Part shown: positions 1 to 64,000 of the stretch, piece after piece
How positions within the stretch are numbered: position 1 is the stretch's first letter
Layout of the letters: every line of letters begins with the position of its first letter
Assembly: GCA_963556145.1 (NCBI GenBank)
Contig: OY744463.1
Location: 3,658,001-3,722,000, forward strand
Length of the DNA: 64,000 bases
Direction of reading: 5' to 3'
From: Hygrocybe punicea
Taxonomy: Eukaryota; Basidiomycota; Agaricomycetes; Agaricales; Hygrophoraceae
Translations under genes and position numbers: made by a program
Notes under the pieces: generated by a model
The model's database searches: none
What the model was told of the DNA's origin: nothing
The model's input: the letters and a program-made list of their open reading frames with translations, nothing else

Positions 1-1
1 C

Positions 2-1252
2 CTCCACGAATACAACACGCGCCGCAGAGACTGGCACGCCGACATTGCCCCCCGTGGCCGACATCACGATGGTGGGCGCCTCTGGTTTGGTGGCAAAGTT
101 TTCCCCGATGGCACGCTGGAAGAATTCGACGAAGATTGCTCTTCCCCTTGCCTCGACTTATCATCGCACTCACCCCGCTCCTCTGAGGACCAACGCTTCG
201 CCTACAACTTCGACGACATTGACCGTCTATCCGACCAGCTGGGTATCCCCTGGGAGAAATCCAAGGACCTGCCCTTCGCTTCAACCACGACATTCATTGG
301 CCTGGATTGGAATCTGGAAACACTCATGGTCTCCCTTCCACCAAAGAAGAAGGCCAAATACCTCACGTCAATCCATGAATGGGAATGCTCGCCTACCCAC
401 ATCCTCGGCGATGTACAAAAAATCTACGGAAAGCTCCTTCACGCATCCCTGGTGGTCCCTCCAGGCCGCACCTACCTCACCGGCCTGGAGAACATGCTTG
501 GCATCTACGGTGACCGTCCTCTCATGCCACGCCATGCTGACCAGTCGATCCGTGGAGACCTGCAATGGTGGCGTGCCAAGCTGGCCCAACCCTTCCTTGG
601 CCGGACAATCCCAAGCCCTGTCCACCTCACAAACCTCGACGCCTTCTCAGATGCCAGTTCGGGCATTGGCATCGGAATCGTCGTTGCTGGCCGCTGGCGC
701 GCTTGGCGCCTCATTCCAGGATGGAAGACCCTTGATGGTAAACGCGACATCGGCTGGGCAGAGGCCCTGGGATTCGAACTCCTCATTTGATCAGTCGCCC
801 GGTCTGCGACAACTGGCCAACATTTTGAATTATTCGGGGACAACATGGGAGTCGTTGAAGGCTGGCCAAATGGCCGCAGCAGGAATGCAGCCATCAACGA
901 CATCTTTAAACGCATCCACAACTTCATCGAGTCTTGTGACTCCATTATCTCGATCCATGCAACCTACATCCCCAGCAAATCCAACCCAGCCGATGGCCCC
1001 TCCCGGGGCATATATCCTCCGTACCACCTCCTCTTACCCCCCATTGAAATACCCGCCGGTCTCGACCGGTTCATCATTGATGCGACCCTACCATATTCAG
1101 ACACTGAGCTCAAGCTGCTCCGAGAGGGCCGATACCCCAAAGCAACCGCAAAACTCATTGCAAATTCTCTCAGGAATCCTGGTCCCCCACACAAACAGCC
1201 CACCGACTTTGAGACTGATATACGAGCCCTCCGAAGCCAATGGTCTGGTTGA
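2..1252 (+). pseudogene. Ngaro reverse transcriptase C-terminus and RNase H, one in-frame stop
   Basis: Frame 2 reads from the window edge to 1252 and carries the RT thumb/connection region and an RNase H-like domain; recognisable pieces are LDWNLET, GLENMLGIYGDR, NLDAFSDASSGIGIG and HATYIPSKSNPADGPSRG. The last is the usual end of RNase H in agaricomycete Ngaro elements. A TGA at about 788-790, just after GFELLI, breaks the frame; the protein continues in the same frame beyond it. The 5' part lies outside the window. The long overlapping open frame before about 1250 in frame 3 is a shadow of this coding region. The single stop makes this copy probably non-autonomous. Confidence 0.8.
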
Positions 1253-1254
1253 TC

Positions 1255-2432
1255 CACCCTTCAATCCCCCCCCGGCCCCAGTTCCTTCTAGGCCACAACC
1301 ATATCGACTCGGATTGGCCCCTCTTGACTCACCGCTTCGTCCCCACTGCCTTGCCCGCGACCGTCTGCGGCTATGGGTACCAGCTCGAACACGTACGGCA
1401 CATGATGCTAACGGACACACCCTCCACATCACCGACGCTGACCTAGACCGAATCCTAGAGGTCATCGGTGTATCCTGGGCTCAAGACACTCGGGCTGGAT
1501 ACGGTGCAGGACTTCTCGCATTTCACCGGTTCTGTGATCTCCGCAGCATCCCTGAACCTCAACGATGTCCAGCCGGGCCTGTCCTAGTCCTCGCCTTCAT
1601 CGCCAACTGCGCCGGAGCTTACTCCGGAAAGACGCTGGCTAATTATGTCTTCGCTGTCCGTGCATGGCACATTCTCCATGGCCAGCCATGGTCCGCCAAT
1701 CACCCAGAGATAAAAGCGGCCCTCGATGGCGCCATTTCCCTCACTCCCCCCACATCCATTCGTGCGAAGAGAGAACCCGTCACCACCGAATTCCTAGCAA
1801 TGGCCCAGGATAAACTGGACCTAACGCTCCCTTTCGATGCTGCCTTCTATGCTTGCCTTACGACCGCCTTTTATTCCGTATCTCGGCTTGGTGAACTTAC
1901 CGTTCCCACTTTAAAAGCCTTCAATCCTAACCTACATGTCAAACGCTCTGACATGACGTGGCGGAAAGATCGCAACAATCTCAAAGTATCAGTCTTCCAC
2001 ATCCCAGTCACCAAGACTTCACGAGAAGGTGAGGATATATACTGGTCGACACAACCAGGCCCATCGGATCCAGAGGCTGCCATCAATAACCACTTCGCCA
2101 TCAACAACCCATCCCCAGCTGATCCTTTATTCGCATGGCGCCACCCTCAAGGACTCCGACCTCTCACGCGATCAGCTTTCATATCACGGCTGAAGGATAT
2201 CAGCAAAGCACTGAAAATACCTCCCTTTCAGGGACATGGGATCCGTATTGGAGCCACACTTGAACTCCTACTACGAGGCGTTCCCTTCGAGGTGGTAAAA
2301 ACCATTGGTCGCTGGACCTCCGGCGCATTCCTAACATACCTACGCCAACACGCAGTAGTCATGGCCCCATATATGCAGGGAACGCCAATCCTGGAACCCT
2401 TCCTCCACTATGCAATGCCACCTCCCCGCTAA
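1255..2432 (+). CDS. Tyrosine recombinase (integrase) of the Ngaro element
   Basis: The protein ends at the TAA at 2430-2432 and spans about 390 residues. It has an N-terminal SAM-like core-binding part (WAQDTRAGYGAGLLAFHRFC, then the GKTLANYVFAVRAWH region) and a C-terminal catalytic part. The catalytic set of tyrosine recombinases can be placed: R in YSVSRLGEL, HGIRIG giving H-x-x-R, the W of GRW, and the nucleophile Y in LTYLRQHA. The enzyme joins and resolves DNA without DDE chemistry and would insert circular element DNA. The frame runs open upstream through the RNase H gene, so the true start is uncertain. It is in a different frame from the RT/RNase H. All key residues look intact. Confidence 0.85.
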
Positions 2433-2512
2433 ACTGTGAGTAACTCACCCATCTCCTAATCATTGGGAGTCCACTTCGCTTAACGCGTCGCTGGGCTCCT
2501 AACATCTGGGAG

Positions 2513-2688
2513 TCGCAGCTCATTCGACTTCTCGATTAGGACTGGACACTGTTTTCGAGTTTGAAAAAACCCCTTCCTGTTTTTTTCCCCAAAAAACTGA
2601 GTTTCTCGCTATACCACAGATTTGTTTCTCGTAACCACTTCCGAAACAAATTCCTTCTGCCAGAAACTTTGCCTGCACGGACATAGAT
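2513..2688 (+). repeat. Ngaro split direct repeat B1
   Basis: This 176 bp sequence recurs at 3000-3175 at a fixed offset of 487 bp. The only difference I see is one base inside a T7-C4/5-A6/5 run. It lies immediately after the recombinase gene. Confidence 0.9.
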
Positions 2689-2999
2689 TGTCTTCTAACA
2701 AACACAAAGAATGAGTGTAAATTAGAATTAAGTCTATGTACGAATTTGGCAAGTTGTGGCGCGTCTGCCTCTCAGCTCGTGCCACTCCCACTTGCCACTC
2801 CAAAAGATCTTCCCTGCTCAATAGAGCAGATTATCTCTTTCATTTCACCCACCCTCCAGCTCCCTCATTCTACCCCCCCGCCACTCCCTAGCAGCAGATA
2901 TCTTCATCAATATACTTGCTATAAGACATAACGGCTTCCTCAACTAACTCGACATTGTGTTCACATTTTATTCAGACCTGCTGCTTGTCCCTCCCACCC

Positions 3000-3175
3000 T
3001 CGCAGCTCATTCGACTTCTCGATTAGGACTGGACACTGTTTTCGAGTTTGAAAAAACCCCTTCCTGTTTTTTTCCCCCAAAAACTGAGTTTCTCGCTATA
3101 CCACAGATTTGTTTCTCGTAACCACTTCCGAAACAAATTCCTTCTGCCAGAAACTTTGCCTGCACGGACATAGAT
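3000..3175 (+). repeat. Ngaro split direct repeat B2, likely right end of the element
   Basis: Second copy of the 176 bp repeat. The shared sequence ends at 'acatagat', after which the host sequence leading to the kinase gene begins. The 311 bp between the copies (2689-2999) would be A2; its partner A1 is outside the window. Confidence 0.85.
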
Positions 3176-3344
3176 AGTATGACTGCCAAAAAATTGGCCA
3201 ACCCAAAGTCATGGAAAATTCAAATGAAGGTGTTTTTGGAGGTTTTAGACCTCCCTGAGTCTGAATCTGCGGCAAAAAAAATAATCGGATATGCCAAAAC
3301 TAAGAATTGTTGTGTTTGACTGTCCCCAACTGTAGTGCGAGTTC

Positions 3345-4829
<1,485 letters not shown>

Positions 4830-4941
4830 CTATCAATATGGTCCCCCTCAATGATTAACTACAAATACATGTACCGTACAAATCACGATATATGGTATCC
4901 AAAAGACAGCCTGCAGAAAGCACCAGATATTGCAGCAATAA

Positions 4942-6830
4942 TTATGGCGCGTCGTCATCCGAGAACTTTGATTGCAACTCCTGCCTCATTCTTTGGAACC
5001 GTGTTCTTGTGCGCCCCATCTCACCACACTTGTCGTAGTACTCCTGGACCTCTTCCACGGTGAACCTGAACTCCTTGGCGATATCTCGAATACTCTGATC
5101 GATCACATGAACGTTAGCGATGGCTTGAAGGGCTTGAAGGTTGAAGTTAATTGGCAATGGGGGGTCTGTTTGAGGCGGCCCTTCTTTTGATAAACTCTGA
5201 GGGACTGAAGGCATAAGTTCACTTGATTTGATTGTCAGCAATCCAATCTTTCCAACATAATGAAAATTAGCTGACATGGCTCTTAGTCGTTTGTTCGGAT
5301 TGTCTTCTTCAACCTCTTCGGCCTTTCTCTTCCCCCACTGTGGAGGCGTATCATTGCCAACCCTGACTGCCCACTCACTTCCTTCCTCAGTATCGTCCAT
5401 TTCCTCCTCTGCTGGAGTATTATTGATGGCGGGACGGTCGAAAGGGACTCCTCCAGCGGCATGTAGATGTGCAATAGAATACATACCCACCATGCTCGAC
5501 ATCTCCGGCATAATTTCTGGTATACTTTGCATTCCTAACATGCCGACCATTGCCGGAAGGCCTTCATTCTTGTCCTCCAGAGCACCCACATATTCTTCGT
5601 CAGTGTTCACATGTTCTGCATTCCGAGCACGCTTTTTCCTCGATCTCTTGGGTTTATCCTCCGCTTTACGGACGTATCCATACTGTCCCTTTTCGCCTTG
5701 AACTGGCTTCTTCTGTTCAACAATTGTTGCGATAACCGTGTCCAGTCGCGCGGCGTTCTTTTTGTAGCGTTCCCGCCATGACTGCCAAGTATGTCGACTG
5801 ACCCACGCATACTCTGGGTCAGCTGCCTGGAAAATGGTCAAAAAAGCTATAAGGAACACGGGCAGTGAAACAGACAAGATCGCAGAGTTGTTGATAAAGC
5901 CTGTTGCCTGTCCTGCCACCAGTTTCCTTATAAGGAATTTTTGCGGCTATCCAATTACATAGGTGCTCCTCATCTTCGTCGGTAAATTGCGTCCTCCTGT
6001 TTCCTGCAAGGTTAGTAGAGCCCGGAATTATGCATACAAGACAATCGCACTCTTCTCCTGGCCGTCGCCCTCCAGGATTTTTGTAAACGAGGGGGGTGTA
6101 CACAAGGGCGCCTTTTTCTACGCATTTCTTTACCCACAAGTATGACTCTATGTACTTTTCAGGAATGCCTTGATAGACTTTGACCAAGTGTTGGAATATT
6201 TCTGTATTCGGGTCGGCGAGAATCACACGAGCCGACTGCGCCGAAGCGTGAGGATCACCGCCAGAGTGCTTGTAACGCGATGATCGGCTTTCATGGGTAA
6301 CAATAAAATACTTGGTAATAAGAACGCTCACCATGATACGATGGCTTAGGGCAGTTCTTGCGTTAACGTTTGCTATGCTGGGATGGATGTGCATCTTGAT
6401 TGGTTCTCCGTCGTGCACAAAAATCTGCTTCAACAACATTCCCGCAATCTTGCACGCCTCTACGTAGGTGAATGGCACGAAATTCCTTTCCGGCCGGTCG
6501 GTGCTTGTCCAGCAGAGACGAAGCCGCTCTTCCTCTGATGTGCCTGGCTGGACTAGAATGTAGCCCTGTCGTGGCACTTTGGCTTCAACCCGCCCGCCGA
6601 GTGACTACCATACATCACCACGTATGAGCACTTCATGTTTATTGCAAAAGAATGGTGCCCACCGTGATCGTTTCGCAGAGTTCAGCTTGGATCTCCTGTG
6701 AAAGGTCCTTCTGGATGAAAAACTTGACAGCAAACCCGTTGCAGTCCTGAAAAATGGGCTGTGAAACAGAAGAAGAGAAATCAGGACTCCAAAGATGCAA
6801 ATAAATAGCTAATTGATGCCGTTGTACCAT
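4942..6830 (-). CDS. Rap1-like telomere protein: tandem BRCT plus Rap1 Myb domain
   Basis: Exons (minus strand) 6830-6828, 6758-6663, 6604-6332, 6268-5876 and 5826-4942 join in frame to 549 residues. A first BRCT-like unit starts at PIFQDCNGFAVKFF and runs through LGGRVEAKVPRQGY; a second starts IFVHDGEPIKMHIHP and runs through ARVILADPN. At about 215-280 lies a Rap1-type Myb fold: TQFTDEDEEHLCNWI, GGRTGNRLYQ and HTWQSWRERY. A basic RSRKKRAR stretch follows, then an acidic linker, and near the end FTVEEVQEYYDKCGEMGRTR, a C-terminal block. Rap1 caps telomeres through Taz1/TRF. An optional 54 nt in-frame intron may lie near 6000-6055. The first exon is only ATG, which makes the exact start an inference. 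Confidence 0.82.
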
Positions 6831-6954
6831 TGCAAAGTTGACAGTGCTGGCCCAAGGATGGGGTTGGGGGTTAAACGCGACGGAGATAAGGTTAGGGTTT
6901 TCCGTATAGGTTTGTTATCACGTGCTCAGTAAGTATAAATAAAACTTGGTCATG

Positions 6955-8827
6955 TCATTCCAGATCACTTGAACTAGTTATCACTTTTCCTGGGTTCATT
7001 ATCCCTCGGGGGTCGAACAGTTGTTTGATCTTTTTCATCCATTCCATACTAACCTCATTTTTAGAGTAGTGAAGAGCGTGAGTCTTCATTACACCGATTC
7101 CATGTTCAGCGGACACTGAACCTTTGTAGGATGCTTCCAACACCAACAATCAGCAAGAGCAGCGGTGGTACATTCGAGATTTACATACCAACAAGCTCGT
7201 AGACAAAGGGCTCGAGTGCGGCTTGGATTTCAGGGGCATAGGAATCTGCGATTACGTTGAGATGCAGGTTGCCTATACGATCGTGAGTGATGTCAGTTAT
7301 TTGGGTTAGCAGGATACTTACCATCTCCAACATGTCCATAACCGACGACGGATTTAACCGCCTTGTCGCCCATAAGTCCTTTAGATTGGAGATGATGACG
7401 GGTTGCATCCATGACCTCCTTAAATGTCGAAACAGGGACCGAGATGTCATACTTATACGCTTTCCCTTCCTTCGATACGGCTTCAGGGACTCCTTCACGT
7501 AGAGCCCACAATGAAGAGAACTGAGCTGGTGACTGCGAGAGAACGCCAGTGTTGATGAGTGGTTTATCAGCCGTCAGCAAAGTCTCCAACATATGAGTGA
7601 TTTTCTGTTGATGACTTTCTCCCGTCGGTAATCGGTATCAATGATGTTGATTGTAACGCACTGCTTCGTCGTGTTCTCGTCGCCCACCACTTGTTTCGAC
7701 GAGAACAAAGCATTCAGCTCCAGCAACATCTTCGTCGTTTAAGGCGCGTCCTTGGCCATGTTTGACAGCCAAATCATAAGCAGTCCGGTCGATGAATTCG
7801 AAAGCAGACAGAATCTCCGAAAGCTCTCGTTGGACAATCTTGTACAAAGGAAGGACATTTTCAAAGCACGGAAGAGCAAGTATAGCATTGTTCGACGCTT
7901 GCGGAGCTGGTGGGGTCAGTAAGGACACGCCAGTGATGATACCGAGAGTGCCTTCAGCACCAATGAAGATTTGTTTCAAGTCATAACCTTTACAATGCGG
8001 TGAGTGATGAAGTATTGTGTGAGTAAGTTGAGTAGCTGACCGGTGTTATCTTTGCGTAACGTTGACAATTGGTCAAGAATTGTTCCATCAGGCAATACGA
8101 TCTCTAGACCCAAAACGGTACCATGGAGTGAGCCGTACCGTAGCAGACGCAGTCCTCCTGCATTGGTGGAGACGTTTCCTCCGATCTGACAGCTTTTGGA
8201 TAGTTTCAGACAATGGCAAAACAAATCATATGTGTTTTTTTCCCTACACACCTGCCTTTTGCACCAAGATCAAGGGGCATGATGTGATGATGGGGCGCAA
8301 TATAGTCTGTAAGAGACTGCAGAATACACCCCGCGTCTGCAACCAAAATTCCTGTACGGAAGCGTTCAAATGTGTTTCACGACCGAGCTGTGTAAATTAT
8401 GATATTGACCGGATATTGGGTCAAATGACCGTACTTTACGCATGTTCGCCAGATTGACGATAAGTTCGTCATGGAGTGGGACACTACCACCGACCAAGCC
8501 TGTGTTTCCGCCTTGAGGAACGACGGCTATGCGTCGTTCGGAACACCGCTTGAGGATCTCGCTGACTTCCTGGGCAGTATGGGGCTTCAGAACCGTCGTA
8601 GCACGACCACGATACTTCCCCATCCAGTCATTGTTGTATGGTGAAAGATCGTCCGAAGATAGAGAAGCAGAACCAAGAGTCGAGAGCACAGAATTTGGGG
8701 GGAGAAACCTTGTGAAATGTGCGATATCCTGCTCTGTCACGCTGTTGAAGCGAGAAACGTGTGTGCTGTGGTTGCATCGAGGTACCACGACGGGGAGATT
8801 CCGGGTGATGCAGCGGTAGGAGAACAT
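6955..8827 (-). CDS. D-2-hydroxyglutarate dehydrogenase, mitochondrial FAD enzyme
   Basis: Seven exons (8827-8410, 8351-8252, 8192-8041, 7987-7662, 7604-7322, 7272-7189, 7133-6955) give 513 residues in frame. The N-terminus ([17 protein letters not shown]) is basic and looks like a mitochondrial presequence. The FAD-binding PCMH part shows [16 protein letters not shown] and [20 protein letters not shown]; the oxidase C-domain shows [25 protein letters not shown] and [10 protein letters not shown], ending in [12 protein letters not shown]. The enzyme oxidises D-2-hydroxyglutarate (and D-lactate in some fungal paralogues) to the keto acid, passing electrons to cytochrome c or pyruvate. Zinc/substrate histidines GHVGDGNLH and EHG are present. 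Divergent from the next gene. D-lactate dehydrogenase is the alternative. Confidence 0.9.
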
Positions 8828-9151
8828 GTTCAACGGGCACCCGCACGGGCGAGACGAGTTGCAGGGTAAACTTGAATGCAAGATTTGTCCGGAACAGGCA
8901 ATTCTTCTGGGCGAGCGGCAAGGATCGGCAAACCCGTTGTGATGGCCGCCGTTTGTTCTACTCGTGGCGGGTGGCCTTCAACCTCGCTCACCCTTCCCTC
9001 CCCGACCCTATATTCCTACCCTTAATTATCCCCAGTGCGCCCGCAATGGTCTGTATTTCATAGACGTCTCTTGTGTTCTCCCTTGTCCATCCGCTCCACC
9101 CATCCAATCCGTTATTTGCGGCTTGCTCCTCAACTTCTTTCTTCCCAGTCC
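8828..9151. promoter_or_regulatory. Divergent promoter region
   Basis: About 324 bp separate the start codons of the dehydrogenase (minus) and the CNH-GYF gene (plus). It is pyrimidine-rich toward 9152 ('cttcccagtcc' just before the ATG). I see no clear TATA box or transcription-factor site. Confidence 0.4.
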
Positions 9152-12100
9152 ATGGCTGACGTCGGTGGGGTCGAAGACCGGTGGAGTCGTGCTCACGTCA
9201 CAGTCGACGACGACGACCCTTCTGCCGTCCGCTACCCAATGGGTATTGACCGCTTCGACGGAGTGAGCCACAACAATATTAATAATTCCACTTTCAAAGT
9301 CACTTCGGACGAGCACAAGCCTGTCCCCAGTCCCGCGCGACTGAGCAGGGAAGAATTGATCTCATCTAATCCCGAGCGTTCATCAGATGCAGCGAGCGTT
9401 CACAGCATGCCCATTGTGCATGTCACCGAGCCACAGTCACCTTTGACACGTCGACCAACATCGTCGGGCCTCGCCGAATCTCCCACTTCATTTTTAGCTC
9501 CTTCTTCTCTGTCGTCATCTGCGTCAACTGTAGACTGCTCTCCACCTGCGCAGGATCGGGGGGATCGTCGTCGTTCCGCCATTGAAGTACGTACAGATCA
9601 CTTACCTCACGTTCTATAATCAACTGATTGCTGTTTATCATATTTAGGTGCGTTCGTCTAACCGCCTGTCAGGTTTCTTCACCAATTTCATGAATCGACG
9701 TGAACCCGGGCCCAATCCTTTCTCTTCTCGAAACGCCCATGAAGACAGGACGCAACCTTCCCCCACTCCAAGATCTTCTTCTCCTGCTCTTCCTCCCCCT
9801 CCCCCTCCCCCTCCACCACCCCTTCCTCGTCCCTCATCTCCTGCGAGGGCAACTACACCTCCCCCGCAGCTACCACCACCCACTCTTCAAGAACTCGGTT
9901 TGGCTCTCTCTGTGGTCACCTCCGATCTTTCGCCCTCTCATTTCAGCGCTCCTCCATGGAGTGGGGCCTTTCTGGAACCTCATTACCTTCTTCTTTGTCA
10001 TGCACAAGGTCTCGATGTTCTTCCACTTGTGTCTCCACCCCTTCCACAGCCATACGCTTTAGTGCGTCGTGTATGCTTCAAGAGCGTCGTTGTGATGGAA
10101 CAACGTGGAGTGCTCGTTGCAATAGCCGGCAGAAGAGATGGCGTTCGGGTGTATTCTTTGGAAGACGTTAAGAAGTTTGTGGAGTGGCGTATGGATTTCG
10201 AGGTGCGGAGAGAGCGCGAGCGCATGCGCAGAGAAGCGGCGAAGAAAGTCTCGCCGTCCAGCTCAGTGAATTGTAGCAAGCTTCACAATTCACCCGACAA
10301 AAAGACCAAATCACGGCTATCTAGCCCTTCCTCGGTCGTAGCCAAAAGATTAGGTCGTAAGTCATCTCATAGTACGATCCCTACCGCCGTCCCTCCTGCC
10401 TCCAAAATGCCGTCTCCCAAGAGGGTAAAGTCCTCGGTTGCGCCTGCAACGCCGGAACCCTCCGGGCGTCCGCCGCCATACATCGATCGACAATCAAGTG
10501 ATAGTGCTGGAATCAGTTGTCAATCTGGGACCCCAAGTCCTTCTGTTCTGGCAGGAGCCTCTAGTACTCGTGTGCATGACGAGAGTGACAGTCCTCTTCT
10601 TCCAGATACGAAAGCTGATTGGCAGGAAGGATCCAGCGATGACGAGGCCATTAATATCGTTGCCGCAGGCGTTAGCGGGAGCCAAGCTCTGGATGAACGG
10701 ACGAGTGCAATCCTTCCTTCCACACCGTCTATCTCTCCAGCCGTCCCACTGGATGCTCGACCCGCCCTTCGTCATCACCAGTCATCGTTGACGTTGAGAC
10801 GAAATCGCCCCGGGGGTCTTAATCTTGATCTTTCTCTGTCACGTACGAGTACCACTGTTGTTGCTGCTCCGCCGTCCCCTACCCCTACACTCATAACACT
10901 TCGTCAAGCATTGTCTCAATACCCGGGCAGTGTACCGGGGCAAGGACATCCTCCAGACACTCCACCTGCAGATATCGAAGACGACGAGGATGAAGAAGGC
11001 GGAATATCTCTTGTACAAGCCTTGCTAGAAAGCCGTTTACCTGATCTTCCACCCATTGGAAGTCGTTGCCCTCAACAACCTATCTTTTTTACCGTAGAAG
11101 ACAATGGTCTGCCGACTTCACGTACCTCAGATGTAGTCTCGCACCAAGGTGGTCTTAGGACGCTCGATCGGCCCGAACGACGGCGGAGACGCTGGTCGGT
11201 GCTAGATGGTGTGCTATCTAATAGCACCTCTACCCAGCAGCCGTTCAGTCAAGCACCTCTGGAACCTTTTGGACAGTCCAACGTTGTTGCCACGATCCCG
11301 ACGGGACGGCGACTCTTCCGTTCACAGTCTGGCCGCTCTCTAAACTCACCGTCTCTTCCTACTGCGACCCAATCTTCATTGGTAGGCGATCTCCTGGTCG
11401 CGCCGCGGGCTCCGGGCATGCCGTTACCACCTGATACTGTTACGCCCTCACGCTCTAGATTCCTTCCACGAATATTTAGTAATGCACTTCATTCCCGGCG
11501 TTCAGCGGAACACTCCCAAATTCTCCCCCTCAAAAGTACAGATAACGATGGAGCGGTTCCGGCGCAGCCTACCCCGCCTCCCAAACTAGAATCCGTGAAG
11601 CTGCCTGGAACCAAAGGCGCTTTACTAGTTAAGGCTGTAGAAACAGCAAAGAAGAGGTTAGTGTTAGAGCAATAGAGAGAACCCAATAATAACAATTCAT
11701 CCTCAATAGCTTCCTGGCGATTCTTTGCGGGGAAAATGGAGAAAAGGTGGAGTTATTTGCGGGTACCTATCGTACGGCTCTCGGACTCTCCCGTACTTTC
11801 ATATTACCCGACTCTCCTCGCTCGTTGGAATTGCAGTTGCAGGGAGATGATCTGGTTGAGATTTTCCTCGTATTTTCCCAAAATGTCTTCGGTCTGGAAC
11901 CCGCAACTGTTAGGGTTCGTGAGGTTAGGATCGGACGGGCAGAGCGTAGGGCAGCAAGGCGAAGGGCTCGGGAACTCAGAACAGGAGAATTGGTCAATGA
12001 CTCTGAAGGACCTCTATTGGGTGATGATGATCCAAGTGTCAATGTTAACATAGGCGTCACGGTCTCTGTCGGATCAAGCGTTGTAGCCACTGGCGATGGC

Positions 12101-13353
12101 GAGCCAACTACCCCCCTACCATCTCCCCCAATCGATGATTCAACAGGTGGCGAAAATTTCGGTTCATCTTCTGTGGCACATACTGAAGAGCTTGTTTCTC
12201 TGGCGACCACTCAAGCGGGACCCTACACCACCTTCCAACAACTTTCGTTTGCCCCCAAGTTTCCTTTGGCTTCAATTGCCGATGACTACATCATTCCGCC
12301 AACATATCCGGATTTTCTTCAGTACCGTGTTGAGCACGAACCGGAGGTTAATGGTAGTGGTAATGCAGACCTGGCACAAATCCAATTTTCCCCACCAGGC
12401 TTGCCTGTGCCAGCCAACACTCCGCCCAGCAAATGGTTCTACCGTGACCCCAAAGGCATAGTTCACGGTGAGTACGAATAAAAGGTGAAAGTTCACACGT
12501 CGTTCATAAGGCTTTCATAGGTCCATGGAAGGCATTGTTGATGCAGGCTTGGTACAAAGAGGGCCTCCTTCCGCCTGATTTACCAGTAAAAAAAGATGGA
12601 GAGACAGAGTTTGTACTACTCAAGGATCTGCGGCTGCAAAGTGTAGACCCAACTTACCCCTTCCGATCTCCTCCGCCTCCCACCCCTGAAGTTATGGCAT
12701 TCATTCAGGATTCGACGAAACCACTATTACCGCCGATATCTTTACTGTCGCAGCCGAAACATTTTGGACCGCCAGCTCTCTTCTTTTCATCACGGGGCGG
12801 TCACAGTACATCAATCGTTGATGCTCGCGGAAAATCAGTGCTTAAGGGCCGATTTTTGTGGAGTGATGAGAACGACGACGATTCCAAACCTCAGGTAATG
12901 GGTCGAATGGGTGACGTAAAACGCCTGGAAACATTCGACGTCAAAGATCGTGCAGTGTTAGTCGCGATGCGGCGAGGTGGGTTGGAGGCTGTGGATTTGG
13001 GTGACGCATTGTTGAGACCTGCGGATGAATCACGCACGTTATTACCGCAGTTTTGCCCCCCACCGTCAAACACGAACCGACGAAGTCCTTTTGTATGGAA
13101 GATTGGCACTCCTGTGTTTTCTTCCCCGACATCATCAACCATCCTGTCATCCAAGTCAAAGGGAAGTCATATCCTTCCTGGCAAGAAGCATAGCACAGGC
13201 TCCACTCGGTCACCCGTGAGCAGGACAGAATTTTCCATCGACGGAGACGATAGTTACGACGAAGTTCTATTTCTTGGGAGAAAAAATGATGATATTTATA
13301 TGTGCGAGCGTAACGCTGGCTCCTTCCGTATTTTACGACTGTGTCCATCATGA
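9152..13353 (+). CDS. Large CNH-like and GYF domain protein
   Basis: Exons 9152-9586, 9648-11656, 11710-12467 and 12521-13353 join in frame to 1344 residues. After a disordered N-terminus with a run of twelve prolines, a citron-homology-like part begins near residue 230 (SGAFLEPHYLLLCHAQGLDV, VLVAIAGRRDGVRVYSLEDV) and resumes after a 400-residue low-complexity insert (FLAILCGENGEKVELFAG, FSQNVFGLEP). Near residues 1056-1110, across the last intron, is a GYF domain: WFYRDPKGIVHGPW, then MQAWYKEGLLPPDLPV. GYF domains bind proline-rich ligands; CNH domains bind Rho/Rab-type partners. The combination suggests a scaffold. I do not recognise a named orthologue. The CNH call is weaker than the GYF call. 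Confidence 0.75.
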
Positions 13354-13529
13354 CCATCATTCCTCTTGTCCTTGTTTCCATTCATATCCCACTCGATTTA
13401 TACCTGCTTGAACATTATTTAATTGTATCGAACGTCTGGGAAAATATTAGACCAGGACATGAATTCAAGATCCAAGTTCATTGAGTTTCTCTTTCTAGAA
13501 TCTTAGATATCCTAGATAGTTGACTGAGC

Positions 13530-16235
13530 CTACAGTTTTGACACGATTTTCCGCAAATCCGTCTTCAATATTTTGCCAGTGGATGTTTTCTGTAAAAATT
13601 CTAATGTGAACACAAATCGACTCCAATCGATCCAAGGACTCACAGGCAAGTCCTCGACTATCGCCACCCACTCTGGGCAAGCAAATCCGGGCAAGCGCGC
13701 CCTGGCGTGATTCTTGAGGTCTTGTTCGAAGTCGCGATGGCGGTTGTGCCAGTGTTTGGCGTGTTGCGGATGGAGCGTAATGAACGCCATTGGGCGTTCA
13801 CCCCATTTAGGGTGTGAACGAGCGACCACAGAGGCTTCAAGGACATGTGGGTGGCTTGCAAGTTCTATAGACGAGAGAAAGAAAGATAGAACAAATGGAT
13901 TAGCTGTAGTTACCTTGTTCGATGGCGAGACTGGACGCATTCTGTTCAGAGTTGGCGAATAGATAACCTTCAGCAAATGAACTGCGAACAAGAAAACGAG
14001 AAGACACACCTCCCCTCCGGAAATGATGATATCCTTGCTCCTGTCAATGATAGATATCGTTCCGTCGGGATACATCACCGCCAGATCGCCAGAGTGGAAA
14101 CTTTCCCCACGGAAGGCCGTGCGTGTCGCTTCCGCATCACGGAAGTACTGTGGACGCCTCAGTTACACAAATGTACACCGATCGGCAGCCAAGAACGAAG
14201 AACGAACCTCCTTCATAACGATATTCCCCCTCATGACAATTTCTCCCACGGTCTTCCCATCCCTGGGCACATCTACGAGATCGTCCGTACCGTTTCCAGG
14301 AGGGAATACTACACGCACGCCTTGGGCTGCGGAGAAGCTGTGTCCCTGACGTGCCATGAGCTTTGCACGGTCTTGGAGGGAGAGCGTTGACCACGAGGGC
14401 TGTTCGTAGCAGCGCGTGAACGGGCCATACGTCTACATCGGTGAGAGCTTAGCTCTAGATTGCCCTACATTGCTCTGTAGCAGCATCATTTACCTCTCTA
14501 ACAACGTTGAAAAATGTGCCAGTGTTTGAGAAACGTGCGAGGAAGAATGAGTAAAAATCCACCTACGTTAACCCATAAACATGCACTGGTTTTATGCCCT
14601 TCTTTTCCAACTCTCCGATCAGATGGGCAGTAGGAGCGGCTCCTGCAACAACGGCCGTGACTCCTCGAGGTATAGGTCTAGCGTGAGGATCATTTACGAT
14701 TCCAATCTAATCATATCGACAGTAGCACATGTTTGCGATTGAGCACAAGAAACACATTGAGGCAGCACACTGACTTGTACCGTCGGAGCGCCGCAATAGT
14801 GAGTAACTCCAGAATGAAAGAGGTGATGCCAGATGCGAGTGTAATCGACAGTTCTCTGCGTGATCTTGAAATTTATGGTCAGTAATGAAATGGATGGGAT
14901 AAGAATGGAGATGATGCCTCACTTGTGTGGCAAACGCAAAGACAAGAGCCCACGGATAGGTCCACCCTGCCGCATGAAACATGGGAAGGATCCTGCCATC
15001 AAGTTTAGCTGGTTCTGTTATGGTCAGTCAAGATGAGAGACGATGCATGCCATAGATACGTAGATGTCCGGTCAATTCTACGAGAACATCATTTCAGAGA
15101 ACCGAAAAAACGGGGGGGAATAGTAGGGCTGTACTAACCGTCCCTCGAAAGCGTTGGCGATTGCTGCTAGGTATGATCCTGTGAATAAAGAATAAACATA
15201 GATTTGAGAAGATGACACTCTAGATGACCTCTAAGAGTTGACAAGACGCCTTTCGGCTGATATTTAACCAGTTAAGGAGACTGTGCATGCAACAGAAGCA
15301 AAACGCACCCTCCCTGTAGTGCCAGATCTGTTTATACCAATCAGATGCCGGAAGACAGACAGTGAACATGAACTCACGTATAACAGAGTGTTGCTGCAAC
15401 ATTCTCATCCACTTCGATGTCTAACCCCATCCACCCCCTTTCCCGACTGAACTTCCTCCCGCTGCTCAAAAACTCCTCGTAAGGATCACCAGGTAGCCCA
15501 GAGTCTTTGCACAATATGACGGGAACCCTTGCTCCCTCTATGAGGTTCACATACTCATGATCGACCAGAATGAGGCTTGCTCCACTATGCTCGAGGATGT
15601 AGGTGACTTCATGGGGTTTGAGACGAGTATTAATGGGTGTAATTATTGCACGTGCGGCGAGGACACCGTGGTGAGCGTCTACAGCGGAGAACACAGGTTA
15701 GGGTACGGCGAGAGCAGTCACGAAGGGATACGCCACCTGCGATGAGGGGTCTAGGAAGCATAAGTCGAGGAGAATCGACGAAAGGGCGAAAAACTCACGT
15801 ATTGGGCGCGATGACAGCGACACGATCACCAGGTCTGATACCAGCCTGGATAAAGGCATAAGCGAGATTCTGAATGCGTTGAGCCCTTTCAGACAGGTGT
15901 TTGGGGTGAGCAATCGACCGGGAAACAATGGTAACTAGGACTTCACCAGACAGCAAATGAATAGAAGACTGGATGCTCAACATCCGGGTGTGCTAGTGCC
16001 AGTTTTTCGGGGTAGATCTCTGCAGCACGAAGAATAAAATTCAATGGATTCTGCAATCGAGACAGTGAAATCGGCCTCTAATTTTTTCATGTTCGATGCT
16101 CACCAGCGGTTGGATATTAACCGGGAGGCCAACTGGTTCCTTGAGCCTCAACTTCAGCAGTTTTGGAGGGATGCTTTCAGGAGTTGGTTGAAAAGTTGAG
16201 GGTGCAGCTGAAAGTAGGGTGAGAAGGTGGATCAT
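13530..16235 (-). CDS. Peroxisomal AMP-forming acyl-CoA ligase (ANL family)
   Basis: A minus-strand gene with at least eight short exons. Adenylation motifs are clear: YTSGTTGRPKGV rebuilt across two introns near 15240-15380, LPMFHAAGWTYP, FHSGDLAVMYPDGTISIIDR and the C-terminal KTSTGKILKTDLRK with the catalytic lysine. The protein ends in SKL, a canonical PTS1 peroxisome signal. It should activate a fatty or aromatic acid to its CoA thioester in peroxisomes, feeding beta-oxidation; the substrate cannot be told from sequence. The early part (TFQPTPESIPP, NPLNFILRAAEIYPEKLALA) fits the medium-chain/4-coumarate-like group. The start at 16235 is tentative: a pyrimidine-AG just downstream could be an acceptor for an upstream first exon. 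Confidence 0.85.
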
Positions 16236-16666
16236 TCTCTCTGTATTGTTGGTTCCACACACCAATCGCCATATTTGATGGCGCGTTGGCCTCAAGAGAT
16301 CACTGTTCGTATCGCGAGACTCGGAGGCTTTGAAGGAAGCCTGCAAGTGCGAAATGTTCCGCACCGTACCGTTCACTTTGAAATAAGGTTGACGGCTCTC
16401 GAGTCCGCCGCGAGCCTGAGCTAGAATTCGTCTGCTGGGTCCTTAAGGACGAGCAAGAGACTCCTTCACCCGTCAAACTCACAAAACAGTCGGATTTTCG
16501 CAGAAGAAATAATAATAATATCAATGCTGTGGCGCCTTGCTTGATATGGACGAATCATAAACAAGTTGTAAACAGCGCAGCATTGTCACGGTGGGGGCCC
16601 CCATCACTTTGCTTTTCCCATTTCTTCTGTATACTTCCAACAACCCATCGCTCACGATATTATTGT
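16236..16666. promoter_or_regulatory. Intergenic region between divergent acyl-CoA ligase and Rab5 genes
   Basis: 431 bp without a supported gene. Contains 'aataataataat' at about 16508-16520 and a pyrimidine-rich stretch before the Rab5 ATG. No TATA box is evident. Possibly holds an unfound first exon of the ligase. Confidence 0.35.
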
Positions 16667-17677
16667 ATGGCTGACTCTGCCTCCGGTTCTGTGGACAAAT
16701 CGGTCCAAGTCAAACTCGTCCTCCTAGGTAGGGAATCTTGCCCGAATTTATTCAATTGTCCTGCGCTGAACGCACTGACATTGTTCACTCTAGGAGAGGC
16801 TGCGGTTGGAAAATCATCAGTGGTCCTTCGCTTTGTTCGTCGGTAATCACCACGAGTGTGAACCCTATCTGACTGATATACAGGTCTCCAACGAATTCCA
16901 AGCAAACAAGGAACCAACAATTGGCGCCGCATTTCTAACGCAGAAATGTCGCCTGGAAGACCGTGTCCTGCGATATGAAATATGGGATACTGCTGGTCAG
17001 GAGCGCTTCCATTCCCTTGCTGTAAGTCTTTGGTGGCATGTCGAACGTAGTCCGCACTCATTCTGGGTGCATGAAAAAGCCCATGTATTACCGCAATGCC
17101 CAAGCTGCCGTCGTCGTCTATGATGTCACGAAAGCTGCCAGTCTGGACAAGGCCAAATCGTGGGTGAAGGAGCTCCAACGGCAGGCGAATCCGAATATCG
17201 TCATTGCACTTGCTGGCAACAAAGTTGATCTTGTGCAATCCTCACCCTCTTTGCCCGGCGCTACAGCTTCCTCCTCCGAGTCAGAAGACGAGGCGGATGA
17301 TGCAACCGCTACGCCTGGAGAGACACCTGCTTCGTCCGGCAATGGACCAGAGAGCCTGCGAGAGGTACCACGGGAAGAGGCGCAGGCTTATGCCACTGAG
17401 GCTGGCTTACTTTTCTTTGAGACCAGCGCCAAGACCGGGGAAGGTATCGTCGATATTTTCACAGAAATTGGTACGTTCTTGCTCCAATGTGGGGATCAAT
17501 GCGATTTCAGAACCTTTTCTTTGATTGGTAGCCAAGAAGATTCCTATCGAACACATCTTGGCTTCAACCCGTGGTGGTACAGGCCGCCCAGGTGCCGGAA
17601 GTCGCAACGGCGCTCAGGAAGGTGGCGTCAACCTCCAGGATAACGCGGCGAAAGACAGAGACGCATGCAATTGTTGA
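16667..17677 (+). CDS. Rab5-type small GTPase (Ypt5/Vps21) with an acidic insertion
   Basis: Exons 16667-16727, 16794-16834, 16884-17021, 17080-17470 and 17532-17677 give 258 residues. All G boxes are present: GEAAVGKSS (P-loop), EPTIGAAF (switch I, Rab5-like), [18 protein letters not shown] (switch II), GNKVDL and ETSAKTG. The tail ends CNC, a double-geranylgeranylation motif for membrane anchoring on early endosomes. Between GNKVDLVQ and [12 protein letters not shown] there is an extra stretch of about 45 residues rich in S, E, D and P, which explains the length above the usual 210-220. The second exon/intron border uses a weak donor (GTTCGT). It converges on an arrestin gene, another endocytic factor. 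Confidence 0.93.
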
Positions 17678-17909
17678 GGTGGACTGATCTCGCTAGTAAC
17701 TATACGTACATGATTCTCGTCTGGTTATCACCGTTCATATATATATATTCCGATTTGAATTGGTTCCCTTTCCCATGATCTATAATCGTAAAACCTGCAG
17801 TACGTGTAATTGCTTTCTTATTCGATCAGGATGGACATCTTGTGTGATGAGTTCGGGATGTAATTTAGGAATGGCACTGCAAAGAAAAATAGAAAAATGT
17901 CTCCACTAA

Positions 17910-20003
17910 CTAACTTGGCCGTGCCTCAGAACTCGGAGGTATCAAGTCCACATACGGAGGTGGCCGTGTGACATGTCCTTGGTCTCTATCGTTGACCGGA
18001 TTTAGATACGGTGGCGGCGCCAAGCCGTGGGAGGGCTGGACTTGCGCAGCGGTGGGCTCCGGAGCACATGAATGTAGACCAACCGGCTCTGCCGGCTGGT
18101 TATATGCAGTGCCAGCAGCCGATGGCGGCTGCAGAGGCGTGGCAGGGGATCTGAACTCGGAGTCGATGGAGGGTGGCGGATCAGAAGGGTCATCCATGGC
18201 GGGTGGCGGTGGTGGAGGTAAATGTTCCTCACCCGTCTCTTCTTGGTGGTCTAGAGCAAGAGCCCGACCGAGAGCATCGATAGCAGTTTCAGGCTCACGA
18301 TTGGTCAGTTCCGTCAAGTTTGGATCACTTGTCACCATGACGATTGCTGGGCTTGAGGATCGCTGCATGATGTCGGAATGTCCATCAAATTGTTCGGACG
18401 CTGTAAAACCAAATTGGTCGCCTTCACCGAGGATAGCATGCACGTTGTGCGGCAGAGGGATCGCGGGGTGGTCCTCAGGTTGAGGAATGATGATCTCCCT
18501 CTCGGATTCGAGGAAGGTGGGAAGCCGTGTGGATGTCGATGCTTCACGTTCAGAGGAGAAGAACGGTGGAGGTGCATCCCGTTCCTCGAATGGAGGCGGT
18601 GCGCCGCTGGAATGCACACTAGGTCCGGCTTCTCCGTCGTAGCGAGGAGCAGAAGAATCGTCGTCGTATCTGATAGTTTTCACCGGTGGGCGATCATGTT
18701 TCTTTTGATATGCTGCATCGACCCATTCCTCAACCTCTGGCAGAGGAGCGGGTGGTGCAATTATGACGGTAGGAATAGATACCGTCGATATGCGTTCCGT
18801 GCGGCTTGATGTGTTTACAAACGATACATGAACATTGAGCCGGAACGACACAGAATGAAGGACCGTGGTCTGAGTGATCGAAGCACATTCGGTGTCATTA
18901 TCATGGTGACTATATTCTCCAGCGGGCAAGTCAACTGGATGATCAGAAGGGGAGCCAGACGGAGGTGGCTGATGCAAGATAAACCGCAGCTGAACCGTCT
19001 TTTCCGAGTGAAAACGACATGATGCTCCCGAGCGCGCGAGGATTGTCCTATATGATGACCCCATAAAGAGGGGAGAGATTGGAGATTTTGACGATGAAGA
19101 TGGCAGAGAAGGCCGAGCTTCACTTGAAGGACCATCGCTGCTTATGAGGTGTTCTCCAAACACCGCTTCGTTATCAGAGAGCAAATCTGCCTCGGAGTCC
19201 GACAGTTCGTCTTCACCGACATCACGCTTGACTTTCACCACTCGGACAAGTTCCGCTCTGACATTTCGAAGTCTCAACCCCTGCTCAAGGACCAGCTCCT
19301 TCTTGGGCGGAGGAATTGTGACGTATACAGGAATAGGTTCGCCAGCTTTGAAGGTTGTTCGAGGTACCTCGACTTGTACGCGTGTTGGGTCGTCCAAGCT
19401 CTGAGTCTCGGGAGATATAGCTATGGTATGAGTATGCGATGTGTAACGCCTCGTATGCACGGCGAGGGACTTGAAGAGGGGCCGCAGAAGAGGGTCCAAT
19501 GGATGTAAGGTTGCGGTCAATATATGAGTAAGTGAAGATTGCGGAGTGCGCATCGACTGCGGGGTATCCGGTGTCAGAGGGATGGCAAACGGATATGTAG
19601 ATGGCAGAGTGGTCGAATTCGAGTGCGAGGCCGAGACTAAGGCTATCTCTGAGAAGCCCAGTTCAATCTCGTTATCATAGGCTGTTTCAACGGTGCGCAA
19701 GGACATTGTTCTGGAAGGGACAAAAGTAGTAGTACGGCCTGACCAACACACGATAAATCATACAACTTACACTTTTCCCCACCGCCCTGACTCAGCTCCC
19801 TTAATTTGCAGCTCTCCTTCGATTGCAGCTCGTTCACCATCTGCTCCCAAGAACCCTTTCTGAAAATTTATCGAGTCCGTTGGGGGAACGATGAGTATTT
19901 GTGGCTGGACTGTCGACACGACGTGGCCCCTGTTTTGAGAGACAGCTACCTCAACGGGATCTTCTTGAGAGTAGATTGGAGGAGGTGCGGACTCTGGCTG
20001 CAT
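17910..20003 (-). CDS. Alpha-arrestin (ART-type ubiquitin-ligase adaptor)
   Basis: Two exons, 20003-19771 and 19710-17910, give 677 residues. The N-terminal arrestin fold starts at SINFQKGFLGADGERAAIEG and continues through EIELGFSEIAL; the C-terminal half of the fold includes TTFKAGEPIPVYVTIPP and HSVSFRLNVHVSFV. Three PPxY motifs are visible: PPPIY near residue 9, and PPPYLN and PPPYVD near the C-terminus. PPxY motifs recruit WW-domain Rsp5/NEDD4 ligases, so the protein likely directs ubiquitination and endocytosis of plasma-membrane transporters. The long linker is Pro/Ser/Glu-rich and probably disordered. I place it as an alpha-arrestin with good confidence; the cargo is unknown. Confidence 0.82.
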
Positions 20004-20175
20004 AGTGACGGCAGATAAATTTTGCGATTGAGGCTGCAGTTGGCAGTTCGAAATCAGGGTGAAATTTGACCAAATAAAAATATGAATAGCATGGTACACA
20101 GCGAAACTGGGTTCCAGAGTAAAAGTCCCCCCCTCACCCAATACTTATACAGCCAGATTAATATATGTAAAGCCA

Positions 20176-23100
20176 TCACTCTACTCTCGCCAGACTCTCC
20201 AGCTCAGCAAACATCACATCGTCTACCTCCCGCAGCATCAGCAGATCCCATGCCACGTCTCGATACCCGCCAAGCAACCCTGTCCCTTTCTCTTTTTCAC
20301 TCTCGCCAACCTCCCCATATCCCATCCCGAACGACATAGTGGGCAGCGTCGTAGACTGCGATGTATCAAACGAGTCCTCTCCATCGTCCACGACCTTCAT
20401 CGCTTCGATTGCCCGCCGCGTGCAAACCGAGAACCATGCCCGCCCCTCGGGATTGGGGTTCATTAGAAACTTTTGGACCATTCTGAGCATCACCTTAGTG
20501 AAGCTAAGACTCCGGTCGGTCTTAAACTTCTGCTTTAAGTCGGGCGGCGCGAGAAACGCAAGTGAGTAGATGGCCATGATGATTTTCTCCAGGTAACTCA
20601 ACCAGTACTCCCGCATCACTAATTGGAAATCGGCGTCTAGAACCGGTAGGCGGTGCACCAATGCCCCGAAAAGATGCCATATTGCCGTTCGAGGAACTGC
20701 TTGTGATAGTACTTGTCGGTTCGAGTCCGATTGACTTAATCTTGTGAAGACTTCCAGAGCGGTGTCTGGTAATGAAGGCGGTTTACGTCCGCCGCTGGCA
20801 AGAAGACCGGTGTGTTGAAGATACGCCAAGGGTGATAGACATTCCGCGGGGTCAATGAGGTGGGAGGAGATCAGAGAAAAAGCCCTCTTTGCCACCTTCA
20901 CCATTGTTTTCGACGGGCCGGGATTGGAGGAAAGTTGGATCAGGCCTGCGATATTGGTCAGGGTGTACAGTACATCTTTCCGAGCAGCTACTAGGTCGCC
21001 GAGGGAGAGGACGGGTGAAGCTGCAGATGGTTTGCAGCCGTCGTGCTTGAGGTCGCATACGCGGAGCATGACATCTAGTAGTCGTTCATGCTGCGCGAGA
21101 AATGTTACATTATCCGCAATGGTCGATAAATTGCGAAGAATGTTCATGACCGATAATACAAGGTTCCCGGGACGCTGGAGTGGTCCAATATCGGGATCTT
21201 TCGATCCTTGCCAATGCGTGAGGCCCGCAAACGGCTGGCTCCCTTCCTCGTAGATTATGTTGACCAACTCTCGATGGGTAGTAACACGAAAATCCCCAAG
21301 GATGTCAGGTCTGGAAACATCCTCGTCACCGAACGCCGCGTCCTCGAGGAGATCCAGAACTTCGTCCAACAAATCTACACATTGAAATATGGGGAACCCC
21401 GATCCTGGAGTCTGACCCTTCATTGTTGATAGGAGCGTGAACGTTGTCAGGGCATACGACAATTCAGTAGGCAACCTCGAACGAACGGACATCGTGAGCG
21501 CTTCGATATCCACGGTGCCCCAGTCGTTGATGTCGCGTAGAGGTCGTTGCTCGCGCACGCGTACCAAGTCGTTAATGGCATTCAGATCTCGTCCACCAAA
21601 TGTGTCAACCTCACGTGCCAGAGGAACGTATTCAATTTTCCGTCTAGAAGGCTGTGGTCGCGGTTTTGGGGGTGGGGGGATTGTTGTTGAGCTGGAACCG
21701 TTGGGGACATTGGAATGATTCAACAAACTTCGATCAGGCTGGGAGACTGTAGAAGGCTTGAATGTGGGTTGAGCGTGATTGAACAGCCCCCAAGAATATT
21801 ACAACTTACTGATGAGCCTTCCGGTGGTTCCGATTCAGCTGCGATGGTAGCTCAGTATAGAATTTCCGTAAATGACAACAGACTTGCCAGTTTTCTGTCT
21901 CACTCTCTTACTGTCAGCTTCTTCCGAATCCAACTTCCTTTTGATCCCTTGAGCATCAGGATCAAGGATATCTTTCTCCGAGGGGCCAGGAAGAGTTATT
22001 GGTATCGAGTCTGAAGATGATCCAGAGCTTGAGCTTTGGGTGTTTCCCTTACTGGGCTGAATATTGGCAAGAGAAGACGATGGCCTTTGCTGAGGCGCCT
22101 CAGCAGTATTCGGAGGTTGGGTATACTGAGAAACACCATTCAAAGGCGAACCAGCAACGTTCGACTGGTTCATCAAGCTTGGAACATGCAATGATGCCGC
22201 CGTCGGCTGCGTCTGTCCTGGAAAGCCAGTCTGCGCTGCACCGTTCAAAGCCTGCGGAAGCCGCCCTTGAGCAGGTCCTGCTGCCGAAGGTTGCTGTGGT
22301 TGAACACCAGGCTGCCGAGAGGCTGTTTCTGTCGCTCGCCGCTGCTGCTCCTGAACGTTCCGTTTGTATGCGTCTTCGAAGGGGTGGAGGAGCGCCATGT
22401 AATACTGAGAGAGAGTAGCCGCCACAGATGTTAAGCCGTTTAGTTGAGGAACAGGAAAATGTTCTGGGAGATCGAAATGCGACAACAATGCATTCCACGA
22501 GCCTGGCTGACTGTTGAGCTGTTGGGTTGCGATGTCAGAGAATTGGTTAACCTAAGACGATAGATATACTTTAGCGCCTCCACCAGCCTGAAAGACGAGG
22601 CCCCAAAGCCTGAGCAAATCAACATCTTTCCCCGCCAAGCGGAAAAAGCCAGGTTCTGACGGAGAGGGTTCGATTTTCTTCCAAAATGAGTTGGCAGGAT
22701 CGTAATTTGGGGGATATGGGATACCAGTGAGGGCAGGCGGCAGGGGCGTGTTGCGAGCAGACATGAGATGGGCGAGGCCCATGAGAAAATTGCGACGCCT
22801 ATGCTTCAAAGAGGCAGCAGCGGCTTGTGAGTTTCGAGCAGCGGTATTCTGCTGTGCCAGGGCAGGATCGACAAGGGAGGCATGTGGGAAGGAGGCCAAC
22901 CCATTATGAGTTGGATGGGCAGTCGCATTGGGTGTATCGTGACTGAGACCAATTGGATGGTTGACACCGAGGTAAGAACTGGGTGGAGGGACAGTGCGAC
23001 CGTTTGTAGCGATTCTGTTCACGTTTGCTGCGTTGAGTGCAGCCATTTGTTTATCGAGATTGAAATTGGAAGCATGGTCAAAGCCGGCTGGTGGGCTGAA

Positions 23101-23220
23101 GGATGGCAATGGAGACTGTTGATGTTGATGGTGTTGACGGATTTGCTGGCCATTTTGAGGTCTGGAATACGGGTGTGAGGTGAGGGGATGATGGTGGAAG
23201 GAAGACAGCGGCGATTACTG
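20176..23220 (-). CDS. Swi1/ARID1-type subunit of the SWI/SNF chromatin remodeller
   Basis: Minus-strand gene. The ARID domain spans two exons: RRRNFLMGLAHLMSARN, NSFWKKIEPSPSEPGFFRLA, LLRLWGLVFQAGGGAKV, then after the intron WNALLSHFDLPEHFPVPQ and LSQYYMALLHPFEDAYK. A glutamine/proline-rich linker follows, small exons near 21730-21850, and a 500-residue C-terminal domain (EYVPLAREVDTFGGRDLNAI, DWGTVDIEALTMSVRSRL) typical of fungal Swi1/BAF250. ARID proteins bind DNA loosely and target SWI/SNF to promoters. Stop at 20176. The start is unresolved: the frame of the first coding exon is closed upstream by TAA near 23212, and the first in-frame ATG is at the Met of NLDKQMAALN, so a first exon or a different splice may exist. 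Confidence 0.85.
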
Positions 23221-23547
23221 ACTGCATGACTGTCATGTATTGGCTCACGGAGCACCTGTTTGAATCCCTGGCTCCGATCCCGGTACACAAGCTATCGCAT
23301 CAGGAACTGCAGCACTGCAAATTCACACTGTGCGAACATTTATTTCCTATCTTAGTCGCTGCAGCCGGCCTCTACTGGTCCTCTGCAGTCTGCACGGACA
23401 CCACATTCACCGCCAGTCTCACCAGCTGCTCTGGAACACACGCTGTCCATAACACGTCCAAGGTTGTAAGAATATTTATTACAGCCGCCACTCACTGTGG
23501 TCGTGTGACTCGTCGTGACGTAACACGTGACGCGTGACTGCCCTCCA
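23221..23547. promoter_or_regulatory. Divergent promoter with CRE-like and E-box motifs
   Basis: Between the Swi1 and DUF1764 genes. At about 23514-23538 the sequence has TGACGTAA directly followed by CACGTG and then GACGCGTGAC. These match bZIP/CRE and bHLH E-box cores. Site function is inference. Confidence 0.35.
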
Positions 23548-24077
23548 ATGCCCCTCACAGAAATAGACACCATCTTCGCTGCTGCCAAGGAGAAAACGAA
23601 GAAAATCACAAAGAAGTCCAACATCACTGATGGCAAAACCCAACCATCTGACGAGGCTTCTACCAAGAAGAAGCGGTCAGCACCAGAGACCGTGCTCGAT
23701 CCGTCTTCTATCGTCCCTGCCGTAAAACGAGCGAAGACGGACGTCAATGCTAGAAAGAAATTTCAACAGGAAGACCACGAGCATTCCAGGCGGTCTGGGT
23801 CTCGTGCGCGAATCAATTGTCCTCTCTCACAAGGCTTGCAATTGACAATGCCCTCAGGTCGCAGAACAGAGGAGGGGTTTGCAATCTACAAAGAAGACGA
23901 GCTCGGCATCTCAAATGAAGGCGGTGGTCAGACCCTATCCACATTTATTTATTTTCCAACGGCTGATGTTGCTTGGAACATAGACACGCCGTTATGCCCC
24001 TTTGATTGCCAATGCTGTGAGTCACTCCATCGCCATTTAGATGTCGAACCCATACCAAATCTGTTGCAGGTTTCTAG
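23548..24077 (+). CDS. DUF1764 family protein
   Basis: Exons 23548-23926, 23984-24016 and 24070-24077 give 139 residues in frame. The N-terminal MPLTEIDTIFA, the lysine-rich first half, TEEGFAIYKEDELGI and the end EGGDTPLCPFDCQCCF are the signature of the small conserved eukaryotic DUF1764 family. The last exon contributes only the final bases of CF and the stop, and its acceptor is fixed by the family's conserved CCF ending. Highly basic with two KKKR/VKRAK-type stretches, so probably nuclear or nucleolar. Molecular role unknown. Confidence 0.88.
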
Positions 24078-24490
24078 CTCCTTCGTATCGTAGATTCTGA
24101 ACCCCATCATTCTCCGCTCCTTTAGACCGCTCCATTCTCTATCAAAGAGCTCCTGCTGTATTCACAAGTTTGGTGCGTTATCAAGAGCCTTCGTCACATT
24201 TTAATCTTTCAATTCAAACTCTGTATCTGCAACAGTAGTGCAGCTCCACAAGTAAGCTGGTGCCCTGAGTTCTCGGCTCTTTCGAAGCTTCCCGAACCGC
24301 TCGCCAACAATGGCAGAGTAATGGTCCGGCGAGGTCAATGTGTAGCCAACATTGATGATATCTTTCCCCTTTCAATATCTCATCGACATCTTGTCGTAGA
24401 GATACGATTACACTTTGTGGTGGACACATATCTGAACAGTCCTTGATGTTATTCACATACTGGGCACAATGAAAATAAGTTACCTATATT
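24078..24490. other. Intergenic, no gene seen
   Basis: About 413 bp between convergent 3' ends of the DUF1764 and cyclin H genes. The 80-codon frame on the minus strand shows no domain or splice support. Probably two 3' UTRs. Confidence 0.5.
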
Positions 24491-25729
24491 CTAGTCGTCA
24501 TCGTCATCATCGTCAACTGCGCCACCGTTTCCTGCCGCCAGCTCTTCCCCAAATGGATCGACACCCTCTATTGCCCTCTGCGCGTCCATCGCCTTCCTGC
24601 TCCTTTTCTCCTCTGCTTTCCTCTCCTCTGCTGCCCTCTTCGCCAAATATGCCTTGCTTCCAACGACCTTCTCAGGGTTTTTGCATAATTTCAAGCGCCG
24701 ATCGACCTCCCGCACAGATTCGACATCAGGTGTTTGTCCAGTCTCAGTTATCAGCACTTTTATGTCGTCGACGGTGATTCTGAGTGCAGCCGCGTTCGGA
24801 AGGTTCTTGAAAGATTCCCACTGCGAGGCAGCAGCAGGGGAAGCGAGCGAGAGGCATGCGAGGGCTATCTGGGAAGGAGTGTATACCAGTTCGGCGTCCG
24901 TGAGACGTGCGACCCGGACGTATCCGAGTGCGGCATCGTATGCGTCCTGCGGTTGGTCGACCGAGGCTTCGGATACACTCTGGTTAAGATGTGATTCTGT
25001 CAGAATGAGATGAAGAGGAGGGTGTATATTATACGGACCTGGAGATCTAGCCAGATTCCCCACAGGGCTCTATGAGCATGCCATACAGCGAATTCAAAGC
25101 CAAGGCTTTGCGCCACAAGAAATTCGAGGTCGAGAACGTCGGACGGTGACGTCTTAGGGATATGGGAGGTATAGGCCTCCAGAGATATTGGATTGTTCGT
25201 AGTCTTCGTCGCGAGGAACAGGGCAGTCAGCCTGTGCAAAAGACGACTCCAGCAACAGGATCGCAAAAGGGGAAGGAATCATGCGCACATCACATTCTTG
25301 GGATGCCAGTCCATGACGGTGTTTTTTAGGTAGAATCTTTTCATGTAGCTAACCGCTGTCGCTTCGACCTCCTCGGGAAAACGAAAGTGACCGCAGAGCT
25401 GGGCAATCTTGGACAAATATAGTTTGACGAGTAGATGTTCTTCGTCTGGGTCCAGAAAAGAGACAATCGTGGAAGAACCGGGCTGGCGAGATTAATTTTA
25501 AATGGATTACGGTGAGCTAGTGGTCGAAAGAGTGGCCTGCCTCGTCCGCCTCGATGGTTCTGCGAATGACAGCGACTGCGGCGGCATTGAGGGAAATACG
25601 GATTTGGGCAAGCTGTTCATGGGAATATCTCCAGTTTTTAAATTGTGTGCTTGCCTCGTACAACGGCTTCTTTGAAGGCGCCGCTGACTCTGCCCTTCCT
25701 CCTGCGCTTTCGACAGCCGCTGCTGTCAT
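24491..25729 (-). CDS. Cyclin H, TFIIH/CAK subunit
   Basis: Starts at MTAAAVESAGG and shows the cyclin-H entry FKNWRYSHEQLAQIR, followed by NAAAVAVIRR. Later exons carry the first cyclin fold (TALFLATKTTNN, SPSDVLDLEFLVAQSLGFEF) and the second fold (DAYDAALGYVRVARLTDAE, YTPSQIALACLSLA). The C-terminus is lysine/glutamate-rich, ends in a run of about seven aspartates, and contains KNPEKVVGSKAYLAKRAAEE. Cyclin H partners CDK7 and MAT1 to phosphorylate RNA polymerase II and CDKs. Introns lie near 25500, 25270-25300 and 25000-25040. It is divergent from the DUF7726 gene with only 134 bp between start codons. Confidence 0.9.
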
Positions 25730-25863
25730 TGACGACGTCGACGACTCGGAACGGTCACTCTGTCACGGACTCTGTCACGCTACTTTCGCGGACTCGGAAA
25801 CGCCGTCCCTGATTCACCACCACCACCACCACCATCCCTTAAAATATCCCACGACACGCGTCA

Positions 25864-26718
25864 ATGGCCTCCAAACGCAAGTCCGACACGATGGAAACCT
25901 CTTCCGTCACTGTCCTCTCTGACCTGTCCGCATCCAGCAAAGAGAATGACGCGTCTCAGAGGCTTGCTGGGCCTGTCTTAAAGAAAGCACGCGTCACAGA
26001 CGAGCCGGATGCTTCTGCCGCCACCTCCAAGGCAAAGGCTAAAGGCAGGGCTAAAAAGGCTGACGTGGCTGAGCCGAAGCAATGGCAGGACGTGACCCTC
26101 GAAGGCGAAGATGAGGTGGGTGTCCGGATCGCACGTTTACCCGTGAATTACCACTTACTTGGCCTTGGACACGTCAGGGTAGCGTGCCCATTTTGTAAGA
26201 CGCTTCTCCTTTGTCTCGAGACGCGTTATAATTTCGCCAATCCCTCAGCGACGACTGCAATGAGATTAGACGCAAGATCCGCCTTTTGCAAAAGACCCCC
26301 AATTGGAAGGTTTATATCATCGCTATCTATTCAAAAAACTTGACAAAAGTGTCCTGATGTGTTTCAGGTCACCCACTGGCTCAGGGACATTGGCGGCATC
26401 AATGGCAACTCCTTCAGTCGCTTCAGTATGTCGTTTACCTCATCTCGTCCGTCAATCGTTCACCCGTCACTCCGACAGTGAAGGAGACTGGGCCCACTGG
26501 CGGCGCGGCGAATGGCACGTATTACGCTGCGTACGTGTACTTGTCCTAGCATGCATCATATACTAATTGCTGTATTACGCAGTTACATCTACTTTGAAAA
26601 AGTCAGGATTGCCGAAGGAAAGAAAAAGACCGCGAAGCGCGAGAGGAATGAGGTTGACCATTACCGCGGTCTCCCTAGGGAGGACAGGAAGAGAGTGTGG
26701 GTGTTCACCGGTCGCTAA
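25864..26718 (+). CDS. DUF7726 family protein, probable DNA-binding
   Basis: Begins MASKRKSDTMETSS; the first 80 residues are Ser/Lys/Ala-rich with KAKGRAKKAD. Splicing brings together GSVPIFDDCNEIRRKIRLLQ, TPNWKVTHWLRDIGGIN, NSFSRFM and, after two more introns, TYYAAYIYFEKVRIAEGKK and LPREDRKRVWVF. This is the layout of the fungal DUF7726 domain, a helical region seen in predicted chromatin or transcription proteins. One exon is only 17 nt (about 26179-26195, GGTAGC...TT), inferred from the family's VPIYD-like sequence and good flanking splice signals. A CAC microsatellite sits just upstream at 25814-25836. Confidence 0.78.
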
Positions 26719-26820
26719 ATGCGGCCTTCAAAACTTTGAATAATTTTCCGCAAGTCCTTATAGCACCAAATGGGTTACGTATTTTGGATTCTTAATACCA
26801 GTATATACATCTTGTTGCAA

Positions 26821-27484
26821 TCATGGTTCATCTTCCAGTGCTCGATCTGTTTTCCAGGTGTTTATCCATTCTAGAATGCGGGAGACATTTGTCTCTAGGT
26901 CGTCAGTGGTCTCGCTTTTTAACTCCACAACAATCTCGCTCGGATAGGACGACCGTGCTTCCTCGAGGACCACTTCCATAATCTCGGCCTCGTTATTTTC
27001 CTGAATTTTCTTCAACGGGAAACCCCTTGAATGCGCCCGACAAAGAATCCGGTACCGTCAGTGTCTTGGCCACGTTCAGGATGTAGGAACAAACCGCTGT
27101 TCTAGCCGCTCCCACAACGTTGTATGGTCACATCGGAGGACTACAACCAGGTCGGGCCAGCGTTCAGGAAATACTTCACAGGAGTGCCAATCAAGAATAA
27201 CACCACCACCAGCGATTTGCGGTTCCAACTCATCTAGCAGCTATGAAACATGACGGATGGAAGTGATCACGATGGGTGAAGATGACGTTGCCCACCTTGT
27301 CCTCGTCTACGGTGTAGCTTTGCCACATTGGGTCGAAACCCTCATGCAACCCTTTTTCTTTTATCCACTCGCCTACGTTGATATGTTGCAGCGGTTCTGG
27401 AGATGCCTCCGCGATGAGTTGCGCATGAGTGGTCTTGCCAGTTCCCGGTGTTCCGGTAATGACTATGACGGGTCCAAGTGCCAT
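26821..27484 (-). CDS. Adenylate kinase 6 / Fap7 (hCINAP)
   Basis: Three exons. The Walker A is GTPGTGKTT near residue 10, followed by HINVGEWIKEKGLHEGFD, a distinctive AK6/Fap7 stretch. Then LLDELEPQIAGGGVILDWHS with the DWHSCE motif, VVVLRCDHTTLWERL, GFPLKKIQENNEAEIMEV and a C-terminal WI. Fap7 is a nuclear adenylate kinase/ATPase that helps Rps14 assembly and 18S rRNA maturation. Introns use GTGGGC and a GTTTGT donor. Divergent to the RPC5 gene; start codons are 221 bp apart. Confidence 0.92.
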
Positions 27485-27631
27485 TTTTATTTATGCCCCG
27501 GTTGTAAAGCAGCTCGACTCGGCACCTTGAGACCGCCAGGTTTACTGTTTTGTTCTGATTTCAGGGTCATTCGCCAGTGCGCGATAGTATTGTTGACTCA
27601 CTTTGGCCTCCAACGTTGTCAACTTTGAGTT

Positions 27632-27659
27632 CCGTTCACCGTTCACCGTTCACCGTTCA
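27632..27659 (+). promoter_or_regulatory. Four tandem CCGTTCA heptamers in a divergent promoter
   Basis: CCGTTCA is repeated four times without spacer, 47 bp upstream of the RPC5 start and 148 bp upstream of the AK6 start. Could be a tandem factor site or simple slippage; function is inference. Confidence 0.45.
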
Positions 27660-27705
27660 GGCAACTTTCGAAGATTGTTCATTCTTCCCACGATTACATT
27701 TTCAG

Positions 27706-28668
27706 ATGGAAGAGGATCAGGTCATTGGTGTACTGCCAGTTCACTACTCAAACGCTCTCGCACCCAATATTCATATTCATCAGTTCCCAGTCCTTACCCG
27801 TCCGCTTCAAGCACCACCGTCCGCTATCTCGAGTGGAAAACGCATCCGTGCACGAATCAAGCCAACTGTTGGGAGAATCGAGGTCCATGTCCCCGTGGAC
27901 ACTCGCCCAGATGTTTGGAATAGCGAGAAAGGGAAAGCCCTCGGTATGGCTCAGGCGGATGATGACCTAGAAAAAAATCAAGAGTTTTCAAAAGCGAAGC
28001 AGAGAGAGGGTGAAGAACCACGATTAACTGACGTGCGCATGCGAAGCGAGCAAGTCCCACAAAAGGGCGTTCACATGCTAGGGATTATTCGCGACGGTAG
28101 TTTCACTCCCCATATCGTGTTCTATGAACTCAGCCGCCTTGGTGACTACTAGGACAACTGCATTTGCATCCTATTGCCCAAACCCATCAACTGCGTCCGA
28201 CTCTGACCTACTTGGATATTCTATCGCGGAAAAGTAAACGTCCTCAAGCTGGAGTTGACTCGGACTCGGACTCTGACGGGCCCCCACCCGACCCAGACGA
28301 ACCTGTTCCAATGCCCCTGCCGAAGAAAGATAAAAAATCGGCGGGAGAAGCGAGGGAGGTTCAAGTTTCAGCCCGCAAATCGGACGAAAAAGGGGGAATT
28401 CAACCTCTACAAGGTGGCTTATCTTCCGTTCGCAGGGAAATGTTGTCGATAATTCGAGCGGAAGAGGACGAACATTGGCAAGACCTAGAATTCTGTGACG
28501 CCGAAGTCCGTCGTTTCTTTCTTAGGGCAAAGAGCGTATCGCTAATCCGTGCACAACCAGACGGACGAATCTGCCCTTGCATTTGAGGCTGTATTTTCGC
28601 AGAGTGAAGATAAGTTGCAGTGCAAAACTGAAGTCACAGCCTTTCTCAAAGACATACCCGGGCTCTAG
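27706..28668 (+). CDS. RNA polymerase III subunit RPC5 (Rpc37)
   Basis: Exons 27706-28096, 28153-28505 and 28561-28668 give 283 residues. The N-terminal dimerisation part shows EEDQVIGVLPVHYSNALAP and FPVLTRPLQAP; the middle has MRSEQVPQKGVHMLGIIRDG joined to QLHLHPIAQTHQLRPTLTYL, the most conserved Rpc37 block; the end has HWQDLEFCDAE and AFLKDIPGL. Rpc37 pairs with Rpc53 in Pol III termination and re-initiation. The protein is shorter than human RPC5, as usual for fungi, and has an acidic DSDSDSDG linker. Exon 3 uses a weak GTCCGT donor. Confidence 0.88.
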
Positions 28669-28832
28669 CTGTACCGTTTGAGCATGTCTGATAATTTTCC
28701 AAAAAAAAAAACCATTAATATTGACGCACTCGATGCAGTGCGTGGCCATGGCGGACGCGTCAATTAAACTTCACGACTTCCATTCCTGTTCAAGTTCCTT
28801 TCTCGCAGCTCGCATCCACATCACCTTCACCC

Positions 28833-31800
28833 ATGACCTCAGACAGCGACACCGAATCTGAACCAGAAAGCTCGCAGTTCCATTGTACTCGGGATTGTTC
28901 TACAGCCTACCATCAAGCAAACGGCTTGGATGCACAAAACAACAAAAGTTTTGCAGAGAGTGCCAAAGTTGCAGTGGAGACCCTCAGGCACATGGATATC
29001 CGTGACATTCGCCAAGTCCGGTTCTCTTCCATATGAATGATGCGAGACTACTCATGTTCCAATGATAGAATCACACTCTTCACGCTGACATATTGGTGGC
29101 TTCCAACGCTATCAATGATTTTCTGGTAGATCCATTTCCGGCATCGAACGGAACTGTATCTGAAAGCCTGAGCACCTTCGCTGAGTTGGGTACGTTTTTG
29201 TTTTCTGGCCTCGGTATATAGACAGTGGTAATCATACCTGTTCGGTTTTTCTTCAGTGCAAATACCTTTTATGTCGCTGCTGTTCGAATACCGAAGGGCT
29301 TTCCATACTATCGCTGCGCAAGCTCTTGTGCCTGGTACCGCCGCATCTACTGTCGTATGTTGGGTGGACGTCATACTGGCCACTTTGAGCGAAGCAGTGG
29401 TCATTGTTGCCCGCGGTGTTTTTTATGACAATGCTCGGAATCCCGTTTGTCAATCTCTGAGAAAGCAGTCCGAAGACAATAACCTCCGAGCCGCGGCGCA
29501 GCTCCCACGTATGTCGTACTGCAGCTGAGGAGCGAGATATGGCTGAAGTGTTAGCAGAGACATGGCCTGGGGTTCCGGCGGTTATCTCTTCAGAACGGGC
29601 TTCTCCCGCTGCCAAACGTCTTGCTCTCCATTTGACATTTGCCGTATATATTATGGGACCACAATTTAGAGACTCTGATCCTTGGTCAGAAGGCGGGTGT
29701 GTATTAAGATTGATCGTCAGTGTCTGCTCTCGTTCATTTTGTTGATAGCGTCTTGTCTTGTGATATGTTGAAGTTCATGCGTACTTGCATCACCCAAGTT
29801 CCATATGCGAACCTCCTCCTCGATGCGTCGTCTACCAATGGCGACTTTCGCGAACAAGACCGCATAGCTTGCGCTATGATAATTTCTCTTTTTGCAGTGA
29901 GTCGTTTCACCCCGATCCAGTTCTTATTCATCCCTCTATGCAGCATTCAGATTCCGTTCCTCAACAAAACAACCCGTTATCGCCTTTCAGGCCTCGTAGT
30001 CTTACCTTGCTTTTGCACGCGATTCAGCTCATCATCAATCCGGAGGACACTCACTCTTCTCTAAAACTTGTCTCGCCTCGTGAAATCTTAGATCCTGCAC
30101 AAATCATATTACTCAGGTGGGGAGCCACGGTACCTTGGTGTTGGACAATCTGGAGCGACCAAAGAATGGCGAACGCTGAATGTATCACGTATTTGGTAAG
30201 CGGGATTGAACGAGATCAGTGATCAATCCTCGCTAATCAGAGTGCAGACTGCGACATGGCTTCTTCACCTTGACAAACCTCTTTTTGAAGTACCGGTCGG
30301 GGGTCTCTCGAAGAATTGGACGGTGTATCTTACACCGGAACTTGCTAAATATCCGGCTGCTGCTAGCTCGGCAATTGTTGTCGGTTTCCTCCCTTCGGTT
30401 TCCCAGTTGCTCCAGCTAATCTAGTTCAACCGTGTAGCAAATTTTACATCATGGTGTCCTATCATTGTGCTCCCCCCTGATGCTTAACCACCTCTCTTCA
30501 CCTTTAATGGATGTTTTTTTGAAGTGTTGTTGGGCAACTGTTCAATTATTTAACTCTGCCATGATGAATGGCTGGCGGACGGATGATTCTGCCATTGCTC
30601 TATGCAAATGCTTGTGCAATCTTTTTGTTGTTCTCGGTTCCACTGATGTCGAACTGCATGGTGAGTATTTTGTGTGATCTTCTGGACGGTGCTCACTAGT
30701 AACCGCAGTCAAGTGCTTCATTGTCGAAGCCTTGACTTTCGTCTCCCCAGATCAATTCCAGTTGGCTCTTCAACGAGTCCACGAGGATACGAATGTTCAG
30801 TTTGATGTCAAGCTTGAGGAAGGTGAACTTATACGAACTTGAACCTAATCGAATGCTTATGCCGCTCACTCTAGTTATCATTAGGTCCAGACGGCAAGCT
30901 TTTTTTATGTCATCATCCTACTTTCGGTTGTAACCATTTTGTTAGAGCGATGCTTCTCGATACTGGGCAATTCAGCACGGAAAAAGTCCAACTACTCCCG
31001 GCAAAATGGGTGCTCAATTTCTTAACCATTCTTTGGCGAAGGGGCTCTCAAGAACGTCTCCTTGGACAAACGATATCCACTTTCCTCAGTTCGTTGGTGG
31101 ATCGCTTATCTCACGAAACCCCAAACTCACCACCCATGGTCATACTATGCGACCCCTTACTGACCACACTTGCTACGCTTGAGTTAATGAGATCTAATCC
31201 CTCGTTCGGCGTTGTCAACAAGCTTTGGGAAGACGAAACCATCTGGCAGATTGCCATGGAGTTTTGTAGCTCTGATCTCCCCGTTGCTTGTGAGTCTAAA
31301 TTAGAAAATGACGGCGTTTTTGTTCACCTTGTTTCCTGTGTGACCAGCTGGCTTCGCTCAATACATCATCTCCGTTGCACGAGTGTGTGACTCTCTATGT
31401 TGTGCCGAGGCGTGGGACTATCTGCGGGATACGCTTCTATTAGTTCTCTCTCGCTCTTTCATCGGGGACGACGAACCGCTTTCCTTGATTGTTTGCCCAT
31501 CTATCTGCCTGGCCCTGCTACGTTTATTGCAACTCATGGATGAACATGCCAGTCAGTTTCCTTCAAACGATATGGTTTAGGTCTGATCTGATGTAGAGGG
31601 CTCAAGCACGATTCATTCTATCCTCACCGTGGACGATGACTCTATGTGCCGATCTGCAAACTATTCTGCATAACCGCGACGACCGGCAAAATTGTGAATA
31701 CTTCTGCGTACTGCGAACGCGGTTGGAACGCGTGGGGAAAGCTTTGCTGAATCGAGTACTTTTTCTTAATCTTCAGCACTCAAGTTGGTTTGATGCATAT

Positions 31801-32038
31801 TTCCATAGATTAAACGCAAATTACATCAAAGTACTGAAGGGCCTGCTTCGGTAAGTGGTTCTCAACCAGGCTTTCCCTGTGATGATATACATGGGTTTAT
31901 TTGCATAGCCATCGCTGGAGTGTGAAATGGATCTATTGTTCTGTCACTTGCATCCTCACCCGACGCTCATTGTGGTCCCTCGCGTCGACAGTTTCAGCAC
32001 CGATCAGTGCCGAGATGAAGCAAACCAGACAGACGTGA
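28833..32038 (+). CDS. Unrecognised multi-exon protein, helical
   Basis: I do not recognise the family. Many exons can be chained: MTSDSDTESEPESS to DIRQ; NHTLHADILVASNAI to TFAEL; VQIPFMSLLFEYRRAF to AAQLP; TWPGVPAVISSERASPA; MLKFMRTCITQVPYAN; ATWLLHLDKPLFEVPV; FLKCCWATVQLFN; MLLDTGQFSTEKVQLLPAKW; WDYLRDTLLLVLSRS; and ANYIKVLKGLLRHRW running to a stop at 32036-32038. The product would be roughly 850-950 residues, mainly leucine-rich amphipathic helices, which suggests an ARM/HEAT-like solenoid, but no repeat signature is firm. Several introns are near 50 nt. Exon borders in 29500-30900 are uncertain, and a split into two genes cannot be excluded. Confidence 0.5.
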
Positions 32039-32243
32039 TTACGGCATAAGAGCTCTTTTTGTGAACCGTAGATAAGGCGGGGATGCGGGGATGATGGCAC
32101 AATAGCGAGACATAATAGCGAGACATAAATACTCCTGGTGACTTGTGCATTACATAAGTCTGGGCTGATACTTTGGGCAATTTTCCGAGTCGCGGAAAAG
32201 TTCAAGTTGAACTTGGCCTTGGGTCTCGAAAGCTCGAACCCTC

Positions 32244-33512
32244 ATGGCGTCCCGTCGTACCACAAATAATCGTAGACGGCCGCTTTCTAGTTCGTCCCCC
32301 ACCAGCGTTCAAGTTTCTCTTCCCCGACACACTCCGGAGGGCTCCTGGAGAGCTGCAACCAAACGGGCGCATCATTCGTGTGTGCCATCCTACCCAACTC
32401 TTACTTCTGCGCGAAAGTGGGACGTAGATGCTTGGAGGAGAAGCAAGAAACGGCGTGAAGGCGTTTCAGTAAGTTTTATACGGTTTCCCTTACGTACAAT
32501 GCATGTAGCTCATCCATCTTATCCACATCACCAGCCACCATCGGAGATCTTACTGGCGGGTCATGTTCCCAATACCTCATACACTTCCAATCTTGCCCAA
32601 GGATCCTGCTCTTCTCCTACTAGGCCGGTATTCGCCTCTTCATCCATGGAGTTTCACATTTTCCCAAAACAGTCACAAAGAAAAAGAGAGGCTCGCCATA
32701 TCGATTCCATCTCTACAGGGTCCCAGATTGACAGCCATGCTTTGAACGATCTTACCCGACTCCGTTCTGATGCATTCGGAGAACTCCGGAGGAGCATCGC
32801 AGAGAATGGCGAAGGACTTGTCCGCCGCATGCGTGACTTTGAATATTCGCGTTCTAGGTCTGAGCAAAATTCCTCAGGCCACAGTCATAAGCGAGGGAGG
32901 AAGCCCAGATCGCTTATAATCCGGTCGTGGAAAGGCCATCACGCAAACGGACCCGATCAAGATGATGTCCAAATTTTCGCAGGAGAGAGTGATGATATTT
33001 CACCATCCGAAGGTCTTCATCTGGAGCGAGCCCTATCGTTGGGTTTGATGGATCTCGACGCTTATCATAGCGATGTCCATTCATCACCAAGCGCAACCTG
33101 TGACACCGCATCTCTTTCTGATGAAGAGCCACCTCACACCGAACTTCCCGAGCATGCTATCTCCCCGTCGTCACCCTATATCTCGCCTTCTCTCTCATTT
33201 ACACCCGCTTTATCTCATACATACTCAACTTCTGCCAATTCCTCTCTTGTATCACTTCCGCTGCCTCCCCCATTTTCACTGCCGAATGCCAATATTTCCA
33301 GCTGTGAACTCGATCCGTCAGTGTTGTCGATATCGCCGTTCAAGTTGGGCCTGGGTCTGTCAGTACCCTCATCCCGCTCCGAGAAAGCTATCGCTGCCCT
33401 GGCTCTGGCCATGGCAAATGGCGCAGGTGGCTTAAACGATTATGAATCGCTTCGGGCCCTCTACAACCCGTTGGCATTGGAGGATGGCGACGTCGGAGAG
33501 CTATGGCATTAA
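32244..33512 (+). CDS. Unrecognised 422-residue serine-rich protein
   Basis: A single open frame from MASRRTTNNRRRPLSS to DVGELWH. No domain recognised. It is rich in Ser, Pro, Arg and His, with a predicted helical part (SHALNDLTRLRSDAFGELRR, GEGLVRRMRDFEYSRS) and basic HKRGRKPRSL, an AT-hook-like or nuclear-localisation stretch. The C-terminal SRSEKAIAALALAMANGAGG and YESLRALYNPLALEDG look conserved in style rather than random, so a real protein is likely. It is the last gene before the transposon nest. Confidence 0.55.
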   Translation: MASRRTTNNRRRPLSSSSPTSVQVSLPRHTPEGSWRAATKRAHHSCVPSYPTLTSARKWDVDAWRRSKKRREGVSVSFIRFPLRTMHVAHPSYPHHQPPSEILLAGHVPNTSYTSNLAQGSCSSPTRPVFASSSMEFHIFPKQSQRKREARHIDSISTGSQIDSHALNDLTRLRSDAFGELRRSIAENGEGLVRRMRDFEYSRSRSEQNSSGHSHKRGRKPRSLIIRSWKGHHANGPDQDDVQIFAGESDDISPSEGLHLERALSLGLMDLDAYHSDVHSSPSATCDTASLSDEEPPHTELPEHAISPSSPYISPSLSFTPALSHTYSTSANSSLVSLPLPPPFSLPNANISSCELDPSVLSISPFKLGLGLSVPSSRSEKAIAALALAMANGAGGLNDYESLRALYNPLALEDGDVGELWH

Positions 33513-33859
33513 ATCACACTTTCCCTCAACCAATCCGATACCCACAGCCAAAAGGCGGAATGCTATTCGGAACCACAAGCACCCAACTCTTTTTCATTCG
33601 ACGAACCACTCTTCATGGCATTATTATTCCGACTCCCAAGATCTTCGCCAATGACCCAATCATAATTTGTACACATAAACAAGCACCCAATGTCTTTTCA
33701 TCCTGCATCGCCACTGTATCACTGTTCCCAAAAGCACGGCCTGTCGCCTTTGTATAAAACATGGCCATCTGCCTCCAACCCGTTGATTAATATAGGAGAC
33801 CTTGATCTTACCACCTGTTGAGATATCACTGAGATATCACTGAAAATGAAATGTTGATG
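33513..33859. other. Intergenic, no gene seen
   Basis: Likely the 3' UTR of the upstream gene followed by transposon border. Contains a tandem 'gagatatcactga' doublet near 33821-33843. Confidence 0.4.
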
Positions 33860-34329
33860 GACCCTAAAAATGGGTAAAATAAGCTTGTGTCTAATGTGGC
33901 TGTTCTCATACCGAACCCGTTGGACTCCTAAAGCCACAGAATCTCAAACACTAGGAACGGATCCGAGTCTCATCAGACAGGATCCCCAATATTGGACTTA
34001 CCTCTTTTGCACATTCCACCTTCCTTATGCATATAGAAGTATTTTACATCTTTTTGTGGATATTCCCTTTACCATCCATTTATCATGTCATCATCTCCTT
34101 GCAACCTCTTACTCATATCCCCATTCCCTCTTCCTCTTGTATCCCTTTGTCGGCTGAGGACTCTCAACCGAAATTAGATAGATGAAGTTTGTACTATAAA
34201 AACGGTGCTCAACCACCATATCAAAATAACAAAATCCAGTTCCCTTTTCCCTCCCACTCAGAGTCTACTTCATAGTCTAAGTCTTGTCACTGTATGACTC
34301 ACTGGCACCCTATACTCCTTCTCCACGTG
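33860..34329 (+). repeat. LTR-A family copy 1 (partial)
   Basis: Diverged relative of the LTR at 54322-55083: shared features in the same order are 'tctcatc-gac', a 'ttggactt-cct-tttgca' block, 'gcaacctc' with pyrimidine-rich flanks, 'gtactataaaaacggtgc' (TATA-like) and 'ccctcccactcagag'. The right part is cut by a hAT element starting at 34330. Its start (TGTAG) is not visible. It could be the 5' LTR of element A. Confidence 0.55.
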
Positions 34330-35176
34330 TAGTGTATGTCATGGGTTTTGAAACCCATGTGGGTTATGGGTACCCTACCTAGTACCCACGGGTAAGGGTA
34401 TGGGTACAGAATTTCTATCTTTGAAAAACCCATACCCACATATGGGTCCACAGGTATTTGACGGGTATAACATGGGTATAATATGGGTATAGCACCACTG
34501 CAGCAATAGCATCTCCAAGCCAGGGTCAAGGGTTTTACACCCTTCTCAATCTCTCCACCATGGCTCCCACTGCCCCCACCCAAGCCAAAGAAAAATCAAA
34601 ACCCAATAATAAAAAGTCAAAGTCTAGTGCAAGGGCCACACATCTGAATTTACTGGGTCCTGGAAGACCATTTCATGGCCTTCGACAGCTCCTTCCATCA
34701 ATGAAGAGCCTCCACAATCCTCGAGATGTTCCTCACAATGTGCATCTGTATCGGATGAGGAGGATGATTCCCCATCACATGTTGGAGGGGTTCTTGACCG
34801 TTCACATGATGCCATCATGATAGAAGCCGATGAAGATGACAGCAAGGTGGAGATGTCAGATGTAGAAGAAGATGAAGAATCTGCTGAAGCCAAGATAGGT
34901 GAGTTGAGTTTGTGCTTCAAGGTGTTTGATCACTCACCTGGGTCACAGACCACCTCTCCAAAGATTGGAAATCGCCGATTTATGCCTTTTTTGGCTCAAG
35001 GCCACTAGTCGGATATGTTGGTGATCACCGTTACCACTCATTTCAATGTATTGCCAAGACCTGTATGGACCGGGCATGATCAGTCAGAAGATTTCTTCAT
35101 AAAGGAGACTCAAAGTCGACCAGTAATATGAGGAAACATGCTAAGCAGTGTTGGGGTGAGGCTGTGACAGCTGTGG
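34330..35176 (+). mobile_element. hAT element 1, left part, truncated
   Basis: Begins TAGTGTATGTCATGGGT, matching the terminal repeats of two other hAT elements here (TAGGGTATAGCACGGGT at 39524 and TAGTGAATGGCATGGGT at 50913). The first 170 bp is dense in GGGTA/TACCC subterminal motifs. It then carries a transposase N-terminal fragment (34560-35180) and is cut by an inverted LTR-B at 35177. No right terminus was found. The left flank is 'tccacgtg'. Confidence 0.65.
34560..35176 (+). pseudogene. hAT transposase N-terminus (BED-like zinc finger) fragment
   Basis: Starts MAPTAPTQAKEKSKPNNKKS, a basic N-terminus. Further on, frame changes give PIYAFFGSRPLVGYVGDHRY, then FQCIAKTCMDR, a TGA, and VRRFLHKGDSKSTSNMRKHA followed by KQCWGEAV. 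The C-x4-C then H-x4-C spacing in this context is the BED-type finger found at the start of agaricomycete hAT transposases. Frameshifts and a TGA are present, and the catalytic core is absent. It is a dead fragment, but it shows the TAGTG-ended elements in this window belong to the hAT superfamily. Confidence 0.65.
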
Positions 35177-35880
35177 TGTGACAGCAAGTTTGATTGTAGA
35201 CCCGGAAGAGGAATCTATGGAAAGGGTGATCAGCTAAGAAGTGATCTGAGGAATTCAGTTTCTATAGAGAAGTCTAATCAATCCAACCAAAATCCAGGGG
35301 TTCTGGAATCAGAGGGAGAGTGTGGGGGAAGGGATGAAGAGAGGCATAGATGATATGAAGAGAGGACTAAGAAATAGAACTTTAAGATGTATTTCTATCT
35401 CTCATAATAGTACTACTTTTATACTACTATGAAGGATCCTGTGCTGTAGTAACTATGTACAACAAGCAAAGGCTGTAAGTGATAGGGGCAAGTGGAGAGG
35501 AAGATAGGAGGAGTGGTGCTATGTACTAGGAGACAGGAAACGAAGATATATGATATACAACTATATACATACTGATTCTGGGTCATTATGGACATTGCAT
35601 GGCGAGCAGGAACAATTCTGGAGGTGGAATCTGGAGTGGAATTGATAGGAGGGATCGGAATCGAGTGGAATCGATGATATGGGAATGGGAATGGACAGGA
35701 ATGGAGTCAGATATGAAGAGGATACAGATCCACACGATCCGGAGCCTCTACATCGGGTCAGGACTCCGATTGAGACCATCCCTGGTCGATCCAAATGAAA
35801 TAACAAAGATCCTGGAGTCATGGGAAGAAATAAGTGTAAGCGATGTCAAAAATGGATCACCTGCCTCCTGCCGTTGGTAA
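35177..35880 (-). mobile_element. LTR-B family copy, inverted, with adjoining internal sequence
   Basis: 35177-35752 is the reverse complement of the LTR at 50176-50772 (starts TGTGACAGC, ends CCGGAGCCTCTACA). 35753-35880 matches, in reverse, the internal sequence next to the 3' LTR of element B (around 50110-50175: 'gatcgaccagggatggtctc' and 'gagtcctgacc'). So this is the 3' end of an inverted LTR-B element, not a solo LTR. Confidence 0.8.
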
Positions 35881-36290
35881 TTTAATTATGTATTTGGATA
35901 GAATAATCATTAAATTTACATGTCCATTTTAAGGAGTAGTGAGGTTATATGGATTCAAATTGGGAATTGAGTCATATTAAATAAAAAAGCACAATATTCC
36001 AAGTGGGGTAGGTTCTGATTTTGGTATAGATTGTCATTGGGCATAAGGAGCTCCTGTAAGGGCTGAGGCTAAGGATGAGGTATTGTGCATTTGCAAAAGA
36101 AGAATTTTGTAATTTTGCTATTGCTTGTGCATGTAATAATTGCATTTCAAATTATATTACATGGGACATATATGTGATGTATAGACAGAGATATTCTGAT
36201 TACTTTAGATGACAATTTCTCAATAAACAATGGTTTCAGCTGTTGTGAGCTCTGTCAATGTTGTCAATGTTAAATATGTCCTAGCAGACA
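35881..36290. other. AT-rich segment of unknown origin
   Basis: Clearly more AT-rich than its surroundings ('aatttaattatgtatttgg', 'aattatattacatgggac'). No gene or transposon feature seen. A mitochondrial insertion or an old transposon remnant are possible; I could not match it to a known mitochondrial protein. Confidence 0.35.
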
Positions 36291-36329
36291 GGTATGTGGC
36301 TCAATCCTGTGGACCAACATGGGCCCACA

Positions 36330-37320
36330 TTGCAGGAATGACTGGCCCTAGATCAACCCAATCCTGCAGGAAGAGCTGGAGCCAGGTCAACCCAGTGCTG
36401 CGGCAAGTGCTGGACCCTGGTCAACCTGAGCCTGTAGCGAGAGCTGGATCCAGGTAAACCCGGTTCTGCAGCAATAGTCGGAGCCAAGTCAACCTGCCCT
36501 GCAGCAAGAGCTGGACCCAGGTCAAACCAGAGCTGCAGCAATAGGTGGACCCAGCTCAACCTACAGCTGCTGGACCTGGGTCAACCCAGTGCTACAGCAA
36601 TATCTGGGCCCAGGTCAACCCAGTGCTGCTGCAATTGCTGGATCCTGGTCAACCCAAGCCCTGCAGCAAGTGTTGGACCTGGGTCAACACAATGCTGCAG
36701 CAAGAGCTGGACCTGGGTCAACCCAGTGCTGCAGCAATATTTGGACCCCAGTCAACCCAAGCCTGCAGCAAGAGCTGGTCCATGGTCAACCCAGTGCTGC
36801 AGCAAGAGCTGGACCCTGGTCAACCCAGTGGGGAAGCAATAGCTGGATCTGGGTTAACCTAGTGCTGCAGCAAGAGCTGGACCCTGGTCAACCCAGTGGG
36901 GAAGCAATAGCTGGATCTGGGTCAAACCAGTGCTGCAGCAATATCTGGACCTGAAGCAATACCTGGACCCCAGCCACCCTACCCTGCAGGAAGTGCTTGG
37001 CCTGGGTCAACCCAGTGCTGCAACAGCTGGACCCAGGTCAACCAAAGCCTGCAGCAAGAGCTAGTCCATGGTCAACCCAGTGCTGCAGCAATAGCTGCAG
37101 CCAGGTCAACCCACATTGCTTGAACAACTGGACCTGGGTCAACCCAACCAATCCAGAATAGCTGTCCTGGGTTAACCTACCCCATGGAAGAGCTGACACT
37201 GGGTTGACCCACCCAGCCCCCTTTGACCAGCAAGGGCTGTACCTGGGTCAACCTACCACCCCACATTTCCCCAGAAAGAGCTGTCTTTTGGGTTAACCTA
37301 CCCCCCCAGCAAGCAACTGG
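36330..37320 (+). repeat. 34-bp minisatellite, about 25-28 units
   Basis: A head-to-tail repeat with core GTCAACCCAGTGCTGCAGCA followed by AGAGCTGGACCCTG (34 bp). Units vary in sequence, with some shortened (25 bp) or 35 bp. A two-unit higher-order duplication (GTGGGGAAGCAATAGC variants) occurs at about 36820-36930. The array runs up to the protease remnant of element A and so sits where its gag should be. 34 is not a multiple of three, so a translated product would repeat every 34 residues. Confidence 0.85.
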
Positions 37321-37325
37321 GCTAT

Positions 37326-37781
37326 GTGTACCTACCTTTTGCAACTATATCTGCGATTGGGTTAACCAAAATGACTGGGTCTACTGTTGAGTGCATCCTC
37401 AACAACAGCTCCATGATCATAAGCATGCGACGCGATACTTGGGAAAAACTTGGTTACAGCCTCCAAAACATGAAGATGCAGATGCAATCAGCAAACAAAA
37501 GTGACAATGACACCCTCGGCTGGATCGCTAACCTTAAATTCACCTTCGGCAACATTGATCTGTTCCTCCAAGTCGAAGTAGTCAACGACGCCCCCTACGA
37601 GATTCTCATTGGCTGCCCCTTCTTCATGCTTTCCGAGGCCCTCACGAAGGATTACAAAAATGGAGAACAACAAGTCACAATCATGGATCCAAACACCGGT
37701 GCCATCATCACCTTGCCCACCATTGAGCACAACCAGAAGAACCGACGAGAGCGGTCCGACACTGGAAAGCTGGATTTTTAG
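37326..37781 (+). pseudogene. Retropepsin-like protease of element A, catalytic residues lost
   Basis: Recognisable as the protease of agaricomycete Ty3 elements from TVECILNNSSMIISMRRDTW and APYEILIGCPFFML. The active-site turn would be D-N-G-S in the family; here it reads N-N-S-S. Both changes (D to N, G to S) are explained by G-to-A transitions. The frame then shifts before the RT. Confidence 0.6.
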
Positions 37782-38059
37782 AAGTCGAGGACCCAGAGAT
37801 ACCTCTCAGGAAGGACGCACCAGAGATGAGAAGCCGCCACTCGAAAGCGACCACACATATACCACGAACTATTCTTCTCTTTTGCTGTTTCCCTTAGAAG
37901 AGGACTTATGTTTTTCTATCAATTTAGATTTCTCCTCATCTCAGCCTCAGACTGCTGCCCAGTATATCTCATTGTTGACCGATATACAAAATCAGATACA
38001 TACTACTGATACCCTTCCTTCCTCTTGTTCCGTCTCCACTCCCGCATCATCTGTTTCCT

Positions 38060-39415
38060 CTTCAAATGTTTGTAACAGCATCCCTACTGAAAACACTGTT
38101 TATATCTCGTATACAACCCCCCTACCAGGGACCTAAAAGGTGTCATCACCAAGAAAAGGTAGCCGATCGCATCTGCCCAATCTCTACCACTCTTCCCAAC
38201 AAATACCGGATCGTATGTGAGATCACCAAAAACCCACTAGCTGATTTACCCACACTCCTGACACATCCACCCAACTTTACACCCAGCACCCACTACACCC
38301 AGGAACAACACGATGTGATGCCGATGAACCTGGATGGATTCCTTTGGCCTGAGGAAGAGAAACTCAGCCATCATATCATTAAAACTCAAGAAGCCGCTCT
38401 CGCTTGGAATGAATCCGAGAAAGGCCAATTCAACACAGACTACTTCCCGCCGATCCACATTCCAACCATACTGCACAACCCGTGGGTCCATAGAAATATC
38501 CCGATCCCACCCAGCATCCTTAATGAAGTCATCGGTATCATCAAAGACAAAATTAACTCTGGTACCTACAAACCCTCAAACTCATCATACCACTCCTGCT
38601 GGTTTTGCATCTTGAAAAAGGATGGGAAGTCCCTTCGTATTGTTCATGATCTACAGCCCCTTAACGCCATCACAATCCGTGATCCTGCTGTACCGCCTAT
38701 GACCAAGCACTTGGCCAAGGCCTTCGGAGGCCACTCTTGCTACACCTCTTTCGATCTTTTCATCTCTTTCGAACAACGCCTCATCCATCCCTCCTCTCGA
38801 GACTATATGACATTTCAATCCCCACTCAGAACACTCCAACTTATGCAGATCGCTATGGGGTACACTAATTCCCCTCAGATCTTACACGGTGACTCCATGT
38901 ACATCCTCTGTGATGAGATCCCACACCTTGCCATTCTGTACATGGACGATATTCCTGTCAAAGGGCTTCCAACCTGCTACGAACAACTTTACAGTACCTA
39001 CGTGACCATACCCAAGAACCCAGCAATCCGATGTTTCATCTGGGAACACTTCCAAGGTGTCAACCACGTCATTCAGTGTTTCCGCTATGTTGGCGGTACC
39101 TTCAATGGCAAGAAACTCAAACTCTGTCAACCCTCAGTCATCGTTGTTGGCCACCAATGCACATATGAAGGACGAGTAGCTGACAAGTCCAAAGTGCAGA
39201 AGAATCGTGATTGGCTGATGCCGACCAACCTCACCAAAGTCCGTGCCTTCCTCGGTATCTGTGGCATCTTGCACATCTTTATCAAGGACTTCTCACTCCA
39301 CTCCCAACCCCTTGTCTGTCTTACTCACAAAGGAATACCCTTCAAATTTGGTGAAGAAGAAGAGACCACCGTAGACTACCTCAAGAATGCCGTCATTACA
39401 TTGCCAGCACTGCAT
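38060..39415 (+). pseudogene. Reverse transcriptase of element A
   Basis: A long open frame with the RT fingers and palm: EVIGIIKDKINSGTYKPSNS, WFCILKKDGKSLRIVHDLQP, CYTSFDLFISF with the first catalytic Asp, MGYTNSPQILHGD, and LAILYMDDIPVKG with the YMDD box, then RYVGGTFNGKKL and VRAFLGICGILHIFIKDF. The catalytic aspartates are kept. The frame stops because a solo LTR starts at 39416; coding resumes at 44049 as RNase H. The N-terminal side needs frame changes to reach the protease. Confidence 0.85.
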
Positions 39416-39749
39416 TGTAGAGGGTCGACATCCCTCTGAGTCCGTATCCTCAATATATCACAAATCCGGACAAACCCAACACCTCCAAACGATTCCCATT
39501 CCAACCCGACATAACCCAACGTGTAGGGTATAGCACGGGTTCGGGTAAACCCGCGGTTTTTGGGCCGCGGGTTTCTCGGGTACGGGTACGGTGTCCCAAT
39601 TTGGCAACCCGTGCACTACCGCACACCCTTACCCGCGGTAGACGGGTATCCACGGGTTAGCACAGAGGGCCCCAATGGGCCCCACAGGTAAGTTTTTTTA
39701 TACTTTTAATTCATTTATCTAACATATCTAATAACTAAGTTATACCCAA

Positions 39750-39806
39750 ACCGCCGCCACCACCACCACCACCACCACCAACCAACAACAACAACAACAA
39801 CAACAC
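39750..39806 (+). repeat. (CAC)n(CAA)n microsatellite inside hAT element 2
   Basis: About ten CAC/CCA triplets followed by about eight CAA triplets. Confidence 0.9.
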
Positions 39807-40085
39807 GGCGATGAAGGGAAACGGCTGGGAGGGTGGTGCGTCCACTTACCAGCACAGGTACGTGCCCCGATTCTTTCACCACTGACATCGGCTAACCCCC
39901 TGCCTTCGAGTCCACACCTCACAAACGACGTTGACGCGTCAGTCAATGCGTCAACGCGTGTTCGCGAGGTCCCCAGCATGAAAACACGCATGAAGACTTC
40001 GCGAAAGCACGGTGACGCGTCAACTGACGCGTCAACATCGTTAATGAAGTCGCCAGCACCAAACTACGAACAAAGACCGTGCAAA

Positions 40086-40143
40086 GACAAACGAAGACCT
40101 CGCGAAGACAAATGAAGACCTCGCGAAGACAAACGAAGACCTC
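40086..40143 (+). repeat. 21-bp tandem repeat inside hAT element 2
   Basis: Unit GACAAACGAAGACCTCGCGAA is present nearly three times; one unit has a CpG to TpG change (aaatg for aaacg). Next to it, 39925-40030 holds repeated TGACGCGTCA-type palindromes. Confidence 0.8.
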
Positions 40144-40966
40144 GAGTGCCCCCACAGACCTCAAACTAATCACCTCGCGAAAACGGGCTGGCGCATCAAC
40201 TGATGCGCAGACGTTGTTCGCGAGGTATCTGGCCCGTGAAACGACGACGACGGCGACGACTTCCACTGCCAACTGGCAGCAGCAAGGCGATGACGACGGT
40301 GGTGGAGCGGGGAGGATGGCAGTGGGACAAGACGACGGAACCAGCCCAGCCCAGCCCCACAAATGCGAACCGTCGCGTCAATTGACGTGTACGTTTCATT
40401 TGTGGGCTTGAGGAGCTCGCTGCCGCTGTCGTCGACACTACCCGCATGGCCACACGGGCAACCACCACACCCGCGTCCGACCGCGGGTAATGCAGACCCG
40501 CACCCGTCACGGGTACAGTGTCTGCAGGTACGGGTACGGTGTCCGGCCTGGCAACCCACGGGTCACCCGTGCTACACCCTACCAACGTGACGTGACCCAA
40601 CGTATGCCGCTTCATCACAGCTGCTTTCGGACCAAACCCAGCAGCCTCATAAACCCCGGAGTTCCAATTATAGGAGATGGATCTCATCGGACTAGACTCC
40701 CAACTTTGGACTTGCCTTTTATACCCATCCCCTCGTCCTTTCGGAGATATGTAGGATGTTTTAGATCTTTTTCATGGATATTTGTTTTCCATTCCATTTC
40801 ACTGTCTCTGTCGCTTTGCAACCCCCCTTTCCACATCCCCATTCCAGCTTTTCTTTGTAGTTTCCATTGGCCGAAGTAGACATGTCTGAAAGTAGACTAC
40901 ACACTCATGTACTATAAAAATGGTCTCTGACAACCGTACAAAAAAAGAGATACCATTAGTCCCCAT

Positions 40967-43667
40967 TGTGGTAGGGAGATCTGGCAGATCATGTGACCTT
41001 CCCACGGTTGGATTCAGTAGATAGCTCTGTTTGGCAGTCAGTAGGATTAGGATTGATCTAAGCCACTCGAGCTTAGCGATTGAGCTTGAGGACTCTCTGC
41101 TAGTCCATTGTGGTGATAAGAGTGCGATTCGACCTTTAACACGCTTGCTTCTGCTTTTGTCTCAGCATCTCAATATCTCAATGTCTCAGTCCCCAGCATC
41201 TTAGCATTTCAGTGTTCTTGCATTTTGTGTCTCTGCGTCTCTGCGTCTTTAAGTTTTCACGCCTGCGTCTCCGTGTTTTACACCCTGCGTCCTTGCATTT
41301 CACATTTGCATGCCAGTCCTCTTACTTTTCGCAATTGACATGCCAGGCCCCAGCAACAAAAAAGCTGCTACAAAGAAAGCAAAAGCCGCGCACCATGTCA
41401 AGCCAACTCGAACTGCCACACTTAGCGAATCGACTACGATAGACAAATACACAGTCGAATATAAAGATAACATCCACGAAGCTGCCGTCAACAAGTTCGA
41501 CGCTTCATTCGACAAGGCCAATGCCTTAAAAGAATTTTTCGAGATCGCTTTTGCTCTTGGACAATTAACAGCAGCCGAACAAGCATCCAAAAGAGCTGTG
41601 AAAGCAGATGAAGACCAATGAAGAGCCCATGACGATGGACGATTGGTAGGATACGAAGCAGGGTATGAGGAAGGCAAGGACTTTGGCCAATACGACAGCT
41701 ATACCGAAGGGTACAACGACGGCCGTTCAGATGCAGCCTGCCAATCACCTGACACTGCACAAACCAGCACACCATCAGTGAAGATATCAGCAACCACAAA
41801 AACGGAATCACCAACCCAACACAGTCAGCCCGTCTATACATCTGTGTCATCACAAACAACAGCACCAATCTTCCTTTCCGTAACAACACAAAACGGCTCA
41901 GCTACCAGCACACCTTCGCCAATGCCCATGTACACCCACAAGATGACACAAGCCGTGCCATGCACATGCACCACCCCACTCGGCACCACCCAAACGCCGC
42001 GCTGTGTCCCAGCGCCTACTCAAACAACCCCATCCACCTTTGTGTTTGCGTCAGTACAAATGGACGAGCCACAAGCGCATCCACTGGCACCCAGTGCACA
42101 TAAGACCACCCACATGGCACGCACGCAGAAACACATCTCAACAAGCTTCAGCTCACTCACCCTCGCCAAAAACGACCCCCGCTGCACCAGAACGTGCCAC
42201 GTCACCAGGCCAACCACGTATCACAGTACCAGCCCACACACTTGCATCGAGAATGGCCCCACGCGTCCCAGCACATTCCCCGTCGCCCAACACTGAATGC
42301 GAAACCTTCCATGTCCCAATGCCCACCCAAATGACCCCATTCTCATGCAGAAACGCGTCCCAGCGTGTCCCAACAAGCCCACCCACTCAAGATTCAACAC
42401 CCCCGCTGCAAAATGAGTCCATACACATCACAACACACAATCCCACCACGCCGGCCCATGCTCACGCTCCAAAAATGACGACAATCGTGCCAGATCATGC
42501 CACACCATCACCAGATACTCCAATGTGTATCCCGCTGCCCAACATCCAACAGGAGACATGCCACACGCCCGTGTTCACCCCAAACCCCACACCCATGCAA
42601 CAAAACACATCAGAACACGTCCAAAACCCCAAACCTGCTCAGAATGAACACTCACACGCACCCATATGTGCCCAGAGTCACAACATCGCCGTCCAGATGC
42701 CGCAATTGCGAATGCCAAGGCCAAACAATGTTGAAATGCAAGCTAACGTGAACGTGAGGCCCAACGGGGCGAGAAAGGCGAATGTGCAAATGAGAAGTGA
42801 CACACTAACCGAGACAGTGGCGAACGAGGAAACCAAGATGAAAACGAATGAGGAGATATGCTGAAGTAAAGGAAAGACACGGCAGGAGCTTGAGGACGAC
42901 GCTGTTCATATGTCCCCGCTCACCTCACAGTGTCCTAATGTCTCCTCAAATATGAATTGTGCCCAATTCCCCATGCCAACCTCTGCGCGATTCGATTGGG
43001 CCAAGGAGGCCTTGTCTATTCCATTCTGCTCTATTTTTCCAACTACATATGTGCAGTGCGACCTTTCAGCCCTTCGTTCTGGCTCACGACAACCATTTGC
43101 TACTTTACAACATCGTACTTGAAGATCGCGTCGACAAGTCCAGCCCCGCCGTGTTTTCCCCATCTCCATGGGACCTGCCTGCACATGAAGTCACCCATCT
43201 GGCATCGCACCTGGCTGACCCATCATCACCAGACCACTCTACATGACAAACTCGACCCCATCAGGATTCCCTTATCTTGACTGGGACCAGGACCCTCGTC
43301 TCTCAGACTTGAGTAGGGCTCTCCAGGCCCTAGGTTGGAAGAAGCCAAGATAGGCATTTTTGTTTATTTAATATTCTTTTTTCTTTTTCCATTGCTTCCC
43401 CTATCTGACTCTTTTCCATTTCTTTTCCATTTTCTTTATTCCTTTCCATCTCTCTTCATGTCTTTCTGTCTCCCTCTTTTCTCTTTTGCTGGCAGCAGGG
43501 ATGCTGCCATTTTGGAGGAGGGGACATGTGGTAGGGAGATCTGGCAGATCACGTGACCTTCCCACGGTTGGATTCAGTAGATAGCTCTGTTTGGCAGTCA
43601 GTAGGATTAGGATTGATCTAAGCCACTTGAGCTTAGTGATTGAGCTTGAGGACTCTCTGCTAGTCCA
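40967..43667 (+). mobile_element. Small LTR element with 141-bp LTRs (TRIM-like)
   Basis: LTRs at 40967-41107 and 43527-43667 both run TGTGGTAGGG to TAGTCCA and differ at three places, all CpG versus TpG. Target duplication CCAT is at 40963-40966 and 43668-43671. A purine tract GGAGGAGGGGACA (43514-43526) precedes the 3' LTR, and a TGG-starting primer-site candidate follows the 5' LTR at 41111. The 2.4 kb interior has no gag or pol, only one orphan protein remnant. It must be mobilised in trans. Confidence 0.9.
41340..43350 (+). pseudogene. Orphan protein of the 141-bp-LTR element, broken
   Basis: Starts MPGPSNKKAATKKAKAAHHV, then a helical part (EAAVNKFDASFDKANALKEF), an in-frame TGA after KADEDQ, and GYEAGYEEGKDFGQY with TEGYNDGRSD. 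A long Thr/Pro/Ser-rich linker follows, with a frame change between about 42000 and 42300 after which another open frame runs to 42864. Near 42957 PMPTSARFDWAKEAL and near 43262 LDWDQDPRLSDLSRALQALG appear to be its middle and C-terminus. I cannot assign a function. It resembles unnamed proteins often linked to repeats in agaricomycetes (from memory; not searched). Confidence 0.55.
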
Positions 43668-44048
43668 CCATTTTCTTATAGTCAGATTCATGTTTTAGTC
43701 CCTTCAAATCCCTTGTCCTCATAGACCCTTAGCCTTTCATTGTTCACTTCGTTATCTTTATCGTTGTTCCTCTACTCATTCATCATTTCCGACCCAACCC
43801 GACCCAACCCACTGTACCCAACATCATTGGCATTGTCGGGTTCATCGTTATTTATCCATTTTCAGTCGGTTCATCGCCAGGTTTGTTATTATTAGTCTAG
43901 TTTTGTGCGGCGGCTTTATATTTTACTTCTATTTCTATTCTTTTACCACTATTCCCAACACTGAATTATCCACAGTCACTTCTATGCTGACACCCTTGGT
44001 TAGGATCTTTTCTTTATTGTTCCAAAGCCACCCAAACCCGCATCTACA

Positions 44049-45884
44049 GCGTGCTATTGACTACACGCGTGAATGGGAAGTCATACTCACTGTTGATTCC
44101 TCCGTCCTCGGAGTTGGTTTTGTTCTCATGCAAATCCATGCCGATGAGAAATGTTACCCGAATTGCTTTGGTTCAATATCGTGGAATGAACACAAAGCCT
44201 GATACTCCCAGTCTAAGTTGGAGCTCTACAGCCTCTTCAGGGCCCTCTGCACCTACCGGATCTTTATTATCGGTGTCTGTAACCTCACCGTTGAAGTCGA
44301 CGCCAAGTATATAAAAGGGATGCTCAACAATCCTGACATCCAACCCAATGTGACCATCAACCGATGGATAGCCAGTGTCCTCCTATTCAATTTTAGACTC
44401 ATTCATGTACCTGCTTCCGCACACAGTGCACCTGATGGACTCTCCAGACACCCTTGCACTGCAGAAGACCCCAAGGAAATTGACAACTCTGATGATTGGC
44501 TCGACCACTCCTACAGTTTCTTTATGGAAGTCGTTAACTACCAACCCATCCCCATGCCATCTAAGCTGATTGCCGTATGTGGCCATTGCCATACCACCAC
44601 AGACTGGCTCCAAGAGTTACCAGCTGTCCTCATCTACACAAACCAGGAAACCATTTCCGACATACCATGATCTGATAAAGTGCGTGCAGCTGATGCTCAT
44701 CTTGCCCTCGTCGAGACCTGGTTACGAGATCTAACCCGACCCACGAACCTCATGGATGAAGAATACCATCTCTTCCTATGATACTCCCTTGAGTTCTTCA
44801 TCACCGATAACAAGCTTTGGTGTAAAGACCATCACGGGAAACACAAGCTCAACCTTGACCACAACGTTAAATGGTATGTCCAGTCTTGCCATCAGTGCCA
44901 AGTATGGCAAATGCGTTATCACCACATTCCGCCAACCGTCGCTACACCAGCCTCACTCTTCTGCAAAGCATACATTGACATGATGTTTATGCCATGATCC
45001 GGTGGCTATCAATACATTGTCCAAGCCCATTGCTCCCTATCCACTTACCCTGAGTTTCAAATGCTACGCCGCAAGACCGGTTCGACCATCGGCATGTTCC
45101 TGTTTGAAGATATCTTATGCCGTTGGGGCACTCACCAGGAAATCATTACCAACAATGGCAAACCCTTTGTGGAAGCACTCGACTACCTTGCAACCCGCTA
45201 TGGTATCTGGCACATCCACAACATTTCACCCTATAACTCACAAGCGAATGGACCTGTCGAGCATCGTCACCTATATGTCTGGGAGGCCATTATGAAAAGT
45301 TGTGACAGGGATGAAAAGAAATGGCATACTGTAACTCATTCCATATTTTGGGCCAAATTGGTCACCACACACAAAAACCTCAGGTACTCGTCCTATTACA
45401 TCACACATGGAGTAGAGCTGCTTTTTCCATTCGACTTTGCCAAAGCTACATACATGGTTCTGACACAAGGTGTGATGTCAACAACCGACCTCATAGTCAT
45501 CCGCGCCCCCCAACTTCGCAAAGGAGAGGCCGACCTCGATCGAGTCAAAGAAAAACTCACCAAGTCTCAGCTTGCATCTGCCCGACAATTTGAACAGAAG
45601 TACACTAACACAATCAACACCTTCAACTTCAAACCTGGCCATCTTGTTCTCATCCAAAACTCATGTATCGAAATGTCTCTCGATCGAAAAGCAAAGCTGT
45701 GATACTTTGGGCCCATGATTGTCATCAGGAAAACTCACGGCGGATCCTACATACTAGCCAAACTCGATGGTGCAGTTTCCAGATCCTGATCTGCTGCTTT
45801 CTGGGTCATACCCTACCATTCCTGCTCGAAAATATCAATACCGTTGGACAATTTCTTACAATACCCTGATGCCGATGATACCAA
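44049..45884 (+). pseudogene. RNase H and integrase of element A, decayed
   Basis: RNase H: EVILTVDSSVLGVGFVL, SISWNEHKA, TGA, YSQSKLELYSLFRALC, VEVDAKYIKGMLNN and HVPASAHSAPDGLSRHP. Integrase: WYVQSCHQCQVW is the CC half of the zinc domain, but the HH half appears deleted. The catalytic core has SGGYQYIVQ, DILCRWGTHQEIITNNGKPF and NISPYNSQANGPVEHRH; the usual Asp of TDNG is Asn here, again a G-to-A change. Several TGA codons sit where CGA is expected. The frame is cut at 45884 by element B and ends at 50842. Confidence 0.8.
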
Positions 45885-46480
45885 TGTAGAGGCTCCAGGC
45901 TGTCTGGACCCGAATCCTCTTCATATCCCACATCGTCCCCGTCCATTCCCATTCATGTATCGTCAATTCCACCTGATTCTGGTCCTCTCCATCGATTCCA
46001 CTCCGGATCCCCCTCCAGAATCGTTCATACTCAAGATGCGATGTCTCTAACAACCTGGAATCACTACGTATATAGTTACATATGATATATCTTCGTTTCC
46101 TGTTACTTAGTACATAGCACCATTCCTCCTATACTCCGCTCCACTCCACCCCTATCAATTACAGCCTTTGGTTGTAGTACATAGTTACTACAGCACAGGA
46201 TCCCTCTCAGTAGTATAAAAGTAGCACATTTATACTACAAACAATATAGAAAATACAGGTTATCACTCCCCTTCAGTTCTATTTCTTAGTCCTCGCTTCG
46301 TATCGTCTCCATATTAGTCTTCATACTCCACTCCCTTCACTTCCCCTCTGATCCGGAACCCTGGATTCGGGTTGGATTGACTAGACACTATAGAAAGACT
46401 TTACTCCTCTGATCACTTCTTAGCTGATCACCCTTTCCATAGATTCCCATTCCAGGTCTACAACAGAACTCGCCATCACA
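45885..46480 (+). repeat. 5' LTR of element B
   Basis: 596 bp, TG...CA ends. Near-identical to 50176-50772. TATA-like box AGTATAAAAGT lies at about 46212. Confidence 0.9.
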
Positions 46481-46658
46481 ACTGGACCGTGAGGAATTTA
46501 GTTCTTTTGTCTTTTCATACCCTCCCCACCGTCGGGTTGGACTTTCATGACGTTTCTCTTTTGATCCCGACTCTAATCGCTCAGCCCCGCTTACGACTTC
46601 GACCCCTTTCTCGTACCGACCCGACCCGACCCACTTCCCGATTTGGACGTTCCCCGAT

Positions 46659-48320
46659 ATGACGCATGGATTGATGCCTCTCCGAGGTGATCGTTCAGCC
46701 CTGACGTTTCACGGTGACGAACATGACCTTCCCCGCTTCTTTGACGAAATTGACATGCTCGGCTCCGACTGTGGACTCACGGACACTATGAAAATTCGCT
46801 ATACGCTCCAGTACCTCAATAACAACGATTACGTACTTTGGTCTACCCTACCCGCCGCTTCAGCAAAAGACTTCATCGCTTTCCGACGTGCCGTTTTTGC
46901 CTTCTATCCTGGTGCCACGGACAGTATTCGGTATACGATCGCGGATCTCAATCAATTGATTAGACGACAATCGGCTTATGGTATAGAAAACAAGACGGAC
47001 TTAGGACAATATTTCCGGGACTTCATACGCATATCTGGAGTACTATATGACAACGGCCGTTTATCGGACAAGCAACGGAATGAGTATTTTGCCAATGGAT
47101 TTGACTCATATCTTCGTCAACGTGTTGAAAAGCGACTCCATTACCTTCTTCCCAGTCATTACCACGACGATCCGTACCCGGTTGATATTTTCCACGACGC
47201 CGCGTTATTTTTACTTTCCGGTTACCGTTCCGTTCCGGAATCCGTTGTCACTGCAGCCCCCATTGCCATTTCCAGTCCCGATTCCGGTCCCGCACCCATA
47301 CCTGTCGCAGTCATTTCACCTCCAGAACAGATCCCGTCCTCAATCCCGTCCTCAATCCTGTCCTCGATCCTGCCCACTGTCATTCGTTCCGTCCCCCACG
47401 TTCATTCCGGTCCTTCGTATACTCTGTCCCCATCATCGTGTTCCCCGTCCCCGTCCATTCCGGTGCCCATCGAGACCGTTATTTGTTTACAGGTTTTGTC
47501 ATCCAGTCCCGTGTTGTTCCTGTCCAAGCCCCTTCCCGATTTATCAATGCCGGTCATCGATTCCGTCTTGCCTTCCGGTCCCGTTCCCGATTTATCCATT
47601 CCGTTTCCTATTTCGTCCCCATCGTCTCCAGTTTTGTCCCCTCCGGTTTCCGTCTACGAACTCATGCCGGACCCACTCCCATTTGCTCCGGATTCTCTAG
47701 ATATAGACATTCCGTCCCCGTTATTGCCGCCATATTGTCTCCCCTCCCAGTCTATCGAGATTCCGTCCAAGTTGGTTGAGTATCCTGTACCCGTTTCTAT
47801 TCCGGATCCGTTACCCCCTCCGTCCCCGTCACCCCTTGTCGTTCCCGCTTCCGTATCGTCTCCGGTTCCCTCCATGCCCGCTTGGGGCACTTTGTCGTTT
47901 CCGCCCACTTGGGGCACCCCGTCATTTTTAGACCCGTCACGTGGCACACCCGTTATATGGGATCGTGTTGGTATCGGCACTCCAGTTCTCAAATTTTTAT
48001 TGTTCCTCGTTTCCGTCTTCATTCTACTTTGTCATCGCATTTTGGACCTCTGCCCCCTTGACACCTTGCTCGAATATTTGCAAGAAGTTCTCTGCCTCCT
48101 CTCATCATTCCGCCTCCGACCTTCTTTCAGAAACTCTTGTGGGGATATAGACCCGTTTCCGTCACCCATTTTTGCGTTTTTGTCCTCCGTTCCGCTTTCC
48201 ATTCACGCTCCCGGTCCTCACTTATTTATATTTTCGTTTCTGTTTATAGTTTTCTTTGTTTCCTGTTTGTTTCGGTCCCATTCCATGTCCGTTGTATTCC
48301 GGTCCCGCCCTCCACCTTGA
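46659..48320 (+). CDS. Gag-like protein of element B
   Basis: Open for 553 codons from MTHGLMPLRGDRSALTFHGD. The first 190 residues look like a retrotransposon capsid: LPRFFDEIDMLGSDCGL, KIRYTLQYLNNNDYVLWSTL, DFIAFRRAVFAFYPGA, LGQYFRDFIRISGVLYDNGR and RNEYFANGFDSYLRQRVEKR. The rest is Ser/Pro-rich. No CCHC zinc knuckle is visible. From about residue 440 the sequence becomes oddly hydrophobic (LLFLVSVFILLCHRIL), which may mean a frameshift before the natural end. The start Met is the first in frame; an earlier start is possible. Confidence 0.7.
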   Translation: MTHGLMPLRGDRSALTFHGDEHDLPRFFDEIDMLGSDCGLTDTMKIRYTLQYLNNNDYVLWSTLPAASAKDFIAFRRAVFAFYPGATDSIRYTIADLNQLIRRQSAYGIENKTDLGQYFRDFIRISGVLYDNGRLSDKQRNEYFANGFDSYLRQRVEKRLHYLLPSHYHDDPYPVDIFHDAALFLLSGYRSVPESVVTAAPIAISSPDSGPAPIPVAVISPPEQIPSSIPSSILSSILPTVIRSVPHVHSGPSYTLSPSSCSPSPSIPVPIETVICLQVLSSSPVLFLSKPLPDLSMPVIDSVLPSGPVPDLSIPFPISSPSSPVLSPPVSVYELMPDPLPFAPDSLDIDIPSPLLPPYCLPSQSIEIPSKLVEYPVPVSIPDPLPPPSPSPLVVPASVSSPVPSMPAWGTLSFPPTWGTPSFLDPSRGTPVIWDRVGIGTPVLKFLLFLVSVFILLCHRILDLCPLDTLLEYLQEVLCLLSSFRLRPSFRNSCGDIDPFPSPIFAFLSSVPLSIHAPGPHLFIFSFLFIVFFVSCLFRSHSMSVVFRSRPPP

Positions 48321-48448
48321 CCTCCAGATTCTGGCTTATGTAGTTACCTGTTTCTCCCTTTCCGTTATAGATTTTATTATGTACTCATTTTATTTTTATG
48401 TACATTGTCCCGCGGTTCGTTTCCCTTCCCTTTCCGTCCATTTCCCTT

Positions 48449-49837
48449 CTACTCCCTTCTCCTTTCATCAAGTTTCGTGTCAATCATGTCGAGTTGGCCG
48501 AAAATATGGGCTTGGTTCGTGCGTAGTCGGTTCAGCTCCTTTGTCCAACGGGTTAGCTTCGATTGGACCTCCGCAACGTACTCCGAGAGGCCATCCGTGA
48601 TCGTCAATATCTCCCTCTGCGTTTCCGTTGCCATCTTGCACACTGCCCAGACGTGGTTGTTGATTCCGGCTCCGATCCGCGGGTGCTTGAACGGATTCCC
48701 TTGCCTCCCATTGTCCCGTTCCGATTCCATATCCGGTTCGACATCAGTCAACGTCCGTTTGCTTGTCGACGCCTCTCCGGCCCGTAGCTTGGGCTTCTTC
48801 ACCGGCTTCGAAATCCTCTCCGTGACGATCTTTCTCTTTGGACTTCCCACCTTCGCCTTCCCTTTCCGCTCCACTTTCCCAGTTCCGGTGGCCGGTCCCT
48901 TCGTCGATAACCCACAGCGTCGTTTAAGCCTTTTGCATCAATCACATGCATACCCCTCGATTCCGCGACAAACCGCATTGGTGGTCACGCACGCATTGCA
49001 TTGCCAGATCCGGAACGACTGCATGTACTACGGATTAGTTAGGCACCATGGATATACAAGCCCGTGAGATATTACTTACTTTCCCTTCGGTCCCGTGTCC
49101 CCGTTCCTGCTCGCGTTCGAAAAGTCGTCCCCGCTATTGTACTCCCCGTGTACAGTTTCGTTGTGCCAGTTGACCCTTTTATCCCGGTTGGCCTTTTTGT
49201 TCTTAAGAGCTTGGAGCCTTTCGTATTTCTGGAGTTGTTGCTCGGCCCAATCCTCGTCCGTATCCTCGTCCTCGTCCTCGTTTCCGCGATCGATGGTTTT
49301 TCCGGTCTCCTCCCAGTCCCTTGCCGCGGCTGCTTCAGCCTCCCTTTTCGCTGCCTCTGCCACCTTTGCCCTTTCCACCTCCTCAATCCGCTTCGCTTCC
49401 GCCCTCCTATTTTCCTCCTCCTTTTCCTCCTGCAAACGTCTCGCTTCCTCGACTTCCCGACGCACCGCCTCTTCCCATTCCCGCTTCTTGTACTCCTCAC
49501 GATTCCGCAACCATTCCTCGACCTCGACCACCATCTCTCCGCCCATCGAGAAGTCCCTCGGTTCCGTCACATCAATTCCGTTGTCCCGGATTTCCGTCGA
49601 TATTCCCCAGTAGTTCCGCTGCGTGGTATCATTAGTTCAGGTCGTTTACGAGAACAGGATCTCTTACCATGGCCCGTCGTCGTCTCACCACCCATTGCCG
49701 TGCCTCGTTCTCGAATCCATCACATACAATATCGATTCCGGCCGCGTCGACTTCTAGTAACTTGGCTACAGTGTTCTCGAAGTCTTGCCACATTTCCACA
49801 TTGAGAGTATTGAGGAATTTGTTGTATTCCGTCCACA
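48449..49837 (-). pseudogene. Antisense spliced Zn2Cys6-like accessory gene of element B
   Basis: Runs opposite to gag. Exon 1: MWTEYNKFLNTLNVEMWQDF to EARQWVVRRRRAM. Intron 1 (GTAAGA...CACGCAG). Exon 2: RNYWGISTEIRDNGIDVTEP, then VVEVEEWLRNREEYKKREWE and a long Glu/Arg/Ala coiled coil, ending GDTGPKGK. Intron 2 (GTAAGT...CTAAC...ATGCAG). Exon 3: QCNACVTTNAVC, then YACD-TGA-CKRLKRRC, giving cysteine spacing CX2CX6CX7CX2CX6C, exactly that of fungal Zn2Cys6 clusters. Then SPKRKIVTERISKPVKKPK (basic) and a C-terminal coiled coil ending DTKLDERRRE. The TGA inside the cluster and a one-base loss at the intron 2 donor break this copy. Function unknown; a DNA- or RNA-binding regulator is an inference. 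Confidence 0.75.
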
Positions 49838-50175
49838 TCTGGCATTGGTGTTGGTGTTTGTTGGGTTTGTTGGGCTTGTTGAGGTTGCTGTCGAGATTGT
49901 TGAAGTCGCGTTGAAAAGTTTTCTTGTTTGTATTTGTTGCCCCGTCACGTGACCGTTGTTCCTTTATCCAGCCGTTTCGCCCCACCCTCTTTTAGAGGCT
50001 CAGGACCACTGCTTCCCGACGCTTCAATACCCGCTGGCTTCGATCTCGTTCACGTTGTACCATTGTTTCCGCCCATTTTCGACATCGCCTCCGCTCATTT
50101 ATTCCCACGACCCTGGTATCTTCGTTATTTCGTATGGATCGACCAGGGATGGTCTCTATCTGAGTCCTGACCGGA

Positions 50176-50772
50176 TGTAGAGGCTCCAGGCCGTCTGGAC
50201 CCGAATCCTCTTCATATCCCACATCGTCCCCGTCCATTCCCATTCATGTATCATCAATTCCACCCGATTCCGGTCCTCTCCATCAATTCCACTCCGGATC
50301 CCCCTCCGGAATCGTTCATACTCAAGATGCGATGTCTCTAACAACCCGGAATCACTACGTATATAGTTACATATGATATATCTTCGTTTCCCGTTACTTA
50401 GTACATAGCACCATTCCTCCTATACTCCGCTCCACTCCACCCCTATCAATTACAGCCTTTGGTTGTAGTACATAGTTACTACAGCACAGGATCCCTCTCA
50501 GTAGTATAAAAGTAGCACATTTATACTACAAACAATATAGAAAATACAGGTTATCACTCCCCTTCAGTTCTATTTCTTAGTCCTCGCTTCGTATCGTCTC
50601 CATATTAGTCTTCATACTCCACTCCCTTCACTTCCCCTCTGATCCAGAACCCCGGATTCGGGTTGGATTGACTAGACACTATAGAAAGACTTTACTCCTC
50701 TGATCACTTCTTAGCTGATCAACCCTTTCCGTAGATTCCTATTCTGGGTCTACAACAGAACTCACCATCACA
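50176..50772 (+). repeat. 3' LTR of element B
   Basis: 597 bp, pairs with 45885-46480; one extra A and mostly CpG-type transitions. Confidence 0.9.
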
Positions 50773-50842
50773 CCGACTCAAGCGATCTTGATGATCCGAC
50801 GTACCCGCCCTCCATAGCCTCCTCACCAGACAATGATTAGGC
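50773..50842 (+). pseudogene. C-terminal end of element A pol
   Basis: Reading DSSDLDDPTYPPSIASSPDN then D and TAG, this continues the frame YPDADDT that is cut at 45884. It fixes element B as an insertion in the last codons of element A pol. Confidence 0.75.
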
Positions 50843-50912
50843 ATTTCCTTTATTTCTGTCCATTTTATACCTCTATTTTATTTAGTTCCTCTTAGTTTTC
50901 TAATGATACGAC

Positions 50913-52512
50913 TAGTGAATGGCATGGGTATGGGTAAACCCGTGGGTTTTGCCGTGGGTTTAGCCATGGGTCTGGGTCTGGGTCACAGTTTTGTGACCTG
51001 CTGTAGAGGCTCCGGATCGTGTGGATCTGTTTCCCCTTCATATGACACCGTTCCCATCCATTCCCATTCCCGTATCATCGATTCCATTCAATTCTGCTCA
51101 TTTCCATCAATTCCGCTCCGGATTCCACCTCCGGAATCGTTCCTACTCAAGATGCAATGTCCCTAACGACCTGGAATCAGTACGTATGTAGTTATATATC
51201 ATGTATCTTCGTTTCCCATCTCCTAGTACATAGCACCACTCCACCATTCCTCCACTCCACTACCCCTATCATTTACAGCCTTCGCTTGTAGTACATGGTT
51301 ACTACAGCACAGGATCCCTCACAGTAGTATAAAAGTAGCACATTTATACTACAAACAATATAGAAAATACCAACACCCAGACATATAGAAAATACCCATA
51401 CACACATATAGAGAAATACAGGATACCACCTCACGTCTTATCATCCTGTCTCATTTATACTTGCCTTTGTCATTTCCCCCACACTCACCCTCTGACTCCA
51501 GAACCCCTGGATTCGGGTTGGATTGACTAGACCTTTCTAAAAAGAAACTAAATTCCTCTGATCACTTCTTAGCTGATCACCACTTTCCGTAGATTCCCAT
51601 TCCGGGTCTACAACGGAACTCGCCGTCACACAGCAGCTGTACCCATACCCACAATGGGTAACCTGTGACTACAGGTCACACAAGTGATGCGTTGCGTTCA
51701 AGTTGAACATGACACGTTGAACAACAAGGCAGAGACCAGTATGAAGCTGGTCTCTGCTAAAGGTAAGTTGTTTTCTTTCTTTGACATCATTACTTACGAA
51801 ATTTACAGATACAACTACAGCTTCACCCAAGAAACGCAAACACAAATGCAAATGCAGATGCAAATGGCCACAATGAAAATGACGACGACGCAAACAATGA
51901 TGACGACAGCGTGGCGAGTGCAAGGGCTATGGCGGCAATGCCAAGCAAAGCAAGCCCAGGGGAGTCCGATCGCCAGGTGAGTCGACAATGCAAATGATGA
52001 CAACTAAAACAACAACAACAACAACAACAGCGATGGTGAGCACAAGGGCCACGGCGGCAACGCCAAGCAAAGCAAGCCCAGGGGAGTGGTGCACCCACCC
52101 CCCGGTCACCAGGTGAGTCAAGGACTAATCTATTCATTTGCCACTTACTGGCAATTCCCCCAGCCCAGGACCACTGTTAACAACTATGGCCCACGTGTCC
52201 AACGACGCAGCCCACCCATCAAAATGTCTGGATTGGCACACCATGCTGGGCCAGCCCATTCCACCTCACGAACACACGGTGACACATCAATTGATGTGCA
52301 TCCGGTGTCACGAGGTCGAATCGGTGGTGTGGGCTGGCAAAAATAAGAGAGACCTGAGGGTTACCCACCATGGGTATGGGTCCCGGGTAACCCTTGGCTC
52401 GGAATGTCAGTACCTGTGACAAAACCTGTACCTGAGGGTGGGTACGTGTTTTCAACAGGTACGGGTACGGGTACCCCTGGAATTACCCAGGGGTTACCCG
52501 TGCCATTCACTA
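50913..52512 (+). mobile_element. hAT element 3, non-autonomous, 1600 bp
   Basis: Perfect 12 bp inverted ends TAGTGAATGGCA. Flanked by GATACGAC (50905-50912) and GATATGAC (52513-52520), an 8 bp duplication with one CpG transition. Subterminal GGGTATGGGTA motifs mirror the other hAT elements. It carries a solo LTR-B (51002-51630) and no transposase. Two similar blocks of about 80 bp (51915-51985 and 52038-52118, sharing 'gccaagcaaagcaagcccag') form a tandem duplication. Around 51830-51870 are short CAAATG/CAGATG repeats. Confidence 0.88.
51002..51630 (+). repeat. Solo LTR-B inside hAT element 3
   Basis: Starts TGTAGAGGCTCCGG and ends CGTCACA; 629 bp, diverged from the element B LTRs by short indels. 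The 4 bp flanks (CTGC and CAGC) do not match well, so the duplication is not confirmed. Confidence 0.8.
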
Positions 52513-52654
52513 GATATGACAAATGATGTGAACAGTCTTATGTCTTCGGGAGCCATCGGCTTTCCTTAGCTTGGTGAACAAGCTGAAATGTCTTTTGATA
52601 TGTACACGATTTATTTTATTTTATTTACACGGACACATTTTTTTCTTTTACATT

Positions 52655-54160
52655 TTAGAGGTGGCCGGTCTTGAAATCACATTTCATTGACACCAGCATC
52701 ACCGATACCCACTCGTGATCCACACGAAGCCTATTGAACTGCTGGCCAAACTGGATTAGATGCTTATTTACCTCAGCACCCAGGGTCCCTAACTCCTCTG
52801 TCAGCACCGCGAGTTGCATGGAAATGCTCCCGAAACTTTCTATCACCCCTGTCAAATGGGTTGGTTCCAGAATCTGCCCTAAGCCTTTTTGTCAGCCGCT
52901 CTGCATCTGTCTCCTCCTCCTCTTCATCCAATTCCGACTCCACCTCTTCGACCCACCGCTTACTCGTCGATGCCTGCACAGGCCTTGTCTGGATCGGTTT
53001 AGTGGTAAACAAGAGTGGTTTCCTCATACCACCTGCCACCTCTTTCCCCTTACCGGTGTCCGTCTTGCATCATCCCCCACCCGTCTGATGTGTTGTGTTG
53101 GTACACCTCTTTTTCAGCTTGCAGCATCATTTGCATATGTATCCCATAATGCCTTGGAACATCTCCTGAGCCTTGATGCAGTTTGTGCATGCTTGCAGAG
53201 GAAACGGCCCGGTGAACTGTTATGAAGCTTAGTGATTAAGAACAAATAACCAACAAGAGAACTCACCATTGTACCTGCCAAATCCTCAATCTCTACTCCC
53301 GGCATATCCACATCACCTAGATCAGCCAGTTGCTCTGGTTCCGGGTTGATGGGGCCTTCTTCTGATCCAACTGCGACTTTGCCCTCCAGAATTGGCCTGG
53401 TCTCCTGCTCAACCACGACCGATGTGTTTGCGAGGTTTGCATGAGCTCACCGCTCCTCGCTGGCCTGCCATCAATACGTGGCTGCCTCCCTCTCAACCCG
53501 GTCTGCCTCCTGAGTCCACTGCTGTGATTCCTGCTCCATCCTAAGCCTCTCCCACCTCTCCTCTGCAGCCACTCACCGTAACTCTGCCTCTGCCTGTGCC
53601 TGTGTCTCCACCAACTGTCTTGCCTCCTCTTCCTGGGCAGCCACCTCCTCATCTGCCCGCCATCTAGCCTCTTCCTCTTCCTGCCTCTCTTGTTCAGCTG
53701 CCTCTTTCAGCCACTCTTCGACCTTGCTTGTGTATGATTGATGGTCAGCCCATAGCAGCGGCGTTACTGGCCTGATACCCACAGCTCAGAGCTCTGCAAC
53801 AATTCCATAAGCATGCTAGTGGGATGATATTAGCTACTCTAGGACACGCATCATCGGCCGGGGTACTCACCATCACCTTCTTACAACCACTTATCTATTG
53901 CCTAGCCAACCCTTCATTGCTGTCTATCATCATCACAAAGTCATCGTTGTGATAGTGTTGCCACAGCTATAGCCGATGTTTTCTGAAAAATGGCCATATC
54001 ATTGCCATTTTTCGAAAAACATTGGCTATAGTCGTGGCAACACTACGTTGTGAAACACCATAACTGTGTTGATGGCCTCTTCATAGTCCACTCGGATGTC
54101 AGGTTCAATGCTCTTGATGAATGCGAGGAATGCATCGTAGGTTTCAGACATGGTGGGCAT
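52655..54160 (-). pseudogene. Antisense spliced Zn2Cys6-like accessory gene of element A
   Basis: Opposite to pol and next to the 3' LTR. Exon 1: MPTMSETYDAFLAFIKSIEP, DYEEAINTVMVFHN, [93 bp MITE], DDFVMMIDSNEGLARQ, TAG, ISGCKKVM. Intron 1 (GTGAGT...TTGCAG). Exon 2: VEEWLKEAAEQERQEEEEAR, coiled coil, then DVDMPGVEIEDLAGTM. Intron 2 is 53266-53217 (GTGAGT...AACAG), in frame. Exon 3: ACTNCIKAQEMF, GYICK-TGA-CCKLKKRC: the same spacing as element B's cluster with the third Cys replaced by Phe. A further TGA precedes an acidic/basic stretch (STSKRWVEEVESELDEEEEE) and the coiled-coil end (TEELGTLGAEVNKHLIQFGQ). Clearly homologous to the gene in element B. Confidence 0.72.
53953..54045 (+). mobile_element. 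93-bp palindromic hAT MITE
   Basis: Inverted arms of about 42 bp starting TAGTGTTGCCAC with a 9 nt loop; the arms mismatch at a few sites. Perfect 8 bp duplication CGTTGTGA lies at 53945-53952 and 54046-54053. Removing it with one duplication rejoins F-H-N and D-D-F-V of the antisense gene in frame. Confidence 0.9.
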
Positions 54161-54321
54161 GTGATGGTGTAGAGGAAAAGATGGATCAACAAAGACATTT
54201 TATTTATTTATTTTACTTTGCCGTTGTTTGGCTGCTCACATGGTTAGCCACACTCATGCCCTGCATTTAGAGACCCCATATTGTTGACCACAGATGGTCT
54301 CTATTAGAAGACCCAAGGAGA

Positions 54322-55083
54322 TGTAGAGGGCTCTCGGCCCTGAGACCATAAACTTGATATCTCACAGATCTGCTTGAACCCAACATAACCCGATGGATAC
54401 CAACTAGCATGGCCACTCATGTACAGCATCAGTCCATCTCCTAAACTCATGGAATCCCAAATATCGCAGATGGATCTCATCGGACTCGATTCCCAACTTC
54501 AGACTTGCCTTATATACACATCCCCTCATCCTTTTGGAGATATGTATGAATCTTTAGATCTTTTTCTTGGTTATTTGCTTTCCCCTCCATTTTCCTGTCT
54601 TCGTCACATTGCAACCTCCTCTTCATTCCCCTATTTCCATTTCCCTTTGTTCTCCCTCATCAGTCAAGGACTCTCATCTTAAATTAGATACACATTTTTG
54701 TAGTATAAAAACGGTGCCCAAGTGCCATGTCAAAATAAGAAACTAGTTCCCTGTTTCCCCCTCACTCAGAATCAGTCTCTCAGTAAACTCCTTCCCTTGT
54801 ACAACTCATCAGTTCTCTCGACACTCTCCCCATCATTCTGCCGTCCATATTCTTATACCGCTCATCACCCAACACCTGACCCACTGTACCCGACAATGTC
54901 GGCTTCGTCGGCTTAGACCGGTCTTGATAGATAGTAATAGTTTTACTCGGCGGCTTTCTCCTCTTTGTCCCTTACCACTTTACTGAAGCTTGCTAACTAT
55001 TCCACCGTCACTTCTATGCTGACACCCTCCCCCCCCCCCGGTTAGGATCATTGTTCCATAGCCACCCCAACCTCGCCACTACA
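54322..55083 (+). repeat. 3' LTR of element A (LTR-A)
   Basis: Starts TGTAGAGGGCTC, ends CTACA; preceded by the purine tract CCAAGGAGA. Has 'gtagtataaaaacgg' (TATA-like). Shares blocks with 39416-44048 and 33860-34329, including 'tcacttctatgctgacaccct' near its end. Confidence 0.75.
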
Positions 55084-55372
55084 GCGACCCGGAACGAGTC
55101 AAAGAGTATTTGACCAAGGGGGAGTGTTGGGAATAGTGGCTGAATAGTTGCAGAAAGGATTAGTAATCCATATCACGTGACCCTGGAACTCAAACACACC
55201 TGTCCAATGAATAATGCTGAAGCGCAGCATGTATTCTACTCACCACAAGAAACTTCTAGTAGATTTAGCTAGTAGTATAAAAGCCCTCTCAGAGAGAGGT
55301 AAATATAATTCATTCCACATAAAATAACTTAGTGGTCAACAACCACTGCAACTATATATTCCAATACTATCA
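55084..55372 (+). mobile_element. Third LTR family (LTR-C) with its internal 3' tail
   Basis: 55125-55372 runs TGTTGGGAATAGTG to ATACTATCA (248 bp) and has TATA-like AGTATAAAAGCC. Upstream, 55085-55124 reads as a Ty3 pol tail (PERVKEYLTKG-like) with the purine tract AAGGGGGAG. It is the 3' end of another Ty3 element, into which element A's LTR appears to have inserted. Confidence 0.7.
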
Positions 55373-55819
55373 ACCATGCCAATGTTCCAAATGACCCGGA
55401 ATTAGTATGTATCTATTTGTATATCATATATCTTCATTTCCCATTTCCTAGTACATAGGACTTTACTTCTGTCTCACTCTCCACTCCCTCCCCTATCATA
55501 TACACCCTTCGCTTGTAGCACGTAGTTACTACAGCACAGGATTCCACCAGTAGTATAAAAGTTGTACATTTACACTACAAAATCATATAAGAAATACAGG
55601 TTATCATCGCACCTCAGTTCTACACTTTAGTCCTCTCTTTGAATCATCTATATTCCTCTTCATCCTTTTCCTACACTTCCCCTCTGTTCCAGAACCCCAG
55701 ATCTGGGTTGGATTGACTAAGACAACTATAGAAAACCTAGAACTCCTCAGATCACTTATTAGCTGATCATCCCTTTCTGTAGATTCCTATCCGAGTCTAC
55801 ACCCACACTCACCATCACA
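55373..55819 (+). repeat. LTR-B fragment, 5' truncated
   Basis: Matches the middle and end of LTR-B ('gacccggaattagtatgta', TATA-like AGTATAAAAGT, end CATCACA at 55819). Directly after it, 55820-55833 is CCGGAGCCTCTACA, the inverted start of LTR-B, hinting at insertion into or rearrangement with an inverted copy. Confidence 0.7.
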
Positions 55820-55833
55820 CCGGAGCCTCTACA

Positions 55834-56110
55834 CCACTCACAAACAGACCAAATATCTTGACTCCTCCTTCAACTGATAGAAAATCTTTTGAATAGATAT
55901 CAAAATACATCATCTAAATCAACTTGAAAATTATCCACTTTCAATTTTCCTGTATTGTCACACCAAATCACGTGATGTGCAAGCTGAAAATTATATAACC
56001 AATGGGTAACAACATATTAGCAGCAAGATTACAAGGCAGAGCCCAAAACTTTCAAAGCCAATGCGCGAAGAATCTAAGGCAATGTCAACAACAACTCCTA
56101 AACTATTGAA
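55834..56110. other. Border between transposon nest and gene block, nothing seen
   Basis: AT-rich, no gene. Probably the 3' UTR of the J-protein gene on the right. Confidence 0.4.
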
Positions 56111-56878
56111 TTAACTTGCCTCCGCCCTCTGATTCCCGCCTAGCTGCATGAAAACCGCAGCCACGCTCTTGCCTTTGGCGTCTCTGACAGCACCGAGTCG
56201 ATTCCCCGCATACGCCCCGAGCATGAGCCCAGGAACATTCGCGACAATGAAGCCGATTCCACCGCCACACACAGCTCCAACGTAGGACCACCAGGGAGCG
56301 TATCGCTCCACTTCCGGTCGCAGCAGCTATAACCAGCTGATCAGCACGACATTACGAGAGCTAGAGATAGTGATGGGAATCCTACCTCTTCGAAAACGTT
56401 GGCAAACTGACTATCTGCATCTGGCCTTACTCCCTCTGATGCTGCCGCTCCTGTCCCTGCGCCCCCAAACATATTGGCGAATGTGGCGAAGAAACTCGAG
56501 GATGCATTTGGGTCATCTGTTGTTGCCTTGTATGATCTAGAGGCATGGAGAACATCGTATTCCCTCCGCCGAGCGGGGTCCGAAAGGACATAATATGCAT
56601 CTGCTACAGCCTACACCGCTGTAATAAATATTTGTAGGTATTGTACAAGGAGAAAACATACTTGAAACCTCTCTGTCGCAGCTTTCTTCTCTGTAGGGGT
56701 TGCATTTGCTAATCTGTCAGGATGTGTTCTGGGAAACTGCAACCATGAGATAAGAAGGCAAAGCATAGACCTGCGCCATGCACCTGAGAGACTCTTTTTT
56801 GTATGCCTGTCTGATATCGTCCGTGGTCGCAGATTTCGGGACCTTGAGCAAATCGTAGTAATCAGGAAATGAGGACAT
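56111..56878 (-). CDS. J-domain (DnaJ-like) protein
   Basis: Starts MSSFPDYYDLLKVPKSATTD, the usual J-domain opening; after introns, HPDRLANATPTEKKAATERF carries the HPD signature, then DAYYVLSDPARRREYDVL. The rest has a Gly/Ala-rich linker, RPEVERYAPWWSYVGAVCGG and a hydrophobic GIGFIVANVPGLMLGAYAGN that may span or touch a membrane, then RLGAVRDAKGKSVAAVF. At least three introns of about 50-60 nt. It should stimulate an Hsp70 ATPase. The C-terminal glycine-rich part is typical of a fungal subgroup of unknown site; an ER or mitochondrial membrane location is possible. Confidence 0.83.
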
Positions 56879-57072
56879 GCTATGATCACTAGACGATCGC
56901 GTGTTCGCGTATTCAACAGCTGCACCGTGACGTCACATCTTCGAGCAAATGCATACATAAAAATACAAATAAGTTATTTCCTAATAGGTGAACTCCCACA
57001 ATAAATGAGTAAAAATTATTTGAACAATTTGGTCTACCGATCCCTGAACCTAACCACCATTAATTGCCATCC

Positions 57073-59642
57073 TCAGGCTGGGGCGGGGGGTCGAGGGCCA
57101 GAGACTACTCGAGGTCCAGTGAGACCTCGTGTCCTACGCAACCCAAGATCACCGAAGATCGAAGGCCTTTTTTCAAGTTCCGAGTACTGTTGCGAAAGGG
57201 CTACCTGGTCGCTCACGAACATCGATGACGTAAGCACACCGCTGGACGCCGTGGCGGCGGTGTATGGAGTAGAACGAGTCGAACCGGAAGGAAGGGAGGA
57301 GAGACGTGGAGGTGTGGACGTGATGACAACGACAGGTCTCTTAGCCTTGACAACAGTGGCGACGGTGGCTGGGCTGCCCTCATCCGAAGATAGAACATCG
57401 CTCAGACGACCACTCCGGAAGGCACTCGTAAGGCCTGTCAGTGAACCACTTGTAGGACCCGTCAAATCTGTGCGTCCAGTCAGAATATTAATGCAATTTA
57501 CGGAGGGTGTTCGCAAACTTACTGCCAATAAATGAAGTTACATCATACTGCGTACCGACAGAATCAAACTTGTGAAATCTGCCAGTGGCGCCAACGGTTT
57601 CAGGCAAGCGGCCATTAATGTCGTCATTGTCTACGGGCGGAATGGTGATGGGTGGTGGAATTGCACCGAGACCGGGTTTTTCCTCCTTGAGAGCTTTCAT
57701 TCGTCGTGGACGTGGAAGAAGTAGTAGCGGTTCATAACTTGAGGAGCTGACAGGGACGTCCGGCGGTTCCGGGAAAATGCTCAGCGAAAATTCGCTGAAC
57801 GCAGACGCGGAGTCCGATCTGGGATCCCTACCGGTGGAGCCAGAACCAGGCGTGTTAGTCGTGAGGGATGCGGAGGTAAACAACCGCAACGCTGCAATAC
57901 TGTTGTCCAATTCTTTCTGCTTGCGCAAGATATCATCAATAGACGAGGTGCTATTGCGAATGGGCCGTGAGCCGACAACGGAACGACGCTTGGAACTTGC
58001 TTCCATGATTCCCTCCAAGCCATATACAGGTGAATCGATTCTGGGCGATTGCGTCGCATTTGGCATTGGTAGCGATTGAGAAATCCCAACATCCACGTCA
58101 TAGTAAGAATACAATGAAGGGGAAGGACGCGAATCTACGCTCATAGGTGTGTTGGCCGTTATCACCCTCACTGGTGGCGGTGCTACGGTGGTCCGGGTTG
58201 GCGATGCCTGGACGTTGACGTCCAATGCTGGATAAGAGTTCTTCAACTCTGCAACGCGAGGACCCAATTCAGCAACGTCATCTGGATCGATTGTCTGGGA
58301 TTCTATGGAAGGCAGATCACCTTGCTCAGCACCGTTCCAGAGCCTTTCCCCTCCACTACGCCGTCGAGACGTCTTGGAGGTGAGACTGAACAATGAAGGC
58401 AGTCGTCGAGATGCAAAAGATAGATAGGATAAACGGCCCTGGTTGACTTGGCGTGGGTTTGGATATGGGTTAGGGCCAATAAACATCACTGTTCCAGCCG
58501 TATCCGGTTGCGGTTGAAACGTAACATTTGGCTGAGGTAACTTCTCAAAGGATGAACTTCTCTTTATCTGTGCGATAGTCGGAAGGACCTGAGGGGATTC
58601 AGAGAACGTGCAGGTAAGGTCGTAGACAATCAGAATGTAAAGTTCGATGGCTTGAAAAAATCGACCCAGTGTGTTCTCCGAAGACAGGACTGTCAAGGGC
58701 ATCTATGAGTACTCACCGACAGTTTCAAGAAATTTACTCACAAAAAACAATGTTGCCCACACCGAGTCCCAAGTTGATGAGTAAAGCAAAGATAGGCGCA
58801 ATGTAGAATGGAACTGTTTGCTTCCAAGGGTTGGGGGACAGGAAAACATTCAAGGTCAGTTTGAGGAGAAACAAGGCCGAAACCACAATCTCTACGGTTG
58901 CCTCCGTAAAATAAAGAAGCTTTATAAAGGGGAGTGACGGTAGAATGCGCCAAAGAATTTGCAGGACAGGAATGGCGAGCATGGGCACCAGCAAAGCCCA
59001 TTTCAAAGTCAGGCCAGGGGCACCCCAGCGGCCCCAGCTTGCGCTGTGACCTTGCTCTCTGATCTTGAAAAGATCCCCTTTAATAACTTTTGACGGCTGT
59101 TCGGCTTGCGGACACTGTGCGACGAATGTCCAGAAAAAGAGGAACCTGAGGCCGATGGATAGCGCAAAAGCAGTTGCGCGGACAACAAATACCCCTCTAA
59201 AGGACTTGAGGTGAGCTTTGTGGTCGGTGTCATTACGACTGACAGCGAGGATTGGGACAAGGTCAACGACGGAGGCGAAGACACTAAGGAGCGCAGATGC
59301 ATAAAGATAGACCGAAAGCCTGAAGAAATGTGAATTGGATTGACCGATTAAATTGATTAAACTTGGGATGATACATACAAAGCAACACGTCTCATGAGAA
59401 GAAGAAATGTGAAGACACCGAAGGCCAAAAGGCCCACGGAAAAGAAAGGAATATCTGCCAGTAGACTCTCGACCTAGAAACAGATAGAATTTGTGTTGGC
59501 ACAAGACACTTGATGCAAATGGACTCACAGCTAGATCATCGCTTAGACCGAGTACCGTAGGCCGAAGGAGGCCTCCGGAAAAGGGAGGTTGAGGGCGATA
59601 GGATGAGATAGAGCGAGAAAATAAATCAAAGTCAAGCTTCAT
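57073..59642 (-). CDS. Multi-span membrane protein with long cytosolic tail, unrecognised
   Basis: Starts MKLDFDLFSRSISSYRPQPP. Splicing joins about seven hydrophobic segments, including the region near 59380-59460 (FSVGLLAFGVFTFLLLMRR), LSVYLYASALLSVFASVVDL, AFALSIGLRFLFFWTFVA, WALLVPMLAIPVLQILW, EIVVSALFLLKLTLNVF and YIAPIFALLINLGLGVGNI. The tail of about 500 residues is Ser/Pro/Arg-rich and disordered, with RSSSFEKLPQPNVTF and SSIDDILRKQKELDNSIAAL. The topology resembles a seven-pass receptor or transporter-like protein, but I do not recognise the family. The stop is at 57073. Several introns lie within 58700-59500. Confidence 0.65.
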
Positions 59643-60089
59643 CACGCCCATGACCAGCAAGCGTGGTGGTCTCGACAACTAAGCGGACCACCGTGACCAG
59701 CAAGGCTACAACAGTTGTATAATGCTCAGATACTGTAGGGCCTGGTGAAGCGGCGTAAGCGCACTCTGATTGCAGAGAGGCTCGAGGCGAAGGAAGAAGG
59801 TAAAAAACCAGCAGCCAAACGGCTGAATGTCGGAGGGACAGCTGAAACGAAACAGGGAAAGGTCACTAGTACTGAGAGGAAACCGCCCCGCCTACGGTCA
59901 CGGCGGACATGGTGTTTCATGGCAACGCGTCGCATCTAATCTAATAAATTACAACCTGTTACAACTTGTTACAAAGCTTATTTTATGATCCGGTCAAGTG
60001 TATCATGATCAGGGACAGATGCCGATCGTACGCAAGGCAGCATTATTATTGCACCGTCTTATTATCTAATAACATCAGGTGGACCGGAC
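59643..60089. other. Intergenic, small basic frame of doubtful status
   Basis: Between the membrane-protein start (right to left) and the RPL22 stop. A 64-codon frame at 59745-59939 (KRRKRTLIAERLEAKEEGKK) has only a GTG start and no splice or domain support. No firm feature. Confidence 0.3.
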
Positions 60090-60701
60090 TCAGTCTTCCT
60101 CGTCGTCGTCACCAGTCCCGCTGGTGCAGAAATGAGACTTTTTGCGGTACAAAGAGAACAAAGAGACACGCACGCGATGTTGTAGAATCGGAGCTGATAG
60201 CTGTCTTTCGACGACGCCACCACCCTGTCCGTCCTGTAAGTTACAGCAAGCCCGAAAACGAGTCGTGCATGCACAAACTCACCGGATCCAGTCACGGAGT
60301 GAGTTCTTCTTTAAGAACTTTTTGGTCAGGTATTTGAGATACCGTTTGGAGAACGGAATATTTGAAGTAAGGGTAAGTTTGCTGTGAGCTGTAATGCACA
60401 CACGAGTTCAACGAACAGCTGTGTCAATTCGGTTCGAGGCCACACACAGTCTCGGGTAAGCTTAATGCTATCTCCAAGCTGTCCAGCTTTGTCGTCAACC
60501 TTTATGCGGTCATGGAGGAATTTTTCGAAGTCGGCTCCGTCGAAGACACCGTCACCTGCAGGACGTGAAAAGTCGATCACAAATTTGACAAGGGGTCCTT
60601 TTCCTGCGCTGGTCTTGGGCTGGTGTGCAAAGAAACGAGCGACGCCCGGCGTGAGCCTACTGAGAAGGTAACTCAGCAAAGCGGTACCAGACACTGACCA
60701 T
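60090..60701 (-). CDS. rpl22: 60S ribosomal protein L22
   Basis: Exons carry [70 protein letters not shown] and [17 protein letters not shown], all diagnostic of eL22. The last exon (60120-60090) gives GTGDDDEED and stop, the acidic tail of eL22. Exon 1 seems to be only the ATG at 60701-60699, followed by a GTCAGT donor; with the CACCAG acceptor the protein begins M-PKTSAGK. The exact first-exon structure is inference. It is divergent from CBF5, with 183 bp between start codons. Confidence 0.92.
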
Positions 60702-60884
60702 CTTGAGACCTTTGACGGGTAATGGTAGTCGTCCAAATTGTGTGCTGTGCTGTACAGTTTTTACAGGACAAGGTTGTCTCGGGATAGGCCGAGAAATTTA
60801 AATAATTACAAAATAATCTAGAAATGGCTGGTCCGTGCAATCACCTTTCCTAGGGTCGCTCAACACTTCTTCCGTGTAACTGCC

Positions 60885-62785
<1,901 letters not shown>

Positions 62786-63079
62786 AGGTCTACTTCATTG
62801 GAAGGTCCGGTCCTGAGGCACTTCGTTATTGGTTTTTCATGCGTCATGCGAGATACTATCATTGAATTCGTTAAGTCCCTTACACACAAAGATTGGGATA
62901 TTCAAAAATTCAAATGATCGAAATAATTACAAACAAATATTTAATTACCATCCCCCAAGCACGTAATAGAGTCCTTGTTCGGCCGTCGATCAACGATGGC
63001 AAGTATAGGTGTATCATCGAGACAACAACGTCCAAAGTGGTCATAAGTAACGTTTCACGAACAAACGACAACGGGAGAT
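62786..63079. other. Intergenic between convergent genes
   Basis: About 294 bp of probable 3' UTR for CBF5 and the cupredoxin-like gene. No feature seen. Confidence 0.4.
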
Positions 63080-64000
63080 CTATAAGAATGACGCCAGGAC
63101 AGCTCCCAATGTCAGAGCAAGACCTGCTCCTCCGACAGAGAGGGATGTTGCACCGTTGGCAGGTTTTGACGTTGACGATGGCGATGCAGATGTGCCGGAA
63201 CTGGAGGATGTGCTGCTACCATTTATGGACATTGCAAGACCCTGGAATGCAGAAAAATTGCGTGGGGAGTTTTCCACGCTGTTGACAGCGAAAACCATTC
63301 CTTCACCGCAATGGCGGCCTTGACGGCACTGCAACAAAGCTGGTCAGCGAACGAGAGGAACGTGCACGTTTCTCAACTTACGTAGGCCCAGATTGGTGCT
63401 GTATCGTTGACAGTTAGACTCCAGGTAGGGAAAGTAGTTGCGTTCGCATCAACGGGTTGGCTAAAAAGGTTGAATGAACCACGTGACATAAGGACAAGAA
63501 ATTGTTCTTACAAATTGGAATCAAACCCTACGACACCATTGGCATTCAACTGCACACAGGGGTTGGCAAAAGAGGACTGGGTAACCGTGTGATTCTTCTG
63601 GTGGCTGCGCAAGAATTAAAATTTAAGGGGGAACAAATAATGAACAAATGGACAAACAATTCGAATTGGATAACGTCGCGAGGTGCCGCAACGACATGGG
63701 AAGGATTAAACACAAGTTGTCCAGAGGCGCCAACGACCACCTTGATGACGTTTCCAACCAGAGTATTTGGAGTGGCATTGGGGGAGCCTGGGTATGAAGA
63801 GTACGTGGTTGTCCAGGTGGAAGTCTGGAGAGTGATGGTGGCCGTGACTTCTGCGCCGCCTGTTGGGACAGGGGGGGCGGTAACATCACCGGCTGCGGTA
63901 GTCGTCGTTTGGGTGGGCGGGGTTGTTGAAGATGGGGCCGCACTGGCTAAGCTGGCACCCACAGCAAGGGCAGCAGCCTTAAAGTTTGTAAACGAGTTGG
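63080..64000 (-). CDS. Secreted cupredoxin-like, probably GPI-anchored protein (5' end outside window)
   Basis: The coding strand enters from the right edge within a signal peptide (AAALAVGASLASAAP), so the start lies just beyond 64000. A Thr/Ser-rich stretch follows, then VIKVVVGASGQLVFNPSHVV, DVIQFEF, HQKNHTVTQSSFANPC, FPTWSLTVNDTAPIWAYCRQ and GRHCGEGMVFAVN. The H...C...H...M order fits a type 1 copper fold, as in fungal extracellular serine-rich cupredoxins. The end (SSSSGTSASPSSTSKPANGA, then VGGAGLALTLGAVLASFL) is a Ser-rich spacer plus a hydrophobic tail, as for a GPI signal. Introns near 63600-63660 and 63340-63385. Copper binding is inferred, not shown. Confidence 0.78.

Follow-up and report, generated by a model that had tools for sequence, protein, structure and literature searches.

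A conserved, intron-containing antisense gene for a putative zinc-cluster protein in two LTR retrotransposon families of Hygrocybe punicea

Can an LTR retrotransposon carry, antisense to its own genes, an intron-containing gene for a zinc-cluster protein, and what would such a protein do for the element? The question was raised by a 64,000-nucleotide stretch of the genome of the basidiomycete Hygrocybe punicea (the window), which lies in contig C3 of the 92.2-Mb, 42-contig assembly that we searched for further copies. An element in the window, which we call element B (family B), holds an antisense gene, AS (Table 1). The antisense exons, both introns and a CX2CX6CX7CX2CX6C cluster with an internal stop all lie where the original prediction, made from the window, had placed them. 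AS had also been described as opposite gag; rather, it lies downstream of gag in convergent orientation and without overlap, the two stop codons being 128 bases apart.

Table 1. Features of element B, its antisense gene and the surrounding A-type element in the window
Feature	Position	Strand	Remarks
Integrase end of A-type element	44998..45884	+	resumes at 50772-50918
Left target-site copy of element B	45881..45884	+	CCAA, 4 bp; read by eye
5' LTR of element B	45885..46480	+	starts TGTAGAGG, ends CATCACA
gag-like ORF of element B	46659..48320	+	
AS exon 3	48449..49027	-	six-cysteine cluster, basic linker, C-terminal coiled coil, stop codon
AS intron 2	49028..49079	-	GTAAGT...CTAAC...TAG
AS exon 2	49080..49618	-	charged coil; small deletion at 3' end in window copy
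AS intron 1	49619..49667	-	GTAAGA...CTAAT...CAG; 49 nt, phase 0
AS exon 1	49668..49838	-	57 aa; refined coordinates
CACGTG motif	49946..49951	-	first base 113 nt upstream of AS start codon
3' LTR of element B	50176..50772	+	
Right target-site copy of element B	50773-50776		CCGA, 3 of 4 like left CCAA; by eye
Decayed AS of A-type element	52658..54151	-	between integrase and 3' LTR
3' LTR of A-type element	54322..55083	+	

The window copy of AS carries two lesions. Its exon 3 reads CNACVTTNAVC...YACD-stop-CKRLKRRC, with an in-frame stop inside the cluster, and a small deletion lies at the exon 2/intron 2 junction, so that splicing at the conserved sites loses the frame. With both lesions this copy is a pseudogene, the decayed form of an antisense gene that is itself real. 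Between the two LTRs of element B, which are 97.3% identical, there are a gag-like ORF and AS but no pol. On both sides the flanking sequence carries on the integrase ORF of a different element, and we therefore read B as an insertion into the end of pol in an older element of A type. The latter has a decayed AS of its own, which matches residues 1-426 of the A-type AS at 39.7%. The window also holds a lone related LTR (51002-51630, about 78% to the B LTR), the 3' end of a further, minus-strand B-type element (35177-35855) and, in the A-type pol region, two 141-base repeats (40967-43667), 98% alike and 2560 bases apart, which are probably another nested insertion.

On the evidence of two copies, family A is an autonomous Ty3/gypsy LTR retrotransposon; this assignment takes the RT from the A-type ORF of the window, and the LTRs, target duplication, primer site and integrase frame from a young copy in contig C1 (C1:3916876-3926711). 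In the PDB, the window RT ORF matched retroviral Gag-Pol/RT chains (E 1.5e-12 to 3e-11) and the Gag-Pol of Ty3 (E 7.6e-8). The young copy has 795-bp LTRs that are 100% identical, a 4-bp duplication (ACGG), the sequence TGGAGCCCACCGCGAGGAAT following the 5' LTR, a gag-protease frame, and an integrase within a 1257-aa frame. Between integrase and 3' LTR it carries an antisense AS with the same CX2CX6CX7CX2CX6C pattern, open across all three exons. This is exactly the place, between pol and the 3' LTR, where intact copies had been predicted to lie. Among the integrase-end matches, 35 of the 150 scored were 100% identical over 99 aa, many of them in the 1257-aa frame; together with the identical LTRs of the one copy examined, they point to a recent burst of the A-type element.

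For family B we read, at other copies, 20 stretches each about 10 kb long, one pair of them overlapping. In 11 of these (L022, L023, L028, L029, L031, L034-L037, L039 and L040) the order LTR, gag, antisense AS, LTR recurred, and self-comparison recovered the LTR pair wholly or in part. The remaining stretches held tandem copies, a broken copy, or no LTR pair detected at the settings used, and L038 had no gag match. The window RT and IN queries found no match in any of the 20 stretches. The PR query matched L025, L032, L038 and L039, only via its residues 1-62, mostly a part of the ORF that lacks protease homology (homology to A starts at 37389, residue 55). By this layout, family B is non-autonomous, consisting of LTR, gag, antisense AS and LTR without pol. 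Plant TR-GAG elements are likewise non-autonomous, with LTRs, a primer site and gag and without pol, and family B has all of these features of a gag-only LTR element; it differs from TR-GAG elements in having an antisense gene, held in common with an autonomous family.

How might an element without pol move? Families A and B have in common the first LTR bases, TGTAGAGG, and 4-bp target duplications. For the nine B copies whose ends were read, six duplications are exact by eye, two differ by one base (one being the CCAA/CCGA of the window copy) and one could not be judged. The 20-nt sequence TGGAGCCCACCGCGAGGAAT that follows the A 5' LTR is exact in two of these nine copies, altered in six and damaged in the window copy, and the sequence preceding the 3' LTR is similar in A and B. 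These likenesses fit mobilisation of B by A-type machinery. The gag proteins of A and B are 44% identical over 202 aa, in the N-terminal part of B gag. The B gag ORF has at least 151 matches in the genome.

Several further observations concern the B elements. At its C-terminus, in the window (47931-48317) as at 20 other loci, B gag is hydrophobic, with two membrane-like stretches by eye, and this region is alike across the copies matched; some B copies have gag open frames of 875-898 aa, as against 589 aa in the window copy. A head-to-tail B array at C35:1850066-1872331 has five gag and five AS matches at 4334 bp spacing, which six LTR matches separate and flank. At window 36297-37388, a 34-base unit is repeated in tandem about 18 times, and some 160 non-protease bases follow. 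This segment of about 160 bases occurs again in or beside four B copies (L025, L032, L038 and L039), three of which also have dense direct repeats; a separate repeat thus seems to insert into these elements.

AS itself is abundant: for exon 2 alone, the genome gave 275 matches or more. The first outcome that had been named as refuting the original proposal, absence of the gene from other copies, therefore did not occur. We scored 150 exon 3 matches of each type, from 501 first-look candidates for B and 485 for A, and by hand count 104 of the B-type and 131 of the A-type matches were stop-free in the matched part. With such numbers of exon 2 and exon 3 matches, the pattern is not due to chance. 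Its position is equally regular. Gag and integrase partners were drawn from at most 150 matches per search, so the counts of matches without a partner that follow are upper bounds. For A-type exon 3, 142 of the 150 scored matches lay within 2.5 kb of an integrase match on the other strand, eight had no such partner, and in no case was integrase on the same strand. This tally adds 24 further integrase matches to a first set, in which 121 of 150 had opposite-strand integrase at 1012-1173 bp. For B-type exon 3, with the gag C-terminus included, gag lay opposite at 471-733 bp in 128 of 150, 22 had none and none had it on the same strand; with N-terminal gag only, 119 of 150 had it opposite within 6 kb (118 on the expected side), one on the same strand, and 30 had none. 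AS thus lies antisense and 3' of IN in A, and antisense and 3' of gag in B. No AS homologues turned up in the two viral and prokaryotic collections scanned outside the genome.

The exon-intron structure is conserved as well. AS consists of three exons with two conserved phase-0 introns, and both intron positions match between A and B. Of 16 B copies compared, 15 share the position of the GTAAGA donor of intron 1, which our script did not locate in the other, and all 16 have a GTAAGT start and a CTAAC branch-like site in intron 2. In A, intron 2 starts with GTGAGT in 13/13 copies; intron 1 was found in fewer, as some starts or sites differ or were missed by the search pattern. Conceptual splicing yielded a stop-free, full-length protein for five of 15 B copies (L022, L024, L031, L033 and L037) and for three of the 13 A copies tried (C1, L049 and L055); in most other A copies the expected splice sites were not located by script. 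Introns that survive retrotransposition would fit splicing only from an opposite-strand transcript. Its promoter may lie between the AS start codon and the 3' LTR, a distance of 170 nt in the young A copy. The region ahead of the start codon is conserved and holds a CACGTG motif. In 14 of 15 B copies the motif precedes the start codon by 98-122 nt, and in the young A copy by 91 nt; B copy L033 and the decayed A copy of the window (CATGTG) have altered versions.

We then asked how the reading frame has been treated by selection. Pooled NG86 dN/dS values were obtained for exon 1, exon 3 and gag from gap-free, near-full-length matches, sets in which badly broken copies are under-represented. In the AS frame, exon 3 gave 0.213 for B (18 copies) and 0.331 for A (13 copies), values similar to that of B gag (0.248, 17 copies), and exon 1 gave 0.268 (six B copies) and 0.155 (11 A copies). 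The exon 3 ratios are far below 1, and the original suggestion of a gene under purifying selection withstands this test. Frames with a third position other than that of AS gave 0.66-2.7. The frame with the AS third position gave 0.24-0.45, always higher than the AS frame; it is open in 6/6 B exon 1 copies, where this sense frame has a dN/dS of 0.36, in 6/18 B exon 3 copies, and in no A or gag copies. The third-position excess persists without CpG columns. These ratios indicate that purifying selection preserves the AS protein sequence in both families.

Intact copies encode 426-432 aa. The protein begins with a conserved N-terminal domain, continues with a charged coil and the CX2CX6CX7CX2CX6C cluster, and ends with a basic linker and a predicted C-terminal coiled coil; the basic stretch and coiled coil that had been described after the cluster recur in both A and B copies. 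The A and B proteins can be aligned along their whole length, at 27% identity in the C-terminal half (E 1.7e-14) and 31% over the first 97 residues (E 2.7e-11). None of the six cysteines varies among 20 open exon 3 sequences chosen for comparison (11 A and 9 B, with 26-28% A-B identity), and all six are kept in 29 of 31 gap-free copies (16/18 B and 13/13 A); loss of the cysteines, also named beforehand as a refuting outcome, was therefore not what intact copies showed. Zn2Cys6 domains have the spacing C-X2-C-X6-C-X5to16-C-X2-C-X6to8-C, into which AS falls. The claim of a Gal4-type cluster holds for spacing, with two reservations: the basic half comes second, and the Pfam score lies just under the cut-off. 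For the cluster taken alone, Zn_clus (PF00172) scored 20.5 bits in A and 19.9 bits in B, below the curated cut-off of 21, and for the whole protein 11.3 and 9.6 bits (E 0.4-1.4). It matched 11 of 12 isolated clusters at E<1, the best at 4.3e-4, with 5.2e-4 and 7.8e-4 in another scan. Above the cut-off, Zn_clus has 18 matches in the H. punicea genome and none in 14 control genomes, which, like the short introns, fits a fungus. Among solved structures in the PDB, the profile search gave the AlcR zinc cluster as the best match (E 0.056).

The profile match also reveals how the cluster is arranged. The second CX2CX6C unit, which is basic and contains the conserved CxRCxRLKxRC, aligns to profile positions 1-14, and the first unit alone gave no Zn_clus match; hence, the halves appear reversed relative to the Gal4 type, with the basic residues in the second unit and not in the first, where a Zn2Cys6 domain would have them. 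AS thus resembles fungal Zn2Cys6 factors of the Gal4/AlcR type in its six-cysteine spacing followed by a basic linker and coiled coil, and differs in the order of the halves, the sub-threshold score and the position of the cluster mid-protein (first cysteine at residue 244 of 426). AF2 models place a short helix in each unit (residues 11-19 and 29-41 or 29-45), at a low pLDDT of about 45-72, and a structure comparison, with two chains aligned, returned no match. A long helix was predicted with confidence at residues 116-191 in B and 122-184 in A.

The sequences show a real gene that is old in its lineage and has been maintained. We favour, at somewhat better than even confidence, the reading that AS is a spliced, coding antisense gene of a Ty3/gypsy lineage, that it pre-dates the A/B split, and that its product would be a DNA-binding regulator of its own family. 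An element-encoded regulator of this kind is the most likely role because AS combines a zinc-cluster-like domain, a basic linker and a coiled coil, and because it has been kept in the pol-less family B. Transcription of AS would begin at a promoter in the interval that separates its start codon from the 3' LTR; the product may dimerise through the coiled coil and enter the nucleus by way of the basic linker; the Zn2Cys6-like cluster would bind DNA of the LTR or flanking region of its own family, and this binding may tune the transcription or silencing of that family. Family B lacks pol yet has gag and AS, which suggests that AS is specific to its family and, unlike the polymerase, cannot be borrowed from A. 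We hold more tentatively, short of even confidence, a narrower form of this proposal: a lineage-borne, family-specific antisense transcription or anti-silencing factor with reversed zinc-cluster halves, which B kept because only the polymerase is borrowable.

A sub-case of the own-family regulator is an anti-silencing DNA-binding protein that keeps its family unmethylated, rather than a classical activator or repressor. VANC of Arabidopsis VANDAL21 and TnpA of Spm are element-encoded anti-silencing proteins, which AS would resemble as an element-encoded DNA-binding protein acting on its own family; they belong to DNA transposons and have other folds. Among 95 differences between the paired LTRs of eight B copies, 56 are CpG transitions, which suggests that these elements are probably methylated, and selection keeps AS in both families. 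A DNA-binding role is itself conjectural for AS, and we consider this version unlikely.

Two readings would give the cysteine domain other work. It might be a trans-supplied RNA-binding or packaging factor that replaces a nucleocapsid knuckle: we saw by eye no zinc knuckle (CX2CX4HX4C) in B gag, A gag has the knuckle-like CLFCDDPFHRIRDC, and AS is basic beside the cluster. However, A has both the knuckle-like motif and AS, the spacing fits Zn2Cys6 and not a CCHC knuckle, and a spliced antisense gene is an odd source of a structural protein, all of which makes this role improbable. Alternatively, AS might use its coil and zinc domain as an adaptor between proteins, which would guide integration or bring the pre-integration complex into the nucleus. 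The long confident C-terminal helix and the charged coil would suit such an adaptor, and we recognised by eye no chromodomain in the A integrase C-terminus (L041); the conserved basic half of the cluster looks instead like a DNA contact, and we judge an adaptor very improbable. That the antisense RNA alone matters, through double-stranded RNA and interference, with the frame incidental, would suit the convergent arrangement of all 270 matches with a partner found (270/270), but is contradicted by the selection test, with AS-frame dN/dS of 0.15-0.33 and a third-position excess that also holds outside CpG columns, and it can be given hardly any credence.

The regulator that we favour has partial parallels in other retroelements. 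HBZ of HTLV-1 is a spliced antisense bZIP gene of a retrovirus, and AS shares with it the antisense orientation, a start near the 3' LTR, and a basic region with a coiled coil; by its conserved splice sites AS would be spliced as well. AS differs in having a zinc-cluster-like domain and not a bZIP (Pfam scans up to E 10 gave no bZIP match), and in belonging to fungal Ty3/gypsy elements and also to a gag-only, non-autonomous family. The plant Ty3/gypsy elements Grande, RIRE2 and Retand carry antisense extra ORFs, and like them AS is an extra antisense gene between pol and the 3' LTR; unlike them, it has two introns, a six-cysteine cluster and a fungal host, and is kept in a non-autonomous partner.

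Element genes of this sort carry an annotation risk, as they may be counted as host transcription factors. A spliced antisense gene of the zinc-cluster type in a fungus, kept by purifying selection in an autonomous family as well as in a non-autonomous one, would extend these systems by a new branch. It offers a testable claim about the means by which such a family regulates its transcription or evades silencing. The two families form a natural experiment: with diverged LTRs and diverged versions of AS in one genome, the matching of regulator to target would be directly testable.
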